Below, in pieces: positions 1 through 64,000 of a stretch of DNA of 64,000 nt. This stretch comes from Rhodobacteraceae bacterium LMO-JJ12 (GTDB taxonomy: Bacteria > Pseudomonadota > Alphaproteobacteria > Rhodobacterales > Rhodobacteraceae). Position 1 is the stretch's first letter, and every line of letters begins with the position of its first letter. The stretch lies in the NCBI GenBank assembly GCA_021555075.1, contig JAKGBX010000001.1, positions 1,488,001 to 1,552,000 on the forward strand, in the 5' to 3' direction. Both the position numbers and the translations under genes were made by a program. The notes under the pieces were generated by a model. It saw only the letters and a program-made list of their open reading frames with translations, was not told where the DNA came from and made no database searches.

Positions 1-68
1 TAGAAAACGCAGGCGATCTTGATGAGATCCGCGCCGCACTTGGTCCGGCGTTTAGCCGCGCCGCCTGA
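1..68 (+). CDS. C-terminal fragment of an unidentified protein
   Basis: An open frame runs into the window on the plus strand (codons in phase with base 3) and stops at TGA 66-68. Only about 21 residues are visible, ending in an acidic-to-alanine-rich tail (GDLDEIRAALGPAFSRAA). This is too little to assign a family. A strong terminator hairpin follows within 40 bases, which fits a gene end. The stretch could also be open by chance. Confidence 0.4.
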   Translation, partial: ENAGDLDEIRAALGPAFSRAA

Positions 69-105
69 TTTTACTGCCCTGCAAAGGGCACCCATTTCCA
101 AGGCC

Positions 106-139
106 AAAACGCCGACCTTTTTTTGAAGGTCGGCGTTTT
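106..139. terminator. Bidirectional intrinsic terminator before fabD
   Basis: A perfect 14-bp inverted repeat, AAAACGCCGACCTT (106-119) with AAGGTCGGCGTTTT (126-139), encloses a six-base loop. A-tract and T-tract flanks on both sides let it work in either direction. It separates the upstream gene from fabD. Confidence 0.85.
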
Positions 140-243
140 GTCATTTACGGACAGAGGCGGCGGGCGGGCAAGCTCTGGCTTGGCGTTGCACTGGCGCGCG
201 TGGCGCGCTATCCCGGCGCAGGGACAATAAACGGGAGAGCCAG

Positions 244-1185
244 ATGAGCCGTGCATTCGTATTTCCGGGGCAGGGGGCACAAACCATCGGGATGGGACAG
301 GCTTTGGCACAGGCGTATCCCGCAGCCAAAGCGGTGTTTGACGAGGTTGACGAAGCGTTGGGCGAAAAGCTCTCGACCCTGATCTGGGAGGGAGAGCAGG
401 ACACGCTGACCCTGACGCAGAATGCACAACCGGCGTTGATGGCCGCATCGCTGGCGGCGATGCGCGCACTTGAGGCCGAAGGCGTAACCATGGAACAGGC
501 GAGTTTTGTCGCCGGGCATTCACTGGGCGAATACTCCGCGCTGGCGGCGGCTGGTGCATTGTCGATCAGCGATACCGCGCGCTTGTTGCGCACGCGTGGC
601 GAGGCGATGCAAAAGGCCGTGCCCGTTGGCGTGGGCGCGATGGCCGCACTTTTGGGGCTTGATTTCGAAGCAGTCCGTGCGGTGGCTGAAGAAGCGGCAC
701 AGGGTGAGGTCTGCCAAGCGGCGAATGATAACGATCCGGGGCAGGTCGTGGTCTCGGGCCACAAGGCGGCGGTTGAGCGCGCCGTGGATCTGGCCAAGGA
801 GAGGGGCGCCAAACGGGCCGTTCTTTTGCCTGTGTCAGCGCCTTTTCACTGTGCGCTGATGCAGCCTGCGGCGGATGTCATGCAAGAGGCGCTGGCGGCG
901 GTGGAGATCAAGGCACCCGCTGTGCCGTTGATTGCCAACGTGAGTGCGGCGCCGGTCAGCGACCCAGACGAGATTCGCGCGCTTCTGGTCGCGCAGGTCA
1001 CGGGATCGGTGCGGTGGCGTGAGAGCGTGATGGCAATGGCCGCAGCCGGAGTGAACGAGATCTGGGAAATTGGCGCAGGCAAGGCGTTGTCCGGTATGGT
1101 GCGGCGGATTGATCGCGCGATCACCTGTCGCGCGATTGGTGGCCCCGACGATGTAAAAGCGGCGATTGATGCGTTGAACGGGTAA
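244..1185 (+). CDS. fabD: Malonyl-CoA:ACP transacylase FabD
   Basis: FabD moves the malonyl group from CoA to acyl carrier protein to feed type II fatty acid synthesis in the cytoplasm. The 313-residue protein has the normal family length. It carries the N-terminal GQGAQ motif (residues 9-13), the GHSLGE nucleophile elbow with catalytic Ser93, and a His202 in an APFH context. The ATG at 244 follows a GGGAGAG ribosome-binding site. It is the first gene of a fabD-fabG-acpP-fabF run and lies just after a terminator, so a promoter is expected between 140 and 240. Confidence 0.97.
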   Translation: MSRAFVFPGQGAQTIGMGQALAQAYPAAKAVFDEVDEALGEKLSTLIWEGEQDTLTLTQNAQPALMAASLAAMRALEAEGVTMEQASFVAGHSLGEYSALAAAGALSISDTARLLRTRGEAMQKAVPVGVGAMAALLGLDFEAVRAVAEEAAQGEVCQAANDNDPGQVVVSGHKAAVERAVDLAKERGAKRAVLLPVSAPFHCALMQPAADVMQEALAAVEIKAPAVPLIANVSAAPVSDPDEIRALLVAQVTGSVRWRESVMAMAAAGVNEIWEIGAGKALSGMVRRIDRAITCRAIGGPDDVKAAIDALNG

Positions 1186-1239
1186 TCTCGGGAATGAATT
1201 TTCACGAAAATTCGGCTCTCGAACGAAGGGATGGAAAGT

Positions 1240-1977
1240 ATGTTTGATCTGACGGGTAAATGCGCATTGGTGACAGGGGCATCGGGCGGCATTGGTGGCG
1301 CGATTGCGCGAGTGTTGCATGGTGCCGGGGCAACAGTGGGGTTGTCGGGCACCCGGGTGGAGCCTCTGGAGGCACTGGCGGCCGAGTTGGGCGCGCGCGC
1401 GCATGTGTTGGCGTGCAATTTGTCGGATGCCGAAGCGGTCGACGCGTTGCCCAAACAGGCGATCGCGGCGATGGGGTCGGTTGATATTCTGGTCAACAAT
1501 GCGGGAATCACCCGCGACCAGATTTTCATGCGCATGTCGGATGACGAATGGCAAAGCGTTCTGGATGTGAATTTGACATCGACCATGCGGCTTTGTCGGG
1601 GCGTGATGCGCCCGATGATGAAGGCGCGTTGGGGGCGGATCGTGAATATTTCGTCAATCGTGGGAACCACGGGCAATCCGGGACAGGCCAATTACGCGGC
1701 CTCCAAGGCCGGGATGGTGGGGCTTACGAAATCCATCGCCTATGAGGTCGCCAGCCGAGGGATCACCGCCAATGCCGTGGCGCCGGGTTTTATTGCCACG
1801 GCCATGACCGACAAGTTGACGGATGATCAGAAAACCAAGATCAACGCGCAGATTCCGGCTGCCCGTATGGGCACCGCCGAAGAGATTGCGGCTGCCGTGC
1901 TCTATTTGGCCAGCCCTGAGGCAGGTTATGTCACCGGGGCGACGTTGCATGTGAATGGTGGCATGGCAATGATCTGA
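1240..1977 (+). CDS. fabG: 3-oxoacyl-[ACP] reductase FabG
   Basis: FabG is an NADPH-dependent short-chain dehydrogenase that reduces 3-oxoacyl-ACP in each elongation cycle. The glycine-rich TGASGGIGG motif lies at residues 12-20, NNAG at 86-89, and the Ser139, Tyr152, Lys156 triad is intact, with the family's PGF near the substrate loop. An in-frame ATG at 1231 is also possible, but the GAAGGG ribosome-binding sequence abuts it. The ATG at 1240 has normal spacing and gives the standard 245-residue protein starting MFDLTGK. Confidence 0.96.
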
Positions 1978-2006
1978 GCAATTGTCGCAGTGGCGCGCGA
2001 AAGCGT

Positions 2007-2034
2007 TTGCCTCGGTCGCGCCATATGCTATAGG
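2007..2034 (+). promoter_or_regulatory. Possible acpP promoter
   Basis: A sigma-70-like pair, TTGCCT (2007-2012) and TATAGG (2029-2034) with 16 bp between them, lies in the 208-bp gap between fabG and acpP. ACP is needed in large amounts and often has its own promoter. The match is only moderate. Confidence 0.35.
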
Positions 2035-2185
2035 CGGCAAAGATTCACTAATTGCCTGTATCAAATGGGCCGTGATGTCCCGCAATGACGCGGGGGGAGA
2101 GCGCCTCGTAAGAGGCAAGACCTCAGACCCCGAGGGGCGAGGGCAGGAACTGGGCCGAATGGTCCGAAGACATGAGGATTGTATC

Positions 2186-2419
2186 ATGAGCGACGTCTCA
2201 GACCGCGTGAAGAAAATCGTTGTGGAGCACCTGGGTGTGGATGAAGGCAAGGTTGTCGAGAACGCTTCGTTCATTGATGATCTTGGCGCAGACAGCCTGG
2301 ATACTGTTGAATTGGTTATGGCTTTCGAAGAAGAGTTCGGCATCGAGATTCCCGATGATGCGGCCGAGACCATTCAGACCTTTGGCGATGCTGTGAAGTT
2401 CATCTCCGAAGCGACCTGA
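2186..2419 (+). CDS. acpP: Acyl carrier protein AcpP
   Basis: AcpP is the 77-residue carrier on which fatty acids are built. The protein is strongly acidic, four-helical in pattern, and has the DSL motif with Ser37, the serine that receives 4'-phosphopantetheine. The ATG at 2186 follows GAGGA with 7-base spacing. A longer in-frame reading from an upstream ATG at 1982 is not supported because family members start [10 protein letters not shown]. It sits between fabG and fabF and ends just before a terminator, so it can be made in excess of its neighbours. Confidence 0.98.
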
Positions 2420-2442
2420 TCGCGACACAGTGATCCAGATTT

Positions 2443-2480
2443 GAAACGGCCTCTGCCCATTGGGCGGGGCCGTTTTCTTT
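2443..2480 (+). terminator. Terminator after acpP
   Basis: AAACGGCC pairs with GGCCGTTT around an inner CTGCCCA/TGGGCGG helix, and TTTTCTTTT follows. The position 24 bases after the acpP stop suits an intrinsic terminator that separates acpP from the HisA-like gene. Confidence 0.8.
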
Positions 2481-2629
2481 TGCCCGAAGGTCGGATGGCG
2501 GGCTGATTCGTGCGCAAGGCGCAAATGGCATCCGTGATGTCGATTCGAGAATTGCCCGCCTTTGGTGTAGTATTAGGGTTTCGGTGTGTGGGCGGACGTG
2601 CCGCCCATCGCAGCCAAGGGAGCGCTGTC

Positions 2630-3373
2630 ATGATTATCTATCCGACAATGGAATTGCAGAATGGGAAATGTGTCACCCTTCATCGGGGGCGTATGGAGGA
2701 GCCTGCGATCTATCACGTCGATCCGATAGAGACGGTGCAGAGCTGGGCTGCGGCCGGGGCCGAATGGATTCACGTCACCGATTTTGACGCCGTGGCGGGT
2801 ACCGGAGACAACGCGGCACTGATCGAAGAGATCATCCGCGTGGTTCCGGCCTCCGTTCAACTGGCGGGCGGCTTTGGATCGCATGAGGCCGTGCAGCAGT
2901 GGATTGACCGGGGTGCGGGGCGCATCGTGCTGGGAACCTTGCCTGCGCGTGATCCGGACACATTCAAGTTGCTTGCGCGCGACTATCCCGATCAGATCGT
3001 TCTGGCGCTGGATATCTGGCAGGGGCAACTGATGACCGATGGCTGGAAGACGCCGGCGGCGATATCGCCGCAAGCGTTTCTGGAAAGCTATGGCGATGAT
3101 CCGCTGGCGGCGGTTCTGATTACCGATATCGACAGTGACATTGACGAGGTCGATGCCCACCTGAGCGTGATCACCGGTTTGGCCGCGCAGACCCGTCATC
3201 CGGTGATTGCCAGTGGCACCGTGCGAGGGCCAGACGACATTGCGCGGCTGAAATATGTGCCCAACATTGCGGGCGCGTTGGTGGGGCGCGCGCTATTTGC
3301 CAAATCGGTTGATTTGGCTGAGGCGCTAAAAATCGCTCAACCGACGCCAGACCGGGTGGCAGACTTTCTCTGA
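2630..3373 (+). CDS. HisA-like TIM-barrel paralogue of unknown function
   Basis: The 247-residue protein belongs to the HisA/HisF (beta/alpha)8 barrel family and resembles the authentic HisA encoded at 26817-27536. It differs at key places. The first catalytic Asp (Asp8 in HisA, PAIDLKDG) is Glu8 here (PTMELQNG), although the second Asp is kept (Asp128). The glycine-rich phosphate segments are altered: GGGIRD becomes AGGFGS, and the DGAMKGPN loop is lost. The ATG at 2630 follows AAGGGA with 8-base spacing. It lies between acpP and fabF, away from the his genes. A true ProFAR isomerase role is doubtful, and another sugar-phosphate role is possible. Confidence 0.8.
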   Translation: MIIYPTMELQNGKCVTLHRGRMEEPAIYHVDPIETVQSWAAAGAEWIHVTDFDAVAGTGDNAALIEEIIRVVPASVQLAGGFGSHEAVQQWIDRGAGRIVLGTLPARDPDTFKLLARDYPDQIVLALDIWQGQLMTDGWKTPAAISPQAFLESYGDDPLAAVLITDIDSDIDEVDAHLSVITGLAAQTRHPVIASGTVRGPDDIARLKYVPNIAGALVGRALFAKSVDLAEALKIAQPTPDRVADFL

Positions 3374-3477
3374 CAGCTGGTTTGACACCGCCCTGTGAAG
3401 CCCCTTTCTCTTGCCCCAGTGATCCAAGGCGCGTAAACAGCGCTGAAACATTGTCGTAGGTAAAGGGGCATTCTCAT

Positions 3478-4734
3478 ATGCGTCGAGTGGTTGTCACAGG
3501 GCTTGGAATGGTTACACCTTTGGCCGATGGGGTCGAAGAAAGCTGGAAGCGGCTGTTGGCCGGGCAATCCGGTGCAGGGCCGATAACCCAGTTCAATCCT
3601 GAGCGACTGATCACGAAATACGCTTGCGAAGTCAAACATGGCGATGGCAGTGACGGCACATTCAACGGCGACGCCTATGTCGAGCCGAAGGAACGCCGCA
3701 AGATCGACGATTTCATCCTCTATGGTATCGCCGCAGCCGATCAGGCGGTGAAAGATGCCGGTTGGATGCCGGAGGACGAGGAAAGCCGTCTGCGCACTGG
3801 CGTGATGATAGGGTCGGGCATTGGCGGGCTGAAATCCATCGAAGCGACCACTTTGTTGATGGCCGAAAAAGGCCCGCGCCGGGTGTCGCCATTTTTTATT
3901 CCCGGCGCTCTGATCAATCTGATTTCCGGGCAAGTCGGTATTCGCTTTGGCTTCAAGGGGCCAAACCATGCGGTGGTGACCGCCTGTTCCACCGGGGCGC
4001 ATGCCATTGGTGATGCAACGCGGCTGATCAAATATGGTGATGCCGACGTGATGGTCGCGGGGGGCGCCGAGGCGGCGATCTGTGAAATCGGCATGGCCGG
4101 GTTCAATGCTTGCAAGGCGCTCTCGACCAAGCGTGAGGACGATCCAAAGGCGGCGAGCCGCCCCTATGACGCTGACCGTGATGGTTTTGTGATGGGGGAG
4201 GGTGCCGGTGTTGTCGTGTTGGAAGAATATGAACACGCCAAGGCGCGCGGCGCGAAGATATATGCCGAAGTGGCGGGCTATGGCCTGTCCGGCGATGCCT
4301 ATCATATCACCGCACCCAGCGAAGATGGCGATGGCGGTTTTCGCTCGATGCAAGCCGCGCTTAAGGATGCCGGACTAGAACCCGATGCGGTTGATTACAT
4401 CAATGCGCATGGTACCTCGACCATGGCGGATGTGATCGAATTGGCAGCGGTGGAACGGTTGTTGGGTGATGCGGCAAGCAAGGCAACGATGAGTTCGACC
4501 AAGTCGATGACCGGGCACCTCTTGGGGGCGGCGGGGGCGATCGAGGCTATTTTCTCGATCCTGGCCATTCGCGATCAGGTGGTTCCGCCGACGATCAACC
4601 TCGATACGCCTGTCGTGGAGACACCTCTCGACCTAGCGGCGAATGTCAAAAGCGAACGCGAGGTGAATGTGGCGCTTTCCAACAGCTTCGGCTTTGGCGG
4701 CACCAATGCCAGCGTGATTTTCAAGAAGGTCTGA
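3478..4734 (+). CDS. fabF: 3-oxoacyl-[ACP] synthase II FabF
   Basis: FabF condenses malonyl-ACP with acyl-ACP during elongation. The 418-residue protein has the thiolase fold with the full Cys-His-His set: Cys170 in TACSTG, His311 in NAHGTST, and His347 in TGHLLGAAG. The C-terminal GFGGTN loop is also present. The start ATG at 3478 has an AAAGGGG ribosome-binding site. mltG begins four bases after the stop, so the two are co-transcribed. Confidence 0.97.
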   Translation: MRRVVVTGLGMVTPLADGVEESWKRLLAGQSGAGPITQFNPERLITKYACEVKHGDGSDGTFNGDAYVEPKERRKIDDFILYGIAAADQAVKDAGWMPEDEESRLRTGVMIGSGIGGLKSIEATTLLMAEKGPRRVSPFFIPGALINLISGQVGIRFGFKGPNHAVVTACSTGAHAIGDATRLIKYGDADVMVAGGAEAAICEIGMAGFNACKALSTKREDDPKAASRPYDADRDGFVMGEGAGVVVLEEYEHAKARGAKIYAEVAGYGLSGDAYHITAPSEDGDGGFRSMQAALKDAGLEPDAVDYINAHGTSTMADVIELAAVERLLGDAASKATMSSTKSMTGHLLGAAGAIEAIFSILAIRDQVVPPTINLDTPVVETPLDLAANVKSEREVNVALSNSFGFGGTNASVIFKKV

Positions 4735-4738
4735 CCTG

Positions 4739-5893
4739 ATGTGGCGCCATTTTGCTTCCAACGCGATCACGCTGCTGATCGTGATCGTTTTCCTGCTGGG
4801 CGGGATGATCCTGTGGGGGCAATCGCAATATGTCGCCGAGGGGCCGCTGGAGCAGCAGATATGCTTGCGCGTCGATCGCGGCAGCAACGTCACCCGTGTT
4901 TCTGAAACCTTGGAACAGGAAGGCGCGATCACATCCGGCACGATTTTCCGGCTTGGAATGGATTATGGCGACAAGACAGGACAGTTGAAAGCTGGTTCAT
5001 TTCTGGTGCCAGAGCATTCGTCGATGTCGGAAATCGCCGAGATTGTCACCCGCGGCGGGGCCAGTACTTGTGGCACGGAAGTGGTCTATCGTATCGGTGT
5101 AACGGCACAGGACGTGCAGGTGCGCACGCTTGATCCGGTCACCAGCCGGTTTGTCGACGTGGCGAAGTTTGACCCGATAGCAGACCCGGTACCAGACGAA
5201 TTTACCAAGGTGCGCGCGCAGAATGACACACGCTATCGCGTTGCCATCGCCGAGGGTGTAACCAGCTGGCAGATCGTGGATGCGTTGAGCCGGGTCGATG
5301 TGCTGGATGGCAAGGTGAGCGAGGTGCCGCCTGAAGGGTCATTGGCGCCAGACAGTTATGAGGTGCGCAAGGGGGATGACCGCGCCAGCCTGCTCAAGAA
5401 GATGAGCGAAGCGCAAGAGATACTTCTGGCGGCGGCTTGGGAAGGCCGTGATCGCTCTGTGCCATTGGCCAGCCCTGAAGAGGCTCTTATTCTGGCGTCG
5501 ATCATCGAGAAGGAAACCGGCGTGGCCGAAGAGCGCGGCAAGGTTGCCAGTGTGTTCGTCAACCGGCTACGGAGCGGCATGCGGCTTCAGACCGACCCGA
5601 CGGTGATTTATGGCGTCACCAATGGGCAAGGCGTATTGGGTCGCGGGTTGCGCCAGAGCGAGTTGCGCAAGGCGACACCATATAACACCTATGTCATCGA
5701 GGGTTTGCCGCCGACGCCGATCGCCAATCCGGGCCGTGCAAGCCTGCAGGCTGCGGTGAACCCGGAAGAGACCGAATATGTGTTCTTTGTCGCCGATGGC
5801 AGTGGTGGCCACGCCTTTGCTTCGACGCTGGACGAGCACAATGAAAACGTCAGACGCTGGCGCGAGATCGAAAAGCAGCGCGCCAGCGAATAG
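4739..5893 (+). CDS. mltG: Endolytic murein transglycosylase MltG
   Basis: MltG (YceG family) is an inner-membrane enzyme that cuts nascent peptidoglycan strands. One N-terminal membrane helix covers about residues 8-26. A LysM-like part follows, then the catalytic domain with the ASIIEKET segment (Glu257) and the conserved VFVNRLR, LQTDPTVIYG and YNTY blocks. At 384 residues it is of usual length. It lies four bases after fabF, a pairing of lipid and wall synthesis genes common in proteobacteria. Confidence 0.95.
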   Translation: MWRHFASNAITLLIVIVFLLGGMILWGQSQYVAEGPLEQQICLRVDRGSNVTRVSETLEQEGAITSGTIFRLGMDYGDKTGQLKAGSFLVPEHSSMSEIAEIVTRGGASTCGTEVVYRIGVTAQDVQVRTLDPVTSRFVDVAKFDPIADPVPDEFTKVRAQNDTRYRVAIAEGVTSWQIVDALSRVDVLDGKVSEVPPEGSLAPDSYEVRKGDDRASLLKKMSEAQEILLAAAWEGRDRSVPLASPEEALILASIIEKETGVAEERGKVASVFVNRLRSGMRLQTDPTVIYGVTNGQGVLGRGLRQSELRKATPYNTYVIEGLPPTPIANPGRASLQAAVNPEETEYVFFVADGSGGHAFASTLDEHNENVRRWREIEKQRASE

Positions 5894-6239
5894 CGGCGTC
5901 GGGCTGCGGTATATATCCGGCATCAAAGGTATTTGGCAGTATCTAATCGCGCCCAGCTTGCGGGTTGATTCTATGCCTTGAACCATATGCGCGAAATTGC
6001 AGACGTCCTTAACGGGTCACCTTGGGTTGCTGCAAACTCCTTGGCGATCGTCGGAATTTCATTAATTTTTCAAGGGTTTGAGCGGAAATTGCAAACCGCA
6101 ATGCGGCGTTTGCTCGATTCAGGGTACTCGTTGTTCCCAAGCCGCATATCGTGGGGGTTGAGTGATGCTTGCCACGATATATAGTGAAGCCAACGTCTGG
6201 TGGATGGCAACGCCTGAAAACCCAAGAGGCAGATCGCGT
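5894..6239. other. Intergenic region mltG to HNH gene
   Basis: About 346 bases without a convincing gene. A 68-codon plus-strand frame (5978-6184) and a minus-strand frame across it show no recognisable protein. The stretch is somewhat more AT-rich near 6040-6180 and probably holds the promoter of the HNH gene. An earlier start for that gene (ATG 6165 after GGGGG) would shorten this gap. Confidence 0.4.
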
Positions 6240-6824
6240 ATGGACGCTAATTTCAGGTCGGAATTTGTCAGGCAGTCTGGCGCGCTCAGGCATTGTCCGG
6301 CGCTGGTTTTGAACGCTGATTATCAGCCTCTGTCTTATTTTCCGCTGAGCCTCTGGCCATGGCAGGAGGCGATCAAGGCAGCTTGGCTGGACCGGGTGGA
6401 TATCGTTGCTGAATACGATCAGGTGGTCCGTTCGCCAAGCACCGAGATCAGGATACCGTCGGTTGTGGTGCTGAAGGACTATGTCAAGATGGGCAAGCGC
6501 GTTGCCTTCACGCGCTTCAATCTGTTTCTGAGGGATGAATTTCGCTGCCAGTATTGCGGGTCAAAGGGCGATCTGACGTTCGATCATGTGGTGCCGCGTG
6601 CGGCCGGTGGCGTGACCAGTTGGCAAAATGTCGTGGCCGCGTGCAGCCCTTGCAACCTGAAGAAGGGTTCGAAAAGCTTGCGCCAGGCGGGCATGAACCT
6701 ACGAAAACCTCCTCGTATGCCTGACGCCGAAGCTCTGCGTAATAAGGGCAGGAAGTTTCCGCCCGGCCATTTGCATGCCAGTTGGATGGATTTCCTCTAT
6801 TGGGACGCTGAACTGGAAGCTTGA
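6240..6824 (+). CDS. HNH endonuclease family protein
   Basis: A 194-residue HNH nuclease of a type widely conserved in Alphaproteobacteria. The metal-binding knuckle is CQYC (Cys103, Cys106) with CSPC (Cys135, Cys138), and the catalytic core is FDHVVPR (Asp115, His116) with Asn130. The N-terminal LVLNADYQPLSY block is typical of the family. The natural substrate is unknown; such genes are usually single and chromosomal rather than part of a restriction system. The start is uncertain: ATG 6240 has AAGAGG ten bases upstream, while ATG 6165 would add 25 residues. Confidence 0.9.
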   Translation: MDANFRSEFVRQSGALRHCPALVLNADYQPLSYFPLSLWPWQEAIKAAWLDRVDIVAEYDQVVRSPSTEIRIPSVVVLKDYVKMGKRVAFTRFNLFLRDEFRCQYCGSKGDLTFDHVVPRAAGGVTSWQNVVAACSPCNLKKGSKSLRQAGMNLRKPPRMPDAEALRNKGRKFPPGHLHASWMDFLYWDAELEA

Positions 6825-6920
6825 TCTTGAAGTAGCAATATCAAAGCTTGCCGTCTGGATATGTGACGGCACCGAAAGTGCGATCCTGTGCCTGATTTTC
6901 GCAAGCGCCGCGTGCGAGTT

Positions 6921-7517
6921 TTACAACCCCTGAAGGCCTTTGAGGGTGAGGTTGCTGACGAGCTCTGCATAGTCGCGGCGCGCAGACTCGTCTGCACCGG
7001 GATGCCACATGAAATACCAGTTCAACATGCCGAATACGGACATTGTTGTCGCGCGCAGGCGGGCAGGTTGGCCTTCAAATTGCGATGGGGCACACGCCGA
7101 AAGAATGTTGGATAAATGTGCCACCATGTCCCGCTGATAGGCGCGCAGTATGCTTTGTTGATCCCCTGGTAGAGCGGATAGGCCAGTGCTTTGAACCCGG
7201 TGTTCATCGTCGGCACCCTGGTAGGAAAGAAGGGTCTGCAATACAGTTTCGCGCAAAGTTTCTTCCGGTCGCTGATGATCGAGCGGGATCGCGCAAATTC
7301 GATCTCTGAGGGTGCTTAGATAGCTATCGAGAAGGTCGAATAGCAACGCGTGTTTGCTTTCGTAATAGTGGTAGATATTGGCCTTTGAGATACCGCATTC
7401 GGCCGCAAGCTGGTTCATGGACGCGCGATCAAATCCTTGTTCAGAAAAGATTTTTGCCGCCGCTTTGAGTATTTGCGCGCGCTTTTCACCATGATCTTTT
7501 GCAATCGTGCGGGCCAC
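6921..7517 (-). CDS. TetR-family regulator of the paa cluster
   Basis: A 198-residue TetR-type repressor with the helix-turn-helix at about residues 35-58 (GISKANIYHYYESK) and a ligand-binding C-terminal half. The start is a GTG at 7517, four bases past the paaK stop and seven bases after a strong AAGAGG inside the paaK end; ATG is not available there. It is the last gene of the paaG-paaI-paaK run and probably senses phenylacetyl-CoA to control the block, like PaaR proteins elsewhere. That ligand is inferred from context. Confidence 0.88.
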   Translation of the reverse strand: MARTIAKDHGEKRAQILKAAAKIFSEQGFDRASMNQLAAECGISKANIYHYYESKHALLFDLLDSYLSTLRDRICAIPLDHQRPEETLRETVLQTLLSYQGADDEHRVQSTGLSALPGDQQSILRAYQRDMVAHLSNILSACAPSQFEGQPARLRATTMSVFGMLNWYFMWHPGADESARRDYAELVSNLTLKGLQGL

Positions 7518-7521
7518 GGGG

Positions 7522-8832
7522 TTACCTCTTGTTGCGATTGTCGATGACGCGCACCGCCTTGCCCTCGCTGCGCGCGACCTCGCCGGGATCTCCGACGATG
7601 ATTTCGGTTGAAACACCGACGATATCCTTGATTCGCTTGGTCAGCATCCGTGCGGCGGCAGTCTTTGATAGCTCGTCGTTTGAACCGAGCGCGGATTCGA
7701 CATAGACGCGCAGACTGTCCATTCGGCCGGATGTGTAGAGTTCGATCTGGTAATGAGCGGCCAAGCCACCGGTGGCCATGACCTGTTCTTCGATCTGAGA
7801 GGGGAAGACATTGACACCGCGCAGGATGATCATGTCGTCAGAGCGCCCAGTGATCTTCTCCATCCGCCGCATCGAACGCGCGGTGCCAGGCAAAAGCCGC
7901 GTGAGATCTCGGGTGCGGTACCGGACCATCGGCAAGCCCTGTTTGGTGAGCGTGGTGAAGACCAACTCGCCCATCTCGCCATCGGGGAGAACCTCGCCGG
8001 TGACAGGGTCAATGATTTCTGGGTAGAAGTGATCTTCCCAAATGACCGGGCCATCTTTGGTTTCGACGCATTCATTGGCCACGCCTGGCCCCATGATTTC
8101 AGAAAGGCCATAGATATCAACCGCATGCATATCGAAGGCTTGCTCAACCTCCTTACGCATCGCATCGGTCCAAGGCTCGGCACCAAAGACGCCGACCGAA
8201 AGAGAGGTCTTGCGCGGATCAAGCCCTTGTTTGTGATACTGTTCGAGAATGTTGAGCATATAAGAAGGTGTGACCATGATGCCATCGGGGCGAAAATCTT
8301 CGATCAGTCCCACCTGTTTTTCGGTCTGACCGCCGCCCATGGGCACTACTGTGGCGCCCAGGCGCTCAATCCCGTAATGCGCGCCCAAACCGCCGGTAAA
8401 CAGACCGTAACCATAGGCGTTATGCACCATATCGCCCCGGCGCAGACCGGAGGCGCGCAAGGAGCGAGCGCCAAGATCGGCCCAATTGTCGATATCGGCT
8501 TTGGTATAGCCGACGACGGTGGGTTTGCCGGTCGTGCCGGACGACGCATGGATGCGCATGATTTCGGAACGCGGAACGGCAAAAAGGCCAAATGGATAGT
8601 TGTCGCGCAGATCATTTTTGTAGGTGAAGGGGAATTTCGCAAGATCTTCAAGGCTTTGCAGGTCGTCCGGATGCACGCCTTTTTCGTCGAAACGTCTTTT
8701 GAACATCGCCACGTTGTCATAGGCGTGACGAAGCGACCATTTAAGTCTCTCAAGTTGGAGCGCACGAATTTCGTCGATTGAGGCGATTTCGATTGGATCG
8801 AGATCGGATTTCCTGGGCGTTAGATCCTTCAT
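7522..8832 (-). CDS. paaK: Phenylacetate-CoA ligase PaaK
   Basis: PaaK activates phenylacetate to phenylacetyl-CoA with ATP, the first step of aerobic phenylacetate breakdown. The 436-residue protein belongs to the adenylate-forming (ANL) superfamily. The ATP-binding SSGTTGKP lies at 97-104, YGLSE at 241-245 and YRTRD at 305-309, and a lysine sits in the C-terminal lid (EGKAVRV). The length matches PaaK and not the longer acyl-CoA synthetases. It is transcribed with paaG and paaI. Confidence 0.96.
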   Translation of the reverse strand: MKDLTPRKSDLDPIEIASIDEIRALQLERLKWSLRHAYDNVAMFKRRFDEKGVHPDDLQSLEDLAKFPFTYKNDLRDNYPFGLFAVPRSEIMRIHASSGTTGKPTVVGYTKADIDNWADLGARSLRASGLRRGDMVHNAYGYGLFTGGLGAHYGIERLGATVVPMGGGQTEKQVGLIEDFRPDGIMVTPSYMLNILEQYHKQGLDPRKTSLSVGVFGAEPWTDAMRKEVEQAFDMHAVDIYGLSEIMGPGVANECVETKDGPVIWEDHFYPEIIDPVTGEVLPDGEMGELVFTTLTKQGLPMVRYRTRDLTRLLPGTARSMRRMEKITGRSDDMIILRGVNVFPSQIEEQVMATGGLAAHYQIELYTSGRMDSLRVYVESALGSNDELSKTAAARMLTKRIKDIVGVSTEIIVGDPGEVARSEGKAVRVIDNRNKR

Positions 8833-8844
8833 CGCGGTCTCCTC

Positions 8845-9279
8845 CTAAATTTCTTCGATATATTGGCCTCTGATCGCGCGCGACATGCCGCGAAATTCGG
8901 CAATCACGGTGCCGGTCTGGGTTGTCACTTTGACATCATAAATGCCTGAGCGGCCAGTCAGAGACACCTCCCGTGCCTCGGCGCGGAGCCGGTCGCCGAT
9001 CTTGCCGGGGGCGAGATAGGAAATCAGATTGTGATGGGCCAGGGTGGATTGATTGCGGCTGTTGCAGGCAAAGGCAAAGGCCGTATCCGCCAGCATGTAG
9101 GTAATACCGCCGTGGCAGATGCCATGGCCGTTGCAATGGCGTTTCTCGACGGTGAGTTCCATGACGGCAAAGGCTTCGTCGATCTCGGTCAGTTCGATCC
9201 CGATGCCCCGGCTGGCATTGTCATTGGCCAGCATCGCAGCACTTGTTCTTTGGGCGCGTTCTTTGGGGGTGAGGTTCAT
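8845..9279 (-). CDS. paaI: Hydroxyphenylacetyl-CoA thioesterase PaaI
   Basis: PaaI is a hot-dog-fold thioesterase that hydrolyses dead-end CoA esters in the phenylacetate pathway and so frees CoA. The 144-residue protein has the HGG motif at 56-58 and Asp65 in the following helix (YMLADTAFAFACNS), matching the family catalytic site. Its ATG overlaps the paaG stop by four bases (ATGA), which implies translational coupling. paaK follows after 12 bases. Confidence 0.94.
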   Translation of the reverse strand: MNLTPKERAQRTSAAMLANDNASRGIGIELTEIDEAFAVMELTVEKRHCNGHGICHGGITYMLADTAFAFACNSRNQSTLAHHNLISYLAPGKIGDRLRAEAREVSLTGRSGIYDVKVTTQTGTVIAEFRGMSRAIRGQYIEEI

Positions 9280-10061
9280 TTACCTGTAAACTCCGGGGTG
9301 CGTTTGTCGAGGAATGCGCCGACACCTTCGGCGTAATCGGCGCTTTCGCCACAGGCTTTCATGGCGTCGGCTTCCAATTCGAGGTGGCTTTCAAAATCAT
9401 TGGTTGCGGCGGCGTGGATTGCGCGTTTGGTTTGCGCATAGCCAAATGTTGGACCGGCGGCAAAACGGGCGGCCAGAGCGCGTGCCTCGTCCATCAGTTG
9501 GTCGTCTGGAATGGCCTTCCAGATCAGGCCCCAATCGGCAGCCTTTGCGGCGGGCAGTGGCTCGGCGGTGAGCGCGAGAGCCTTAGCACGGGCTTCGCCC
9601 AGAAGGTGGGGCAGGTGCCAGGAAGCGCCGGTATCGGGGATCAGTCCGACTTTTGAGAACGACTGAATGAACTTGGCGCTTTCAGCGGCGAGAACGATGT
9701 CGCATGCCAGAGCAACGGATGATCCCGCACCGGCCGCGACGCCATTCACAGCGCAGACCACCGGCATGTCCAGCGACCGGATCAGCCGCACCAGTGGGGC
9801 CCAGAAATTGCGCACGGTCGCGCCGAGATCAGGGGGTGTATCGGAGTTACGCGGATCGCGGTCGCCCAAATCCTGCCCGGCACAGAAACCACGGCCCGCA
9901 CCGGTAAGCAGAACGGCGCGTTTGCCGTCGTTGCGGGCAGATTCCAACGCGGCGCGCAAAGCGTGATGCATGTCTTCGTTAAAGGAGTTGAGCTTGTCAG
10001 CACGGTTGAGCGTAATCTCCACCCATTGCCCGTGATCTTTGACCAGAACTGTGTCGCCCAT
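9276..10061 (-). CDS. paaG: Enoyl-CoA hydratase/isomerase PaaG
   Basis: A 261-residue crotonase-family protein. In the pathway PaaG isomerises the ring 1,2-epoxide of phenylacetyl-CoA to the oxepin. The oxyanion-hole segment GFCAGQDL is near residue 60 and the second GVAAGAGSSVALACD loop near residue 110, followed by an IPDTGASW segment with the conserved Asp. The PaaG rather than PaaF assignment rests on sequence look and on its place next to paaI, so it is less certain than the family. It heads the minus-strand operon, divergent from paaZ. Confidence 0.88.
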   Translation of the reverse strand: MGDTVLVKDHGQWVEITLNRADKLNSFNEDMHHALRAALESARNDGKRAVLLTGAGRGFCAGQDLGDRDPRNSDTPPDLGATVRNFWAPLVRLIRSLDMPVVCAVNGVAAGAGSSVALACDIVLAAESAKFIQSFSKVGLIPDTGASWHLPHLLGEARAKALALTAEPLPAAKAADWGLIWKAIPDDQLMDEARALAARFAAGPTFGYAQTKRAIHAAATNDFESHLELEADAMKACGESADYAEGVGAFLDKRTPEFTGK

Positions 10062-10102
10062 TATGTCTCCTCCCTAAGCGTCCCGTCAGAATATCTTGCA
10101 TA

Positions 10103-10114
10103 AACCGAACGGTT
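10103..10114. promoter_or_regulatory. Candidate operator between paaG and paaZ
   Basis: The 95-bp divergent gap contains AACCG-AA-CGGTT, a short perfect inverted repeat. TetR-type PaaR sites in other bacteria also contain ACCG/CGGT half-sites. The position suits joint control of both transcription units, but binding is only inferred. Confidence 0.5.
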
Positions 10115-10156
10115 GGTCAATAAAAGAGATCAGAACGAGATTGGGGAGGGAAAGCC

Positions 10157-12172
10157 ATGTCAGTGCAGCAAGTTGGAAGTTACGCAGCGGGAGAATGGTT
10201 GGCGCCAGGTGGCGGAGCCAGACCGATTGCCAGCGCAATCACCGGAAAGGTGATTGCCGAGGCGGGCAACGATGCGCTCAATGCTTCGGGGATGCTGGAG
10301 TTTGCGCGCGGGCAGGGCGGCCCGGCCTTGCGGGCGATGACGTTCCATCAGCGCGCAAAGATGCTGAAGGCGCTGGCGCTCTATCTCAATGAACGCAAGC
10401 AAGCGCTTTATGACATATCGTTTGAGACCGGCGCGACGCAATCGGACCATATGATTGACATAGACGGTGGGATTGGAACGCTCTTTGTTTTTGCCTCGAA
10501 GGGGCGGCGCGAGATGCCTGACTCCCAAGTCTATCTGGATGGCGGTTTGGAGCAGTTGGGGCGGACCGGCGCATTCATGGGCCAGCATGTCTGCACACCT
10601 CTGCAAGGGGTTGCGGTGCATATCAACGCCTACAACTTCCCTGTCTGGGGGATGCTGGAAAAGCTGGCGCCGAGCATTTTGGCTGGTGTTCCAGCGATTG
10701 TGAAACCGGCGACAGCCACGTGTTATGTTACCGAACTTTGCGTAAGGATGTTGCTGGAAAGCGGAATTTTGCCCGTGGGCTCTTTGCAGTTCGTGGCGGG
10801 CGGACTTGGCGACATGTTGGACAGGTTGGGTGCGCAGGATGTGGTCGCGTTTACCGGATCGGCGGATACCGCGCTCAAGCTGCGCTCGAACCCCGTAATC
10901 TTGTCCAATTCGGTGCGTTTCGCAGCGGAGCAGGACAGTCTGAACAGTTCGATCCTGGGGCCGGACGTGGGGCCTGGAACGGAGGAGTTTGATCTGTTCG
11001 TCAAGGAAGTTGCGCGTGAGATGACCGCCAAGGCGGGTCAGAAATGCACAGCGATCCGGCGGATCATTGCGCCCGAGGCATTGGTGCAGCCCGTCATTGA
11101 GGCAGTGTCAGAGCGCCTTGCGAAAGTGGTGATCGGTGATCCGCGCAACGAAGCGACCCGAATGGGGGCGTTGGTGTCGGAAAGCCAGAGGCGAGACGTT
11201 TTGGAAAAAGTCGCGTTAATCGGGGCCGAGGCGGAGCGGGTCTTTGGCTCGGACGATCTGCCCATGGGCGGCAAGGGCGGCTTCATGGTGCCGATGCTGT
11301 TTCATTGCGCCGATCCGGACGCGGCCAAGCGGGTGCATGATACCGAAGCCTTCGGGCCGGTTTCGACCGTGATGGGCTATCGCGATCTGGATCATGCCGT
11401 GACGCTCGCCAATCGCGGCGGGGGCAGTCTTGTTACTTCGCTGATCACGCGCGATGGCGATGTGGCGCGTCAGGTGGTGCTGGGTGCGGGGGCCTGGCAC
11501 GGGCGGATCTATGTCAACAATGCCGATTCCATGAAGGAAAGCACCGGCCACGGATCACCAATGCCGCATATGGTGCATGGCGGTCCGGGGCGTGCTGGCG
11601 GCGGCGAAGAGCTGGGCGGCGTGCGCGGCGTGATGCATTACATGCAACGCACGGCAGTGCAGGGCAGCCCGGACATTCTGACTGCGGTGGGCGGGAAATG
11701 GGTGCCGGGGGCCGCTGAGATCACCGGCCCGGCGCATCCGTTTACCCGCAGGTTTGGCGAATTGTCGATCGGAGAAACGCTTCACACCGCATCGCGGGTC
11801 ATTTCCCTCGAAGATATCGAACATTTCGCCGAGTTCACCGGCGATACGTTCTATGCCCACATGGATGACGAGGCAGCCAAACGAAACCCGTTCTTCCCTG
11901 GACGTGTGGCTCATGGCTATTTGCTTTTGAGTTTTGCGGCGGGGCTGTTTGTCGAGTCGAACGAGGGGCCGGTTCTGGCCAATACCGGCCTTGACAACTT
12001 GCGGTTCATGAAGCCGGTGCAAGCCGGTGACAGCATTGCTGTGCGGCTGAGCGTCAAGGCCAAGACCGCGCGCAACGATGAGTATGGCGAAGTGCGCTGG
12101 CACGTGACCCTGACCAATCAGGATGGTGACATGGTGGCGGAGTATGAGTTGTTGACCATGAATGCTTTTTGA
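10157..12172 (+). CDS. paaZ: Oxepin-CoA hydrolase / aldehyde dehydrogenase PaaZ
   Basis: PaaZ opens the oxepin-CoA ring and oxidises the resulting aldehyde. The 671-residue protein is a fusion. The N-terminal aldehyde dehydrogenase (about 1-520) has Glu258 and catalytic Cys297 (GQKCTAIRR). The C-terminal MaoC-type (R)-hydratase (about 530-671) has the Asp563...His568 pair in [14 protein letters not shown] and the FPGRVAHGY loop. The start ATG follows GGGAGGG. It is divergent from paaG. The oxygenase genes paaABCDE are not in the window. Confidence 0.96.
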
Positions 12173-12243
12173 TCGGTAGCGGATAGGCTAGCCGAAAAAA
12201 TGCGCTCTACACGGGTGGGCACGGTGGTGATAAGGTAGTCGTC

Positions 12244-13035
12244 ATGGATCAGGGAATTCCGGTGACATATCAGACCGTTCTGGACCGCCTGCTGGCCTGT
12301 GGGCCAGTCAAGGCGTGGTCGTTGATCGTGACCATCCTGGGCGACCTGGCCGCCGAAGAGGGCGCGCGCGTGCCCGGCCCGGTTTTGACTAGGCTGACCG
12401 ATCCGATGGGGATCAAGCCCGAAGCATTGCGGGTGGCGATTCATCGGTTGCGACGCGACGGCTGGATCACTTCGGAGCGTGACGGGCGAATGTCGCTTTA
12501 TGGGCTTACGGCACATGGCCGCAAGTTGACACGATCAGTCTATGCGCGGGTTTACGGACAAGCCGTGAGGGACCCCAAGCAATGGCAGATATTGATCGCT
12601 CCCAATGCAGAGGCATTGCAGGGCGTTGATCATCCTGACTTGATATTGATAAGCGCCCGCGTGGCGATTTTGCCGAATGGGGCAACGGAATTGCCGGTGG
12701 CTTTGTTTGCCTGGGATGCCAGGCCCGGAGTTGTGCCCGATTGGATGAAATCAGTTCTTGTTCCCGAAGAATTGGACACGGCCTATGCAATGCTGGCCCA
12801 AGCGCTGACTCTTGCAAAGGAATTGAGAACGCCTCAATCTGTGTTGGAACAAGCGGTTTTGCGTCTTGTTGCGCTGCACCAATGGCGCCGGTTGGTCTTG
12901 CGCCATGGTACGGGGGTCGAGACGTTGATGGGCCCCGAGTGGCACGGCGCATTGTGCCGCACGCGGGTGAGCGATATCCTTGGTTTGCTGGTTCGACCCA
13001 CCCCTTCAAGTCTGGTTGCAGCGGTGGAGACCTGA
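12244..13035 (+). CDS. paaX: PaaX-family transcriptional regulator
   Basis: A 263-residue protein resembling PaaX, a GntR-like repressor answering phenylacetyl-CoA. An N-terminal winged helix covers about residues 20-100 (PEALRVAIHRLRRDGWITSERDGR) and a PaaX-type C-terminal domain follows. It lies 71 bases after paaZ on the same strand. The block therefore carries two different regulator types, TetR and PaaX. Its stop lies three bases from the stop of the convergent antiporter gene. Confidence 0.85.
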   Translation: MDQGIPVTYQTVLDRLLACGPVKAWSLIVTILGDLAAEEGARVPGPVLTRLTDPMGIKPEALRVAIHRLRRDGWITSERDGRMSLYGLTAHGRKLTRSVYARVYGQAVRDPKQWQILIAPNAEALQGVDHPDLILISARVAILPNGATELPVALFAWDARPGVVPDWMKSVLVPEELDTAYAMLAQALTLAKELRTPQSVLEQAVLRLVALHQWRRLVLRHGTGVETLMGPEWHGALCRTRVSDILGLLVRPTPSSLVAAVET

Positions 13036-13038
13036 AGA

Positions 13039-14925
13039 TCAGGACTGTTCGGAACCACCTTCTGTTTCACGCTGTTCGATGAAGTTGGCGAGGCTGATTT
13101 CGAGGTCTTTTTCAAGGTCGCGCGCGCGTGCGAGGTAAGCCTTGTTCTTTGATGTTTCGATTTTTGGATCCCAAAGTTCGGCGAGTTCGAGCATGGACTC
13201 GCGATCGCGCGCGTAGAAGGCCTGTTCTGTGGCGGCGGCTTCATATTCCGTAAGCCCCGCATTTTCGAGCACATAGCGACCGGCCCGCAACGAACTGTCA
13301 AACATCTCGCGAACGATATCGTTGGCGCCGGCATGAAAAAGCTGAAAAACATGGCCGCGATCACGTGCTCGCGCAATGATGTGCAGATCCGGGCGTTCAC
13401 GGCGTGCAAATCGAACCAGTCGAACAGCGTCTTCGGGGTTGTCGAGCGCGACGACAAGGACTTGTGCTTCTTTCAACCCGGCAGCGTGCAGAAGGTCAGG
13501 GCGGGTCGGATCTCCGAAAAACCCCTTGTAACCAAACTCGCGAAGCAGCGCGATAGCCTTCATGTCGTGATCCAACACGACGGTCTTGAGCCCGCTGGAC
13601 CTTGCCAGACGATTTACGACCTGTCCAAAGCGACCGATGCCAACGATAATGACAGGGCCTTTTTCGTCGATTGCATCCGGTGCCGCAGCTTCCTCGGATA
13701 TGGAGGGCGCGAAACGCGACAGGAATTCATAGGCGATGAATAGCAAAGGTGTAGCCAGCATCGACATGGCCACAACGAGCAACAGTTTTTCGCTGAGATT
13801 GGGGGGGATAACGCCTTGTTGCAGCGAAAATGAGATCAGCACGAAGCCGAATTCACCCGCTTGTGCCAGAGCCAGTGTGAAGAGCCAGAGATCGCGGTGA
13901 CGCAGGCCAAAGGCGCGCCCGAGGAGGTAAAGGCCAACGCCTTTGACCACGATCAAGGCAAAGGTCAGGCCGATGATGTTGGCAGGGCGTGACAGGAAGG
14001 CGGAAAAATCAATCCCGGCGCCGACCGTGATGAAGAACAATCCGAGAAGCAGGCCCTTGAAGGGTTGTAGATCGCTCTCGAGTTCATGGCGAAATTCGGA
14101 GTTGGCCAGAACAACCCCGGCCAGAAACGCGCCAAGCGCGGGTGAAAGCCCGACCAGCGTCATGCCAAATGAAATACCAATCACGATCAGCAGGGCCAAT
14201 GCGGTATACATTTCGCGCAACCGTGCCGTGTGGATATAGCGAAAGAGCGGCCGTGTGAGGTAGATCCCGGCAAGTATGATCGCCGCGACCATGCCGATGG
14301 TGACAAGCGTAACGCCCCAACCCGGCAGGCCTTCGACCAGAGAGGGCCCGTGATGCGCCGCGTCCTCGACCATCAGACGCTTCATCGAGCCGTCAGGGTT
14401 CAAGGCAACGGGCGTAGACACGGCGAGAAGCGGTATGAGCGCCAACATCGGGATGACCGCAATATCTTGTGTCAGCAAGACGGAGAAGGACGAGCGCCCG
14501 CCCGGTGTTTGCATCAAGCCCTTCTCGGAAAGAGTCTGTAGTACGATAGCAGTTGAGGACAACGTCAGGATCATGCCAACGGCAATGGAGGCGTTTAGAT
14601 CAAGGCCGAGAGCAATCGCAACAAGAGAAATACCTGCCCAGGTGCCAACCACCTGAATGCCGCCCAGCCCGATCAAACGGTGACGCATATCCCAGAGCGC
14701 GTTTGGTTCCAGCTCGAGCCCGATCAGGAACAGCATCATGACAACGCCAAACTCGGCGAAATGCTGCAGATTCTGAGTTTCCGACCCGATGCCGGGGATG
14801 AGCCCGATCAGAATGCCCGCTGCGAGATACCCCAGCACCGAACCGAATCCGAGCCGAGCGGAAATCGGCACGGCCACGACGGCCGCTGCAAGGTAGATCG
14901 TGGCTTGCAACAGGAAGCTGTCCAT
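13039..14925 (-). CDS. CPA2 family cation:proton antiporter, KefB/KefC type
   Basis: A 628-residue inner-membrane protein. About 12 hydrophobic segments cover residues 1-400 and include the conserved LLTQDIAVIP helix and the FLAGVVLANSEFRHELESDLQPFKGLLLGLFF block. A TrkA-N/RCK domain (GIGRFGQ nucleotide motif near residue 425) follows, then a charged tail. Family members exchange K+ or Na+ for protons, and Kef members are glutathione-gated. The ion and gating cannot be told here. No KefF/KefG partner gene is adjacent. Confidence 0.92.
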   Translation of the reverse strand: MDSFLLQATIYLAAAVVAVPISARLGFGSVLGYLAAGILIGLIPGIGSETQNLQHFAEFGVVMMLFLIGLELEPNALWDMRHRLIGLGGIQVVGTWAGISLVAIALGLDLNASIAVGMILTLSSTAIVLQTLSEKGLMQTPGGRSSFSVLLTQDIAVIPMLALIPLLAVSTPVALNPDGSMKRLMVEDAAHHGPSLVEGLPGWGVTLVTIGMVAAIILAGIYLTRPLFRYIHTARLREMYTALALLIVIGISFGMTLVGLSPALGAFLAGVVLANSEFRHELESDLQPFKGLLLGLFFITVGAGIDFSAFLSRPANIIGLTFALIVVKGVGLYLLGRAFGLRHRDLWLFTLALAQAGEFGFVLISFSLQQGVIPPNLSEKLLLVVAMSMLATPLLFIAYEFLSRFAPSISEEAAAPDAIDEKGPVIIVGIGRFGQVVNRLARSSGLKTVVLDHDMKAIALLREFGYKGFFGDPTRPDLLHAAGLKEAQVLVVALDNPEDAVRLVRFARRERPDLHIIARARDRGHVFQLFHAGANDIVREMFDSSLRAGRYVLENAGLTEYEAAATEQAFYARDRESMLELAELWDPKIETSKNKAYLARARDLEKDLEISLANFIEQRETEGGSEQS

Positions 14926-14946
14926 GTCCCGCTCTTTCGCGTCATC

Positions 14947-15402
14947 TTACACTGGCAAAACCGCATCGGCCTTGACCTGGTCCATAACGATCTGGCTATG
15001 AACCCGGCTGACAGCCGGATGCGGCAGCAGGACTTCGTGAATCAATCGATTTAGCCCTGCCAAGTCTTTGGTATAGATGCGGAGTAACAGATCTGCATCC
15101 CCTGTCAGCGCCCATGCGCTAATAACTTCCGAACGGGTTTCGATCAGGCGGGTGAAGCTGCTGGCTTGATCGGGTGCGTGGGTCGTGAACTGAATCTGGA
15201 CAAAGGCCTGAACCGCCAATCCTAGTTTAAGCGGATCGAGCCGTGCGTGATACCCTTGGATGATGCCGCCTGCCTCAAGCCGCTGCCGCCGCCGCCCGGC
15301 CTGGCTGGCCGAGAGATTGAGTATCTCCCCGAGCTCCTGCGCAGTGAGATGTGCGTTTTTTTGAATTGCAGCGAGAAGCCGCGAATCGGCGTCATCAAGC
15401 AT
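14947..15402 (-). CDS. Lrp/AsnC-family transcriptional regulator
   Basis: A 151-residue Lrp-type regulator with an N-terminal helix-turn-helix (LTAQELGEILNLSASQAGRRRQRL) and a C-terminal RAM ligand domain (about 65-145). It is divergent from hppD with 149 bp between the starts. Roseobacter-type genomes often pair such a gene with hppD, so control of tyrosine degradation by an aromatic amino acid is a reasonable inference. GGAATTCC (15438-15445) is the only short palindrome seen in the gap. Confidence 0.92.
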   Translation of the reverse strand: MLDDADSRLLAAIQKNAHLTAQELGEILNLSASQAGRRRQRLEAGGIIQGYHARLDPLKLGLAVQAFVQIQFTTHAPDQASSFTRLIETRSEVISAWALTGDADLLLRIYTKDLAGLNRLIHEVLLPHPAVSRVHSQIVMDQVKADAVLPV

Positions 15403-15551
15403 ATGCGGGTTTCCTGCATGTTTCCGTCAGTCTATGCGGAATTCCCGCGAAAATACAACATTGGATGGCTAAAAACGCGCAAAGACACCCTGCGATGTTA
15501 TGTATTTTGAAAGCTGAAACAGGACGTGACGCCAAACAGGAGACCGATCTC

Positions 15552-16649
15552 ATGGGCCCATTCCCGCACGATGCCCCCCGCGCAACGATTTCCGACGAAA
15601 ACCCCGCCGGCACAGACGGCTTTGAATTTGTCGAATTTGCCCACCCTGAACCTGAGAAGCTCCGCGAAGCGTTTACGAAGATGGGGTTCAGCCATGTTGC
15701 CAACCACAGGACTCGCGCCGTCGAACTGTGGCAACAGGGCGATATCAGCTATTTGATCAACAGGGAGCCGAACAGCCACGCTGCGGATTTCATTGAAGAA
15801 CACGGCCCCTGCGCCCCGGCGATGGGTTGGCGGGTGGTGGACGCACAGCATGCCTTTGATCACGCGGTAACGATGGGTGCGAAACCATACGAAGGATCGG
15901 GCAAGAGCATGGATGTGCCGACAATCTATGGCATCGGTGACAGCCTGATCTACTTCATCGAGGATTATTTCGATACCTCGGCCTATAACGCCGAGTTCGA
16001 CTGGATTACCAATTCGCATCCCGAGGGCGTGGGGTTTTATTATCTCGATCATCTGACCCATAATGTATTCAAGGGTAACATGGATAAGTGGTTCAATTTC
16101 TATGGCAATCTGTTCAATTTCAAGGAAATCAGGTTTTTCGACATTCAGGGCAAGTTCACCGGGCTGTTCAGCCGTGCATTGACCTCGCCATGTGGCAAGA
16201 TTCGCATCCCGATCAACGAGGATCGGGGCGAAACCGGGCAAATCGTGGCCTATCTGAAAAAATACAATGGCGAAGGCATTCAGCATATCGCTGTTGGCAG
16301 CGAGAATATTTATGACAGCACCGACGAGATCGCATCGCGGGGGCTGACCTTCATGCCGGGCCCGCCAAAGAGCTATTATGATATGTCGTTCGAGCGGGTG
16401 AAAGCCCATGAGGAGCCGGTTGACCGGATGATGAAACACGGAATCCTGATCGATGGAGAAGGCGTTCTGGGTGGTGGCGAAACCCGTATATTGCTGCAAA
16501 TCTTCTCGAAGACCGTGATAGGACCGATCTTTTTCGAATTCATTCAACGCAAGGGGGATGATGGCTTTGGTGAGGGTAACTTCAAGGCGCTCTTCGAGTC
16601 GATCGAGCGAGAACAGATCGAAAACGGTGAGATTGAAGCCGCGCAGTAG
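15552..16649 (+). CDS. hppD: 4-hydroxyphenylpyruvate dioxygenase
   Basis: HppD converts 4-hydroxyphenylpyruvate to homogentisate, the second step of tyrosine breakdown. The 365-residue protein is a two-domain vicinal-oxygen-chelate enzyme. The Fe(II) ligands are His167 (LDHLTHNV), His245 (IQHIAV) and Glu329 (FFEFIQRKGD). The chosen ATG at 15552 follows AGGAG with nine-base spacing and gives the usual length; the frame stays open upstream to 15351 inside the divergent regulator, which is not used. No homogentisate dioxygenase gene follows. Confidence 0.96.
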   Translation: MGPFPHDAPRATISDENPAGTDGFEFVEFAHPEPEKLREAFTKMGFSHVANHRTRAVELWQQGDISYLINREPNSHAADFIEEHGPCAPAMGWRVVDAQHAFDHAVTMGAKPYEGSGKSMDVPTIYGIGDSLIYFIEDYFDTSAYNAEFDWITNSHPEGVGFYYLDHLTHNVFKGNMDKWFNFYGNLFNFKEIRFFDIQGKFTGLFSRALTSPCGKIRIPINEDRGETGQIVAYLKKYNGEGIQHIAVGSENIYDSTDEIASRGLTFMPGPPKSYYDMSFERVKAHEEPVDRMMKHGILIDGEGVLGGGETRILLQIFSKTVIGPIFFEFIQRKGDDGFGEGNFKALFESIEREQIENGEIEAAQ

Positions 16650-16675
16650 TGCCCCCTATCATTGAATATTGAAAG

Positions 16676-16702
16676 CCCCGGCCGGATGAATCTTGGTCGG
16701 GG
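16676..16702 (+). terminator. Stem-loop after hppD
   Basis: CCCCGGCC (16676-16683) pairs with GGTCGGGG (16695-16702) around an 11-base loop, 27 bases after the hppD stop. No clear T-tract follows, so termination may be weak or Rho-assisted. Confidence 0.45.
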
Positions 16703-16798
16703 TTCACTTGCGGATTTATGAGGTTTGGGCTCTGATGGGGAGGCGATCAGCACAGCATTGCAAGTCTAGCGTGTGGCTCTTCCACCGTCGTCTTTGCG

Positions 16799-19585
16799 CT
16801 ATCCGCGCGGCATCTTCAGGATAACGTTACGACCGTTCTTCTGGTAACTGAGTTCGTCGTCACCAATGGTCGAAATACGACCGCCATCAATCCGGTCGCC
16901 CACTTGAACCTTTTTGTAACGACCATTTGACAGTCGCACGAGTGCGCGGCGTGAACTGGGTTTGCCATAAACGCCGATCAGGTTGATTTTGCGAAGATTC
17001 AATTGGTTGCGCACGGTTGCTGCCTTGGCGACCGAGGATTTTGACGGAATTTTCGGCGCGGTCTGTTGTTGTTGGGGAACGGCAGCGGCGACCTTGGTTA
17101 CCTCCTGTGTTTCGTTTGAATCGCGGGCTTTTTCGACCACCCTGGCAAAGTTTCTTGGGCGTGGTTTGGGTTTGCGCGACTCTGCCACGGCCTGTGCTGT
17201 GCCGGTTTCAATGGGTGTCGTCGCCGTCGCGGCCTCAGCCAATGCGCTTTCCACCGCTGCCTTCGCAGCGGCAGCTTCGGATTCTTCCTGATCCCGCTTT
17301 GCCTGAGCTTGTAGTTGAATTGATGCGGGCCGAGTTCTGGGCCGTTTGCCTGCCAGTTCGCTGCGGGTTAGCCCACCCAGATTGGCGCGCTCGTTCTGCG
17401 CGATCAGACCTTCGGGGCGCACGCGTGGCCGTATGGCCGCACGTCTCTCATTCGCTGCCGAAACGGCAGGCTCCTCAATCTCGTTGCGCTGAGGCATGGC
17501 CGCAGGAGTCGAGGGTGGGCGGCCTGCAAACACAAGAAACCCTTCTGGTGTGAGGGAACCTTCAGCCCGGGCAACGACAAGGCCACGATCATCAAGTTCA
17601 AACCGGCTGCCGCGTTTGGCAGGCAGAGGCACCCGGCCCATCACCAGATCAGTGGCAAGTGCCGCAATTTCGGGAAGCGCGACTGCGTCCTGGGCATCGA
17701 CCCGCGGATCAATCGACGTGAGATAAAGGTCATCAAGCGAGTTCTGGTCCGGTAGCTGGGGCTCTTGCGGGGCTCGTTGCCACACGCCGGTTACGGCATA
17801 ACGATCCTGTGCTTCCTTTTCGCTCAGCGCTTGGGGCAAATTGGGTTGGGCCAACGGAGCGATTTCAGCGGGCTCCTCTGGCGCTTCCAAAGAAGCAATG
17901 GCGGGGCCATCGCCTGGCATTGCGGGCACCATCGCCTCGTCACCCTCGACATTCAGCTCATCAGCAGTGCCGGGGGGCAGGATTGCGACTTCGGCTTCGC
18001 GGGGGGCAAAAAGCCGGGCCAGACCGTCATCCATGAAGATTGACGCCCAGGCCGCAATCCCAGCCAGAAAGACCAGCAGAATCGCCGTCAGCATGAGGCC
18101 GAGATAGCGCGGCTTGCCACCGATGGCTCGCTTTTCGGTTTCCGCTTTACGGGCGCCGAAAACCGTCATTCGCTGACGTTCGCTTACCAGTTCCGGCTCA
18201 CCTGTCGGCTCAAAGCTGGCTTCTGCGGCTCTTGCCCCGGCGCGGCGAGCGGACCTGTTTGCAAGCGAGTTTCTTACACCGCCAGCAAGGCCAGAAGCCA
18301 TCTCGGAGCCCCGGCGGCTTAAGAAGGAAAGCCGCCCTCTTGGTGGTTCGGCGTTTGAATCGGATGCGCCTATATCGTCGTCATACTGAGTCGGCTCTTG
18401 GAAATGCTCCAATTCTGGCGCTGGTGCCGCGACGTATACATCGTGCTCAAGGTCAGATTCTGGTTCCGCTTCAATTGGCTGAGGCGCGCTTTCGACATGG
18501 TCATCGATTGCAGGCGTGAGCGGCTCGGCTATCAGACCTTCTAGATTGCGGCGCACTCCGCTCAGTGAAGGTGCGACGATGTCCTTATCATCGTCGCGAA
18601 CCGCGCGGATGGTGGAAAAAGAAGGGGTGCTGTCATTCCCTTCGTCAACCGCATCACTGGCAGAGGTAATTTCGTCAAGCGAGCCGTGTGGAACGACATC
18701 GTCGACAGCAGCAGTTGCTTCTGTCCCCACTGTCTCCGGTTCCGCCTCGGCTTCTTCGCCCTCTATGGAGGGTAAAGTATCAGAGAGCACAGAGACACCC
18801 AGCGAACCGAGATCGGATTCGGTATCAGGCTCGGTTTCCTCGTCCAGAGGGGGCGCTATTGTCGCGGAGTCCGAGACAATCTCTTGCGCCGCGTCAGGTC
18901 CCAAAGCTTCAACCGCAGCAGATGCCTGCTCCGGCTCGGTCTCAATTGACGGGGCGTTGGCGATGTCTGCGTCGAGGCTGGTCGAGGCGTCGGGTGTTGC
19001 CTGTTCGGTTTCTTCATCCCCGGGGTCGGGAAGTCGCACGACACCTGTGACCTTGATCGGCGCCATGTCGCGATGCACTTCGTCGCCGTTAGCCAACAGC
19101 GCGGAGGCATGATCGGTCGGGCCAAAAAACGGCTCACCCGCGAATTGTCCCGGTGGGGGTATCGCTACGAAGCAGACGGGGCCGAACCCGTGATCTGACG
19201 CGAATTTTTCGGCCTCTGCGAGAGTTTCGCGTGCCACGGCGGCAATCTGTGTTTTCTGCCCGTCCATTGTCCAGTCATAGACGAGTTGATCGACGGGGTA
19301 GGGGGTGGCGTCGTCAAGGGCTTTCAGAATGGCTTGGGTGCGTTGAACCTCATCCATGAGACCGAGGTCAAGGCTGAGATATTTGATCTGCTCATTCGGT
19401 ATGATGAGTTTGGAGGTCAGGTCTTGACCATTTATTTGCTGCGCAGTCTCGCGAAGTACCTCAAGCGCGCCGGGAAGATCCGGCGAATCCAGCGCAACCT
19501 CGCCCACCCGGTTCCAGCCGGGGAAGGCCCTGTGTAGCAGGCCTATGCCCTCAAACGAGAGCGATAGCGCAAAATTTGGTTTCAT
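16799..19585 (-). CDS. Large single-pass protein with GspL/PilM-like and PilP/GspC-like ends
   Basis: A 928-residue protein. Residues 1-165 resemble the cytoplasmic actin-like part of GspL/PilM proteins (ALDDATPYPVDQLVYDW, AEKFASDHGFGPVCF). Residues about 185-460 are acidic, Glu/Asp/Ser/Thr/Pro-rich and probably disordered. A basic stretch leads to one membrane helix at about 494-517, then a Pro/Ala-rich periplasmic linker. The last 70 residues (INLIGVYGKPSSRRALVRL...VQVGDRIDGG) look like the PilP/GspC homology region. No pilus or secretion genes adjoin it. I know similar unnamed proteins in Rhodobacterales; function is unknown. Confidence 0.75.
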   Translation of the reverse strand: MKPNFALSLSFEGIGLLHRAFPGWNRVGEVALDSPDLPGALEVLRETAQQINGQDLTSKLIIPNEQIKYLSLDLGLMDEVQRTQAILKALDDATPYPVDQLVYDWTMDGQKTQIAAVARETLAEAEKFASDHGFGPVCFVAIPPPGQFAGEPFFGPTDHASALLANGDEVHRDMAPIKVTGVVRLPDPGDEETEQATPDASTSLDADIANAPSIETEPEQASAAVEALGPDAAQEIVSDSATIAPPLDEETEPDTESDLGSLGVSVLSDTLPSIEGEEAEAEPETVGTEATAAVDDVVPHGSLDEITSASDAVDEGNDSTPSFSTIRAVRDDDKDIVAPSLSGVRRNLEGLIAEPLTPAIDDHVESAPQPIEAEPESDLEHDVYVAAPAPELEHFQEPTQYDDDIGASDSNAEPPRGRLSFLSRRGSEMASGLAGGVRNSLANRSARRAGARAAEASFEPTGEPELVSERQRMTVFGARKAETEKRAIGGKPRYLGLMLTAILLVFLAGIAAWASIFMDDGLARLFAPREAEVAILPPGTADELNVEGDEAMVPAMPGDGPAIASLEAPEEPAEIAPLAQPNLPQALSEKEAQDRYAVTGVWQRAPQEPQLPDQNSLDDLYLTSIDPRVDAQDAVALPEIAALATDLVMGRVPLPAKRGSRFELDDRGLVVARAEGSLTPEGFLVFAGRPPSTPAAMPQRNEIEEPAVSAANERRAAIRPRVRPEGLIAQNERANLGGLTRSELAGKRPRTRPASIQLQAQAKRDQEESEAAAAKAAVESALAEAATATTPIETGTAQAVAESRKPKPRPRNFARVVEKARDSNETQEVTKVAAAVPQQQQTAPKIPSKSSVAKAATVRNQLNLRKINLIGVYGKPSSRRALVRLSNGRYKKVQVGDRIDGGRISTIGDDELSYQKNGRNVILKMPRG

Positions 19586-19733
19586 TGCCGGGGAATTAAC
19601 ACTCTTTCAGATGTGATGGGAGTCTTACCCAACATTGACTAATTTTATCGCAACAAATTGCCGGGGCAAAGGAGTTTCGGGTTCAACCGGCTCAAGGATG
19701 ATATGGGGACGGAGCCGGTGGGTTCAACCAAAA

Positions 19734-19758
19734 CCCCGGCAACCATGGGCAGCCGGGG
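19734..19758 (-). terminator. Terminator after metY
   Basis: Read on the minus strand, CCCCGGC and GCCGGGG form a perfect 7-bp stem with an 11-base loop followed by TTTTGG. It lies 31 bases past the metY stop. A second inverted repeat (ACCGGCT/AGCCGGT, about 19686-19729) and a direct repeat GGGTTCAACC lie beside it. Confidence 0.7.
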
Positions 19759-19789
19759 CGGAAAAGAGTTCAGTCAGCTTTTGGATGTG

Positions 19790-21070
19790 TCAGGCAGTGG
19801 CCTTGGCCAGCCCCTGATCGAGATCGGCGATCAGATCGTCAGCATTTTCGATGCCGATGGAAATGCGCACGGTATCGGGGCCCGCACCTGCGGCTTCTTG
19901 CTGCTCGGGTGTGAGCTGACGGTGGGTGGTGGAGGCCGAGTGGATTATGAGCGAGCGCGTATCGCCGAGATTGGCAACGTGCGAAAACAAATCAAGACTG
20001 TCGACCAGTTTGACGCAAGCGTCATACCCTGCCTTTAGCTTGATCGTGAAAAGCGCGCCTGCTCCTTTTGGGCAAACCGTTTCTATGCGGTCGTAATAAG
20101 GCGAGGAGGGCAGGCCGGCATAGGTAACAGCTTCGATTCGCTCGTCCTTTTCCAGCCATGCCGATATTTTGCGTGCGTTTTCAACATGGCGCTCCATCCG
20201 CAGAGACAGCGTTTCGATCCCCATCAGCGTATAATGCGCCGCCTGCGGGTTCATCGTCATGCCAAGATCACGCAGCCCCACGGCGATGCCATGGAAGGTG
20301 AACGCCAACGGGCCAAAGGTCTCATGGAATTTTAGGCCATGGTAGGCGGGTTCGGGTTCGGACAGGGAAGGGAATTTGCCCGACGCAGTCCAATCGAAAT
20401 TGCCTGAGTCGACGATACAGCCACCCATGACCGTGCCGTTACCGGTAAGGTATTTGGTGGTGGAATGCACCACCAGCGTGGCGCCCAGCTTGATCGGCTG
20501 GCAGAGGTATGGTGTGGCCGATGTGTTATCGACAATCAGCGGGATTTGTGCGCCGTCGGCAATCGCCGCAATTGTCGGAATGTCTGTGATGTAGCCGCCG
20601 GGATTGGCAATGGATTCGCAGAAGATTGCGCGTGTGTCATCGTCGATGGCTGCTTTCACGGCGTCGACATCATCGAAATCAACGAATTTGGCCGACCAGC
20701 CAAAACGTTTGATCGTTTGTGCGAACTGGGTGACCGTGCCGCCATAAAGCCGGGTTGACGCGATAACGTTACGGCCTGGTTCCATCAATGGGAACAGCGC
20801 CATGATCTGGGCCGCGTGGCCCGAGGAACAGCAGACAGCGCCCTGGCCACCTTCCAATGTGGCGATACGCTCTTGCAATACGGCTACTGTCGGGTTGGTC
20901 AGCCGCGAATAAATGTAACCCACTTCCTGAAGATTGAAGAGCGCGGCGGCGTGATCGGCATCGCGAAAGACATAGGCCGTTGTTTGATAGATCGGTGTCT
21001 GGCGGGCACCTGTGGCCGGGTCAGGGCGCGCGCCCGCGTGAATTTGCAGTGTATCGAAGCCGTAGGTCAT
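19790..21070 (-). CDS. metY: O-acetylhomoserine sulfhydrylase
   Basis: A 426-residue Cys/Met-metabolism PLP enzyme that joins O-acetylhomoserine with sulfide to make homocysteine for methionine. Lys206 in VHSTTKYLTG is the expected Schiff-base lysine, and the YSRLTNPT and VDNTSATPYLCQP blocks are typical of the MetY branch. The ATG at 21070 has GGGAG nine bases upstream. The 157-bp leader was examined for a SAM-II-type riboswitch, but the conserved tracts are not there. Single-gene unit with its own terminator. Confidence 0.94.
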   Translation of the reverse strand: MTYGFDTLQIHAGARPDPATGARQTPIYQTTAYVFRDADHAAALFNLQEVGYIYSRLTNPTVAVLQERIATLEGGQGAVCCSSGHAAQIMALFPLMEPGRNVIASTRLYGGTVTQFAQTIKRFGWSAKFVDFDDVDAVKAAIDDDTRAIFCESIANPGGYITDIPTIAAIADGAQIPLIVDNTSATPYLCQPIKLGATLVVHSTTKYLTGNGTVMGGCIVDSGNFDWTASGKFPSLSEPEPAYHGLKFHETFGPLAFTFHGIAVGLRDLGMTMNPQAAHYTLMGIETLSLRMERHVENARKISAWLEKDERIEAVTYAGLPSSPYYDRIETVCPKGAGALFTIKLKAGYDACVKLVDSLDLFSHVANLGDTRSLIIHSASTTHRQLTPEQQEAAGAGPDTVRISIGIENADDLIADLDQGLAKATA

Positions 21071-21227
21071 GAAAAACGCTCCCGTTGATTTGTGTTTGAG
21101 CGACTCCTAGGGCATTCGCTTTGCTCTCACAACTGTGCTCAACGCGGAAAGGAGGGTGTTTCAATTGCAAAGCCTGAAATACAACAGCGTTCCGGGCTTG
21201 GCCAAGTGGTAGGAAGATTGGCTCGGT

Positions 21228-22232
21228 TCATCGCATCCAGAAACCGGCTTTCTTGATTCGGTTGCGGATTGCCTGCTCGCGTCGGGGGAGATTGTCCCGG
21301 TCGAACATCTCACGCACCTTCTGGCCACGGTTCTGATAGACCATCCGTTTGATCGGCTCATATTGCTTGAGCACTTTCTTGATCTTGTTGGGGGCGGTGA
21401 CTTCTTCCAGAGCGGCGACGACTGCATCGCTTTCGCGGGCAAAGAGAAGCGGAAAGAGCCTGTAGTGGCAGCTGACCTGGCCATCAAGATACCCTGCGGG
21501 CAGCGAGTCGCGGCCGCCCCCCAAAGCATGGATCACCAGCGGGAGAGCAACCTGATCAAGCCACGGGTCAAGCTCCTGACAGACCAGTTCTTCCGGAGCG
21601 TCACGACTGATCGCCAGCGCATATTCGAGGAATTTTTCGCCAAAGGCTCTGGGGCACTGATAGAAAAAGTAGCCCGCGTTGAAGTAGAGATAGCGCTTCC
21701 AGTATTCGTCAGGCTGTGACTGATTGAGCGAGCTTTCGAAATCCAGCCCGAACTTGTCATAAAGCGATTTCCAGATATCGGTGTAACCGGGGCCATAGAG
21801 TTCGAGCTTGGGCCAGGTGCCTTCACAGCGCAGTGAAGCGGAGGGGCGTGTGAAATCAAACGGAACAGTCTCCAAATCGCCCGTGATCAGAGTGTCTGTA
21901 TCGAAAAAGACGAAAGGTTCACCCTCGGGGAGGGCGAACAGAGCCTCGATCTTGTTGCCATAGGGATAAGTCTCGCCGAAGTGATGGTTTTCGAAACTCA
22001 GAATTTCGGCTTCGAGTCCTTCAAGAGCCTCTATGACCGCGCCATTGCCGATGCGTGGGTCGCGTGACCATTTCGGTCCGGGCTGGGGTTCTGCCACGAA
22101 GATGCGGCCTTTGAAATCGGGATTGAAATGGCGAAAAGAGGCTACAAAAAGGAGTGCTTCATATTGCAGGCGTCCATTTTGACCGATGATCACCACATTG
22201 AAGGATTGGCTTTCCTTTGCCTTTGCGGCCAT
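21228..22232 (-). CDS. Putative glycosyltransferase-like protein
   Basis: A 334-residue soluble protein with a GT-A-like beginning (NVVIIGQNGRLQYEALLFVASF). A DxD motif, Asp111-Thr-Asp113 in FVFFDTDTLITGDL, normally holds the metal and nucleotide sugar. A YFNAGYFFYQCP block in the middle resembles the acceptor-site segment of family-8-like transferases. The C-terminus is basic. The donor and acceptor are unknown, and no polysaccharide genes adjoin it. The start at 22232 is the first ATG; no strong ribosome-binding site decides it. Confidence 0.7.
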   Translation of the reverse strand: MAAKAKESQSFNVVIIGQNGRLQYEALLFVASFRHFNPDFKGRIFVAEPQPGPKWSRDPRIGNGAVIEALEGLEAEILSFENHHFGETYPYGNKIEALFALPEGEPFVFFDTDTLITGDLETVPFDFTRPSASLRCEGTWPKLELYGPGYTDIWKSLYDKFGLDFESSLNQSQPDEYWKRYLYFNAGYFFYQCPRAFGEKFLEYALAISRDAPEELVCQELDPWLDQVALPLVIHALGGGRDSLPAGYLDGQVSCHYRLFPLLFARESDAVVAALEEVTAPNKIKKVLKQYEPIKRMVYQNRGQKVREMFDRDNLPRREQAIRNRIKKAGFWMR

Positions 22233-22339
22233 TATTGCACCTGCCTCGCTCTGCTCAACGCGCAGTATAGAAGGAGTGAGGCTGACGACAAAGGCCTTTG
22301 GAGAAATTGATTACAAATTTGACGTGAAAGGAATTCCAC

Positions 22340-22912
22340 ATGCTCGACAATATTTTCATTGTTTTCGCAATTTCGATGGGGGCCGCCGGTGGGGGTGGGC
22401 CAATGGAGGCGCCCATGCCTGCACCCGCTACTGACGCGGTGGTCGTTGAGCAACCGTCTCAGAGTTCTGGCGGGGGCTTGTTAGATGGCACGGACGAAAC
22501 CGAAACCGCCCTGACCACCCCGGAGACCGGTGCATATACTGCCGAGCCGCAAGTGCCGACGGGAAAGTTCACAACTGCCATTGAGATCAAGCCGATCATG
22601 AGCGCAACCAAGGGAAACTGGGTCGCCATTCGAGAATATGATGGCAAAGATTTGGTCTACTTTTCACATATCCTGGCTTGGCGATGCGGTTTGGCTGGTG
22701 TGCGCTATTCGATCAATGGTGCCCCGATGCAGGAGTGGCCATTGGCGCCCTGCCAACTCGACACAAACGCCCCAAACGCGATACCCAGTGATGCAAAGAT
22801 CTATGAGGTGCATCCATTTCAATCGGTCAATTCGCTGTCCGTCGAGCTTATTTATGATGATCTGACGCGTGAAGCTGCTGTTTTTGAACGGAAAAATGTT
22901 CTCATGCCTTGA
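22340..22912 (+). CDS. Exported protein of unknown function
   Basis: A 190-residue protein with a short hydrophobic N-terminus (MLDNIFIVFAISMGAAGGGG) that may act as a signal peptide. A Pro/Ala/Thr-rich linker (about 22-75) leads to a globular C-terminal half with two or more cysteines (WRCGL, LAPCQL) that could form a disulfide in the periplasm. The ATG at 22340 follows AAAGGA with seven-base spacing. No family is recognised. It is divergent from the glycosyltransferase-like gene. Confidence 0.65.
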   Translation: MLDNIFIVFAISMGAAGGGGPMEAPMPAPATDAVVVEQPSQSSGGGLLDGTDETETALTTPETGAYTAEPQVPTGKFTTAIEIKPIMSATKGNWVAIREYDGKDLVYFSHILAWRCGLAGVRYSINGAPMQEWPLAPCQLDTNAPNAIPSDAKIYEVHPFQSVNSLSVELIYDDLTREAAVFERKNVLMP

Positions 22913-22967
22913 TCCATTCCGCCGGGTCGTTTGAGCACGAATGTGAATGGCAAGGCGGGGCGTAAGC

Positions 22968-23405
22968 CTATCCTCGTGGTCGGTGTGTCATGCGCAAAGC
23001 CATCAGTGCGGAATTCAACCCGCCGAGCATGATATTGGGTGGATAAGGGCCATAGCGGTTGGACCCCACGACAAAAACCACGCCGATTTCTTTGCCTGGT
23101 ATGTCGTGAAATACCAAGTGATAGGCTTCTGTTTGTTGTGACAGGGTGGTGGTGAGCAGTCTGTGCAGTTGTTCTTGGGTAAGTGTTCCAGTCGTCTCGC
23201 GCCCCCAGTTTACATGAACGTCAATTCTTGCATTGCCATTGCCCTCTTGCGTGGTTTCCAAGGCGGAAATGCCTTTCTTGGTCAATGCAAGAGGTTGCAG
23301 ATAGGGGGCATCGGAATAGTTACTCAGGATACGGACGGTTACGGCCGGCGCCGCCAAAAATACGATGATCAGGATTACCCGGAGAAGATTGCCTTTGTCG
23401 CCCAT
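22968..23405 (-). CDS. Small membrane-anchored protein of unknown function
   Basis: A 145-residue protein with one N-terminal hydrophobic helix at about residues 8-25 (LLRVILIIVFLAAPAVTVRIL) and a periplasmic domain without cysteines. No family is recognised. It converges with the exported protein at 22340-22912, and the stops are 55 bases apart. The following tRNA-Tyr and rlmB genes are core genes, so this is probably a lineage-specific chromosomal gene. Confidence 0.6.
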   Translation of the reverse strand: MGDKGNLLRVILIIVFLAAPAVTVRILSNYSDAPYLQPLALTKKGISALETTQEGNGNARIDVHVNWGRETTGTLTQEQLHRLLTTTLSQQTEAYHLVFHDIPGKEIGVVFVVGSNRYGPYPPNIMLGGLNSALMALRMTHRPRG

Positions 23406-23551
23406 GGCACAAAAACTGCCATAGCAAACCTGATAAATCGTTAATCACTGGCACGCACATTGAAATTCATAAAATTTCGCAAGAGGCGGCCCGACTGCTT
23501 GGCTGGCGCGATGCCGGTATGCTTCGCAAGAAGATAGAAGTGTGGATGAAA

Positions 23552-23635
23552 TGGTGGGCGACCCTGGAATCGAACCAGGCGTGCGTCTCCGCGAGGGAGT
23601 TACAGTCCCCTGCCACACCTTGCGGCCTGTCGCCC
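23552..23635 (-). tRNA. tRNA-Tyr (GTA)
   Basis: A full cloverleaf reads on the minus strand. The acceptor stem is GGGCGAC/GTCGCCC with discriminator A and encoded CCA. The anticodon loop CTGTAAC contains GTA, a long variable arm marks it as class II, and the TTCGATT loop is present. Anticodon and long arm together identify tRNA-Tyr. Confidence 0.95.
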
Positions 23636-23728
23636 ACTGTGTCGGGGTGATTACTGTGGTCTCATGGGGTCGTCAACAGGAAAATCCCGTGATATGCGGC
23701 GGGAAAGACGGGGCGTTCGGAGACCGCG

Positions 23729-24508
23729 ATGAAGAAGCCTACCTGGGTGATCGATAAGGAAAAGGCGCGCCGCAAGGAAGCTGCGGAAACCGTATGGCTT
23801 TTTGGCCTGCATGCCGTGCGCGATGCATTGCTGAATCCGGCTCGCGAAAAGCTGCGCTTGGTGGTGACGAGGAACGCCGCTGACAAATTGGGCGAGGCCA
23901 TTGCCGAGGCCGGAATCACCCCTGATCTGTCCGATGCTCGCAAGTTTGCAGCGCCAATTGACGCGCAGTCGGTACACCAGGGCGCGGCGCTGGAGGTCAA
24001 ACCACTGAATTGGGGCAGTTTGGCCGAGCGTTGTGTCGGCGTGCCCGAACGGGTTCCGCGTGTCTTGTTGCTTGATCGGGTGACGGATCCACACAATGTC
24101 GGCGCGATTCTGCGTTCGGCGGAAGTGTTCGGTGCCTGCGCGGTGATTGCGCCTCGGCACCATTCGGCGCCCGAAACCGGGGCTTTGGCCAAAACTGCGA
24201 GCGGCGCACTTGAACGCCAGCCCTATTTGCGGGTGCGCAACCTGTCGGACGCGATGGAAGAGCTGAAGGCTATGGGATATCTGATGCTTGGACTTGATGG
24301 CACAGCCGATCAAACCATAGAATCGGCACTTGAAGGGGTTCGGGATCGCCCTGTCGCGCTGGTTCTGGGGGCCGAGGGGCCGGGTCTGCGCCAGAAAACC
24401 CGCGAGACCTGTGACGCTTTGGTCAAGATAGATTTTGCAGACGCATTTGGGTCGCTCAACGTATCGAACGCGGCTGCGGTCGCACTTTACGCATCGTTGC
24501 CACGCTAG
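23729..24508 (+). CDS. rlmB: 23S rRNA 2'-O-ribose methyltransferase RlmB
   Basis: A 259-residue SPOUT (TrmH-type) methyltransferase; RlmB methylates the ribose of G2251 in 23S rRNA with SAM. After an N-terminal L30e-like substrate domain (about 22-95) come the three SPOUT motifs: DPHNVGAILRS at 120-130, LGAEGPGL at 213-220 and SLNVSNAAA at 242-250. The basic N-terminal tail is normal in Alphaproteobacteria. It is divergent from tRNA-Tyr. Confidence 0.93.
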   Translation: MKKPTWVIDKEKARRKEAAETVWLFGLHAVRDALLNPAREKLRLVVTRNAADKLGEAIAEAGITPDLSDARKFAAPIDAQSVHQGAALEVKPLNWGSLAERCVGVPERVPRVLLLDRVTDPHNVGAILRSAEVFGACAVIAPRHHSAPETGALAKTASGALERQPYLRVRNLSDAMEELKAMGYLMLGLDGTADQTIESALEGVRDRPVALVLGAEGPGLRQKTRETCDALVKIDFADAFGSLNVSNAAAVALYASLPR

Positions 24509-24520
24509 GGCAAATCGGAC

Positions 24521-24548
24521 TTGTGGATGCTGTCTTCACAATTATCTT
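24521..24548 (+). promoter_or_regulatory. Possible promoter of the RNA after rlmB
   Basis: TTGTGG (24521-24526) and TATCTT (24543-24548) are spaced by 16 bp and start 13 bases after the rlmB stop. Transcription would begin near 24555, just ahead of a run of hairpins that ends in a strong terminator. A weak but well-placed match. Confidence 0.35.
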
Positions 24549-24554
24549 ACTTCC

Positions 24555-24675
24555 TCTTCATAACTTGCAAAAAGTTTCTATCTGAAGATCAGAAAGGCAG
24601 GCGCGGAACTCCTGTCTTTCACTTCACTGTCCCTCGTTCCGTGACTGGCGCCCGGACATGTCCGGGCGCTTTTTT
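24555..24675 (+). ncRNA. Candidate structured small RNA or rlmB 3' UTR element
   Basis: About 120 bases hold several inverted repeats in a row. These are AACTT/AAGTT (24562-24576), TCTGA/TCAGA with a three-base loop (24581-24593), and a 10-bp stem GAAAGGCAGG/CCTGTCTTTC (24592-24620), ending in a perfect 11-bp terminator with six T residues. The second and third stems share bases and would compete. The 5' part has a CTTCCTCTTC tract that could pair with ribosome-binding sites. A candidate promoter precedes it. No known RNA family is recognised; it may instead be a long 3' UTR. Confidence 0.5.
24648..24675 (+). terminator. Strong terminator before the CoA-binding gene
   Basis: GCGCCCGGACA and TGTCCGGGCGC form a perfect 11-bp palindrome followed by TTTTTT. 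The fold needs a few bases to open into a loop, but the GC stem plus U-tract is a clear intrinsic terminator. Confidence 0.88.
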
Positions 24676-24704
24676 CCCGACAGCTTTAAGGCTATGGTTG
24701 GCAT

Positions 24705-25178
24705 ATGAGTGAAACCTATTCAGATTCGCATTTGCGCGAAATTCTCTCCCGAACCAAGACCATAGCGGTTGTTGGGGTGTCGATGAACGAAGTGCGTCCG
24801 AGTTTTTATGTCGCGCGCTATCTTTCGCTGAAGGGTTACAAGGTTATTCCGGTCAATCCAGTTCACGCGGGCAAGGTGCTTTTGGGCGAAACCGTGCGCG
24901 AAAACCTTTCGGAAATCGCCGAGCCTGTGGATATGATTGATATTTTCCGCCGGTCCGAACATGTTCCGCCAATCGTAGATGAGGCGTTAGAGGCCTTTTC
25001 CGGTCTGCAAACCATTTGGATGCAGATCGGGGTGGAGCATAAGGAAGCCGCCGAGCGTGCGCGCGCGCGGGGTGTGGATGTGATCATGAACCGCTGTCCC
25101 AAAATCGAATATCAACGGCTCTTCGGAGAGCTGCGCATGGGTGGGTTCAACACCGGCGTGATTTCTTCGAAATTGTGA
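24705..25178 (+). CDS. CoA-binding domain protein (YccU family)
   Basis: A 157-residue single-domain Rossmann protein of the CoA_binding_2 type. The N-terminal nucleotide motif IAVVGVSMNEVRPSF, the IPVNPVHAGK strand-loop and the IDIFRRSEHVP segment are conserved in the YccU family. Members resemble the CoA-binding part of succinyl-CoA synthetase, but their cellular role is unsettled. The ATG at 24705 comes soon after the terminator, so the gene needs a promoter in or near that hairpin region. Confidence 0.85.
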   Translation: MSETYSDSHLREILSRTKTIAVVGVSMNEVRPSFYVARYLSLKGYKVIPVNPVHAGKVLLGETVRENLSEIAEPVDMIDIFRRSEHVPPIVDEALEAFSGLQTIWMQIGVEHKEAAERARARGVDVIMNRCPKIEYQRLFGELRMGGFNTGVISSKL

Positions 25179-25248
25179 AAACCTGCCTTTTCCGGTCGGA
25201 TGCGGAAATGGCGAAAACCACAAGCGTGCAAGGTGAAAGTCGGGTGTC

Positions 25249-25557
25249 TTAGGTCCGGCTGGCTTTTTCTTTCAGCCCGGATTGACCTTGACGGCTGGCA
25301 AGCTCCTCCAGAACGTCAGCCAAGGCAATGTCGCGCGATTTGAGCATGACAAGCAGGTGAAACAGGACATCTGCCGCCTCGGAGGTAAGCCGTTGGCGGT
25401 CGCCCTTTACGGCCTCGATCAGCGCCTCGATGGCTTCTTCCCCGAATTTTTCGGCCACTTTCTCCGGACCCTTGGCGAGCAACTTTGCAGTCCAGCTTTC
25501 ATCTGCCGAGGCAGAGGCGCGTTCAAGAATGATTTTTTCCAGGTCTTCCAGTGTCAT
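25249..25557 (-). CDS. hisE: Phosphoribosyl-ATP pyrophosphatase HisE
   Basis: HisE removes pyrophosphate from phosphoribosyl-ATP, step 2 of histidine synthesis. The 102-residue all-helical MazG-like protein has the metal-binding [14 protein letters not shown] segment and the [14 protein letters not shown] helix. Its ATG overlaps the hisF stop by four bases, so the two are coupled. It is the last gene of the minus-strand his run. hisI is not fused and not in the window. Confidence 0.95.
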
Positions 25558-26315
25558 GTCAGCCTCATCGGGATGCCGGCGGCGGCCAAATATTGCTTGG
25601 CCTCGCCGATGGTGTATTCACCGAAATGAAAGATCGACGCGGCCAGAACGGCCGAGGCACCGCCTTTGGTGACGCCCTCGACCAGATGGTCGAGCGTGCC
25701 GACGCCGCCCGAAGCAATCACCGGAACATCGACAGCGTCGACAATCGCGCGTGTGAGCGGCAGATTGAAGCCAGCGCGCGTGCCGTCGCGATCCATCGAG
25801 GTCAGCAGGATCTCACCGGCGCCTTTTGCAACCACGGTGCGAGCGAATTCAACCGCGTCGATGCCGGTGGGTTTGCGGCCCCCGTGGGTGAAGATTTCCC
25901 ATTTCCCCGGAGTCACGGTCTTGGCGTCGATGGCCACGACGATGCATTGACTGCCGAATTGATCTGCTGCCTGGGCCACGACGTCTGGATTGGCGACTGC
26001 AGCGGAGTTGAAGCTGACCTTGTCCGCCCCGGCGAGCAGAAGTTTGCGCACATCCTGAACCGTGCGCACACCGCCGCCAACAGTGAGCGGGATGTAACAT
26101 TGTTCAGCAGTGCGCGTGACCATATCCAGCATCACCCCACGATTTTCATGGGTGGCGTGAATATCAAGAAAACAAAGCTCATCAGCCCCCGCAGCGTCAT
26201 AGGCACGCGCGGATTCGACCGGATCTCCGGCATCGACCAGATCGACAAAATTCACGCCCTTGACTACGCGGCCATCGGCCACGTCAAGGCAAGGGATAAT
26301 TCGGATCTTGAGCAT
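25554..26315 (-). CDS. hisF: Imidazole glycerol phosphate synthase subunit HisF
   Basis: HisF is the cyclase half of IGP synthase and works with HisH. The 253-residue (beta/alpha)8 barrel has both catalytic aspartates, Asp11 ([14 protein letters not shown]) and Asp130 (VAIDAK). The phosphate loops TVGGGVR and ASGGVGT are also intact. The gene starts at ATG 26315, 72 bases after the preceding small membrane gene. Confidence 0.97.
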
Positions 26316-26387
26316 GGCTCGGCCCCGGCTGACTACGCTGCATCTCTATGGCAAGAAACGCGGCAAGGGGCAACGGCTTGACGGTAA

Positions 26388-26735
26388 TCAGCCGACCGGT
26401 TTGGCCCGGCCGACATAGCTGTCGGCAAACCGCACGAGAATGCCCAAGGGGAAAAGCCCGAGGATATAGATCATGGCCGCCATTTTCGTGACCGGTGCGA
26501 GGGTGTTGAACAGGTTTGTCACGTTGCTCCCACCCAGGCAGACGCTATGGGTCTTCATCAGATGTCCATCGCAGGCCATCATCGGGATGACGAGGAGGGC
26601 GACGAGAATAACGGCGAGGCAGCCGCCCCAGAACATCACAAACCGCGCCTGCGGTGTTTTCAGGTCGTGTGCCGTGGCGACGGCCACGATGGCGGGCATT
26701 CCGTAAAAGAAGGATAGCAGAAAATCGTTGAGCAT
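26388..26735 (-). CDS. Small multi-pass membrane protein between hisA and hisF
   Basis: A protein of about 115 residues with three or four hydrophobic segments (N-terminal FLLSFFYGMPAIVAVA, MFWGGCLAVILVALLVI, and MAAMIYILGLFPLGILV) and two cysteines in the loop between them. No family is recognised. The start at ATG 26735 has a weak GGA upstream; a longer reading from 26816 would begin one base from the hisA stop without a ribosome-binding site. Its place inside the his operon suggests co-transcription, not necessarily a histidine role. Confidence 0.6.
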   Translation of the reverse strand: MLNDFLLSFFYGMPAIVAVATAHDLKTPQARFVMFWGGCLAVILVALLVIPMMACDGHLMKTHSVCLGGSNVTNLFNTLAPVTKMAAMIYILGLFPLGILVRFADSYVGRAKPVG

Positions 26736-26816
26736 AATCAATCCGTTGATAAAATTCCGGATGGCATGAGTATCGGACGCGCACCAAGGCGTGTCAATTG
26801 CGGATTGCTGAGGCAA

Positions 26817-27536
26817 TCAGGCCAATACGGCCAGCGCCTGCTTGAGATCAATCGCGCCATCATAAAGCGCGCGGCCCGAGATGGCACCGTTCAGGGGCGC
26901 GCCACAGGTTCTGAGCGCCCTGAGATCGTCAAGGGAACTGACCCCACCAGAGGCGATGACGGGGATTGATACCGCATTGGCCAGCGCCGCTGTTGCCTCT
27001 ACATTTGGGCCTTTCATAGCACCGTCGCGCAAGATGTCGGTGTAAATGATTGCGGCGACGCCGGCATCTTCGAAGGATTTGGCAAGATCGGTCGCGTCGA
27101 TATCGGTTTCTTCTGCCCAGCCTTTGGTGGCCACTTTTCCGTGACGCGCGTCGATGCCGACGGCGACCTTGCCGGGAAATTCGCGGGCCGCGTCGCGCAC
27201 CAGGGCGGGGTTTTCGACGGCGACCGTGCCGAGGATGACACGCGCCAGCCCGCGTGAAATCCAACGCTCAATCGTGGCCATGTCGCGGATGCCGCCGCCA
27301 AGTTGAGCGGGGGTTTTTGTCTGTTTCAGGATCTCCTCGACCGGTGCGGCGTTGACCGGTTCACCGGCAAAAGCGCCATTGAGATCAACAAGATGCAGCC
27401 ATTCGCACCCGGCCTCGACAAACTCCAACGCTTGCGCGGCGGGGTTTTCGTTGAACACGGTTTCGCGCTCCATTTCGCCATGCACAAGGCGCACGGCGCG
27501 GCCATCCTTGAGGTCGATCGCGGGGTAGAGGATCAT
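26817..27536 (-). CDS. hisA: ProFAR isomerase HisA
   Basis: HisA opens the ribose ring of ProFAR by an Amadori rearrangement in histidine synthesis. The 239-residue barrel has Asp8 (PAIDLKDG), Asp129 (GIDARHG), the GGGIRD phosphate motif and the [13 protein letters not shown] loop. All active-site features are intact, unlike the paralogue at 2630-3373, so this is the working enzyme. The ATG is at 27536 on the minus strand, downstream of hisH with two DUF2147 genes between them on the other strand. Confidence 0.97.
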
Positions 27537-27671
27537 TGTTTTGTCCCTTGTTTTGCTGGCGGGAATCCTTTGACATGGTGGCGCGGCAAATGCAACGTGA
27601 CCTCAAGTTAAGCTTGAATGGAGTCCTCGCAGGAAGCAGACTGGGAGGGGAACTCAGGGAGGAGAATAAAA

Positions 27672-28061
27672 ATGAAGAAAATCATGGGCTTGGCGGCGAT
27701 TGGGCTGTTGGCGATGGCGGGTGCTGCGATGGCGGACCCGGCGGAAGGCATCTGGAAAACCGAAGTGGATGATGGATCTTACGCGCACATCCAGATGACG
27801 AAATGCGGAACGAATGTGTGCGGAACAATTGCGCGTACCTTCAACGCCAGCGGTGAATACAACTCACCCAACAAGGGTAAGCTGTTGGTTCAAAACATGA
27901 AACCCGAGGGCAAAGGCTATTACGCCGGCAAAGTTTGGCGCCCGTCCAACAACAAGATCTATATCGGCAAGATGCAGGTGAGCGGCAACAAGTTGAAGCT
28001 CAAGGGATGCATCGCCGGTGGGATGCTGTGTTCGAGCCAGAATTGGACGCGGGTAAAGTAA
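27672..28061 (+). CDS. DUF2147 secreted protein, copy 1
   Basis: A 129-residue protein with a signal peptide (cut after AMA, about residue 21) and one DUF2147 domain. The GIWKTE opening, the CGTNVCG cysteine pair and the KGCIAGGMLCSSQNWTRV ending are the family signature. DUF2147 proteins are small periplasmic beta-barrel-like proteins of unknown role. The ATG at 27672 follows GGGAGGAG. It lies on the strand opposite the his genes, and a related second copy follows. Confidence 0.85.
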   Translation: MKKIMGLAAIGLLAMAGAAMADPAEGIWKTEVDDGSYAHIQMTKCGTNVCGTIARTFNASGEYNSPNKGKLLVQNMKPEGKGYYAGKVWRPSNNKIYIGKMQVSGNKLKLKGCIAGGMLCSSQNWTRVK

Positions 28062-28092
28062 GCAATCGTCCGGTCGGGTTAAAAGGTTAATC

Positions 28093-28110
28093 CTCCGCCC
28101 AAGGGCGGGG
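28093..28110 (+). terminator. Weak stem-loop after DUF2147 copy 1
   Basis: CCTCCGCC pairs with GGCGGGG (one G-U) around a tight CAAG loop, followed by GTGTTTCG. The stem is good but the T-tract is poor, so it may be only partly effective. Confidence 0.4.
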
Positions 28111-28366
28111 GTGTTTCGCGTGCACTGACAAGGCACTTCTTGTGCACCGGGTCAGGCGTTAACTTTTGGCTCCGCGAAAGCTTAATGCAACGTACGACAT
28201 TGAGCGATCTGCGGGCCTGCGTTTCGGCGTCGTTCCGCCTTGCGGGGTGGGACACGAAACCTTCATTGGTGACAATCTGAAAATCCGCGTATTGTGGTTT
28301 GCGTCCGGGTGTGGTGCCGGGACATGTACGCTGCGACCCCAAGGTCAGCAGCAGGAGAGCCCCGAA

Positions 28367-28747
28367 ATGCGACCTCTGCTTGTTTCGTTTCTTGCGTTGT
28401 TTGCGATGCCTGCTGCGGCAGAGACGGCGGCGGGGCTTTGGCTGACCGGGCCGGACCAGAAGGGGCAGGTTGGGCACATCCTCATGTCGCCATGCGGCGC
28501 GAGCCTGTGTGGGACGGTTGTGAGCGCGCTGGATAAGGCCGGACGGGCGGTGAAGACGCCCAATGTCGGCAAGCAGGTGATCTGGGATGTGAAGCCGGTC
28601 GGCGCAGACAGCTATGCCGGGCAGATGTATGTGAGCCATTTCAAAGCCACGGTGGCCGGAAAATTCCATCTCATGGGCCGCAAGATGACTGTTAAGGGCT
28701 GTCTTGGGCCGGTTTGCCAGTCGCAGGTGTGGACGCGGCTGAAGTAG
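28367..28747 (+). CDS. DUF2147 secreted protein, copy 2
   Basis: A 126-residue secreted DUF2147 protein with a signal peptide (MRPLLVSFLALFAMPAAA). The cysteine layout matches copy 1 (CGASLCG and KGCLGPVCQSQVWTRL), but the sequence between is well diverged. The pair is therefore an old duplication. ATG 28367 follows CAGGAGAG; a longer in-frame reading from 28166 lacks a signal peptide and is not used. The function is unknown. Confidence 0.83.
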   Translation: MRPLLVSFLALFAMPAAAETAAGLWLTGPDQKGQVGHILMSPCGASLCGTVVSALDKAGRAVKTPNVGKQVIWDVKPVGADSYAGQMYVSHFKATVAGKFHLMGRKMTVKGCLGPVCQSQVWTRLK

Positions 28748-28802
28748 GGCTTGGCAACGCGGCTTTGAGTGAGGGCGCGCGACGTGTGGGCTCTCAGACG
28801 CT

Positions 28803-29441
28803 TCAGGGCGTCCAGTTGAGGAAATTCGCGATCAGTTGAAGGCCGGTTTTCTGACTTTTCTCGGGGTGGAACTGCATGCCTAGAATGTTATCGCGTCCGA
28901 CGATTGCGGTGATTTCGCTGCCATAATCCACATGCGCAAGGCGATGCGCAGGGTCGGTGACGCGGAAATGATAGGAGTGCACGAAATAGGCGTGCTGACC
29001 TGTTTCGATCCCTTCAAAGACCGGGTGAGGGTGGTCGATCACCAGATCGTTCCAACCCATGTGCGGCACTTTGAGAGCGGGATCTGAGGGCGCTATCTTG
29101 ACCACTTCGCCGCCGATCCAGTCGAACCCCGGCGTTTCGGTATATTCAAGCCCGTGCGTGGCAAGCATTTGCATCCCGATACAGATGCCGAGAAAGGGTT
29201 TGCCGCCTGTTGTCACAGCTTCTTCAATCGCCTCGTACACGCCGCGATGATCGAAGAGTGCGGTGCGACAGGCCGGGAAGGCGCCATCGCCGGGCAAGAC
29301 GATGCGCGCGGCGCGCCGGATCAGATCGGGATCAGAGGTGACATGCACTTCGCCAGCGTTGCTTTCACGGGCCATGCGTTGGAACGCCTTTTCGGCCGAG
29401 TGCAGATTGCCGGATTCATAGTCAACGATGGCGGTGAACAT
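28803..29441 (-). CDS. hisH: IGP synthase glutaminase subunit HisH
   Basis: HisH hydrolyses glutamine and channels ammonia to HisF. The 212-residue class I amidotransferase has Cys87 (LGICIGMQ), His192 and Glu194 (MQFHPEKS) and the YGSE segment. The start at ATG 29441 gives the family N-terminus (MFTAIVDYESGN); an ATG seven codons upstream is possible but adds an unusual leader. It follows hisB by 64 bases on the minus strand. Confidence 0.96.
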   Translation of the reverse strand: MFTAIVDYESGNLHSAEKAFQRMARESNAGEVHVTSDPDLIRRAARIVLPGDGAFPACRTALFDHRGVYEAIEEAVTTGGKPFLGICIGMQMLATHGLEYTETPGFDWIGGEVVKIAPSDPALKVPHMGWNDLVIDHPHPVFEGIETGQHAYFVHSYHFRVTDPAHRLAHVDYGSEITAIVGRDNILGMQFHPEKSQKTGLQLIANFLNWTP

Positions 29442-29505
29442 GGGTGGTCCCGTCTTGTGCAAGGGGGGAGACGCCCCGGATCAGGCCCGGAGCGTCGGAA
29501 ATGTC

Positions 29506-30093
29506 TTAGAGCGTGCCCTTGGTCGAGGGGATCGCATCGCCCTTGCGCGGGTCGGTTTCAACCGCGTCACGCAGCGCACGAGCGACCGATTTGAACGCGG
29601 CTTCGGCGATGTGATGCGAATTCAGCCCGTGCAGAGCTTCGACGTGAAGCGTGATGCCGCCATGGGTGCTGAACGCCTGAAAGAATTCACGCACCAGTTC
29701 AGTGTCGAACGTGCCGATCTTTTGCGTTGGCAGATCAAGGCTCCACACCAGAAAGGGGCGGCCCGAGAGATCAAGCGCGCTGCGCACGAGGGTGTCGTCC
29801 ATTGGCAAAAGGCAGCTTCCGTATCGGCGGATGCCCTTTTTGTCGCCCAAGGCGCGTGTGAGCGCCTGACCAAGGGCGATGCCAACATCTTCCACCGTAT
29901 GGTGATCGTCGATGTGCAAGTCACCGGTGCAGCGGATTTTCATGTCGATCAGCGAATGGCGGGCAAGTTGGTCAAGCATATGATCAAAGAAGCCGACACC
30001 GGTCTGGTTGTCGTAAGCTCCGCTGCCATCGAGCGCGATTTCGACGCTGATTTCGGTTTCCGCAGTTTTGCGGGTGACGCTGGCGCTGCGCAT
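29506..30093 (-). CDS. hisB: Imidazoleglycerol-phosphate dehydratase HisB
   Basis: HisB dehydrates IGP to imidazole acetol phosphate using two manganese ions. The 195-residue monofunctional form has the repeated metal motifs [23 protein letters not shown] and [15 protein letters not shown] 30093 gives the standard start [15 protein letters not shown]; an upstream ATG at 30114 adds seven residues. It is the first gene of the minus-strand his run hisB-hisH-(gap)-hisA-orf-hisF-hisE. Confidence 0.95.
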
Positions 30094-30262
30094 AAGGCTG
30101 TTCCCATGGTTCAAGGTAATGCGGGGCCGTTATAGGAGCGCGCCCGGCGGGTTGGAAGCGGTTGCATGCGCAATGGCATGGGTTTTTGCGCGGGCGTGAC
30201 ATTTTGCGTAGTGACGATTCGGGTGTATCGTTTCGCGATTACACAAGAAAAGGTTGTTTGCG

Positions 30263-32164
30263 ATGTCGGTTTTTGCGCTGCGTTTGGGTGTGGTCATGGC
30301 GGTTTTGGCGGGATTGAGCGCCTGTGCGACGGCCAAGGGGCCATTTCGCAAGACCTTGTTAAGTGAGCCGGTTTGCGCAGAGCCGCATGATTTGCAGGCG
30401 GGCAATCAGGAGCTTGGAAAAGAGGAAAAGCGGCGTTGTGCCATGCAGCGACATTTGATGCCGGGTGCGGCAGAGGCACGGGCCAAGCGTGCGGAACTGG
30501 TGGCGGCGATTGCGCAGGCGCGGGCGGAGGCGGGCGAGGGCGAGGCGGTGGTGGTGACGGTTTCGGATCTGGCGATGCCGGATGAGGATTGGGTGGCGCT
30601 GGCAGATGTCAATGAGCGGGCGTTGCAGCGCAGCGATGAATACGATCTGGCGTTTGTCGAGTTGGCGGATGATGGATCGCTGGATCTACCCTGGCAGTTG
30701 CAGGCGGTGAAGGCGCATCTGGATCGTCAGGATAAGGCAGGCGTGCAGAATTACGTGGTCGCCTATGTGCACGGATGGCGTCACAATGCCGAGCTGCGCG
30801 ATGGGGATGTGCGCAAGTTTCGCCGGATGCTGGCCTATTCGCGCGCGGCGTTGAACACGCGTTGTGTGGCGGATGGCAGCTATTGCAATGCGGCAGTTAC
30901 CGGCGTGTTTATCGGCTGGAACGGGCAGCGGGTGAAAGAAGGGCCGTCGGATGAAAACCCGGACCAGGGCGCGCCGACAGGGTTGGAGAGTATCGGGCCG
31001 GCGCTGACCTTCTGGAACCGGTGGGATGTGAGTTGTCGGTTGGGGGGCGGACGGGGCAATTGCCAAGGCACGGTGCCGAAGAATTTCAAATCGCCCTTGC
31101 GGATGGTGTTGCGTGAGTTGCAGGGCGAGTTGTGGTTGCGCCCCGGCAATGCGGCGGCGGACAAGTTTCTGATTTTCGGGCACTCGATGGGCGGCAACAT
31201 GCTGGCCGAGATGCTGCGCGTGCAGGCAGAGGCCAAGGTGAAGCGCCATGTGCCGGGGCAAAGGATGACGCCGCTGGTGGGCGATCTGGTGGTGCTGCTC
31301 AACCCGGCGGCAGAGGCGGGGGCGTGGCTTGGAATTCAGCGGGCCGAGCGGGCGCGTGCCGGGTTGAAGGACAGCAATCGGCTGACCTGTTGGCAACCGG
31401 GGGGCGAGGCTGGTGAATGTCCTGAGCGCGCGGAATTGGCGCGGTGGTATCGACTTTACCCCAAGGAACAGCGTCCGATTTATGTTTCTCTGACATCAGC
31501 AGGGAACTGGGGGACGTTGAAGGCCAAGGACCGGGACGTTGAACATGATCTGGCGACGGGTGAAATTTTTCCCTTTGCGCGCAAGATAGAGGGCCAGCAG
31601 GCGCGCGAAAGGGTGGTGGCCATCGGGCATTATACGCCGGATTATGCCAGCCAGTTGGTGCTGCGGGGTGAAGCGGCGGGAACGTCGCATGAGGTGGCCG
31701 TTCTGGAGGGGGCGGTAGGCAAGAACACGCGTTATCTTTCGCGTTATCGCAATACCTCAAACCCCGAGGCGTCATGGTGCGCGCCTGCCGATGGCTGGCT
31801 GCGCGAGACGCGCGAGATGTGGTCGCAAAACGGCACGATTGCCAATTGGGATACCAGCTATCTTGGGGATGGGTCGCGCAAACAGGAATTGCCCAATATT
31901 GGTGGACCATTGAACAAGGCGCGTATTCAGTGGCGTCAGGGGATGAACCTGAAAGGTAATCTGGGGGCCTTGAGCGTGTCGCCGGGGACCAGCCCGTTTT
32001 GGAATACCCGCGCGCTGGATACGGCGATTAGAGGGCATGCGGGTTGGGCCAATTATGCGACGTGGTGCGCGCTCAACCAGATGGTTTTGGATGATGTGAC
32101 GGGGCCGGGGCGCCGGCCGGTGGTGACGGCAGAGGTTGAGGCAGTTTCAGGGGGCGGAAATTGA
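30263..32164 (+). CDS. Alpha/beta-hydrolase lipoprotein
   Basis: A 633-residue predicted lipoprotein. The N-terminal signal ends in LSAC with Cys21 as the lipid site. The nucleophile elbow GHSMGG carries Ser308, and an earlier YVVAYVHGWRHN segment (about 164-175) looks like the oxyanion strand of DUF900-type serine hydrolases. The rest has many Trp and paired Cys. The ATG at 30263 is nine bases after AAAAGG; a TTG at 30254 in frame is unlikely. The substrate is unknown. It probably acts at the outer or inner membrane surface facing the periplasm. Confidence 0.75.
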   Translation: MSVFALRLGVVMAVLAGLSACATAKGPFRKTLLSEPVCAEPHDLQAGNQELGKEEKRRCAMQRHLMPGAAEARAKRAELVAAIAQARAEAGEGEAVVVTVSDLAMPDEDWVALADVNERALQRSDEYDLAFVELADDGSLDLPWQLQAVKAHLDRQDKAGVQNYVVAYVHGWRHNAELRDGDVRKFRRMLAYSRAALNTRCVADGSYCNAAVTGVFIGWNGQRVKEGPSDENPDQGAPTGLESIGPALTFWNRWDVSCRLGGGRGNCQGTVPKNFKSPLRMVLRELQGELWLRPGNAAADKFLIFGHSMGGNMLAEMLRVQAEAKVKRHVPGQRMTPLVGDLVVLLNPAAEAGAWLGIQRAERARAGLKDSNRLTCWQPGGEAGECPERAELARWYRLYPKEQRPIYVSLTSAGNWGTLKAKDRDVEHDLATGEIFPFARKIEGQQARERVVAIGHYTPDYASQLVLRGEAAGTSHEVAVLEGAVGKNTRYLSRYRNTSNPEASWCAPADGWLRETREMWSQNGTIANWDTSYLGDGSRKQELPNIGGPLNKARIQWRQGMNLKGNLGALSVSPGTSPFWNTRALDTAIRGHAGWANYATWCALNQMVLDDVTGPGRRPVVTAEVEAVSGGGN

Positions 32165-32228
32165 CGAGGCCGCTTGAACCTCTGGCGGGTTCATGCCAGC
32201 TTGCGGCGATCCAGAAGGGGCGATGAAA

Positions 32229-32468
32229 ATGTCGACATGTGTCTTCGTGCAACTGCGCTGCAAACCGGGCACGACCTATAAGGTGGCCGAAGAAATCGTG
32301 CTGCGCGAAATTCATTCCGAGCTGTTTTCGACCAGCGGGGAATATGACCTGATCCTCAAGCTTTATATCCCCGCAGATCAGGATGTCGGGAAGTTTATCA
32401 ACGATAGTCTGCTGGACATCCCCGGCATCGAACGCTCGCTGACGACGCTGACGTTTAACGCGTTCTGA
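32229..32468 (+). CDS. Stand-alone Lrp/AsnC ligand-binding (RAM) domain protein
   Basis: A 79-residue protein consisting only of the RAM/ACT-like domain of Lrp regulators (CVFVQLRCKPGTTYKVAEEIV...GEYDLILKLYIPADQDVGKFI). The DNA-binding half is absent. Similar short proteins occur widely and may bind amino acids or form mixed oligomers with full Lrp proteins. ATG 32229 lies nine bases after AGAAGGGG; ATG 32223 is in frame but too close to it. A full-length Lrp gene lies 17 kb away in the window. Confidence 0.85.
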   Translation: MSTCVFVQLRCKPGTTYKVAEEIVLREIHSELFSTSGEYDLILKLYIPADQDVGKFINDSLLDIPGIERSLTTLTFNAF

Positions 32469-32511
32469 GTGTTGCGCCTGCTGCGGGATGGGCGAGAGGC
32501 AGTGGGTGGTC

Positions 32512-33201
32512 TCAGGCCTTGAGTGGGGAAATCGCCAGAAATCCCGCCTCGCAGAAATCGAGCAGGGTTTCGATCATTTGCGTCGGGGTGGCGTTGCCGT
32601 CTGAAATTCCCTCCTGATCTCTTCCAAGTGTTTCGATGCGCCCGAGCGAGGCGCAGATCGAGAGCATGGACGAGACCATGAAGACGAAACATGCGCCGAT
32701 CTGAGAACGCGAGGCGTTGGGCAGGAGGCGGCGGATTTCGGTGATGAAAATCTCGACCGTTGGGTCAAAGCAGCGTGCGGCAATCTCGCGCCAGCGCTCG
32801 TCGGTGGAGACATGGGCGATCAGACGGCCATAGGCGCGCCAATGGGCTCCACCCTCAAAAACCTGGTGCAGGAAGGGTTCAAGAAAGCAGGCAAGCACCG
32901 AGCGCAGATCGAGCGGGCCGAGTTCCTCGCGTGCTGCGAGGGCATTGACACGCAGGTGTGAGAGCGGTTCGGCGCGCCGTGCAACCACGGTAAAGAAAAG
33001 CTCATCCTTGCTGCCGCCATGGTGGTTTACCAGCGCGGTTTGCACTCCGGCGCGTGCGGCAATGTCGCGAATCGAAGCACCATCGAATCCATGTTCGGAA
33101 AACACCGCCTCGGCCGCATCAAGAATGCGCGCGCGGGTTTCAAGCGAGCGTTTGCTGGGGGCGCGTTGGCGTTGTTTTTGCTTGGTGTTTAACATCTTCA
33201 C
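32512..33201 (-). CDS. TetR-family regulator divergent from the monooxygenase operon
   Basis: A 229-residue TetR repressor with a basic N-terminal tail, the helix-turn-helix at about residues 45-66 (GVQTALVNHHGGSKDELFF) and a DUF1956/CecR-like C-terminal half. The recognition helix ends in NHHGGSK rather than the usual YYHF, which is typical of that subgroup. ATG 33201 and ATG 33195 are both possible starts. A perfect inverted repeat at 33220-33235, just outside this gene, is its likely operator. Control of the operon at 33274-37212 is inferred from that layout. Confidence 0.9.
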   Translation of the reverse strand: MKMLNTKQKQRQRAPSKRSLETRARILDAAEAVFSEHGFDGASIRDIAARAGVQTALVNHHGGSKDELFFTVVARRAEPLSHLRVNALAAREELGPLDLRSVLACFLEPFLHQVFEGGAHWRAYGRLIAHVSTDERWREIAARCFDPTVEIFITEIRRLLPNASRSQIGACFVFMVSSMLSICASLGRIETLGRDQEGISDGNATPTQMIETLLDFCEAGFLAISPLKA

Positions 33202-33219
33202 AAAAGAGCTTGCCTTATT

Positions 33220-33235
33220 TTGAACGCTCGTTCAA
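33220..33235. promoter_or_regulatory. Probable TetR operator
   Basis: TTGAACG-CT-CGTTCAA is a perfect 7-bp inverted repeat with a 2-bp spacer in the 72-bp divergent gap between the TetR gene and the monooxygenase gene. Size, symmetry and place are those of a TetR site controlling both directions. Confidence 0.75.
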
Positions 33236-33273
33236 TCTAATTGTAACGGGAGACGGAAGAACAGGGTGGAAAT

Positions 33274-34620
33274 ATGCCGGAGTCGTTGAGGGGGGCGCCC
33301 GCCGAGGGGGGTGTGGAGAAATTCGCGTTGATCGGGGCGGGGCCGATGGGGTTGGCCATGGCCAAGGTGCTGCGTGAGCAGGGGATTGCGTTTCAGGGGT
33401 TTGAGCTGCATTCCGATGTCGGGGGCCTGTGGGATATCGATGCGCCGCGGTCGACAATGTATGAAAGCGCGCATCTGATTTCGTCAAAGAAGATGACCGA
33501 GTTTGACGATTTTCCGATGCGTGAAGAGGTGGCGGAATACCCCTCGCACCGGGAAATGAAGCGTTACTTTCAGGAATTTGCCGAGCGGTTTGATATCTAT
33601 CGTGACTATGCGTTTGGTTGCGAGGTGTTGAGCGCCGAGCCAAAGGGGGCGGATGGCGAAGGCTGGGTGGTGCGTTGGCGAGACGGCGAAGGGCATGAGC
33701 AAAGCGGCGAATTTGCCGGGGTCATGATCGCCAATGGCACGCTTTCAGAGCCGAATATTCCCGAGTTTGAGGGCGAATTCACCGGTGAGTTGATCCATGC
33801 CTCGCAGTATCGCAGCGCGCGGCAGTTTGACGGCAAGCGGGTGTTGATCGTGGGGGCGGGCAATTCCGGCTGCGACATCGCGGTGGATGCGATTCACCAC
33901 GGGGAAAGCTGTGATTTGTCGATGCGGCGCGGCTATTATTTTGTGCCGAAATACGTGTTTGGCAAACCGGCGGACACGATGGGCGGGGCGATCAAGCTGC
34001 CGATGTGGCTCAAGCGTCGGGTTGATGGGATGATCCTGAAATGGTTCGTCGGCGACCCGCAGAAATATGGCTTCCCCAAGCCCGATTACGCGCTTTACGA
34101 GAGCCACCCGGTGGTCAATTCGCTGATCCTGTTTCATGCCGGGCATGGGGATCTGAAGGTGCGGCCCGATATCGCGCGCCTTGACGGGAACGTGGTGCAT
34201 TTCACCGATGGGAGCAGCGGTGAGTATGACATGATCCTGACGGCGACGGGGTATCTGCTGCACTATCCGTTCATCGACAAGGCGTTGCTGAATTGGCAGG
34301 GCGATGCGCCGCATCTTTATCTCAACGCCATGCACCCCGAGCGCGATGATCTGTTCGTTCTGGGGATGGTCGAGGCGTCGGGGCTGGGATGGCAGGGGCG
34401 TCATGAGCAGGCGGAAATGGTGGCGCGTTACATTAGCGGATTGAAAGCCGGGAATGCGGCGGCGCGCCAGATCAAGGAGGAGAAGGCGCGCGGGTTTGAT
34501 CGTGCAACGGGTGGGATGAATTATCTTAACGTGGCGCGCATGGCCTATTACGTTGACAAGGCGACCTATCGCAACGCCGTCACCGGCTGGATCAAGGCGC
34601 TGTCACGGGGGGCGGCATGA
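33274..34620 (+). CDS. Flavin-containing monooxygenase
   Basis: A 448-residue class B flavoprotein monooxygenase that should use NADPH and O2. The FAD motif GAGPMG is at 21-26, the FMO signature FxGxxxHxxxY is Phe169...His175...Tyr179, and the NADPH motif GAGNSG is at 194-199. A Tyr at the last signature position points to an FMO (N- or S-oxygenating) rather than a classic Baeyer-Villiger enzyme, though the border is not strict. A C-terminal ATGYLLHYP block is also typical. It is the first gene of a four-gene overlapping operon. The substrate is unknown. Confidence 0.9.
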   Translation: MPESLRGAPAEGGVEKFALIGAGPMGLAMAKVLREQGIAFQGFELHSDVGGLWDIDAPRSTMYESAHLISSKKMTEFDDFPMREEVAEYPSHREMKRYFQEFAERFDIYRDYAFGCEVLSAEPKGADGEGWVVRWRDGEGHEQSGEFAGVMIANGTLSEPNIPEFEGEFTGELIHASQYRSARQFDGKRVLIVGAGNSGCDIAVDAIHHGESCDLSMRRGYYFVPKYVFGKPADTMGGAIKLPMWLKRRVDGMILKWFVGDPQKYGFPKPDYALYESHPVVNSLILFHAGHGDLKVRPDIARLDGNVVHFTDGSSGEYDMILTATGYLLHYPFIDKALLNWQGDAPHLYLNAMHPERDDLFVLGMVEASGLGWQGRHEQAEMVARYISGLKAGNAAARQIKEEKARGFDRATGGMNYLNVARMAYYVDKATYRNAVTGWIKALSRGAA

Positions 34621-35519
34621 ACGATATCGACACGGTTGCGCTGAACTTCAGCCCGGCGAGCCTGATGGCGTTGAACGGGGTTCTGGCGATTGTGATGTTT
34701 TCGGTCGCGCTGGATCTGCGGATTGCAGATTTCGGACGGTTGATGAAAGCGCCAAAGCCGCTTTTGACCGGGATCATCTCGCAATTTCTGCTGCTGCCGG
34801 CGCTGACCTTTGGGTTGGTGATGGTGATGCAGCCGCAGGCCTCGATTGCGCTGGGGCTGATCCTTGTGGCGGCTTGTCCGGGGGGCAATATCTCAAACTA
34901 TATTACCCATCGCGCCGGGGGGAATACCGCGCTGTCAGTGTCGTTGACGGCGTTTACCACGGTGGGGGCGATTGTGCTGACACCGCTTAATATTGCGTTC
35001 TGGGGGAACCTCTATGGCCCGTCGCGCGAGATTTTGCAGGCGATCAAGATTGATCCGGTGCAGGTGGCGATTACGGTGATCCTGATGCTGCTGTTGCCGC
35101 TATTGGCGGGCATTGTTCTCAATGAACGGCGTAGGTTTCTGGCGATGCGGCTCAGGGCGCTGATGCAGAAACTCTCATTGGTGATATTCGTCGCCTTCAT
35201 CGTGTTGGCATTACAGGCGAATTGGGCGTTTTTCCTTGGGTATGCGCATCATGTTGCACTGCTTGTGTTCTTGCATAATGCGCTGGCGCTGGCCGGGGGG
35301 TATGGCATTGCCAGCCTTGTGGGGCTGTCGGAATTTGATCGCCGTTCGGTGACGATTGAAACGGGGATTCAGAATTCCGGTCTTGGGCTGATCCTGATTT
35401 TCGGGTTCTTTGGCGGGCTTGGCGGGATGGCCGTGGTGGCCGCGTTCTGGGGCATCTGGCACGCAATCTCGGGCATTGCATTGGCGCGGATCATGTCGCG
35501 CACGGTGGCTGCGCAATGA
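34617..35519 (+). CDS. SBF-type (bile acid:sodium symporter family) transporter
   Basis: A 300-residue membrane protein with about nine or ten helices of the SBF/NTCP fold. The VAACPGGNISNYITHRAGGN block is the conserved sodium- and substrate-binding crossover, and a second conserved block is ETGIQNSGLGLILIF. Bacterial members carry organic acids, sulfonates or pantoate-like compounds, so the family name does not fix the substrate. Its ATG overlaps the monooxygenase stop by four bases (ATGA), which suggests it imports the compound the operon handles. Confidence 0.88.
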   Translation: MNDIDTVALNFSPASLMALNGVLAIVMFSVALDLRIADFGRLMKAPKPLLTGIISQFLLLPALTFGLVMVMQPQASIALGLILVAACPGGNISNYITHRAGGNTALSVSLTAFTTVGAIVLTPLNIAFWGNLYGPSREILQAIKIDPVQVAITVILMLLLPLLAGIVLNERRRFLAMRLRALMQKLSLVIFVAFIVLALQANWAFFLGYAHHVALLVFLHNALALAGGYGIASLVGLSEFDRRSVTIETGIQNSGLGLILIFGFFGGLGGMAVVAAFWGIWHAISGIALARIMSRTVAAQ

Positions 35520-36445
35520 GGCGTGTATTGGTGACAGGAGCCGCCGGGGCAGTGGGCACGGCACTGCTTGGTGAACTTGCCGCGAGTGACTGGGACGTGA
35601 TTGCGACGGATGTGCAGGAACCACGCATGCTGCCCGAGGGCGTTCGGTTCTTGGTGATGGACGTGCGCGGCGGGGATGTTGACCGGGTGATCGGTGAGGT
35701 GCGGCCCGAAGTGGTGGTGCATCTGGCCTCGATTGTGTCGCCGACGACACGCGAATTTGCCCATTCGGTCGATGTTGTGGGGTCACGCAATGTGATTGAC
35801 GCCTGTGTAATGCATGGCGTGCGGCGGTTGGTGGTGACCTCGTCGGGGGCGGCTTATGGCTATCACGCCGACAACCCGGTGCCGCTGCGCGAAAGCGACC
35901 CGGTGCGCGGCAATGTCGAGTTCGCCTATTCCGATCACAAGCGGCAGGTCGAGGAGATGCTGACCGAGGCGCGTGTGGCGCATCCGGCGCTGGAGCAGGT
36001 GGTCTTGCGGGTCGGGACGGTGTTGGGCGAAGGGTTGGAGAACCAGATCACGGCGCTGTTTCACAAGCCGCGCCTGTTGGCGCTGAGAGGCAGCGACAGC
36101 CCGTTCGTGTTCATCTGGACGCGTGATCTGGCGCGTATCCTGCGGCGTGCGGCGGGCGATGGTCCGGCGGGGATTTTCAACGTGGCGGGCGATGGCGCGT
36201 TGGGGGTTGATGATCTGGCCAAGGCGCTGGGCAAACCGGTTTTGCGGTTGCCGGTCTGGGCCGTGAAGCTGGGGCTTGGGGTCGCGAAACCTTTGCGCTT
36301 GTCGCGATATGGGCCGGAGCAGGTGCGCTTTTTGCAATATCGCCCGGTGTTGGATAACACGGCGCTGAAGGGCGAGTTTGGCTATGTGCCGGAGTTGAGC
36401 AGCGCCGAAGTGTTTGATCTCTGGCGCAAGGCGGCGGGGCTGTGA
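35516..36445 (+). CDS. NAD-dependent epimerase/dehydratase (extended SDR)
   Basis: A 309-residue extended short-chain dehydrogenase. The nucleotide motif GAAGAVG is at 8-14, the catalytic pair is Tyr138 and Lys142 (YSDHK), and TSSGAAYG supplies the serine region at about 109-115. The C-terminal half is long enough for a sugar or sterol-like ligand. Overlap with the transporter stop is four bases (ATGA). It could act on a sugar nucleotide or, in this catabolic-looking context, on a 3-hydroxy compound such as a steroid. Confidence 0.88.
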   Translation: MRRVLVTGAAGAVGTALLGELAASDWDVIATDVQEPRMLPEGVRFLVMDVRGGDVDRVIGEVRPEVVVHLASIVSPTTREFAHSVDVVGSRNVIDACVMHGVRRLVVTSSGAAYGYHADNPVPLRESDPVRGNVEFAYSDHKRQVEEMLTEARVAHPALEQVVLRVGTVLGEGLENQITALFHKPRLLALRGSDSPFVFIWTRDLARILRRAAGDGPAGIFNVAGDGALGVDDLAKALGKPVLRLPVWAVKLGLGVAKPLRLSRYGPEQVRFLQYRPVLDNTALKGEFGYVPELSSAEVFDLWRKAAGL

Positions 36446-37212
36446 GCAAGACGGCGGTGATCACTGGCGGGGCCGGGGGGATGGGATTGGCGCTTGACGC
36501 GGGATTGCGCGCACGCGGCTGGCGCACGGTTCTGATTGATCTGCCGGGGCAAGCGTTGGAGGCATTGGAACCCATGGCAGAGCGCAAGGTTCTGGCCTGC
36601 GATCTGTGCGATGGGGCGGCGATGCGGGCGGTTTGTGACGGGCTGCGCAAAGACTGTGCGTCGATTGATCTGGTGATTTACAATGCCGGGATCACGCAGG
36701 TTGGGGCGTTTGACGCGCTGTCGGAGGCGGCGCATCGAAAGGTTTTTGAAATCAACTATTTCGCGGCCACCAACATGGCGCGTGAACTTTTGGAGGATGT
36801 GCGGGCGGCGCGCGGTATTCATCTGGTGATGTCGTCGGTTGCGGGTTTTTCGCCGCTGATTCACAGGACCGCCTATGCGGCGAGCAAACACGCGCTGGAA
36901 GGGTTTATGAAATCGCTGCGCTCGGAAGAAAAGGCGTTTGGCGTCAGGTGCCTGATTGCGGCCCCAAGCTTTGTGGCGACCAATATCGGCAGGGCGGATG
37001 AGCAGGCCGATGGAACCTCGCGCCCCGGATCGGCAAGCGATGGAATCGACGTGATGTCACCCCAAGCGGCGGCGGAGGTGATCCTGCGCGGGGTTGAGAG
37101 AGAGCGTGATTTCATACCTGTGGGGCGCATGGCGCGGATTGCGTCATTGGTAAACCGGCTTTCTCCTGCGCTGTATCAACGCTTGATGGAGCGTAGTGTC
37201 AGGCAGCGGTAG
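36442..37212 (+). CDS. Short-chain dehydrogenase/reductase
   Basis: A 256-residue classical SDR with TGGAGGMG at 8-15, NAG at 81-83, and the Ser132, Tyr145, Lys149 triad (TAYAASKHA). The start is GTG at 36442, forming a GTGA overlap with the epimerase stop. It ends the four-gene operon and probably oxidises or reduces an alcohol/ketone formed by the partner enzymes. The C-terminal LSPALYQRLMER region is typical of DltE/YqjQ-like SDRs that handle bulky substrates. The substrate is unknown. Confidence 0.9.
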   Translation: MSKTAVITGGAGGMGLALDAGLRARGWRTVLIDLPGQALEALEPMAERKVLACDLCDGAAMRAVCDGLRKDCASIDLVIYNAGITQVGAFDALSEAAHRKVFEINYFAATNMARELLEDVRAARGIHLVMSSVAGFSPLIHRTAYAASKHALEGFMKSLRSEEKAFGVRCLIAAPSFVATNIGRADEQADGTSRPGSASDGIDVMSPQAAAEVILRGVERERDFIPVGRMARIASLVNRLSPALYQRLMERSVRQR

Positions 37213-37298
37213 GTGTTTCGGGGAAGAGGCGGCGCGGCATTGCCATGCGCAGGCAGGGGGCCGCCCGAACCCGATCATCTGGTTTCCATGATCTGAGG

Positions 37299-38204
37299 TT
37301 ACTTCGTCGGTGGCCAATTCAGGGCGATACCATGCGCCGCGGCCAGGTCGGCTTGGGTTTGTGTGAGCGGCTGGTAGGACACGAATTCGCTACCCGAGCA
37401 GGCGGGCAGGCCCAGGGCCGCGATCAAAGGTGCGTCGTAGTGGCCGGACAACAGCAGGATGCCTTCGCGCGCCAAGTGGTCGCGCGTGCCTTTGCCTTTG
37501 TCGGATCGGATGCGCCGCATGAAGTCTTGCTGTTGCGCCACGGCTTCGACCACGTCGCGGGTGATGGGTTGGCGTTGAACCTCGCGGAACAGATTGGCCA
37601 TACGATGATTGCCGGATTGCCCCGCGAAAATACGCGCGATTACATCGGCCGGCACGGTGCGCCAGAAATTCGGCGGGTAGGGGTGGTCACGCAACAGCCA
37701 AAGTATGTTGGCGAATCCCGACGCCGAGACGCTTTTCTTGGAATCCTTGTTCTGGCCGAGGGTCAGGTATTGGGGGCGCGCCACGATCAGGCCGAGATAG
37801 CATTTTGCCCGCACTTCGTCGGCGGCCACCAGAATGCAGGGGTGGTCGATGGCCTCGGTCGGAATCATCCAGTTGCTGCCCATGGTGTTCTTGATGTCCA
37901 CATCGTGTCCGAGAATGACGGTATCGAGCTTGCCTTTGGGCAGGCGCAGCATGGCGCGTAGTTCAATTTCGACGCGGGTGCCGATGTAGGTTTTTTCGGT
38001 TTTTTCCAGTTCGTCATAGGAGCGCCGCCCGGTTTTCGGGGTCATGATCACGTCGTCAACGCATTGGCGCAGCATGGCGGAGAACCTGGTCGCCAAAGCC
38101 GCACCCCCGCCAGCGCGCCGAGTGATTTCATCGCCGATTGCGCTCAGCAGGGTGTGATCGCGGTGGCCCGCGATGACCATGCTATCTGGAATGGTTTTCT
38201 TCAA
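37299..38204 (-). CDS. NaeI-like type IIE restriction endonuclease
   Basis: A 301-residue protein resembling NaeI, which cuts GCCGGC only when a second site occupies its C-terminal domain. The catalytic layout Asp94 (KLDTVILG), Asp103 and Lys105 (DVDIKNTMGSNW) repeats the spacing of NaeI Asp86, Asp95, Lys97, with an upstream Glu at 79 or 81 (RVEIELR). Residues about 170-301 would be the second DNA-binding (Topo-like) domain. The start is unsettled: TTG 38204, or ATG 38180. It lies 67 bases after its methyltransferase. Confidence 0.82.
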   Translation of the reverse strand: MKKTIPDSMVIAGHRDHTLLSAIGDEITRRAGGGAALATRFSAMLRQCVDDVIMTPKTGRRSYDELEKTEKTYIGTRVEIELRAMLRLPKGKLDTVILGHDVDIKNTMGSNWMIPTEAIDHPCILVAADEVRAKCYLGLIVARPQYLTLGQNKDSKKSVSASGFANILWLLRDHPYPPNFWRTVPADVIARIFAGQSGNHRMANLFREVQRQPITRDVVEAVAQQQDFMRRIRSDKGKGTRDHLAREGILLLSGHYDAPLIAALGLPACSGSEFVSYQPLTQTQADLAAAHGIALNWPPTK

Positions 38205-38271
38205 ATTGCCCGCAGCCCTGTGAAACCGTTGTTTACCGGCAAGCTGTCACAAGTGGGAGGGCTTGGGAAGT

Positions 38272-39231
38272 TCAGCCGTTGACGGCGCGCAGCACCCGCT
38301 TGCGCAGAGCTTTGGCGATCTGCGCCGATACGGCCTGAGCGACGGGGGGCGGAAAGGCGTTGCCGACCTGCCGATAGGCGTTGGTCTTGGCGCCTGTAAA
38401 ATGCCAGTCGTCCGGGAAGCCTTGGATGCGAGCCACCATTGGCACCGTCAGGCGCGGCATGCCGATGTGCGAGGGGTCGGGGGCTTCGGGCGCAATGGTG
38501 CGCCCTTCGACACCCAGCGTGGCCCATGCGGCGCGCGCACGGGTGGGGCCAAGATCGGGGCCGCCGTGTTTCTTGGAGCCGCCCACGATGGTCGGGGCAA
38601 TTTCGTCGGCCTTTGCAGCCCAGTCGTCGGCACCGCGCCAGCCGCGCGCGGCCATGAGATCGCGCAGGGTTTCGCCAACGGTGGGCGGGTTGTGCGGATT
38701 GGGCTCTGGCCAGTCAAAGAAGTCTGCACGCTCCTTTTGAACCGCCACAATCACCACGCGCGGGCGCAGTTGCGGCACGCCATAATCTGATGCATTGAGA
38801 AGCCGCCAATCGGTCTTGTAGCCCAGCTTGTCGAGCTGCTTTTTCAGCCGTTCGCGATAGTCGTGGAATACAGCGTCGAGAAATCCGCGCACGTTTTCAA
38901 TCATCACGGCGCGGGGGCGGGCGGCATCTACAATGTCGATGGCATCGTTGAACAGGTTGCGTTCGTCCTGCTCGCCCAGCTGTTTGCCGGCGACGGAAAA
39001 GGGCGGGCAAGGTAGGCCACCGGCCAACAGGTCCATGCCCTTGTAATCAGCGGCGCGCTCCTTGAAGAGTCGCATGTCTTCTTCGAGGACATTCCATTCG
39101 GGGCGATTGTGGCGCAGCGTGTTGCAGCAGTGTTTGTCGATCTCGACCAGCGCGGTGTGGGCGAATCCGGCTTTTTCCAGCCCGAGGGCCTGACCGCCGG
39201 CACCGGCGCAAAGTTCTACGGATGTCAGCAT
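38272..39231 (-). CDS. DNA cytosine-5 methyltransferase of the NaeI-like system
   Basis: A 319-residue C5 methyltransferase with motif I (ELCAGAGGQALGLE), the catalytic GLPCPPFSVAG with Cys75, the ENVRG motif IV, and the C-terminal RQVGNAFPPPVAQAV motifs IX-X. The target recognition region is about 180-260. It should protect the sites cut by the adjacent nuclease, probably GCCGGC by analogy. ATG 39231 gives the family start MLTSVELCAG; the frame opens eight codons earlier. Transcribed first, before the nuclease, as expected for safe establishment. Confidence 0.9.
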   Translation of the reverse strand: MLTSVELCAGAGGQALGLEKAGFAHTALVEIDKHCCNTLRHNRPEWNVLEEDMRLFKERAADYKGMDLLAGGLPCPPFSVAGKQLGEQDERNLFNDAIDIVDAARPRAVMIENVRGFLDAVFHDYRERLKKQLDKLGYKTDWRLLNASDYGVPQLRPRVVIVAVQKERADFFDWPEPNPHNPPTVGETLRDLMAARGWRGADDWAAKADEIAPTIVGGSKKHGGPDLGPTRARAAWATLGVEGRTIAPEAPDPSHIGMPRLTVPMVARIQGFPDDWHFTGAKTNAYRQVGNAFPPPVAQAVSAQIAKALRKRVLRAVNG

Positions 39232-39403
39232 GTTGCCCGCCCTCTTTTCGCACATACAACGCGTTGTGGTCGCCTAGATCAACAGGCGACTCGACGTTGC
39301 ATGAATGTTCCTAATTCGTTCTTACTTGCTTTGGGCAGGTCGGGCAAGCCCGGGCGGGTGGCAATCTGTTGCCCCGTCGCTATCCCAGCGTCAGAAACAG
39401 AAA

Positions 39404-39421
39404 GGCCGCCCGGAGGCGGCC
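39404..39421 (-). terminator. Terminator after tRNA-Gly
   Basis: GGCCGCC and GGCGGCC form a perfect 7-bp stem with a four-base loop, followed on the minus strand by TTTCTGTTTCTG. It lies 33 bases beyond the tRNA-Gly 3' end. Confidence 0.65.
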
Positions 39422-39453
39422 CTGTCTCGCTAACCGTGGGTATTCGGTTAATT

Positions 39454-39528
39454 TGGAGCGGGCGAAGAGATTCGAACTCTCGACCCTAACCTTGGCAAGG
39501 TTATGCTCTACCCCTGAGCTACGCCCGC
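39454..39528 (-). tRNA. tRNA-Gly (GCC)
   Basis: A complete cloverleaf reads on the minus strand. The acceptor stem GCGGGCG/CGCCCGC has discriminator T and encoded CCA. The D arm is AGCTCAGGGGTAGAGC, the anticodon loop contains GCC, and the T loop is TTCGAAT. Confidence 0.95.
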
Positions 39529-39654
39529 ATCCTTGAGTGAGGCGGAGATATGAAATCTGGCCCGGGGCTGCAAGGGGAAAAACGCGCCAAAGTGAAAGAT
39601 TTTCATCTTATGACCCGCCCATCGGGCCAGCGGCCCCCTCACGCGGGCCTTTGG

Positions 39655-40044
39655 TCAGATCAAGACCAGCACCAGATTGGCAATCGACAGGGCCAACAGC
39701 AAGACAAAGGTCAGCGTTGCGCCGCCACCCCGGCCCGGGGACCAATGGGGCAGACGCCCCATGCCGAAAGCGTGCAAACCTCGTGCAACCAGCAAGGTGA
39801 GCCCGCTGACGTGCAGCCAAGTGGACCCCAGGCCGTTCACCTCGGCCAAACCCATGAGGATCAGCAGCATGGGAACGTATTCGACAAAATTGGCGTGTGT
39901 GCGCATGGCGTTGGCCATGATCGGGTCGCCCTTGTCACCGGACATTACCTTGCGGCGGCCGCGCTGCACCACGACCCAAGAGCTGAGGCCAAGGTAGAAC
40001 AGCCCGAGCAAGCCAGCATAAAGGGTTGTGACGGCAAGTGACAT
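39655..40044 (-). CDS. MAPEG-family membrane protein
   Basis: A 129-residue membrane protein with four predicted helices. It has the MAPEG signature around MANAMRTHANFVEYVPMLLILMGLAEV (about residues 43-68) and a second ARGLHAFGMG block. MAPEG proteins include microsomal glutathione transferases and eicosanoid enzymes; bacterial members like this (YecN type) have no fixed role. It is separate from pyruvate carboxylase by terminator-like hairpins and from tRNA-Gly by 126 bases. Confidence 0.85.
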   Translation of the reverse strand: MSLAVTTLYAGLLGLFYLGLSSWVVVQRGRRKVMSGDKGDPIMANAMRTHANFVEYVPMLLILMGLAEVNGLGSTWLHVSGLTLLVARGLHAFGMGRLPHWSPGRGGGATLTFVLLLALSIANLVLVLI

Positions 40045-40067
40045 GAGACCTCTCCGGAATATGAAAT

Positions 40068-40095
40068 ACCCGGCCAGTCTGACGATTGGCCGGGT
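40068..40095 (-). terminator. Hairpin between pyc and the MAPEG gene
   Basis: ACCCGGCCA and TGGCCGGGT make a perfect 9-bp stem with a 10-base loop, followed on the minus strand by ATTTCATATT. It lies 142 bases past the pyc stop and can end the pyc transcript. Confidence 0.6.
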
Positions 40096-40197
40096 GTTTG
40101 CAAAGCGTGACGTCGCGGGGATGTTAAAGCGTTCCGCCTTAACCTGACGTCAGGGATGGGGCGGAGCGCCGTGCAGCAGATAGGTTCCGCGCGTGAC

Positions 40198-40226
40198 GCC
40201 CAAAACCCGTGTTTCAGGTTTTGGGC
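40198..40226 (-). terminator. Hairpin just after the pyc stop
   Basis: GCCCAAAACC and GGTTTTGGGC form a perfect 10-bp stem with a nine-base loop, 10 bases after the pyc stop. No T-tract follows on the minus strand, so it may protect the 3' end rather than terminate. Confidence 0.45.
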
Positions 40227-40236
40227 GCGGGACGCT

Positions 40237-43200
40237 TTATTCGAACTCGATCAGCAGATCCTTGGCGTCAATTTGCGTGCCGGGTTGGACGTGCACGGCT
40301 TTGACCGTGGCGTCGCGTTCGGCGTGGATGCCGGTTTCCATCTTCATCGCCTCAATCGTGAGCAGCATGTCGCCTTCGCGCACCTGTTGACCGGCGCTGA
40401 CCACGACCGAAGCGACCACGCCGGGCATTGGCGCGCCGATATGGCTGGGGTCGCCCTCGATCGCCTTGGGGCGTTGGGCGGTCTGGGATTTCACCAGGCG
40501 GTTGGGCACGCGGATCACCCGGGGCTGACCGTTGAGTTCAAAGAACACCTTCACTTCGCCGTCTTCGTTGGTTTCGCTGATCGCCTGGCAGCGGATTTCA
40601 AGCGTCTTGCCGGGGTCGATCTCGGTCGAGATCTCGTCGCCCGGTTCCATGCCGTAAAAGAACGTCTTGGTGGGCAGTGTGCGCACCGGGCCATAGGTGC
40701 GATGACGGCCCATGTAATCGAGGAAGACCTTGGGATACATCAGGTATCCGTTGAGGTCTTCGTTGTCGAACTTGAAGCCTTCGAGCTCCTTTGACAGATC
40801 TTCGCGGGTTTTTTCCAGATCGACCGGGGCGAGATGTTTGCCGGGGCGTTCGGTGTTTGGGGCTTCGTCTTTCAACACCTTCTTGACGATCGTGTCGGGG
40901 AAGCCGCCGGGAGGCTGACCAAGATTGCCGCGCATCATGTCGATTACCGAGTCGGGGAAGGCGACATCGGTTTCGGGGTCTTCCACATCGGCGCGGGAGA
41001 GGCCTTGGGAGATCATCATCAAGGCCATGTCGCCAACCACTTTTGAGCTGGGCGTGACCTTTACGATGTCGCCGAACATATGGTTCACATCGGCGTAGGC
41101 CTGCGCCACTTCGGGCCAGCGCTCTTCAAGCCCGAGCGAGCGGGCCTGGGCCTTGAGGTTGGTGAACTGACCGCCGGGCATTTCGTGCAGGTAGACCTCG
41201 GAGGCGGGGGCCATGAGGCCGGATTCAAACGCGGCGTATTGGGTGCGGACCTGCCCCCAATAGTTGGAAATCTCGCGAATTGCGGAGATGTCGAGCCCGG
41301 TGTCGCGCTCGGTATTGTCGAGGGCTTCGACGATGGAACCGAGGCACGCCTGCGAGGTGCCGCCCGAAAACGCATCCATCGCCAGATCGGCGGCGTCGAC
41401 GCCTGCATCGGCGGCGGCGATAATGGTCGCCCCGGCGACGCCCGAGGTGTCATGGGTGTGGAAGTGAATCGGCAGGCCGGTTTCGTCCTTGAGCGCCTTG
41501 ATCAGTACGCGCGCGGCGGCGGGTTTCAAAAGGCCAGCCATGTCCTTGAGGCCAAGCACATGCGCGCCGGCGGCTTCGAGATCCTTGGCCATGCCGACAT
41601 AGTATTTCAGGTCGTATTTGGCGCGGTCGGGGTCGAGGATATCGCCAGTATAGCAGATCGTGCCTTCGCAGATCTTGCCGCTTTCGATCACGGCGTCCAT
41701 GGCGACGCGCATGTTTTCAACCCAGTTGAGGCTGTCAAAGACGCGGAAGATGTCGATGCCGGTTTCAGCCGCTTGCCGCACGAATTCCTGCACCACGTTG
41801 TCGGGGTAGTTGGTGTAGCCGACGCCGTTGGAGGCGCGCAGCAGCATTTGAGTGAGCGTATTGGGCATGGCCGCGCGCAGATCGCGCAGGCGCTGCCAAG
41901 GGCATTCCTGCAAGAAGCGATAGGCCACATCGAAAGTGGCTCCGCCCCAGCATTCGACCGAGAACAGGCCGGGCAGGTTGGCGGCGTAGGCGGGCGCGAC
42001 CTTGATCATGTCGATCGAGCGCATCCGCGTGGCCAGAAGCGATTGGTGGCCGTCACGCATGGTGGTGTCGGTGATCAGAAGCTGTTTCTGGGCCTTCATC
42101 CAGTCGGCCACGGCCTTGGGGCCTTTTTCAACGAGCAGGTTCTTGGCGCCGGATGGCGGGCGGTCTGTTCGCAGCTTGGGCGGACGAGGCTCTTTCAGGT
42201 CGGCGGGCGGTTTGGGGCGATCTTGGGTTTCGGGGTGACCGTTAACCGAGATGTCGGCAATGTAGGTCAGCACCTTGGTGCCGCGGTCGCGGCGCTTCTT
42301 GAACTGAAAGAGGGCAGGCGTTTCGTCGATGAAACTGGTTGTGTAATCGTTGTTTACGAACGACGGGTGTTTGAGCAGGTTTTCAACAAAGGCGATGTTG
42401 GTGGAAACGCCACGAATGCGGAATTCGCGCAGGGCGCGGTCCATCCGGGCGATGGCCATTTCAGGGGTCGGCGCCCAAGCGGTGATCTTGGTCAGAAGGC
42501 TGTCATAATAGCGTGTGATGATGCCGCCCGCGTAGGCGGTGCCGCCATCGAGCCGGATGCCCATGCCCGTGGCCGAGCGATAAGCGGTGATGCGGCCATA
42601 GTCGGGGATGAAGTTGTTCTGCGGGTCTTCGGTCGTGACGCGGCATTGCAGGGCGTGGCCATTGAGGGTGACATGGTCCTGATCAGGTTTGCCGGTGGCC
42701 TGGGCGATGGTCTTGCCCTCGGCGATGAGGATCTGGGCGCGCACGATGTCGATGCCGGTGACCTCTTCGGTGACGGTATGTTCGACCTGCACGCGCGGGT
42801 TTACTTCGATGAAGTAGAATTGGCTGGTGTCCATATCCATAAGGAATTCGACTGTGCCGGCGCATTCGTAATTGACGTGTTTGCAGATCTTGTATCCGAG
42901 TTCGCAAATCTCGGCGCGCTGCAGGTCGGTGAGGTAGGGGGCGGGGGCGCGTTCGACCACCTTTTGGTTGCGCCGCTGAACCGAGCAATCGCGCTCAAAC
43001 AGGTGATACATGCCGCCGTGCTTGTCGCCCAGTATCTGCACCTCGACATGGCGCGCACGGGTGATCATCTTTTCGAGATACCCTTCGCCATTGCCAAAGG
43101 CGGCTTCGGCTTCGCGGCGTCCTTCGAGCACCTTTTCTTCCAACTCGCTTTCCGACTGAATCGGGCGCATGCCGCGCCCGCCGCCGCCCCAGGAGGCCTT

Positions 43201-43680
43201 GAGCATCAAGGGATAGCCGACTTCCGAGGCCTGTTTGCGCGTGTCGGTCATGTCATCGCCCAAAACCTCGGTGGCGGGGATGACGGGGACACCGGCTTCG
43301 ATTGCGACGCGCCGCGCGCTGGCCTTGTCGCCGAGCGCGCGCATGGTGCTGGCCTTGGGGCCGATGAAGGCGATTCCGGCGGCGTCGCAGGCATCAACAA
43401 AATCGGGGTTTTCGCTGAGCAGGCCATAGCCCGGATGGATCGCATCGGCGCCGCAATCCTTGGCTACGCGGATGATGTCGTCAATGCAGAGGTATGCCGC
43501 GACGGGCCCGAGTCCTTCGCCGATTCGGTAGGCTTCATCCGCTTTGAAACGATGCAGGCAGAGCTTGTCCTCTTCGGCATAGACCGCGACGGTGCGCTTG
43601 CCCATCTCGTTGGCGGCGCGCATCACGCGGATGGCGATTTCGCCCCGGTTGGCGATGAGGATTTTCTTGAAGTCTGGCAT
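40237..43680 (-). CDS. pyc: Pyruvate carboxylase
   Basis: Pyruvate carboxylase makes oxaloacetate from pyruvate, bicarbonate and ATP, refilling the TCA cycle. The single 1147-residue chain holds biotin carboxylase (about 1-455, ATP loop GGGGRGMR at 165-172), carboxyltransferase (about 530-810, starting at DTTMRDGHQS), the PYC/OADA domain, and biotinyl carrier with Lys1113 in EAMKMETG. ATG 43680 follows AAGGGA and gives the family N-terminus; the frame stays open 33 codons upstream. A long open frame on the other strand (41080-43776) is only its shadow. Confidence 0.97.
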   Translation of the reverse strand: MPDFKKILIANRGEIAIRVMRAANEMGKRTVAVYAEEDKLCLHRFKADEAYRIGEGLGPVAAYLCIDDIIRVAKDCGADAIHPGYGLLSENPDFVDACDAAGIAFIGPKASTMRALGDKASARRVAIEAGVPVIPATEVLGDDMTDTRKQASEVGYPLMLKASWGGGGRGMRPIQSESELEEKVLEGRREAEAAFGNGEGYLEKMITRARHVEVQILGDKHGGMYHLFERDCSVQRRNQKVVERAPAPYLTDLQRAEICELGYKICKHVNYECAGTVEFLMDMDTSQFYFIEVNPRVQVEHTVTEEVTGIDIVRAQILIAEGKTIAQATGKPDQDHVTLNGHALQCRVTTEDPQNNFIPDYGRITAYRSATGMGIRLDGGTAYAGGIITRYYDSLLTKITAWAPTPEMAIARMDRALREFRIRGVSTNIAFVENLLKHPSFVNNDYTTSFIDETPALFQFKKRRDRGTKVLTYIADISVNGHPETQDRPKPPADLKEPRPPKLRTDRPPSGAKNLLVEKGPKAVADWMKAQKQLLITDTTMRDGHQSLLATRMRSIDMIKVAPAYAANLPGLFSVECWGGATFDVAYRFLQECPWQRLRDLRAAMPNTLTQMLLRASNGVGYTNYPDNVVQEFVRQAAETGIDIFRVFDSLNWVENMRVAMDAVIESGKICEGTICYTGDILDPDRAKYDLKYYVGMAKDLEAAGAHVLGLKDMAGLLKPAAARVLIKALKDETGLPIHFHTHDTSGVAGATIIAAADAGVDAADLAMDAFSGGTSQACLGSIVEALDNTERDTGLDISAIREISNYWGQVRTQYAAFESGLMAPASEVYLHEMPGGQFTNLKAQARSLGLEERWPEVAQAYADVNHMFGDIVKVTPSSKVVGDMALMMISQGLSRADVEDPETDVAFPDSVIDMMRGNLGQPPGGFPDTIVKKVLKDEAPNTERPGKHLAPVDLEKTREDLSKELEGFKFDNEDLNGYLMYPKVFLDYMGRHRTYGPVRTLPTKTFFYGMEPGDEISTEIDPGKTLEIRCQAISETNEDGEVKVFFELNGQPRVIRVPNRLVKSQTAQRPKAIEGDPSHIGAPMPGVVASVVVSAGQQVREGDMLLTIEAMKMETGIHAERDATVKAVHVQPGTQIDAKDLLIEFE

Positions 43681-43909
43681 CGGGTATCCCTTGGGTTGTT
43701 CGGTATTCCGCTGTGGCTTGCGCGATTTGCTAGCGCGATGCCGCATCGCAGCGCAAGCGTTGCTGTGTCTGAGTGACAAAAATTATCGACATTTTCGCTC
43801 CAATTGCATCCGCGCGAACTTTTCTTTCCTTTGAGAGGTAAGTGACGCAGTTTTTATTCGCGACGTAAGGGAGGCCGACAGCGGAAGGCGGCAGCTATGT
43901 CTTCGCAGC

Positions 43910-45067
43910 TTAACGCCGAAAGGGGGCCGCCAGAGGGTCGAGCCGGGTGGAAAGATCGGCGAAATGCTCGATGCCGATCTGGCCCATGTTGGCTTCTAGG
44001 TCGCGGCGCAGCATGTCGGCCAGATGATCGGGGCCGCGCGCGCCAAGAGCGGCGAGGGCAAAATGCCAGGCACGCCCCAACATCACGAAATCAGCCCCGA
44101 GGGCGAGGGCGCGCAGGATGTCGAGCCCGCCTTCGACGCCGCTGTCGAAAATGATCGGCAGGTTGGTCGCGGCGCGCATGGCGGGCAGCATTTCTATTGT
44201 GCTGGGCGCGCCATCAAATTGCCGCCCGGCATGGTTGGAGAGCCAGATGCCGTCGATCCCTTGGTTTTCCAGCCCTTTGGCTTCGGCAGGGTTCATCACG
44301 CCTTTGAGCAGCAAGGGACCATCCCACAGGTCGCGCACGGCGCGGACATAGTCGAGATCGGGGGAGGTGCGCAGCAGGTAGCCGATGTGTTCGGTCGAGG
44401 GCAAGGCGCCGTGATCGTCGATATAGCTTTCGATGGTGCGCAGGCGCGGCATACCGTGCGGGCGCATTGCCATGGCCCAAGCGGGGCGCTGGGCGATCTG
44501 CCAGAGGATGCGCGGCGTGGTGCGGGGTGGATGGGTCAGCCCCGAGCGGGTCTGGCGTTCGCGCCGCGAGGCGACCGGCACGTCGACGGTGAGGGCAACT
44601 GTCTTGAACCCGGCGGTTTTGGCGCGTTTGAGGATGTCGCGCAGGATCTCGGGGTCTTTTGGCGGGTAGAGTTGAAACCAGCCGTGATTTCCCAGGACCG
44701 GCGCGACATGTTCGGGGGTCTGCGCCGCCACGGTAGAGAGGCAATAGGGAATGTCGAGGCGCGCGGCCGCGTTGGCCAGAAGGTATTCGGCATTGGGCCA
44801 GATCAGCCCGGACATGCCCACGGGGGCGATACCGAAGGGCAGGGGCAGATCGGAGCCGAAAAGCTTGACGCAAAGCGCAGGGGTCATTGGGCCGCGCAGG
44901 ATCTGAGGCATGAAGCGGACCTGGTCGAGCATTTGGCGGTTGCGCCGGAGGGTGGCTTCGCTGCCCGTGCCGCTATCAAGATATTCGAAGACGAAATGCG
45001 GGATGCGGCGGCGGGCGCGGGATTTCAGATCCGAGAATCCAGGGTATTTTGCGTGCAGGTCAACCAA
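43910..45067 (-). CDS. FMN-dependent alpha-hydroxy-acid oxidising protein
   Basis: A 385-residue (beta/alpha)8 flavoprotein of the LldD/glycolate oxidase family that oxidises L-2-hydroxy acids such as lactate. The N-terminus ARRRIPHFVFEYLDSG is typical. The active-site block reads SNHAGRQFD with His279 and Arg282; one glycine of the usual SNHGGRQ is Ala280. The start is TTG 45067, eight bases after GGGGGA, overlapping the end of the ZIP gene by eight bases; no ATG fits the family start. The true substrate is not determined, and lldD is only one option. Confidence 0.88.
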   Translation of the reverse strand: MVDLHAKYPGFSDLKSRARRRIPHFVFEYLDSGTGSEATLRRNRQMLDQVRFMPQILRGPMTPALCVKLFGSDLPLPFGIAPVGMSGLIWPNAEYLLANAAARLDIPYCLSTVAAQTPEHVAPVLGNHGWFQLYPPKDPEILRDILKRAKTAGFKTVALTVDVPVASRRERQTRSGLTHPPRTTPRILWQIAQRPAWAMAMRPHGMPRLRTIESYIDDHGALPSTEHIGYLLRTSPDLDYVRAVRDLWDGPLLLKGVMNPAEAKGLENQGIDGIWLSNHAGRQFDGAPSTIEMLPAMRAATNLPIIFDSGVEGGLDILRALALGADFVMLGRAWHFALAALGARGPDHLADMLRRDLEANMGQIGIEHFADLSTRLDPLAAPFRR

Positions 45068-45764
45068 GTATCAGATCCCCCGCCAGTCCGAGTGCCATGC
45101 CTGCGACCGCGCCAAGTGCGGGCAGCCATGCCTTTTGCAATTTGACCTGTGGCGCGATGTCTTCGAACATCAGGTAGAGAATTGCACCCGCTGCCAGAAG
45201 CATCATTGCGCCCAGCGTGGCAGGATGATCGGCGAGAAACACGTAGCCCAATACGGCGCCGATCGGCCCAAGCGCGGCAAGGGCGACGAATTCACGCAAA
45301 ACCCGGGGGCCGGACGCCTTGTTTCGGCTGGTTCTTTCACGATAAGCGTTGAACCCTTCGGGCAGGTTTTGCAGACCGATCAGCGCGGCAAGCAGCAGGG
45401 TGGCGCCGCTATCGACCGTATAAAGCGCGCCCAAGGCCATGATTTCAGGCAAGAAATCGGTGAGCATGGCGATGAATTGACCCGAAGAGTGGCCCCGTCG
45501 CGCGATCAACCCGTTCAGGCCCGCCATTGCAAGACCACCAGCCATGAGCCAGAGCGGCGCGCTCCACGGTGCGACCTTGGCAGAACCATCGGGAATGAGA
45601 ACGAAGGCAACAGCGGCCAGAAGCGCGCCGGCACCAAAGGCGATCACCGCATGGCGAAACTCTTCCTCCAGCCAGTTAGGTTGCAGGTTTTCGCGGCGTG
45701 CCAGAAGTGCTCCGAGAGGGATCATGCCTCCGGCAAGCGTCGCGAGGATCAAGACTTGAATCAT
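45060..45764 (-). CDS. ZIP-family metal transporter
   Basis: A 234-residue inner-membrane protein with about eight helices arranged as in ZIP transporters. The membrane motif LQNLPEGFNAYRE matches the TM4 HNxPEG signature, except that the usual His is Gln. The TM5 counterpart is also degenerate (YLMFEDIAPQ). Metal transport is therefore likely by family but its specificity is open. Its last codons overlap the start of the hydroxy-acid oxidase, so both are made from one transcript. It is divergent from uvrD. Confidence 0.78.
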   Translation of the reverse strand: MIQVLILATLAGGMIPLGALLARRENLQPNWLEEEFRHAVIAFGAGALLAAVAFVLIPDGSAKVAPWSAPLWLMAGGLAMAGLNGLIARRGHSSGQFIAMLTDFLPEIMALGALYTVDSGATLLLAALIGLQNLPEGFNAYRERTSRNKASGPRVLREFVALAALGPIGAVLGYVFLADHPATLGAMMLLAAGAILYLMFEDIAPQVKLQKAWLPALGAVAGMALGLAGDLILG

Positions 45765-45859
45765 GGCGTCAGGCTATCTGTTGGCAAAACGCACGCAAGA
45801 GGGAACAGAGGGCGAACAAAGACTTTCGCCCGCCGCGCAGGCGCGCTATCTTGCCGGGC

Positions 45860-48205
45860 ATGAGCAGTTTTGACGAATCCGAAGCCTTTGAAGGGGCATC
45901 GCTTTCGGCGCGCGCGATGGCGGCGCGTCCGAGGCCATATCTTGACGAGTTGAACCCGGCGCAGCGCGATGCGGTCGAGGCGTTGGACGGGCCGGTATTG
46001 ATGCTGGCCGGGGCCGGGACCGGCAAGACCAAGGCGTTAACCACGCGGATCGTGCATCTGCTGAACACTGGCCGCGCACGGCCCAACGAAATACTGGCGG
46101 TGACCTTTACCAACAAGGCCGCGCGCGAAATGAAAGAGCGGGTGGCGCGGATGCTGGGCCAGCCGGTTGAGGGGATGCCATGGCTGGGCACATTTCATGC
46201 GATTTGTGTCAAGCTTTTGCGTCGTCATGCCGAGTTGGTGGGGTTGAAGTCGAACTTTACCATTTTGGACACGGACGATCAGCTTCGGCTTTTGAAACAA
46301 CTGGTTAGCGCGAGCAACATTGACGATAAACGCTGGCCCGCGCGGATGCTGGCGGGGATCATCGACAATTGGAAGAACCGCGCATGGACACCCGAAACGG
46401 TGCCAGGGAGCGAGGCGGGGGCGTATAACAATCGCGGCACCGAGCTTTATGCGCAATACCAGGTGCGGCTGCGCGAGCTGAACGCGGTTGATTTCGGTGA
46501 TCTGCTGCTGCTTGTGGTGACTATTTTTCAGAAACACCCGGATGTTCTGGCGCAGTACCAGGGCTGGTTTCGTTATGTTCTGGTGGACGAATACCAAGAT
46601 ACAAACGTGGCGCAGTATTTATGGCTGAGGCTGTTGGCGGGCAAGCATAAGAATATCTGTTGCGTGGGCGATGACGATCAGTCGATCTATGGTTGGCGCG
46701 GCGCCGAGGTGGGTAATATCCTGCGGTTTGAAAAGGATTTTCCGGGCGCCAAGGTGGTGCGGTTGGAGCAGAATTACCGCTCAACCCCGCATATCCTTGC
46801 GGCGGCTGCAGGGGTGATCCGGGGCAATGAGAACCGGCTGGGCAAGGAGCTTTGGACCGAGGCCGAAGACGGTGAGAAGGTGCGGCTGATCGGGCATTGG
46901 GACGGCGAGGAAGAAGCGCGCTGGATCGGCGAGGAGATCGAGGCGATGCAGGGCGGCGCGCGCGGTATGCGCAAGATTTCATTGGATGAAATGGCGATTC
47001 TGGTGCGTGCATCGCACCAGATGCGGGCGTTTGAGGATCGGTTTCTGACGATTGGTCTGCCTTATCGCGTGATCGGCGGGCCGCGGTTTTACGAGCGCAT
47101 GGAGATCCGCGATGCGATGGCCTATTTCCGGCTGGTGGTGTCGCCGGATGATGATCTGGCGTTTGAGAGGATCGTCAATACGCCCAAACGGGGCTTGGGC
47201 GATGTGGCGCAAAAGAAGATCCAAGCGGCGGCGCGCAGCAATGGTGTCTCGCTGGTCGAAGGCGCGCGAATATTGCTTGAAACCAAGGGGTTGGGTGGTA
47301 AGGGCGCGATCGAGCTTGGGCGGTTGATCGAAGGGTTGGACCGTTGGGGTCGGATGGCGGGCAGCCCGGAGCTTTCTCATGTCGAGTTGGCCGAGATTAT
47401 CTTGGACGAGTCGGGCTATACGGGGCATTGGCAGAACGACAAGACGCCGGAAGCGCCGGGGCGGCTGGAGAACCTCAAGGAATTGGTCAAGGCGTTGGAA
47501 GCGTTTGAAAACCTTGGGAGATTTTTGGAGCATGTCAGCCTGATCATGGATAATGCGAGCGGGGATGAAGACGAAAAGGTCTCTATCATGACGCTGCATG
47601 CGGCCAAGGGGCTGGAGTTTCCCGCGGTGTTCTTACCAGGGTGGGAAGACGGGCTTTTCCCTTCGCAACGCTCGATGGATGAGAGTGGAATCAAAGGGTT
47701 AGAAGAAGAGCGGCGGTTGGCTTATGTGGGAATTACGCGGGCTGAGGAGATTTGCACGATCAGTTTTGCGGGCAACCGGTTGGTGTTTGGGCAGTGGCAG
47801 AGCGCGATGCCGTCGCGGTTTATTGATGAATTGCCCGAGGCACATGTCGATGTGCTGACCCCGCCGGGGCTTTATGGCGGGGGATATGGTGCGGCGGCAC
47901 CCAGAAGTGGCGGGATCGATGCCCGAGTGGCGGAGGCCAATGTATATAACTCTCCGGGGTGGAAGCGGATGCAGACCCGCATTCAGGATCGCCCGGTAAG
48001 TCAGCCGAAAGACAGCAGGAATCAGGTTATCGACCTGAAAGCCGTGTCGTCTCATACGGTGGGCGAACGGGTGTTTCACCAGAAGTTCGGCTATGGTGAG
48101 GTGCTGAGCATTGAGGGTGACAAGTTGGAAATTGCCTTTGAAAAGGCCGGCACCAAGAAGGTGATCGCCAAATTTATCTCCGGCGCAGACGACATCCCGT
48201 TTTAA
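45860..48205 (+). CDS. uvrD: UvrD/PcrA-type DNA helicase
   Basis: A 781-residue superfamily 1A 3'-5' helicase for nucleotide excision and mismatch repair. The Walker A motif AGAGTGKT is at 50-57, motif II reads VDEYQDTN, motif III GDDDQSIYGWRGA, and the late motifs VSIMTLHAAKGLEFP and EERRLAYVGITRA are present. A Tudor-like C-terminal end (VGERVFHQKFGYGEVLSIEGDKL) suits RNA polymerase binding, as in PcrA. ATG 45860 gives the family start; the frame stays open 54 codons upstream. Note the acidic N-terminal leader before the helicase core. Confidence 0.96.
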   Translation: MSSFDESEAFEGASLSARAMAARPRPYLDELNPAQRDAVEALDGPVLMLAGAGTGKTKALTTRIVHLLNTGRARPNEILAVTFTNKAAREMKERVARMLGQPVEGMPWLGTFHAICVKLLRRHAELVGLKSNFTILDTDDQLRLLKQLVSASNIDDKRWPARMLAGIIDNWKNRAWTPETVPGSEAGAYNNRGTELYAQYQVRLRELNAVDFGDLLLLVVTIFQKHPDVLAQYQGWFRYVLVDEYQDTNVAQYLWLRLLAGKHKNICCVGDDDQSIYGWRGAEVGNILRFEKDFPGAKVVRLEQNYRSTPHILAAAAGVIRGNENRLGKELWTEAEDGEKVRLIGHWDGEEEARWIGEEIEAMQGGARGMRKISLDEMAILVRASHQMRAFEDRFLTIGLPYRVIGGPRFYERMEIRDAMAYFRLVVSPDDDLAFERIVNTPKRGLGDVAQKKIQAAARSNGVSLVEGARILLETKGLGGKGAIELGRLIEGLDRWGRMAGSPELSHVELAEIILDESGYTGHWQNDKTPEAPGRLENLKELVKALEAFENLGRFLEHVSLIMDNASGDEDEKVSIMTLHAAKGLEFPAVFLPGWEDGLFPSQRSMDESGIKGLEEERRLAYVGITRAEEICTISFAGNRLVFGQWQSAMPSRFIDELPEAHVDVLTPPGLYGGGYGAAAPRSGGIDARVAEANVYNSPGWKRMQTRIQDRPVSQPKDSRNQVIDLKAVSSHTVGERVFHQKFGYGEVLSIEGDKLEIAFEKAGTKKVIAKFISGADDIPF

Positions 48206-48222
48206 GCAATTGGTAAGCAGGT

Positions 48223-48329
48223 GTTAACGGCGCATTTGGCGCGAAAAGCGGGGGTGACTCGCGGCTGCCACCCGGCTGCCCTCTGGCTGCCGGTGAAGCG
48301 GGGCAGAGGCGGGGTGAAAAAGGGTTAAC
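48223..48329. repeat. Dispersed intergenic repeat, copy 1
   Basis: After uvrD lies a patterned stretch: GTTAACGGC, a GCGC/AAAA-rich part, GGGGGTGA, then three GGCTGCC heptamers about 12 bases apart, ending at GGTTAAC. A second copy with the same order lies at 61756-61868. No open frame of note is inside either copy. Confidence 0.55.
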
Positions 48330-48360
48330 CGGGCGTGCGCGCATTAGAGGGCGTTAAAGC

Positions 48361-48924
48361 CTAGGCCGATTTGCGCGCCAGCATGGTTGCAAACTGAAGC
48401 TGTGCCCCGTTGTGCATGGTGCCAAGGTCTTCGTTGTATTTGAGCATTTCCCAGCCCTGATAGATTGTGCTGAGCTGACCCTCACCCAGGGTGAACGGAA
48501 AGCCGACCGGGCAGGGATTTGCATCGGTATCCATCGCACAAACGATCAGATTATGGCCGCCGGGCAGGGTATGTTCTTGCATGTCGGCGAGAACGGCCCC
48601 GACCCGACCGGGGTCAAGAAACATCAGGGTCACGGTACAGGTAATGAATCCGTAGTCGGCATCCAATTCGGCCTTGTTGATATCATAGACGCGTGGATCA
48701 ATGTTGTTGATGTCTTCTTGCGCGACAATGGATTGCAGCATTTGAAGGGCATTGGTGTTGTTGTCCACTGCGGTGACATCAAAACCCAGCTGGCCCAGAT
48801 GCAGGGCATTGCGGCCATTGGAGCACCCCATGTCGAGTGTCTTGCACGGTGCAATATGCTGGCCGGCGTTGACCACCTCGCTATGCGGCGGGGTGATGCC
48901 GTAGCGGCTGTTCAGGTCTGTCAT
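48361..48924 (-). CDS. tehB: TehB-like SAM-dependent methyltransferase
   Basis: A 187-residue class I methyltransferase closely resembling TehB of E. coli, which detoxifies tellurite by methylation. SAM motif I reads LDMGCSNGRNA at 30-40. The TVTLMFLDP, PGGHNLIVCAMDT, PCPVGFPFTLGEGQL and WEMLKYNEDLG blocks follow the TehB order through to the C-terminal FATMLARK. No tehA exporter gene is adjacent. Its natural role may be methylation of another oxyanion or thiol. Confidence 0.9.
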   Translation of the reverse strand: MTDLNSRYGITPPHSEVVNAGQHIAPCKTLDMGCSNGRNALHLGQLGFDVTAVDNNTNALQMLQSIVAQEDINNIDPRVYDINKAELDADYGFITCTVTLMFLDPGRVGAVLADMQEHTLPGGHNLIVCAMDTDANPCPVGFPFTLGEGQLSTIYQGWEMLKYNEDLGTMHNGAQLQFATMLARKSA

Positions 48925-49252
48925 TTTGATCTCCGGTATGGGTGGGCTGCTATCGGTTTCTTGGAAAGAAAGATAATCCGACTTGTGAATACCTATTTAG
49001 GGCCATAACAGCAACCCCAAGGTCAACTCTTACACGTGCATTTGTGGAATGGCCGATTGGTTGCCAGGTCTTCGGTGGCACGCGTTCTGATCAAAAACCA
49101 AGCAGGAATTGAAGATTTTAGCCACGCTTGCGCGCCTCGACATTCGAGCGCCTCGCCGCATCCGCCGCCTTGGGCTCGAATCAGACCTTTGTTGGGGCGG
49201 CCCGCTCCGGTGTGGAAGTGATTCCGGCATTCGCAGCGCGATGCGCAAAGAG
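48925..49252. other. Intergenic region upstream of tehB
   Basis: About 328 bases without a supported gene. The tehB promoter should lie near 48950-49010, which is AT-richer. A short inverted repeat CTCGA-CAT-TCGAG lies near 49140. Frames that run through here into 49533 overlap the hairpin array and do not look like protein genes. Confidence 0.4.
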
Positions 49253-49334
49253 CAAAAAAAACGGCGGCGCTCTGGGAGGAGAGGCGCCGCCGTTAAAAAA
49301 TTGCCGAAATCGGGAGGAGGAGTGACCCCGGCAA
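49253..49334 (-). ncRNA. CcsR-like small RNA, unit 4 with terminator
   Basis: The last hairpin pair of the array. The first hairpin (49301-49334) closes with TTGCCG/CGGCAA and shows a CTCCTCCTCCC loop. The second (49261-49293) is a perfect 10-bp ACGGCGGCGC/GCGCCGCCGT stem with a CTCTCCTCCC loop, followed on the minus strand by eight T residues. It is therefore the terminator of the whole ccaF1-ccsR transcript. Confidence 0.85.
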
Positions 49335-49350
49335 ATTCTTTGGTCTTAGC

Positions 49351-49427
49351 GACAGTGGCACCCAGGGAGGAGGAGAGGGAACCACCGTCATTCACTATGC
49401 CGAAATCGGGAGGAGGTGACCCCGGCA
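49351..49427 (-). ncRNA. CcsR-like small RNA, unit 3
   Basis: Two hairpins. The first (49398-49427) closes with TGCCG/CGGCA and exposes CACCTCCTCCC. The second (49351-49389) has an imperfect GAC-GTGG-CC/GG-CCAC-GTC stem with a TCTCCTCCTCCC loop. The two-hairpin design and the anti-Shine-Dalgarno loops match CcsR RNAs. Confidence 0.85.
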
Positions 49428-49446
49428 CAATCTCGTTTTGGTTAGT

Positions 49447-49523
49447 GACGGCGGCATCCAGGGAGGAGGAGAGGATGCCGCCGTCTCTTGCAATGCCGAG
49501 ATCGGGAGGAGGTGACCCCGGCA
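49447..49523 (-). ncRNA. CcsR-like small RNA, unit 2
   Basis: The first hairpin (49494-49523) has the TGCCG/CGGCA closing stem and a CACCTCCTCCC loop. The second (49447-49485) is a perfect 13-bp stem, GACGGCGGCATCC with GGATGCCGCCGTC, with a TCTCCTCCTCCCT loop. The repeat distance to units 1 and 3 is about 95 bases. Confidence 0.87.
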
Positions 49524-49540
49524 CATTCTTCAAATTTTGC

Positions 49541-49617
49541 GGCGGCGGAACCTAGGGAGGAGGAGCGGTTCCGCCGCCATGTAACAGATGACCCAGGGAG
49601 GAGGAGAGGGGCACCTG
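49541..49617 (-). ncRNA. CcsR-like small RNA, unit 1
   Basis: The first unit after the DUF1127 stop. Hairpin one (49585-49617) has a CAGGTG/CATCTG outer and CCC/GGG inner stem; hairpin two (49541-49578) is a perfect 12-bp GGCGGCGGAACC/GGTTCCGCCGCC stem. Both loops carry CTCCTCCTCCC. Known CcsR RNAs are cut from the ccaF1 transcript and act in oxidative stress and C1 metabolism. Confidence 0.87.
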
Positions 49618-49631
49618 ATTCGTGAAACTGT

Positions 49632-49853
49632 TTAGCGCGTGCCGTAGACCGCCTCGTAGGCGGCGGCGCGCAGGTTGTAGGGCGACAGGCCGAGATCTGT
49701 CATCTCGCGCGATGACAAGGTGGCTAGTTCGGCACAGGTCTTGCGGTAGAGGCGATATTTGGCGAAACGCTCGGCCAAGGACGAAAACGCCGGAGCGAAG
49801 GCGGCTGCGCCTTTTGCCATCGCCATTGTCTTTGTGCTATCTGCGTATGCCAT
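49632..49853 (-). CDS. ccaF1: DUF1127 protein, CcaF1 homologue
   Basis: A 73-residue basic protein with a C-terminal DUF1127 motif (RYLYRKTCAELATLSSREMTDLGLSP-like, residues about 33-58, with ELATLS and DLGLS conserved). In Rhodobacter sphaeroides the matching protein CcaF1 (RSP_6037) binds RNA and influences maturation of the CcsR RNAs encoded after it. The same order is seen here: gene, then four CcsR units 15 bases beyond the stop. The ATG at 49853 has AGGAAGAG upstream. Identity as CcaF1 rests on this context. Confidence 0.88.
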   Translation of the reverse strand: MAYADSTKTMAMAKGAAAFAPAFSSLAERFAKYRLYRKTCAELATLSSREMTDLGLSPYNLRAAAYEAVYGTR

Positions 49854-49908
49854 CGGTCTCTTCCTTTTGGGCGATCCGCCCGATCCGTGTTTCTGTCTTG
49901 TGAACTAC

Positions 49909-49937
49909 ATATAGACAAATGCTGCAGGTGCGAAAAG
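49909..49937 (-). promoter_or_regulatory. Possible RpoH-type promoter of ccaF1-ccsR
   Basis: On the minus strand CTTTTC and CTATAT are spaced by exactly 17 bp, 56 bases before the ccaF1 start. Heat-shock sigma factors of Rhodobacterales prefer CTTG-like and CTATAT-like boxes, and ccaF1-ccsR depends on RpoHI/RpoHII in R. sphaeroides. The -10 fits well, the -35 only at CTT. Confidence 0.5.
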
Positions 49938-49949
49938 GCTTAGGACAGC

Positions 49950-49968
49950 AATGCTGCCATGCAGCATT
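49950..49968. repeat. Palindrome upstream of ccaF1
   Basis: AATGCTGC-CAT-GCAGCATT is an 8-bp inverted repeat with a 3-bp spacer, 13 bp upstream of the putative -35 box. The half-site ATGCTGCA recurs at 49919-49926 inside the promoter spacer. It may be a regulator site for ccaF1 or for the divergent mrp gene. Confidence 0.45.
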
Positions 49969-50163
49969 TGCATACGTGACGCTGGGGAAAGTTTAATCTA
50001 AACGGGTATTTACGATGCGTAATAAAGGTAAGGTCGTCGTGATATAGTGAGATGTTTGGCGGGTGGGGTGCGACACTAATAGGCATTAACAATACCCATT
50101 AGATCTTGAACTCTGCTGAAAAACCAACAGGGTCATTGCAAGCAGAAATTGGAGACGGACATT

Positions 50164-51234
50164 ATGGCACTTACACGTGAAAGCATATTGGAGGAGTTGG
50201 GCCGAATCCAGCTTTCCGACGGCGAAACGCTGACCTCGCGCGGGATGGTCAAGGCGCTGTCGATTGATGAGGGGCAAGTCAAGTTCGTCATCGAAGCGGC
50301 CACACCGGAAGAAGCGCAAAAGATGGGGCCGGTGCGTGACGCCGCGCAAAACCTTATTAGTCTGCTGGATGGAGTTGCGGGGGTTAGCGTCGTGCTGACC
50401 GCGCATGGACCGTCAGAAAAGCCGGCGGCGCCTGATCTTAAGGTGGGGCGCCATCCGAGCGGGCAGAAGGGCAAGATTGCAATTCCGGGTGTGAAGCGGA
50501 TCATCGCGATTGGTTCGGGCAAGGGGGGCGTGGGCAAATCGACCGTGTCGGTCAACCTTGCGGTCGCCTTGGCACGGCAAGGCAAGAAGGTGGGGTTGCT
50601 TGATGCCGATATATATGGGCCGAGCCAGCCGCGTATGTTGGGGATCGCCGAACGCGCACGCGCGGGCGAGGATGGCAAGCTGCATGCGCCCGAGGCCTTT
50701 GGCATTCGCATGATGTCAATCGGGCTTATGGTGGAAGAGGGGCAGGCCGTGGTCTGGCGTGGGCCGATGCTGATCGGGGCGCTGGAGCAGTTTCTCTCGG
50801 ATGTGTCCTGGGGCGAGTTGGATGTCTTGATTGTCGATCTGCCGCCGGGGACGGGGGATGTGTTGCTGAGCCTCGCGCAGAAAACCACGCTGGATGGTGC
50901 GATCATGGTGAGCACGCCGCAGGATGTGGCGTTGATTGATGCGCGCAAGGGGATCGACATGCTCAACAAGCTGAAGGTGCCGATTGTCGGGCTGATCGAG
51001 AATATGAGCACGTATGTTTGCCCGAAATGCGGCCATGAGGAACATATCTTTGGCCATGGCGGCATGGCGGACGAGGCTGCGAAGCTTGGGGTGCCTTTGT
51101 TGGCGCAGTTGCCGATTGATCTGCAAACACGGCTGGGGGGCGACGAGGGCCGCCCCGTGGCGGCAGGGGCCGGCACGATGGCCGATGCCTATGCAAGGCT
51201 GGCGCGGGAAATGATTTCGCGCGGCACACTCTGA
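50164..51234 (+). CDS. mrp: Mrp/ApbC iron-sulfur carrier P-loop ATPase
   Basis: A 356-residue Mrp/NBP35 protein that carries Fe-S clusters to apo-proteins. An N-terminal MIP18-like domain (about 1-85) precedes the deviant Walker A motif GKGGVGKST at 119-127. The Walker B region DLPPGTGD and the cluster-ligand pair Cys286 and Cys289 (CPKCG) follow. ATG 50164 lies nine bases after GGAG; a TTG at 50149 in frame is not needed. It is the last gene before the mraZ leader. Confidence 0.95.
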   Translation: MALTRESILEELGRIQLSDGETLTSRGMVKALSIDEGQVKFVIEAATPEEAQKMGPVRDAAQNLISLLDGVAGVSVVLTAHGPSEKPAAPDLKVGRHPSGQKGKIAIPGVKRIIAIGSGKGGVGKSTVSVNLAVALARQGKKVGLLDADIYGPSQPRMLGIAERARAGEDGKLHAPEAFGIRMMSIGLMVEEGQAVVWRGPMLIGALEQFLSDVSWGELDVLIVDLPPGTGDVLLSLAQKTTLDGAIMVSTPQDVALIDARKGIDMLNKLKVPIVGLIENMSTYVCPKCGHEEHIFGHGGMADEAAKLGVPLLAQLPIDLQTRLGGDEGRPVAAGAGTMADAYARLAREMISRGTL

Positions 51235-51283
51235 GCAGAGCCGCAGGCGGCGGGGTGCGCTAGGGGCGCACCCGGCGCGCCTA

Positions 51284-51320
51284 TGGGACTTCATGGGACA
51301 GCGCGCGGGACTTTATGGGA
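51284..51320. repeat. TGGGA repeats, possible MraZ-binding boxes
   Basis: TGGGA occurs at 51284, 51294 and 51316 and CGGGA at 51306. Each member of the two pairs is separated by exactly five bases (period 10). E. coli MraZ binds direct TGGGN repeats with five-base spacers upstream of its own operon. A related pair CGGGA-N5-GGGGA lies at 51462-51476. Confidence 0.45.
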
Positions 51321-51679
51321 CCGACGTCGGCCATGCGCCCGAATTTCGAATCAAATCATGAAAACTTGCCGAGATTTGGTGTGAATCGCCGTTGATTCGG
51401 ATGATTCCGGGTCTGCTTGCCGAGGTTTTCGGCTGCGTTTCAGTCATGTCGAGGAATTCTTCGGGAAATTGGGGGAATTTTTTGTATGCCCCAGGTTTTA
51501 CTACATCTTGTGTGTATATCCCGTATCTTCCGCTAGGTTAGGTGATTGGCGAGCTGTTTTTCCTGCTATATGTTGTTTCTCAGGGGCCTCGAAAACAAGA
51601 TGATGTGCCGGTTGCCCGTAAAAAACAGTTGATTACCATTAATTCCCATGTCATCCCTGTAATCACGATGAAGACGAGA

Positions 51680-51880
51680 CACAGGGGCGCTACAAAGACC
51701 CCGAACATAAAAAACTCCTAAGTCAGGTTTCATACAGGCACCTCGCTTTCATCAACACAGAGATCCGGCGCGCGGGCGAGCAGACATCCCCCCAGGTGGC
51801 GCGCGCAGCTGGACACCCCGCACAGCGGGACGAGGGCGGTGGATTGATCAGTGGCAGCAGATCAATCCGCCGTTTCCTTT
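51680..51880 (+). ncRNA. Candidate UpsM-like small RNA in the mraZ leader
   Basis: The 3' end is set by the terminator hairpin at 51837-51880, 65 bases before mraZ. UpsM of R. sphaeroides is about 200 nt long, lies directly upstream of mraZ and ends at such a hairpin, so a 5' end near 51680 is assumed. The sequence itself was not compared with UpsM, so the 5' boundary and the identity are inferred from position and structure. Confidence 0.4.
51837..51880 (+). terminator. Terminator-like hairpin upstream of mraZ
   Basis: CGGTGGATTGATC pairs with GATCAATCCGCCG (one G-U) in a 13-bp stem with a 10-base loop, followed by TTTCCTTT. A second GGCCCC/GGGGCC hairpin follows at 51885-51917. Early termination here would limit expression of the whole dcw cluster. 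Confidence 0.72.
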
Positions 51881-51944
51881 AAAAGGCCCCTTCGAACGGA
51901 AATGGAACGCAGGGGCCGCTGATATAGGAAGAGGGCCAGGGACA

Positions 51945-52463
51945 GTGACCCGCAGGTTCAGAGGCGAAAGCCACCACAAGGTGGATGCGAAGGGCAGGGT
52001 GTCTATCCCGGCCCTGTTTCGCCGTGTGCTTGAGGCGGGCGACCCTGAATGGAAAGAGGGGCTGAACCCCAACCTGGTGATCGTTTATGGCGATCATCGC
52101 CGTAAATTCCTTGAATGCTATACCATGGAAGCCATCGCAGAGGTCGATCAGCAGATCGAGGACCTGCCGCGCGGCTCGATGGAGCGGCGGATGTTGCAAC
52201 GCATGTTTCATGGTCAGAGTTTCCCCACCACTGTGGATGAGACCGGGCGGCTTGTGCTGCCGGCCAAGCTGCGCGCCAAGATCGCCTTGGAAAACGAGGC
52301 GTTTTTCATCGCAGCGGGCGATACGTTCCAGATCTGGAAGCCCGAAACCTATGAAGAAGAAGAGCTTGCGAAAACCGATGCGTGGCTGGACGAGCTGCCC
52401 GATGATTTCGATCCGCTGATCTTTCTCGACAAGGCAGCCAAGGGCAAAAAGGAAGAGCAATGA
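51945..52463 (+). CDS. mraZ: Transcriptional regulator MraZ
   Basis: MraZ is a ring-forming DNA-binding protein that represses its own division/cell-wall cluster. The 172-residue protein has the two AbrB-like repeats with DAKGR (14-18) and DETGR (98-102) motifs. The start is GTG 51945 after AGGGA; no ATG fits. Its end overlaps rsmH by four bases (ATGA). It has a longer C-terminal tail ([20 protein letters not shown]) than the E. coli protein, as is usual in Alphaproteobacteria. Confidence 0.95.
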
Positions 52464-53455
52464 TGGCGGCGGCTGCCAATTCGCCCGGTAATGATGCTCC
52501 GCATATCCCTGTTCTGCTTGGCCCGCTCTTGCGGGCTGTGGCGCCTGTAAAGGGTGTCTGGCTGGACGGGACTTTCGGCGCGGGTGGTTATGCGCGGGCG
52601 TTTCTTGAAGCGGGGGCCGACAAGGTGATCGGGGTAGACCGTGACCCGGCGGTTTTTGAGATGGCGGCGGCCTGGGCCGGGGCATATGGCGACCGGCTTG
52701 AGCTGGTTCAGGGTGTATTTTCGAAATTGGATGAGTATGGCAGCGCGCTTGATGGCGTGGTGCTTGATCTTGGGGTCAGCTCGATGCAGCTGGATCAAGC
52801 AGAGCGCGGGTTTTCCTTTATGACGGATGGGCCGCTGGACATGCGGATGAGCCAGCAAGGGCCGAGCGCGGCCGAGATCGTCAATCAGGCGGAAGAGGCC
52901 GATTTGGCGGATATCCTCTATCTCTATGGTGAAGAGAGGGCGAGCCGCCGGATCGCGCGCAATATTGTGCGGGCAAGAGACGCCGCGCCCATCGAGACGA
53001 CGCGGCAACTGACCGAAATCATTGAAAAATCCCTGCCACGGCCCAAGCCGGGACAGAGCCATCCGGCGACTCGCAGCTTTCAGGCGATACGCATTGCGGT
53101 GAATGATGAATACGGCGAGCTGGTGGCGGGGCTGGAGGCGGCAGAACGTGCGCTCAGACCCGGCGGGCAATTGGCCGTCGTGACGTTTCATTCAATTGAA
53201 GACCGGATGGTGAAGCGGTTTTTTGCAGAAAAATCGGGTGGCGGCGGCGGCAGTCGCTATGCGCCGGAGGTGACGCGCGAGGCGCAGTTCGAGGTCAAAT
53301 CGCGCAAGGCGATCGGCCCGGATGATGAGGAACTGGCGCAAAACCCGCGCAGCCGCAGTGCCAAGCTGCGGGTGGGTGTGCGCACAGAGGTTGGTGCCGA
53401 ACCGGTGGATCGCAAGGCAATTGGTATGCCGCAATTGGGGAGACGGGGGCGATGA
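52460..53455 (+). CDS. rsmH: 16S rRNA m4C1402 methyltransferase RsmH
   Basis: RsmH (MraW) methylates N4 of C1402 in 16S rRNA. The 331-residue protein has the SAM motif [11 protein letters not shown] at 36-46, the [19 protein letters not shown] block and the [13 protein letters not shown] and [19 protein letters not shown] segments that identify the family. It overlaps mraZ and ftsL by four bases each, so translation is coupled through the cluster. Confidence 0.96.
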
Positions 53456-53796
53456 AAGGCCTTTTGTATGTGCTGACCGCTGTATCGGTCATCGGGCTGG
53501 CCTTTTGGGCCTATCACGAGAATTACCGCACTCAGGAAGCGCTGAACAAGACCGAAGACCTGCAACGCCAGATCGGTCTGGCGCGTGAGCGGCTGAGCGT
53601 TTTGAATGCCGAATGGGCGTATCTCAATCGCCCCGACAGGCTGCGCGAGTTGGCTGATCTGAACTTTGAACGGCTGGCGCTTTTGCCGCTTTCGGCAGAG
53701 CAGTTCGGGCGGATTGATCAGGTGTCGTATCCTGTTGAAAAGGCTTTGGATTTATCCGATTCTGTGGATGTGTCGAGCGATGGAGAGAAGCCATGA
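53452..53796 (+). CDS. ftsL: Cell division protein FtsL
   Basis: A 114-residue bitopic protein with one membrane helix near residues 4-20 and a periplasmic coiled coil (about 27-60, [21 protein letters not shown]). It ends with the [23 protein letters not shown] block common to alphaproteobacterial FtsL. FtsL joins FtsB and FtsQ in the divisome and activates septal wall synthesis. Assignment rests on size, topology and position between rsmH and ftsI, with four-base overlaps on both sides. Confidence 0.88.
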
Positions 53797-55574
53797 TCCG
53801 CACGCCTCTGCGCCCGTTGGCGCGTATTCTGGACGCCCGTGCCAAGGGCGAAAACCCCGACGCAATTGAGCGCGAGAACCTGCGCAAACGCCACGAAGAT
53901 ATGCGCGAGCGTTCCTGTGCGCGCGCCGAGGGTCGGCTTTTGGTGCTGGGGGTAATGTTTTTCCTGGCCTTTGGCGTGGTGGGGGGGCGTATGGCGCTGA
54001 TGGCGGGCACGGAACCGGCGGAGCCAAGGGTGCGCGCCAGCGAGGCCGAGATTCTCACCCAACGCGCCGATATTGTGGATCGCCGGGGGCGCATTCTGGC
54101 CACCAATTTCGAGACCCACAGTCTCTATGCCCATCCGCAGAACATGATCGAGCCGACCCGCGTGGCGCGTGCGCTGGTCTCGATCTTTCCCGATCTTGAT
54201 GAGGCGCGGTTGATCAAGGATTTCACCGGCAAGCGCAAGTTCGTGTGGATCAAGAAGAAGATCAGCCCTGAGCAGAAACAGGCGGTTTTCGATATTGGCG
54301 ATCCTGGCCTTTTGTTTGGCCCGCGCGAGATGCGCCTATACCCCAACGGCAAGCTGGCTGCGCATGTGATGGGGGGCGCGTCATTTGGCAAAGAGGGCGT
54401 GGACGCCGCCGAGGTGATTGGCGTTGCCGGGGTGGAAAAGACGTTTGACGAATATCTGCGCGATCCGGCGCGCGAAGGGCAGCCGTTGCAATTGTCGATC
54501 GACATGACGGTGCAGGCGGCCGCGGAACGGGTGCTTTATGGCGGCATGCGATTGATGAACGCCAAGGGCGCGGCGGCGGTTTTGATGGATGTGCATACCG
54601 GCGAGGTGATTTCGGTCGTCAGCCTTCCGGATTTCGACCCCAACGACCGCCCGCGCCCGCCAACCGAAGGCGCGCCGGACGACAGCCCGCTGTTTAACCG
54701 GGCTGTGCAGGGGGTTTATGAGCTGGGTTCGACCTTCAAGATCTTCACCACCGCGCAGGCGATGGAGTTGGGGCTGGTCAATCCTTCGACGATGATCGAC
54801 ATTCGTGGCCCGCTTAGGTGGGGCAAGCACCGGATTCGGGATTTTCACAATTATGGCAAGGAGTTGTCTGTTACCAAGGTGATCGTCAAAAGCTCGAATA
54901 TTGGCACTGCGCGGATTGCCCAGATGATCGGAGGCAAGCGGCAGAAAGAGTTTCTGACAGCACTTGGTCTGATGGAGCGCGTGCCGTTGGAGATTGTCGA
55001 AGCGCGCGGCTCAACGCCGCTGACGCCGCTCAATTGGTCGGAGATTTCGACCATGACGATTTCTTATGGCCACGGTATTTCGGTAAGCCCTTTGCATCTG
55101 GCCGCTGGCTATGCGGCGATTGCCAATGGCGGAACGAAGGTTGAGCCGACAATTCTCAAGCGAAATGGGCCGCAATATGGACCGCGTGTGATGAGCAAAC
55201 AGGTGGCTGCCGCATCGCGCGACATGCTGCGTCAGGTAGTGACCGATGGCACGGCGAGCTTTGGCGATGTGCCGGGTTATGCGGTGGGTGGCAAGACCGG
55301 CTCGGCGGACAAGCCCAAGCCGAATGGGGGTTATTACAAAGGCAGGTTGATTTCGACCTTTGCCTCGATCTTTCCGGCGCATGATCCGAAATATGTGTTG
55401 ATCGTGACGCTGGATGAGCCGGAAATCCAGAGCTATGGCGAAATGCGCCGCACGGCGGGGTGGACGGCGGTGCCGGTCGCCGCGGAAATAATCAACCGGG
55501 TGGCACCGCTTTTGGGGCTGAGACCTGAGGTTGAGCCGGGGCAATTGGCTGGTATAACGCTGACATCAAATTAA
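53793..55574 (+). CDS. ftsI: Septal peptidoglycan transpeptidase FtsI (PBP3)
   Basis: A 593-residue class B penicillin-binding protein that cross-links septal peptidoglycan. A basic cytoplasmic tail is followed by one membrane helix (about 48-68) and the pedestal domain starting RADIVDRRGRILATN. The transpeptidase motifs are STFK with Ser313 and Lys316, SSN at 367-369 and KTG at 501-503. The overlap with ftsL is four bases. murE starts 22 bases after the stop. Confidence 0.95.
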   Translation: MIRTPLRPLARILDARAKGENPDAIERENLRKRHEDMRERSCARAEGRLLVLGVMFFLAFGVVGGRMALMAGTEPAEPRVRASEAEILTQRADIVDRRGRILATNFETHSLYAHPQNMIEPTRVARALVSIFPDLDEARLIKDFTGKRKFVWIKKKISPEQKQAVFDIGDPGLLFGPREMRLYPNGKLAAHVMGGASFGKEGVDAAEVIGVAGVEKTFDEYLRDPAREGQPLQLSIDMTVQAAAERVLYGGMRLMNAKGAAAVLMDVHTGEVISVVSLPDFDPNDRPRPPTEGAPDDSPLFNRAVQGVYELGSTFKIFTTAQAMELGLVNPSTMIDIRGPLRWGKHRIRDFHNYGKELSVTKVIVKSSNIGTARIAQMIGGKRQKEFLTALGLMERVPLEIVEARGSTPLTPLNWSEISTMTISYGHGISVSPLHLAAGYAAIANGGTKVEPTILKRNGPQYGPRVMSKQVAAASRDMLRQVVTDGTASFGDVPGYAVGGKTGSADKPKPNGGYYKGRLISTFASIFPAHDPKYVLIVTLDEPEIQSYGEMRRTAGWTAVPVAAEIINRVAPLLGLRPEVEPGQLAGITLTSN

Positions 55575-55595
55575 GCCATAAAGGGCAATCGGCAG

Positions 55596-57080
55596 ATGGG
55601 CGGGCAGGCGAAAACTCTGACGGAACTGGGCCTGACCGCCCTGCAAGGCCGCGAGGTCGAGATTACCGGGTTGGCAGTGGATAGCCGCGATGTGCGCGAG
55701 GGGTTTCTCTTTGCGGCGTTGCCGGGCACCAAGGTGCATGGCGCCGAGTTCATCCAATATGCGCTGCGTATGGGAGCGGGCGCCGTTCTGACGGATGCGC
55801 AGGGCAAGAGGATCGCAAGTGAGGTGTTGTCACAGAGTGACGCGGCGCTTGTGGTGAGCGAAGACCCGCGACAGGTGCTGGCCTATACGGCGGCGCTGTG
55901 GTTCGGGCGCCAGCCCAAGACGATGATTGCGGTGACGGGCACCAACGGCAAGACCAGCGTGGCCAGTTTTGCGCGCATGATCTGGAGCGAGTTGGGCTTG
56001 GACGCGGTCAATCTTGGCACGACGGGGGTTGAGGGGGCGTGGAGTGCGCCGCTTGCCCATACGACGCCCGAGCCGATTACGCTGCACCGCACGTTGGCGG
56101 CGGCGGCTGATGCGGGTGTCACCCATGCCGCGATGGAAGCGTCGTCGCACGGGTTGAGTCAGAAACGTCTGGACGGGGTGCACCTGAGGGCGGCGGGGTT
56201 CACCAATTTTACCCAGGACCATCTGGATTATCACGACAGTTTTGATGCCTATTTCGAGGCCAAGGCGGGGCTTTTCCTGCGGGTGTTGGGCGAGGACGGC
56301 GTGGCGGTGATCAATATCGACGATCCGCGCGGGCCGGATATGGCGGCGATTGCAGGTGGCAGGGGGCAGGAATTGATCGCGGTGGGGCGCACCGAGGGGG
56401 CGGATATTCGCCTGACGGCGCAACGCTTTGACGCGACGGGACAGGAAGTTTTTTTCACGTGGAAATCCAAGGGGTTTCGCACTTATCTGCCGCTGATTGG
56501 CGGGTTTCAGGCGGAGAATGTCCTGCTGGCGGCCGGGCTTGTGATTGCGGCGGGGGAAGCGCCCGAGCGGGTGTTTGAAACGCTCGATCACATGGGCGGT
56601 GTGCGCGGGCGAATGCAGTTGGCGGCGCGGCGCAGCAATGGAGCGGCGGTATTTGTCGATTATGCCCACACGCCGGACGCAGTGGCGACGGCCTTGCAGG
56701 CGATGCGCCCGCATGTGGCAGGGCGCATCATTGCCATTGTCGGGGCCGGTGGGGACCGTGATGTGGGCAAACGTCCGTTGATGGGGGCGGCAGCGGCCAA
56801 GCATGCCGACGTGGTGATCGTGAGCGATGACAACCCGCGCAGCGAAGACCCGGCGGCGATTCGGGCCGCCGTGATGCAGGGATGCCCCGAGGCCAACGAG
56901 GTCGGCGACCGGGCAGAGGCGATTTTGCGCGGCGTCGATATGCTGGGGCCGGGGGATGCATTGTTGATTGCCGGAAAAGGCCATGAAACGGGGCAGATCG
57001 TTGGCGATGATGTTTTGCCGTTTGATGATGCTGAACAGGCCAGCGTGGCGGTGGCGGCGCTGGAAGGGGGGATGGCATGA
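55596..57080 (+). CDS. murE: UDP-MurNAc-tripeptide synthetase MurE
   Basis: MurE adds meso-diaminopimelate to UDP-MurNAc-L-Ala-D-Glu with ATP. The 494-residue Mur ligase has the ATP motif TGTNGKTS at 114-121, the HTTPEP and EASSHGL substrate blocks, and DNPR at 412-415, the signature for meso-DAP rather than lysine. The overlap with murF is four bases (ATGA). A long minus-strand frame (55830-57305) is its shadow. Confidence 0.97.
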   Translation: MGGQAKTLTELGLTALQGREVEITGLAVDSRDVREGFLFAALPGTKVHGAEFIQYALRMGAGAVLTDAQGKRIASEVLSQSDAALVVSEDPRQVLAYTAALWFGRQPKTMIAVTGTNGKTSVASFARMIWSELGLDAVNLGTTGVEGAWSAPLAHTTPEPITLHRTLAAAADAGVTHAAMEASSHGLSQKRLDGVHLRAAGFTNFTQDHLDYHDSFDAYFEAKAGLFLRVLGEDGVAVINIDDPRGPDMAAIAGGRGQELIAVGRTEGADIRLTAQRFDATGQEVFFTWKSKGFRTYLPLIGGFQAENVLLAAGLVIAAGEAPERVFETLDHMGGVRGRMQLAARRSNGAAVFVDYAHTPDAVATALQAMRPHVAGRIIAIVGAGGDRDVGKRPLMGAAAAKHADVVIVSDDNPRSEDPAAIRAAVMQGCPEANEVGDRAEAILRGVDMLGPGDALLIAGKGHETGQIVGDDVLPFDDAEQASVAVAALEGGMA

Positions 57081-58501
57081 CGCTGTGGAGCAGTGCCGAC
57101 GCGGTGGCGGCAACCGGTGGGCGGGCGACACGGGATTTTGCGGCAACGGGCGTGTCGATTGACACACGGACATTGCAGCCGGGGGATCTGTTCGTGGCGC
57201 TTCGCGACGTGCGCGATGGGCATGACTTTGTCGCGCAGGCGTTGGACAAGGGGGCGGCGGCGGCGTTGGTAAGCCACGTTCCCGAGGGCGTGGCCGAGGA
57301 TGCACCGCTATTGATCGTGGACGATGTTTTGACGGCGCTGGAAGCGCTGGGGCGGACGGCGCGGGCGCGCAGCAAGGCGAAGGTTGTGGCGGTGACGGGA
57401 TCGGTCGGCAAGACCTCGACCAAGGAGATGCTGCGCACGGTGCTGGAGCGGCAGGGGCGCACGCATGCGGCGGAGGCGAGTTACAACAATCAGTGGGGTG
57501 TGCCGTTGACGCTGGCGCGGATGCCCGCCGATACGGAATTTGCGGTGATCGAGATCGGGATGAGCCACCCCGGCGAGATCGAACCGCTTGCCCGGATGGC
57601 GCGCCCGCATGTGGCGATGATTACCACGGTGGCCCCAGCGCATATGGAAGCGTTTGACAATATTGAGGGAATCGCCCGCGAGAAGGCGGCGATCTTTGAC
57701 GGGTTGGAACCCGGCGGGGTCGCCGTGATCAACGCCGATGTGGGAACCAGCGCGATTCTTCTGGACAAGGCGCGCGCGGTGGGAGCGGCGCCGGTACTGT
57801 TTGGGGTCAACGGTGCGGATTACCATCTTGAGCGGGTCACGCTGGCCGATGAGACCACGATCTGTGAGGCCGAAGCCTGGAGCGAGTTGCTTGTGTTCAA
57901 GATCTCGACGCCGGGGCGGCATTTCGCGATGAACGGGCTTGGCACCTTGGCCGCCGTTGCGGCGCTGGGCGCGGATGCCGGGATTGCGGCGAGCGATATT
58001 GCCGCCTGGCACCCACCGGCCGGGCGGGGCACTCGCGAACGCGTGGTGTTGGACGATCAGACCGAGGCGGAGCTGGCGTTGATTGACGATGCGTTCAACG
58101 CCAATCCGACCTCGATGGCGGTGTCGCTGGAGGTGTTGGCCGCGGCGACTCCTCTGAATACTCGCACCGGGCGGCGGATCGCGATTCTGGGAGATATGCT
58201 GGAACTGGGCGAGAGCGAAGCGGCGGATCATGTGGCGATTGCCAAATTGCCGTGGATTTCGAAAATTCATGTCGTGCATTGTGTCGGGCCGCGGATGCAG
58301 CACCTTTATGACGCCCTGAGCCCTGACAAGCGCGGTGAATGGCTGGAAACTGCGCCCGAGATGGTCGCGCTGGTGCGCAAGCTGGTGCATCCGGGCGATA
58401 TCGTGCTGGTCAAGGGCTCGAAAGGGTCCAAGGTCAGTCTGGTTGTTGACGCGATCCGCAAAATGGGCCATCCGGCGCCCATGCAACAAAGGGACGATTG
58501 A
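57077..58501 (+). CDS. murF: UDP-MurNAc-tripeptide-D-Ala-D-Ala ligase MurF
   Basis: MurF attaches D-Ala-D-Ala to complete the cytoplasmic pentapeptide precursor. The 474-residue protein has the ATP loop TGSVGKTS at 107-114, the YNNQWGVPLTL and EIGMSHPGEIEPL blocks, and DDAFNANPTSM in the third domain. mraY begins immediately after its stop (TGA then ATG), so the two genes abut. Confidence 0.96.
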   Translation: MTLWSSADAVAATGGRATRDFAATGVSIDTRTLQPGDLFVALRDVRDGHDFVAQALDKGAAAALVSHVPEGVAEDAPLLIVDDVLTALEALGRTARARSKAKVVAVTGSVGKTSTKEMLRTVLERQGRTHAAEASYNNQWGVPLTLARMPADTEFAVIEIGMSHPGEIEPLARMARPHVAMITTVAPAHMEAFDNIEGIAREKAAIFDGLEPGGVAVINADVGTSAILLDKARAVGAAPVLFGVNGADYHLERVTLADETTICEAEAWSELLVFKISTPGRHFAMNGLGTLAAVAALGADAGIAASDIAAWHPPAGRGTRERVVLDDQTEAELALIDDAFNANPTSMAVSLEVLAAATPLNTRTGRRIAILGDMLELGESEAADHVAIAKLPWISKIHVVHCVGPRMQHLYDALSPDKRGEWLETAPEMVALVRKLVHPGDIVLVKGSKGSKVSLVVDAIRKMGHPAPMQQRDD

Positions 58502-59584
58502 ATGCTGTATTGGCTGACCTTGCTGTCGGATGGTGGGGATGTTTTCAACTTGTTCCGCTATATCACCTTCCGGGCAGGGGGGGCGTTCATGACCGCTCTG
58601 CTGTTCGGGTTTATTTTCGGGCCGCCTCTGATCAATGTGCTGCGTCGCCGTCAGGGCAAGGGGCAGCCCATTCGCAACGACGGTCCCGAGAGCCATTTCG
58701 AAAAGGCCGGCACGCCTACGATGGGCGGCTTGTTGATCGTTGGTGCGTTGTTGACCTCGACGTTGCTGTGGGCGCGGTTGGACAATCCGTTTGTCTGGCT
58801 GGTGCTGTTTGTGACGATGAGCTTTGCCGCCATCGGGTTCGCCGATGACTATGCCAAGGTGAGCAAGCAATCGAGCGCAGGTGTGTCTGGTAAGGTGCGG
58901 TTATTGCTTGGGTTTCTGATTTCCGGGATCGCGGGGTATTGGGCCGCACAGTATCACCCGGACGCGCTGCAATACAAAGTGGCGCTGCCGGTGTTCAAGG
59001 ATACGCTGATCAACATGGGCATGTTTTTCGTGCCGTTTTCGATGATCGTGATCGTGGGCGCGGCCAATGCCGTCAACCTGACCGATGGGTTGGACGGATT
59101 GGCCATCATGCCGGTGATGATCGCCGCCGGGACGCTGGGTGTGATCGCCTATGCGGTGGGGCGGGTCGATTTCACCGAATATCTGGACGTGCATTATGTG
59201 CCGGGGACGGGTGAAATCCTGATTTTCTGCGCCGGGTTGATTGGCGGGGGACTGGGGTTTCTTTGGTATAACGCGCCGCCAGCGGCAGTGTTCATGGGCG
59301 ATACCGGGTCGCTGGCGCTGGGTGGCGCGCTGGGCGCGATTGCGGTGGCGACCAAGCACGAAATCGTTCTGGCGATCGTTGGCGGGCTGTTCGTGGTCGA
59401 GGCGATGTCGGTGATCATCCAGGTTTTGTATTTCAAACGAACGGGAAAGCGGGTGTTTCTGATGGCGCCGATCCATCACCATTACGAGAAAAAGGGTTGG
59501 GCCGAGCCGCAAATCGTGATCCGGTTCTGGATCATTTCGCTGATCCTCGCCATGATCGGGCTGGCGACGCTGAAGGTGCGCTGA
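58502..59584 (+). CDS. mraY: Phospho-MurNAc-pentapeptide transferase MraY
   Basis: MraY forms lipid I on undecaprenyl phosphate in the inner membrane. The 360-residue protein has ten predicted helices. Its aspartate motifs are FADDYAKV (about residue 118), [13 protein letters not shown] and [12 protein letters not shown], and the late APIHHHYE block is the MraY signature. It directly follows murF. murD starts 59 bases later after a short GC-rich spacer. Confidence 0.97.
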
Positions 59585-59643
59585 GCGGGGCCTGTTGGCC
59601 CTGACAGGCGAGGCCCGTGCGGGCCGGGATTTTGGGGGTCTGA

Positions 59644-61041
59644 ATGATACCGGTGCAAGGATATGACGGCCACAAGGTGGCGGTTCTGGGGCTTGGGCGA
59701 TCCGGGTTGTCGGCGGCGCGTGCGCTCAGGGCTGGCGGCGCCGAGGTGCTGTGCTGGGACGACAGCGTCGATGCCCGCGAAAAGGCGGAAACAGAAGGAT
59801 TTCAATGTGTTGACCTGATGCGGGACGGCGCGTTTGAAAGTGTTTTCGCGCTGATTGTTTCGCCGGGTATTCCACATCTCTATCCGACGCCCAACCGGGT
59901 TATCGAGGCGGCATGGGCGGCGGGTGTGCCGGTGGATAACGATATCGGGTTGTTCTTCCGTTCGCTCGGCGGGAATGATTGGGACCGTTTTGATGTGATG
60001 CCAAAGGTGGTGGCCGTGACCGGATCGAACGGCAAGTCGACCACTTCGGCGTTGATCCATCATCTGCTGGAAGCGGCGGGGCGAGAGGCGCAACTGGCCG
60101 GGAATATCGGGCGCGGGGTGCTGGATATCGACCCGCCGGGCGAGGCCGGTGTCGTGGTGTTGGAATTGTCGAGCTATCAGACCGATCTGGCGAGATCTCT
60201 GACCCCGGATGTGGCTGTTTTCACAAACCTTTCGCCCGATCATCTAGACCGGCACGGAGGTCTTGGGGGGTATTTTGCGGCCAAGCGTCGGCTGTTTTCC
60301 GAGGGCGGGCCGGATCGGGCCGTGATCGGGGTGGATGAGGCGGAGGGGCGGTATCTGGCCAATCAGATGGTGGAAGGGGCGGCAGATGACCGCCTGATCG
60401 CGATCTCGGTGGAACGAAAACTGAGCGGGCCGGGCTGGTATGTGTTTGCACGCAAAGGGTTTTTGGCCGAATGGCGCAAGGGACGGCAGGTGGCGTCGAT
60501 TGATCTGCGCAAGGTGGCGGGGCTTCCCGGGGCGCACAATCACCAGAATGCCTGTGCCGCCTATGCGGTGTGCCGGACTTTGGGGCTGGGGCCGCGCGAA
60601 ATCGAGCAAGGATTTCAAAGCTTTGGCGGTTTGCCGCATCGCTCGCAACTGATCCGGGAAGTGCGGGGCGTGCGGTTTGTGAATGATTCCAAGGCAACAA
60701 ATGTGGATTCGGCGGCCAAGGCATTGAAGGCGTTCGATAAAATCCGCTGGATCTGTGGCGGGCTGGAGAAGGAGGGCGGGCTTGGCGGTTTGCTCGACGC
60801 GACGGGATCAGTCGTGAAGGCCTATGTCATCGGGCGCGAGGCGGCGAATTTTGCCATTCAACTTCAAGGGGTTGAGGCGGAAGTTTGCACTTCAATGGAG
60901 GAAGCCGTGGCCCGTGCGGCGGGCGAGGCGGAGGCCGGGGACGTGGTTTTACTGGCCCCGGCGGCGGCGTCGTTTGACCAGTATGACAACTTTGAGAAAC
61001 GCGGTGAGCATTTCATGGAAGAGGTTGCCAAGTTGTTGTAA
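59644..61041 (+). CDS. murD: UDP-MurNAc-L-alanine:D-glutamate ligase MurD
   Basis: MurD adds D-glutamate to UDP-MurNAc-L-Ala. The 465-residue protein opens with a Rossmann-like VLGLGRSG motif (residues 14-21), the ATP loop TGSNGKST is at 126-133, and [14 protein letters not shown] and LPHRSQL follow. GGGGGT precedes the ATG by five to six bases. The usual next genes (ftsW, murG, murC, murB, ddl, ftsQAZ) do not follow; a convergent lipoprotein gene abuts the stop instead. Confidence 0.96.
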
Positions 61042-61716
61042 TTAGTGGCAAATTCCGCTCCGTTGTGCGCCGTCCCAAGGGATGTAGATGTCCTTGGGGA
61101 TGTGCAGCTTTCCAACCGGGAAGGCACCTTTTAGCAAGGCGCGCAGGCGGGCGGTGCGTGGCGCTTTTGGGTCGAGGGCAGCACAGCAGACATATTCCTC
61201 AACGATGCTGGCTTGTTGCTCGAATCCGTAATCGAGAAACCGTGTTTTCGTATTGATATCATAGAGATAGGGGTCTTCCCCGGCCTTGTGTTCATTGGCG
61301 GCGCGGATCGGGGAATAGCCGGTTTTGGCGCGATTCTGCCATTGCCAGACATGGGTGGTTTCATGGGCGAAAAGCATCGCGGCGAAGAGGTTGAGAGATT
61401 TCGGGTAGGACGCCAGATAATCGTTTGTGTAGTAGGGCTTAGCAAAGAAAACCGTGTTGTGCATGGCGATGGCGGCGGGGCCGACGGTGACGGTTTCGCT
61501 GGTCGGTTCGGGCCAGATGCGCTCGCGGCACGCAAGGCGGGGGCGTTTCTGGCGCTTGTAAGTCACCTTCCCCACCAATGCGCCATCGTGAAAACGCATG
61601 ATTTCGGTGTTGGTTGTCCCGCCAAATAATTGATCGGCAAAGGATTTTTCGCCCATCGTCAGGGGGCGTCCACAGGCGGCGAGGATCAGGAAAAAGGCGA
61701 GGAAAACGTGCTTCAT
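61042..61716 (-). CDS. HExxH-containing lipoprotein
   Basis: A 224-residue predicted lipoprotein with a short signal ending LAAC (Cys15). AHETTHVWQWQ places a zinc-metallopeptidase HExxH at His118-Glu119 and His122. A later conserved FLDYGFEQQASIVEEYV segment could supply the third ligand (Glu). Similar proteins are annotated in Rhodobacterales without known function, and protease activity is unproven. It ends one base from the murD stop on the other strand. Confidence 0.75.
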   Translation of the reverse strand: MKHVFLAFFLILAACGRPLTMGEKSFADQLFGGTTNTEIMRFHDGALVGKVTYKRQKRPRLACRERIWPEPTSETVTVGPAAIAMHNTVFFAKPYYTNDYLASYPKSLNLFAAMLFAHETTHVWQWQNRAKTGYSPIRAANEHKAGEDPYLYDINTKTRFLDYGFEQQASIVEEYVCCAALDPKAPRTARLRALLKGAFPVGKLHIPKDIYIPWDGAQRSGICH

Positions 61717-61755
61717 GGGCGCAGTTTAAGAGAGGTTGGCGCAACGTGCGAGAGG

Positions 61756-61868
61756 GTTAATGGCCCAATTTGCGCAAAAATGCGCAGGGGGTGATTTGCG
61801 TCTGACATCCGGCTGCTGCCCGGCTGCCGCCTGAACCGTGGCGCGCAGCATTGGTTCGGCGGGTTAAC
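61756..61868. repeat. Dispersed intergenic repeat, copy 2
   Basis: GTTAATGGC, a GCGCAAAAATGCGC palindromic stretch, GGGGGTGA, then GGCTGC heptamers about 10 bases apart, and a closing GGTTAAC follow the same order as at 48223-48329. It lies between the HExxH lipoprotein and csbD. Confidence 0.55.
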
Positions 61869-61901
61869 GCCGCGTTCGCCGACAAAGGGCGCAAATTCTC
61901 G

Positions 61902-61926
61902 GGAACGTTTTGCGCCGCTCACGGTT
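61902..61926 (+). promoter_or_regulatory. Possible EcfG general-stress promoter of csbD
   Basis: GGAAC (61902-61906) and GTT (61924-61926) are separated by 17 bp, the pattern recognised by EcfG-type sigma factors of Alphaproteobacteria, 44 bases before the csbD start. CsbD proteins are general-stress proteins in other bacteria, which fits. Confidence 0.5.
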
Positions 61927-61969
61927 GTTATGGGGAAGACAACGAGAAGGCAACGAAAGGAGAGACGAC

Positions 61970-62170
61970 ATGAATTGGGATCAAGTAAAAGGTAAATGGA
62001 CCGAACTCAAAGGCAAGGCCCGTGAGAACTGGGGCGAGCTGACCGACGATGAGTTGGACCAGGTCCAGGGCAACCGCGAACAGATGGTTGGTCTGGTTCA
62101 GCAGAAATACGGCAAGGCCAAAGAAGTGGCCGAGAAAGAAGTCGACGACTGGTCGGCGCGCATGGGCTGA
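61970..62170 (+). CDS. CsbD family stress protein
   Basis: A 66-residue highly charged helical protein with the CsbD signature (MNWDQVKGKWTELKGKARENWG...LTDDELDQVQGNREQ...VQQKYG). CsbD proteins are induced by general stress in many bacteria, with no known biochemical activity. The ATG at 61970 follows AAAGGAGAG. It forms a single-gene unit with a candidate stress promoter before it and a strong terminator 29 bases after its stop. Confidence 0.94.
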   Translation: MNWDQVKGKWTELKGKARENWGELTDDELDQVQGNREQMVGLVQQKYGKAKEVAEKEVDDWSARMG

Positions 62171-62198
62171 GTTTTTCCGCTGTTTGGTAGTGAGTGTG

Positions 62199-62227
62199 CC
62201 CCGGAGGTTTCGACCTCCGGGGTTTTT
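62199..62227 (+). terminator. Terminator after csbD
   Basis: CCCCGGAGGT and ACCTCCGGGG form a perfect 10-bp stem closed by a TTCG tetraloop and followed by TTTTT. A textbook intrinsic terminator. Confidence 0.92.
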
Positions 62228-62273
62228 CATGCGCTATGGGGTTGGCGCTATTTGAGGGGCAACGGGGGGCGGT

Positions 62274-62402
62274 TTATACCTTCTTCTTTGCACCGAGGCT
62301 GACGGGTTTGCCGAGGTTGGAATTGGCTGTGGCGCTGACCTTGGGTTGTTCTTTTTTCGGCTTCTTGGTTTCGCGGTTGCCGCGGTTTTTCTCTTTGGAC
62401 AT
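62274..62402 (-). CDS. Small basic conserved protein (42 residues)
   Basis: A 42-residue lysine-rich protein beginning MSKEKNRGNRETKKPKKEQ and ending KPVSLGAKKKV, with no cysteine or hydrophobic core. ATG 62402 follows AAGGGA at normal spacing. Short proteins of this look (KxKNRxNREVKKPK near the start) are common in Alphaproteobacteria and are often missed because of length. They may bind nucleic acid, but that is a guess from charge. Confidence 0.7.
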   Translation of the reverse strand: MSKEKNRGNRETKKPKKEQPKVSATANSNLGKPVSLGAKKKV

Positions 62403-62709
62403 GGTGTGGTTCCCTTAAGAGCGTTCCCGAAGGGCGTGACCCTGCGGGCCGTCGCGTCGTCAGTCGATCTTCGGCCCGGACTTGGTGCGGGTGATGATCC
62501 TTGGGAAGCGGCAGGGGCATGGTGTTTCTCATGGAGCCTGCGAGGGTGATGATACGCCTGTGTTGAGGGCCGAGCAAGAGATTTGAATAGGCGGATTTGG
62601 CGGAGAATTGCCCGGAATCATGGCGCTTGCGGCGCCCATTGCCGACAGGCGATTTGGTGAGGGGGGTGTGTTTGCTTGGGGAGAGTGGTTTGGCGGGATT
62701 AAGTGGGCA
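62403..62709. other. Intergenic region without visible genes
   Basis: About 307 bases between the small basic protein and the WYL-like gene. The base composition is ordinary at first and shifts to G/T-rich near 62640-62700. No frame, RNA gene or strong hairpin is seen. Confidence 0.4.
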
Positions 62710-63006
62710 TTATAGCTGAGCGATGATCCCGCCCTTCATAGCACTATCGTCGCGCCTATATTCTGGACGAGGGCCGTCAAACACGTCGCCGCCATCGTCG
62801 ACGCCGTTCGCTCGGTCCAACCGGAATAGTTGCCAGTTGACGTGTTCGCCTGACGCACTTGCTCCGCTAGTCTGGTATGCACGGATCAATATGTCGCCGC
62901 TAGAACTGTAACCGACCGCATGCGGTTCGACGTTCCGTACGCCGGGGTGATAGTCAATGATGAGGGTTTTGCGCCCCTCAATGGCGCTTTTGACAAGTTC
63001 CAACAT
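62710..63006 (-). CDS. Small WYL-domain-like protein
   Basis: A 98-residue protein that looks like an isolated WYL-type ligand domain (LVKSAIEGRKTLIIDYHPG, VEPHAVGYSSSGDILIRAYQ, WQLFRLDRANGV). WYL domains sense nucleotides or nucleic acid in many defence-associated regulators, but here no DNA-binding part is present. ATG 63006 lies seven bases after GGAG; a longer reading to 63162 is possible. Composition around it is lower in GC than the rest of the window, suggesting acquisition. Confidence 0.6.
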   Translation of the reverse strand: MLELVKSAIEGRKTLIIDYHPGVRNVEPHAVGYSSSGDILIRAYQTSGASASGEHVNWQLFRLDRANGVDDGGDVFDGPRPEYRRDDSAMKGGIIAQL

Positions 63007-63300
63007 TGTATACTCCATCGCTGTGTGCGACGGGTCATTGACTTGCCATGATTCTGAATCGTAGGATTCAGTCATTGGGAGGCTATCCGCAGCGACCCGT
63101 CTATGGGTTGCAGATACCACAATATCAGCGCCGCCTTGGCCTAGGCACCCTAGGAGGCGCATCCATTTTTAGTACGTCACGACGATCATGGAATCTTGAA
63201 CGCGATTGAGTCAAGCGCAGGATTGCATTCAACGACACAGATCGTTGCATACTCCCACACTATGTAGTGTTTTTCCGGTACCGCGCCCCTATTCTTATGT

Positions 63301-63429
63301 TCAGGTTAACACGGGTTTGTCAAATATACAATCGCCCAGTTTTTTGACATCACTCAAATACCTAGTTAGCAAGTCATTAGCTTTATTGGGTAAGGTTCCG
63401 AAAGGTATAGTAAGCTCTTCCTCACTCAT
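63301..63429 (-). CDS. Small hypothetical protein coupled to parE
   Basis: A 42-residue frame, MSEEELTIPFGTLPNKAND...FDKPVLT, whose ATG overlaps the parE stop in an ATGA, about nine bases after GGAGGAG inside the parE end. Its GC content is clearly lower than parE. No family is recognised. The overlap and ribosome-binding site favour a real gene, but the short length leaves doubt; it could also be a chance frame in acquired DNA. Confidence 0.4.
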   Translation of the reverse strand: MSEEELTIPFGTLPNKANDLLTRYLSDVKKLGDCIFDKPVLT

Positions 63430-64000
63430 ACATCCAACTCCTCCACAAACCGCGCGTTTTCCTGAATATACTGGAACCGCAATTCCGGCTTCTTGCCCAT
63501 CAGGCGCTCGACCAGATCTGAGGTTTCGCCGGGTTCGTCTTCGTCGATGGTGACGCGGATGAGCCTGCGGGTTTTGGGGTCCATCGTGGTCTCCTTGAGA
63601 TCCTTGGCGTCCATTTCGCCGAGGCCCTTGAACCGCTGCACGTCGATCTTGCCTTTGCCGCCCAGACCCTTTTCGAACACGGCGTCTTTTTCGGCGTCGT
63701 TGGCGACATAGACGCGGCGCGCGCCTTGGGTCAGGCGATAGAGCGGTGGGCAGGCGAGGTAGAGGTGGCCGTTGTCGATCAGCGGGCGCATCTGGGTGAA
63801 GAAGAATGTCATCAGCAGGGCCGCGATATGGGCGCCGTCGACGTCGGCGTCGGTCATGATGATGATCTTCTCATAGCGCAGATCTTCGAGGTTGAATTTG
63901 CTGCCCATGCCACAGCCAAGGCTCTCGCAGAGGTCGGAGATTTCGGCGTTGGAGCCGAGTTTGGACGAGGCGGCGCCAAGGACGTTGAGGATCTTGCCTT
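63426..64000 (-). CDS. parE: DNA topoisomerase IV subunit B, C-terminal part
   Basis: ParE is the ATPase subunit of topoisomerase IV, which unlinks daughter chromosomes. The 190 residues visible belong to the TOPRIM domain and tail. GKILNVLGAASSKLGSNAEI and LGCGMGSKF are ParE-type rather than GyrB-type, and IIMTDADVDGAHI is the metal site, followed by PLYRLTQG and the QRFKGLGEMD block. The gene runs off the window edge, so the GHKL ATPase half is not seen. The stop overlaps a small downstream frame. Confidence 0.93.
   Translation of the reverse strand, partial: GKILNVLGAASSKLGSNAEISDLCESLGCGMGSKFNLEDLRYEKIIIMTDADVDGAHIAALLMTFFFTQMRPLIDNGHLYLACPPLYRLTQGARRVYVANDAEKDAVFEKGLGGKGKIDVQRFKGLGEMDAKDLKETTMDPKTRRLIRVTIDEDEPGETSDLVERLMGKKPELRFQYIQENARFVEELDV

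Follow-up and report, generated by a model that had tools for sequence, protein, structure and literature searches.

A conserved TetR-linked operon encoding a flavin monooxygenase, an SBF-family carrier and two short-chain dehydrogenases in Rhodobacteraceae bacterium LMO-JJ12

Four overlapping genes and a probable operator that tracks TetR

The window analysed here is a 64,000-nt stretch of the genome of Rhodobacteraceae bacterium LMO-JJ12 (contig JAKGBX010000001.1, positions 1,488,001 to 1,552,000), in which a class B flavin-containing monooxygenase (FMO), an SBF-family carrier (SBF), an extended short-chain dehydrogenase/reductase (EPI) and a classical one (SDR) are encoded head to tail and face a divergent TetR-family gene (Table 1). 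Re-reading the sequence placed all five genes where the original prediction had them and recovered its three 4-bp junctions, namely ATGA at 34617-34620 (FMO/SBF), ATGA at 35516-35519 (SBF/EPI) and GTGA at 36442-36445 (EPI/SDR). Overlaps of exactly 4 bp are kept at these junctions in 85 of 95, 97 of 99 and 88 of 100 relatives, respectively. Searches with simple consensus sequences matched no promoter or terminator at the expected places of the operon. Directly downstream and convergent to it lie genes for a NaeI-type restriction endonuclease and a C5-cytosine methyltransferase (37299-39255, minus strand), and at 30254-32164 on the plus strand lies a gene for a protein of 636 aa that begins like a lipoprotein and for which Pfam, NCBIfam and PADLOC gave no match.

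Table 1. Features of the operon and its regulator (positions within the window)
Feature	Position	Strand	Basis or remark
TetR-family repressor (TetR_N + TetR_C_30)	32512..33201	-	Pfam; start GTG 33201 or ATG 33195
Probable TetR operator, TTGAACG-CT-CGTTCAA	33220..33235		family consensus TTGAACRnnYGTTCAA
Class B flavin-containing monooxygenase (FMO)	33274..34620	+	PF00743, 5.2e-50
SBF/BASS (SLC10-like) Na+-coupled organic-anion carrier (SBF)	34617..35519	+	PF01758, 6.7e-34
Extended SDR, 'NAD-dependent epimerase/3beta-HSD' type (EPI)	35516..36445	+	PF01370, 4.5e-25
Classical SDR, probable NAD-dependent dehydrogenase (SDR)	36442..37212	+	PF00106, 2.2e-36

The element between the operon and the TetR gene had been described as a perfect palindrome. 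Comparison of TTGAACGCTCGTTCAA with its reverse complement, TTGAACGAGCGTTCAA, corrected this description to an inverted repeat with two 7-bp arms that match perfectly and a non-palindromic CT at its centre. The repeat lies upstream of both genes, at 38 bp from the FMO start and 18 bp from the GTG start of TetR. The exact TTGAACGnnCGTTCAA occurs once in the 4.35-Mb genome and its sole copy with one mismatch lies within a thiolase gene, by which both a chance repeat and a genome-wide regulon were ruled out. In the relatives, 82 of 84 loci with TetR carry an operator-like site with at most 3 mismatches at the corresponding position, the other two having at most 4, and about 1.3% of shuffled regions reached the level of 3 or fewer; none of the nine TetR-less loci in which the upstream region was present carried the site. 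Positions C6 and G11 of the operator are invariant, and its spacing to the FMO gene varies while its symmetry is retained. The regulator itself combines a TetR_N domain with a palindromic operator nearby, as expected of the family; its nearest solved relative is NicR, and a divergent TetR gene is retained in 68 of the 76 relatives with enough flank. The presence of the site tracks that of TetR, and this co-variation indicates strongly, though indirectly, that TetR would bind the repeat and repress its own gene as well as the operon.

Conservation of the module and its optional companions

Distribution was assessed in 199 Rhodobacteraceae genomes, one per genus. An EPI ortholog was detected in 22 of them at 65-77% identity, the next best match falling sharply to 31%, and the FMO ortholog was present in exactly the same 22 genomes (Fisher 1e-29), with one further remote homolog at 43%. 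Orthologs of SBF were found in those 22 and in three more (L173, L174 and L175; 67-69%), where neither FMO nor EPI accompanies them; in L173 and L175 the carrier gene adjoins the same 291-294-aa protein, and these three loci gave no clue to the substrate. Scanning a single genome from each species yielded at least 577 encoded relatives, and among the best 80 are Rhodobacteraceae, Hoeflea, Mesorhizobium and Sneathiella-labelled genomes. Strains of Phaeobacter, Shimia and Sulfitobacter are among the carriers of the module. The order FMO-SBF-EPI-SDR is intact in 73 of the 76 relatives with enough flank. In the locus counts, those of overlaps and operator sites included, about six genomes were entered twice (under a G handle and as a named contig), so that unique numbers are slightly lower. 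Moreover, the four proteins show correlated pairwise distances, with a Mantel r of 0.46-0.71 against 0.22 or less in shuffles. Outside Alphaproteobacteria, the same order was found in L166 and the order SDR-FMO-SBF-EPI in L163 and L164, and a rearranged SBF-EPI-FMO set occurs within the class in L145 and L167; the versions in other classes, scrambled or in the same order, are 35-61% identical. The conserved neighbourhood sought by a check set beforehand was thus clearly found, across Alphaproteobacteria and beyond the class. All four families, enzymes and carrier alike, are generic ones, as accidental neighbours without a shared function might be, but the conservation of order, overlaps and co-occurrence across classes already refutes that explanation and leaves it practically no probability. 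A flanking copper ATPase, a HIBADH-like protein and a MalK-type ABC protein were rejected as parts of the module and judged inherited synteny, as they follow close relatives. A search for EPI on plasmids found none.

In some lineages further genes join the module. An orthologous CoA ligase (44-94% identical) is part of the operon in Hoeflea and Mesorhizobium, and a cluster of TRAP, MBL-fold and FAA-hydrolase genes adjoins the module in Mesorhizobium and Maritimibacter. Because the MBL protein of this cluster has an ortholog in only one of the 199 Rhodobacteraceae, and the module is missing from that genome, the neighbourhood is unlikely to be due to chance; the cluster is nevertheless an optional addition, which the window's genome lacks. 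The rare MBL/TRAP/TetR/FAA-hydrolase/CoA-ligase cluster was seen by the module in two distant lineages (L110:11695-20218 and L097:3-7608). The identification of an AraC regulator as GliR was dropped, its match being far below the cut-off.

Signatures of the carrier, the dehydrogenases and the monooxygenase

The SBF protein belongs to the BASS/SLC10 group by its domain score (117.7 vs a gathering score of 24.3) and aligns to bacterial ASBT, with the equivalents of the Na1 site (S93, N94, S107, T111 and E248) invariant. It thus shares the SBF fold family and all five Na1 residues with ASBT of Neisseria meningitidis and PanS, but scores below the cut-offs of the named models, that is 173.5 vs 326.3 for TIGR00841 (bass) and 120.3 vs 400 for PanS NF047939. 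No NCBIfam equivalog rose above its cut-off for FMO, SBF or EPI, which leaves all three at the level of their broad families. EPI carries the TGxxGxxG and YxxxK motifs of extended SDRs, with S109/S110, Y138 and K142 conserved; its structural model is of high confidence (pLDDT 94.9), its fold match is that of a generic epimerase, and none of the 20 listed NCBIfam equivalogs, for GalE or any other named epimerase or dehydrogenase, reached its cut-off; EPI is probably an NAD-dependent dehydrogenase or epimerase. The SDR displays TGGAGGMG at residues 8-15, conforming to TGxxxGxG, and the conserved N-S-Y-K set of classical SDRs (N105, S132, Y145 and K149). In these families an acidic residue at the end of the second strand favours NAD over NADP. 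Such residues, D32 and D33, end the second strand of the two dehydrogenases and suggest a preference for NAD in both and, therefore, that they would act as oxidants of their substrates.

The carrier and the SDR pair had also been proposed to fit a terpenoid or steroid-like ligand. If the ligand were a steroid, a bile-acid-like compound or a terpenoid acid, SBF would import it, the 3beta-HSD-like protein and the SDR would oxidise ring hydroxyls, and the FMO would open the ring. The SBF family name, a weak 3Beta_HSD match of EPI (2.8e-15) and, in L147, a BaiCD-like/OYE gene that lies about 5 kb away from EPI-SDR agree with such a ligand; against it, no named steroid model reaches its cut-off, the named family models scoring far below, no steroid-ring genes were seen among the annotated recurrent neighbours, and SBF proteins transport many other anions. 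Nothing specific favours this ligand, which we consider quite unlikely, and a steroid or bile reading drawn from the SBF name was rejected because no family match supports it. Slightly less probable still is a role in biosynthesis, or in detoxification and export, in which a small molecule would be made or disarmed by the enzymes and then exported through SBF, under the control of TetR. TetR regulators often control efflux, EPI has the fold of NDP-sugar epimerases, and FMOs occur within natural-product clusters; however, the carrier retains the Na+ sites of importers, the genes that join the module encode a CoA ligase, an FAA hydrolase and TRAP uptake proteins, and no biosynthetic core enzyme lies nearby.

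The FMO contains two GxGxxG motifs (G21-26 and G194-199) and the fingerprint F169-x-G171-x3-H175-x3-Y179, all invariant in relatives, which assigns it to the class B FMOs and bears out the FxGxxxHxxxY signature reported initially. The fingerprint FxGxxxHxxxW(P/D) of type I Baeyer-Villiger enzymes is not present, Y179 standing in place of W; the signature thereby excludes the classical type I Baeyer-Villiger motif but does not decide the chemistry. Two nucleotide-binding motifs and the fingerprint are common to the FMO, trimethylamine monooxygenase (Tmm) and other class B FMOs, but the score with the Tmm model NF058570 is 105.3 against a cut-off of 675 and the operon is different. In structure, the AlphaFold model (pLDDT 87) is closest to DiatB (PDB 8z12-8z17), the best match being 8z12 at 32% identity and a TM-score of 0.83; a literature search on DiatB gave nothing useful.

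The signature had further been taken to favour S/N-oxygenation, whereby the module would import an amine- or sulfur-bearing anion, the FMO would free N or S, and the SDRs would process the carbon remainder. Consistent with this are the FxGxxxHxxxY motif, fold matches to mammalian-type FMOs, to a pyrrolizidine-alkaloid N-oxygenase and to Tmm, and a remote homolog in Agrobacterium T29 that is fused to an amino-acid permease and adjoins dmm (dimethylamine monooxygenase) genes. However, the Tmm score is low, a thiamine diphosphate (ThDP) lyase takes the place of the FMO in three genomes, the companion genes encode a CoA ligase and an FAA hydrolase and not enzymes for amines or sulfur, and no regulator or transporter of the kind usual in N or S starvation is present. 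S/N-oxygenation is therefore unlikely; the lyase in those three genomes and the CoA ligases or FAA hydrolase that join other versions point rather to carbon catabolism. Two other importer-plus-FMO arrangements were observed. On a plasmid of Agrobacterium sp. T29 (L133:7519-10419), genes for an SDR, a further transporter and a PaaI thioesterase come after the FMO homolog-permease fusion, so that transporter, FMO and SDR are combined in a different way; on pSMR1-2 of Pseudosulfitobacter (L131:6313-13344), a branched-chain-type ABC importer precedes an epimerase and an FMO (33% identical).

Exchange of the monooxygenase and a proposed catabolic route

The FMO is missing from three close relatives (L051, L052 and L096), and a ThDP enzyme adjoins TetR or the EPI-SDR pair in L051, L052 and the more distant G435. 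At the genome level, G846, G847 and G435 encode the EPI-SDR pair with a neighbouring ThDP lyase and no FMO ortholog, SBF and TetR also being present in G846 and G847; at E<=1e-20, no FMO relative was found in G846 or G435, and G847 has only a 39% homolog elsewhere. These three genomes are all or mostly metagenome bins. The three lyases are 54-85% identical to each other and about 30% identical to other ThDP proteins near the module; the ThDP cluster c30 was therefore not treated as one group, since it holds two unrelated groups (~30% identical), and only L051, L052 and L147 were counted. In a class sample of 289 genomes the lyase occurs once, and there it adjoins EPI. It is absent from the window's genome, where the best match is 30%, and no such lyase was found in the FMO-less L096 or, outside the close group, in L146 and L171. 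In the latter two (L146:4322-10394 and L171:5866-11534), genes for the SDR, an MFS carrier and a secreted Vgb-lyase/SMP-30-like protein are linked with those for SBF and EPI, and L171 also has a TonB receptor. The ThDP family is very mixed and comprises acyloin synthases, decarboxylases and lyases; cyclohexane-1,2-dione hydrolase and 2-hydroxyacyl-CoA lyase type enzymes share its superfamily with the present lyase, but the nearest solved relative of the latter is BbmA.

Because the ThDP lyase stands in for the FMO in three genomes, the exchange suggests a role of the FMO in preparing C-C cleavage next to a carbonyl. This falls short of demonstrating the role, which we propose tentatively, at somewhat less than even chances; against it count that the exchange was seen in three genomes only, that the FMO-less L096, L146 and L171 have no such lyase, that the ThDP family is so mixed, and that the FMO has Y rather than the Baeyer-Villiger W. 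A more doubtful extension is a widespread, undescribed pathway of uptake and cleavage in which the Na+ carrier and the two dehydrogenases form a fixed core and the C-C cleaving step is exchangeable, served by the FMO in most lineages and by an O2-independent ThDP lyase in others.

The linkage, order and coupling overlaps of the genes are conserved, the operator tracks TetR, and the catalytic and Na+ sites are intact. The prediction of a TetR-controlled operon serving one import-and-modify pathway thus gains support from the conservation and from the operator tracking TetR, and we favour, by a modest degree of confidence, a TetR-repressed catabolic module by which an organic anion is imported, dehydrogenated and oxygenated. 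For this module we infer the direction (uptake and breakdown), the NAD preference, the order of steps and the part of the FMO in C-C cleavage rather than in N/S-oxygenation or another oxygenation. Without inducer, a TetR dimer on TTGAACGnnCGTTCAA between the divergent start codons would keep the operon and the TetR gene itself blocked; in the presence of the compound, TetR would let go and the four translationally coupled genes would be made together. SBF would then carry the organic anion in with Na+, EPI and SDR, as two NAD-dependent dehydrogenases, would oxidise or invert hydroxyl groups to give a ketone or hydroxyketone, and the FMO would insert oxygen, most likely beside that carbonyl, allowing the carbon skeleton to be cleaved and handed on, via the CoA ligase and the FAA-family hydrolase in some species. 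Counting against the catabolic reading, SBF-family carriers can export too, the fold match of EPI is generic, and the simple promoter and terminator consensus sequences found no match at the expected places.

Chn-type degradation of cyclohexanol and cyclohexanone employs an alcohol dehydrogenase and a flavin Baeyer-Villiger monooxygenase. The proposed module resembles it in that a dehydrogenase yields a ketone, a flavin monooxygenase oxygenates it and a dedicated regulator is present; it differs in that its FMO has Y not W, that its core operon is without lactonase, ADH and ALDH, and that the SBF carrier, the extended SDR and TetR are not in Chn. The Chn-type pairing of a Baeyer-Villiger enzyme with a lactone hydrolase is accordingly not seen, the core operon having no lactonase. 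The mymA operon of mycobacteria comprises an FMO, SDRs, an acyl-CoA ligase and a divergent AraC-type regulator. These components recall the module, but the gene families, their order and the AraC-type regulator differ. In agreement with the view that the set is not a described pathway, a search of open-licence literature, subscription papers lying outside its scope, found no paper describing it.

Collectively, none of the parts falls outside known families, and together they make up a new catabolic operon that is well conserved and familiar in kind. The conserved operator offers a ready reporter with which to find the inducing compound, and a testable hint at the chemistry comes from the exchange of FMO and lyase. 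The module is present in 22 of the 199 Rhodobacteraceae genera sampled, about one in nine, and extends to other classes of the phylum; therefore, the habitats of these bacteria would contain some compound common enough to maintain it.

Follow-up and report, generated by a model that had tools for sequence, protein, structure and literature searches.

A probable ccaF1-CcsR RNA operon of Rhodobacteraceae bacterium LMO-JJ12 and its conserved composite control region

The window, a stretch of 64,000 nucleotides from the genome of Rhodobacteraceae bacterium LMO-JJ12, very probably harbors a ccaF1-CcsR (CIN1, cuckoo RNA) operon encoding a CcaF1-like protein and four anti-Shine-Dalgarno RNAs. The sequence analysis establishes the anatomy of the locus, its recurrence, stem covariation, loop constancy, RNA-family matches and a conserved composite control region; transcription, processing, pairing and targets of the window RNAs are predicted from relatives. 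The ccaF1-CcsR locus type is already known, and the new part is the composite control region. In the portions of the literature consulted, CcsR control is described only in terms of RpoHI/RpoHII. The roughly 70-base region, which is largely invariant, makes it possible to test directly whether carbon storage and redox sensing are linked to RNAs that block ribosome sites.

The first gene of the locus is a 73-aa open reading frame of ccaF1 type (49853-49632, minus strand) that matches the DUF1127 family (PF06568, E 3.4e-9, 36.7 bits against a cut-off of 23.3) and whose product is 31-59% identical to those of 15 array-preceding relatives. The first C-rich loop core follows 28 nt past its last codon on the same strand. 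Four DUF1127 genes are present in this genome, and a search with the ar14 model matched the array of the window copy only. Downstream of the array and on the same strand, we also noted a TehB-like methyltransferase gene (48361-48924, minus; PF03848, E 2.2e-65).

As the earlier note had proposed, the DUF1127 gene is followed by eight hairpins on the minus strand that group into four two-hairpin units with a pitch of about 95 bases; we measured pitches of 95, 96 and 93, with loop-to-loop distances of 41, 54, 40, 56, 40, 53 and 41. Unit 1 combines the weaker stem of hairpin 1 (49585-49617, minus) with the strong stem of hairpin 2 (49540-49579, minus), and both loops carry CTCCTCCTCCC. In unit 2, hairpin 3 (49493-49524, minus) displays the loop ACCTCCTCCC with a C-G closing pair, followed by hairpin 4 (49444-49488, minus) with CTCCTCCTCCC in its loop. 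Unit 3 is composed of hairpin 5 (49394-49431, minus), a near copy of hairpin 3, and hairpin 6 (49350-49390, minus), again with CTCCTCCTCCC. Unit 4 contains hairpin 7 (49295-49340, minus), another near copy of hairpin 3 with CTCCTCCTCCC in the loop, and the terminator-like hairpin 8 (49261-49293, minus) with CTCCTCCC. A tract of eight T (49254-49261, minus) directly follows hairpin 8, as claimed before, and presumably acts as an intrinsic terminator judging from its sequence; a simple terminator scan reported none in the array region, probably due to its stem and loop limits. The region from 49632 to 49240 folds with -172.6 kcal/mol compared to -116.0 kcal/mol (sd 6.3) for 100 mononucleotide shuffles, and five of the six copies of CTCCTCCTCCC in the 4.35 Mb genome lie within this array. 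Part of the array probably originated by tandem duplication, because hairpins 3, 5 and 7 are near copies of each other and units 2 and 3 share 80% identity. The idea that the stems differ strongly thus applies across genomes and is overstated for the window array. In a relative of the same genus (G001, locus L012), the array comprises two units with four loops in all.

To describe stems and loops across the family, we used 45 arrays found by their loop motif and containing 363 hairpins; they remain from 50 loci after removal of three duplicates, one single-loop locus and one locus whose DUF1127 gene lies on the wrong side. True arms formed 10.0 pairs on average compared to 6.5 for arms swapped between genomes, and 190 of the 363 hairpins exceeded the 95th percentile of swapped-arm pairing. 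In the first, second and last hairpins, each of nine positions of the stem was occupied by four to six kinds of standard pair, a count that favors pairing as each hairpin was placed in its best register, so that the swap test is the fairer of the two. Compensatory changes, whose absence would have spoken against the RNA, are therefore present. When stems were sought without the loop motif, 223 of 226 in these arrays, which were themselves found by the motif, had a loop containing CTCC, versus 4 of 31 in downstream stretches of equal length; this bears out the expectation of constant loops. The two-hairpin organization is likewise a property of the related arrays: the mean loop distance following an odd hairpin is 42.4 and that following an even one 56.4 (p 2e-21), and even stems are stronger than odd ones (p 2e-7). 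AU-richness of the spacers between units as an RNase E cue was unsupported (0.48 within versus 0.46 between units, p 0.08).

At the level of RNA families, the array passes the cut-off of Rfam ar14 (RF02344; 64.0 bits over 58.8, 49623-49488) and is outside the CcsR1 model (RF02791) by score. With a relaxed threshold, CcsR1 matches each unit once, giving four matches that all remain below the cut-off of 65.3 bits: 49628-49537 (37.5 bits), 49528-49443 (43.2 bits), 49432-49347 (30.0 bits) and 49336-49256 (30.8 bits). The E-values of the four matches are 4.9e-9, 2.4e-7, 2.3e-5 and 4.1e-5. Weaker matches below the respective cut-offs were obtained for ar7, Scr3202, 6C and others. The proposed equivalence to the ccaF1-CcsR1-4 layout is hence upheld, with the gene first, four two-hairpin units, a T-tract and one CcsR1 match per unit, each of them below the cut-off.

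Arrays of this kind recur in the family. Loops with the exact sequence CTCCTCCC were detected at array spacing, at least three per genome, in 80 of 198 family genomes, compared to 6 for a reversed control pattern, and many arrays escape this exact triplet loop pattern. We also examined DUF1127 loci picked without regard to array or promoter, namely the best 80 of at least 538 relatives, many of them close kin, of which 76 had at least 600 nt of downstream sequence. Among these, at least three loops were found downstream in 67 of the 76 loci and in none of the 80 upstream stretches; the first loop lies 15-29 nt past the stop codon in 60 loci, and loop counts range from 0 to 16 across the 76. 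The largest array seen comprises 26 loops (G190, L023, about 400-1640 on the array strand) and is assembled from 6.5 copies of a 140-base three-hairpin unit and 3.3 copies of a 47-base unit. Among genomes outside the family, two loops without an exact dyad or box 2 of the control region described below were observed in G045, and neither a two-loop cluster nor box 2 in G047 and G054.

The composite control element (49973-49920, minus) is located upstream of the DUF1127 gene. Across relatives, it consists of box 1 (TGCTGCATRGCAGCATTG), 12-13 intervening bases, box 2 (TTGTGCANNTGCAGCA) and a -10-like CCCATGTT or similar. In the window, box 1 reads TGCTGCATGGCAGCATTG (49949-49966, minus), its sole exact copy in the genome, and includes the PhaR-like palindrome CTGC-ATG-GCAG. 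It overlaps a dyad, ATGC-N7-GCAT (49959-49973, minus), of the LysR-type form T-N11-A, centered at about -66 from the presumed start. Box 2, which is TTTCGCACCTGCAGCA in the window (49920-49935, minus), overlaps the -35 element. Alignment to the consensus of the relatives places a -10-like CTATAT at 49909-49914 (minus) and a presumed transcription start near 49900 (minus; position 66 of the profile, where 65 of 70 loci have A).

This arrangement is highly conserved. In the 43 array loci, which are those of the 45 arrays with a DUF1127 start, at least 14 of 18 positions of box 1 were matched in 39 and at least 14 of 16 positions of box 2 in 42, with none in shuffles for either box; the spacing was 13 bases in 24 loci, 12 in 13, 14 in one and 4 in one. 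Among the best 80 of at least 538 DUF1127 loci, box 1 was present by the same thresholds in 78 and box 2 in 79 (shuffles 0 and 0), separated by 13 bases in 69 loci and by 12 in 9, so that both boxes stand 12-13 bases apart in 78 of the 80. When the 70 loci of this sample whose boxes are 13 bases apart were profiled, runs of invariant bases emerged.

Protein and RNAs seem to remain under shared control even when the gene and the array have separated, since the split operons in G119, G073 and G024 retain the composite promoter. In G119 (L216, L217) and G073 (L218, L219), one promoter copy leads into a CcsR1-like RNA of two hairpins without an intervening DUF1127 gene, while a second copy precedes a DUF1127 gene without an array. 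The RNAs score 53.2 bits (G119) and 50.0 bits (G073) with CcsR1, below the cut-off, and that of G073 passes ar14 at 60.0 bits. In G024 (L020), the promoter leads directly into a seven-loop array. Separately, we observed second ccaF1-like DUF1127 genes with the same promoter in G011 (L206) and G193 (L220); by eye, two hairpins stand behind the second copy of G193 and only a degenerate remnant behind that of G011.

Comparison of these sequences suggests control by a LysR-type regulator at ATGC-N7-GCAT and/or by PhaR at the overlapping half-sites, and the two are near-equal candidates. One explanation is that the region is a PhaR operator, from which the PHB-sensing repressor PhaR would be released by PHB granules so that the RNAs report carbon storage; we regard this as a serious possibility that stays somewhat short of probable. 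The CTGC-N3-GCAG of box 1 corresponds to the R. sphaeroides PhaR site, as far as the consulted part of the source describes it (PMC12542648). PhaR is encoded in the same genome as the window (TIGR01848, 150 bits) near a PHA synthase gene, together with two similar palindromes, and a palindrome two mismatches from box 1 is situated between the PHA synthase gene and a small gene preceding phaR, which is phasin-like by eye and gave no NCBIfam match. Both PhaR-like palindromes of this genome stand at L069 (about 1500-1550), between the PHA synthase gene and the small gene before phaR.

Further support for a role of PhaR comes from genomes that lack it. PhaR (TIGR01848) was found in 191 of 198 family genomes; PhaR-negative genomes of at least 90% completeness are G004, G115, G161 and G175, and the operon is known in G004 and G175. 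We compared 49 genomes, a subset of the array-bearing family genomes in which G014 was counted once. Left out were genomes with no anchored promoter, namely G016 and G021 (one loop), G036 (two loops), G145 (three loops, DUF1127 gene on the wrong side) and G024 (promoter too near the array); G001 as well as G119 and G073, both of which encode PhaR and were chosen for their strict-pattern match, stand outside this comparison. By eye, the PhaR-encoding G024 has kept the dyad and box 2 and lost most of the remainder of box 1. Joint loss of the box 1 left half and the box 2 right half occurred in none of 47 genomes with PhaR versus both of the two without it (Fisher p 0.00085), a contrast that involves only two PhaR-less cases and a test that ignores kinship. 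Among the PhaR-encoding genomes, all 47 of which have an anchored promoter, the dyad (at least 7/8) was kept in 46, the box 1 half (at least 4/6) in 43 and the box 2 half (at least 6/7) in 46 (Fisher p 0.0026 for box 2, kinship ignored). In G004 and G175, respectively, the box 1 left half is reduced to 3/6 and 2/6 and the box 2 right half to 2/7 and 0/7, with the -35 matched at 5/6 and 6/6 and the dyad at 8/8 in both. The strict composite was present in 93 of 170 good-quality PhaR-encoding genomes and in none of four PhaR-less ones. It was also present in the PhaR-negative G123 and G191, which are only 84% and 71% complete and may still encode PhaR, and absent in the PhaR-negative G034 (74% complete), G115 and G161.

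Several observations do not fit a PhaR operator. The third center base of box 1, which is one of the 18 scored positions and was thus asked for by the search, is G or A in 70 of 70 profiled loci, but C or T in each of the 20 palindromes detected, which come from 15 of 30 phaR loci. Box 2 has a center of four bases, and CTGC-N4-GCAG is not enriched at phaR loci (5 versus 6 shuffled), whereas CTGC-N3-GCAG is (39 versus 4 shuffled). Furthermore, box 2 is lost in G008 despite the presence of PhaR, the box 1 left half matches at most 3/6 in the PhaR-encoding G035, G064, G067 and G159, and the strict composite is absent in 77 of the 170 good-quality PhaR-encoding genomes, some of which may lack the operon altogether.

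Alternatively, the control region may belong solely to a LysR activator of the LsrB/VtlR type, which drives the rhizobial NfeR1 and AbcR1, with the PhaR-like halves being coincidental; to this, too, we would give slightly less than an even chance. The dyad is nearly invariant, each of its eight positions being conserved in 69 or 70 of 70 loci (from the best 80 of at least 538), and its ATGC half lies outside the search motif. It is retained in genomes with an otherwise degraded box 1 (G004, G175, G064 and G024). The loss of the other halves in PhaR-less genomes is, however, left unexplained by a LysR regulator acting alone. In rhizobia, the LsrB gene lies in the neighborhood of trxB, and in the genome studied here no LysR gene was seen beside trxB. 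The VtlR box GCAT-N3-TG-N3-T, as given in the consulted part of the source (PMC7486931), is absent from the consensus of the 70 loci. By position, the dyad, with its center some 66 bases ahead of the presumed start, agrees with the LsrB site TGCA-N6-GCAT reported at -72 to -60 of nfeR1 in the part of the source consulted (PMC10746234), and the window itself reads TGCA-AATGCT-GCAT (49972-49959), in agreement with TGCA-N6-GCAT, at a distance that rests on the presumed start.

We speculate that both regulators contribute. According to this working model, which taken as a whole is rather unlikely and is offered tentatively, ccaF1-CcsR across Rhodobacteraceae would be a carbon-storage and redox output in which a LysR-type activator at ATGC-N7-GCAT and PhaR at the overlapping half-sites jointly set the amount of anti-Shine-Dalgarno RNA; the control region would be a conserved unit that is kept when array and gene part, and hairpin number (2-26 seen) would tune the dose. 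A search of the open literature found, among the papers listed, no report linking PhaR to CcsR, CcaF1 or CIN1 and none linking LsrB to CcsR-type RNAs, a weak negative, as three founding papers on these RNAs lie outside its scope.

The note had named a candidate promoter of RpoH type. A TTG in the -35 element is important for both R. sphaeroides RpoH factors, according to the part of the source consulted (PMC3441632). Most relatives bear it in ATTGTG, which 44 of the 47 PhaR-encoding genomes match in at least five of six positions, and the earlier claim is plausible for them. For the window, RpoH control is doubtful because its -35, TTTTCG, lacks TTG; the same TTTTCG occurs at this position in G010, G077 and G141. 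A sigma-70 scan of the region gave no match.

In R. sphaeroides, ccaF1 is co-transcribed with CcsR1-4 from an RpoHI/RpoHII promoter and the transcript is processed by RNase E and CcaF1, as stated in the consulted parts of PMC10253847 and PMC8625941. By analogy, the window locus would yield one stress-responsive transcript encoding the CcaF1-like DUF1127 RNA-binding protein, followed by four two-hairpin RNAs at its 3' side. RNase E, with the help of CcaF1, would cut out these RNAs of 81-92 nt (by the extent of the CcsR1 matches), and their CUCCUCC(UCCC) loops would block translation by base-pairing with ribosome-binding sites of the GGGAGGAG type. The silenced mRNAs would plausibly be those for transport and catabolism. 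In R. sphaeroides, CcsR RNAs influence both stress resistance and central carbon metabolism.

GGGAGGAG occurs 15 times 3-10 bases before an ATG in the genome (reversed control 4), and one of these sites is the complement of the array itself. Pfam matches were obtained for all ten frames submitted: two DctP solute-binding proteins, an enoyl-CoA hydratase, a DUF2147 protein, a thioredoxin-like protein, a universal stress protein, an acyl-CoA dehydrogenase, a 2Fe-2S protein, TusA and a cation efflux protein. Of the other sites, two precede frames outside this set of ten and two precede frames too short for genes. The genes behind these sites are candidate targets, including the hydratase gene (site at 10059-10074, minus) and the DUF2147 gene (site at 27657-27674, plus) in the window, both by sequence match. 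A match alone says little on targeting because GGGAGGAG before ATG is present in 197 of 198 family genomes, whether or not an array was detected. As an aside, AACTTTGGGAGGAG stands ahead of the start codons of two different DctP genes (L052, L064), a possible sign of common control.

Rather than pairing with mRNAs, the loops could mainly be decoys for a protein recognizing the tail of the 16S rRNA, which we consider very improbable. GGTCAC precedes the loop core in hairpins 3, 5 and 7, and hairpins 3 and 5 read TCACCTCCT, which we take to resemble the 16S 3' end; however, TCACCTCCT is present in only 13 of 363 hairpins, and the usual loop, CUCCUCCC, departs from the 16S rRNA tail, CCUCCUUU. 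The 16S tail pattern was not found in this assembly. On the same count of 13 in 363, 16S-tail mimicry beyond the anti-Shine-Dalgarno core was ruled out. That the array is a repetitive coding stretch instead of an RNA deserves practically no credence: a 167-aa open frame does span much of it, but loop distances modulo 3 are 2, 0, 1, 2, 1, 2 and 2, no reading frame is kept from unit to unit because the pitches are 95, 96 and 93, and the stem covariation speaks against it.

Compared to known systems, R. sphaeroides ccaF1-CcsR1-4 and the window locus share a DUF1127 gene of about 71-73 aa with four two-hairpin RNAs downstream, CCUCCUCCC loops and a terminal hairpin. They differ in that the window array falls below the RF02791 cut-off and has a -35 without TTG; the composite upstream element is seen in the window and is not mentioned in the portions of the R. 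sphaeroides ccaF1-CcsR descriptions consulted. The ar14 sRNAs (NfeR1, Sinorhizobium; RF02344) likewise have CCUCCUCCC loops on variable stems, and the window array passes their Rfam cut-off. NfeR1 silences ntrBC by anti-Shine-Dalgarno pairing via the same loop motif, as described in the part of the source consulted (PMC10746234), and it has, like the window, a LysR-type T-N11-A site at an equal distance to the start, which is a presumed one in the window. In the same partial description, NfeR1 is a trans-acting three-hairpin RNA of its own, whereas the window array consists of eight hairpins behind a DUF1127 gene. The control region shares the palindrome CTGC-N3-GCAG with the PhaR (AniA) regulon, and box 2 is similar to CAATTGTGCACCGCAGCATTA, the PhaR site at mmgR of S. 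meliloti (PMC12542648 Table 3, source consulted in part). It differs from the palindromes at the phaR loci of the family in its center bases and, for box 2, in spacing.
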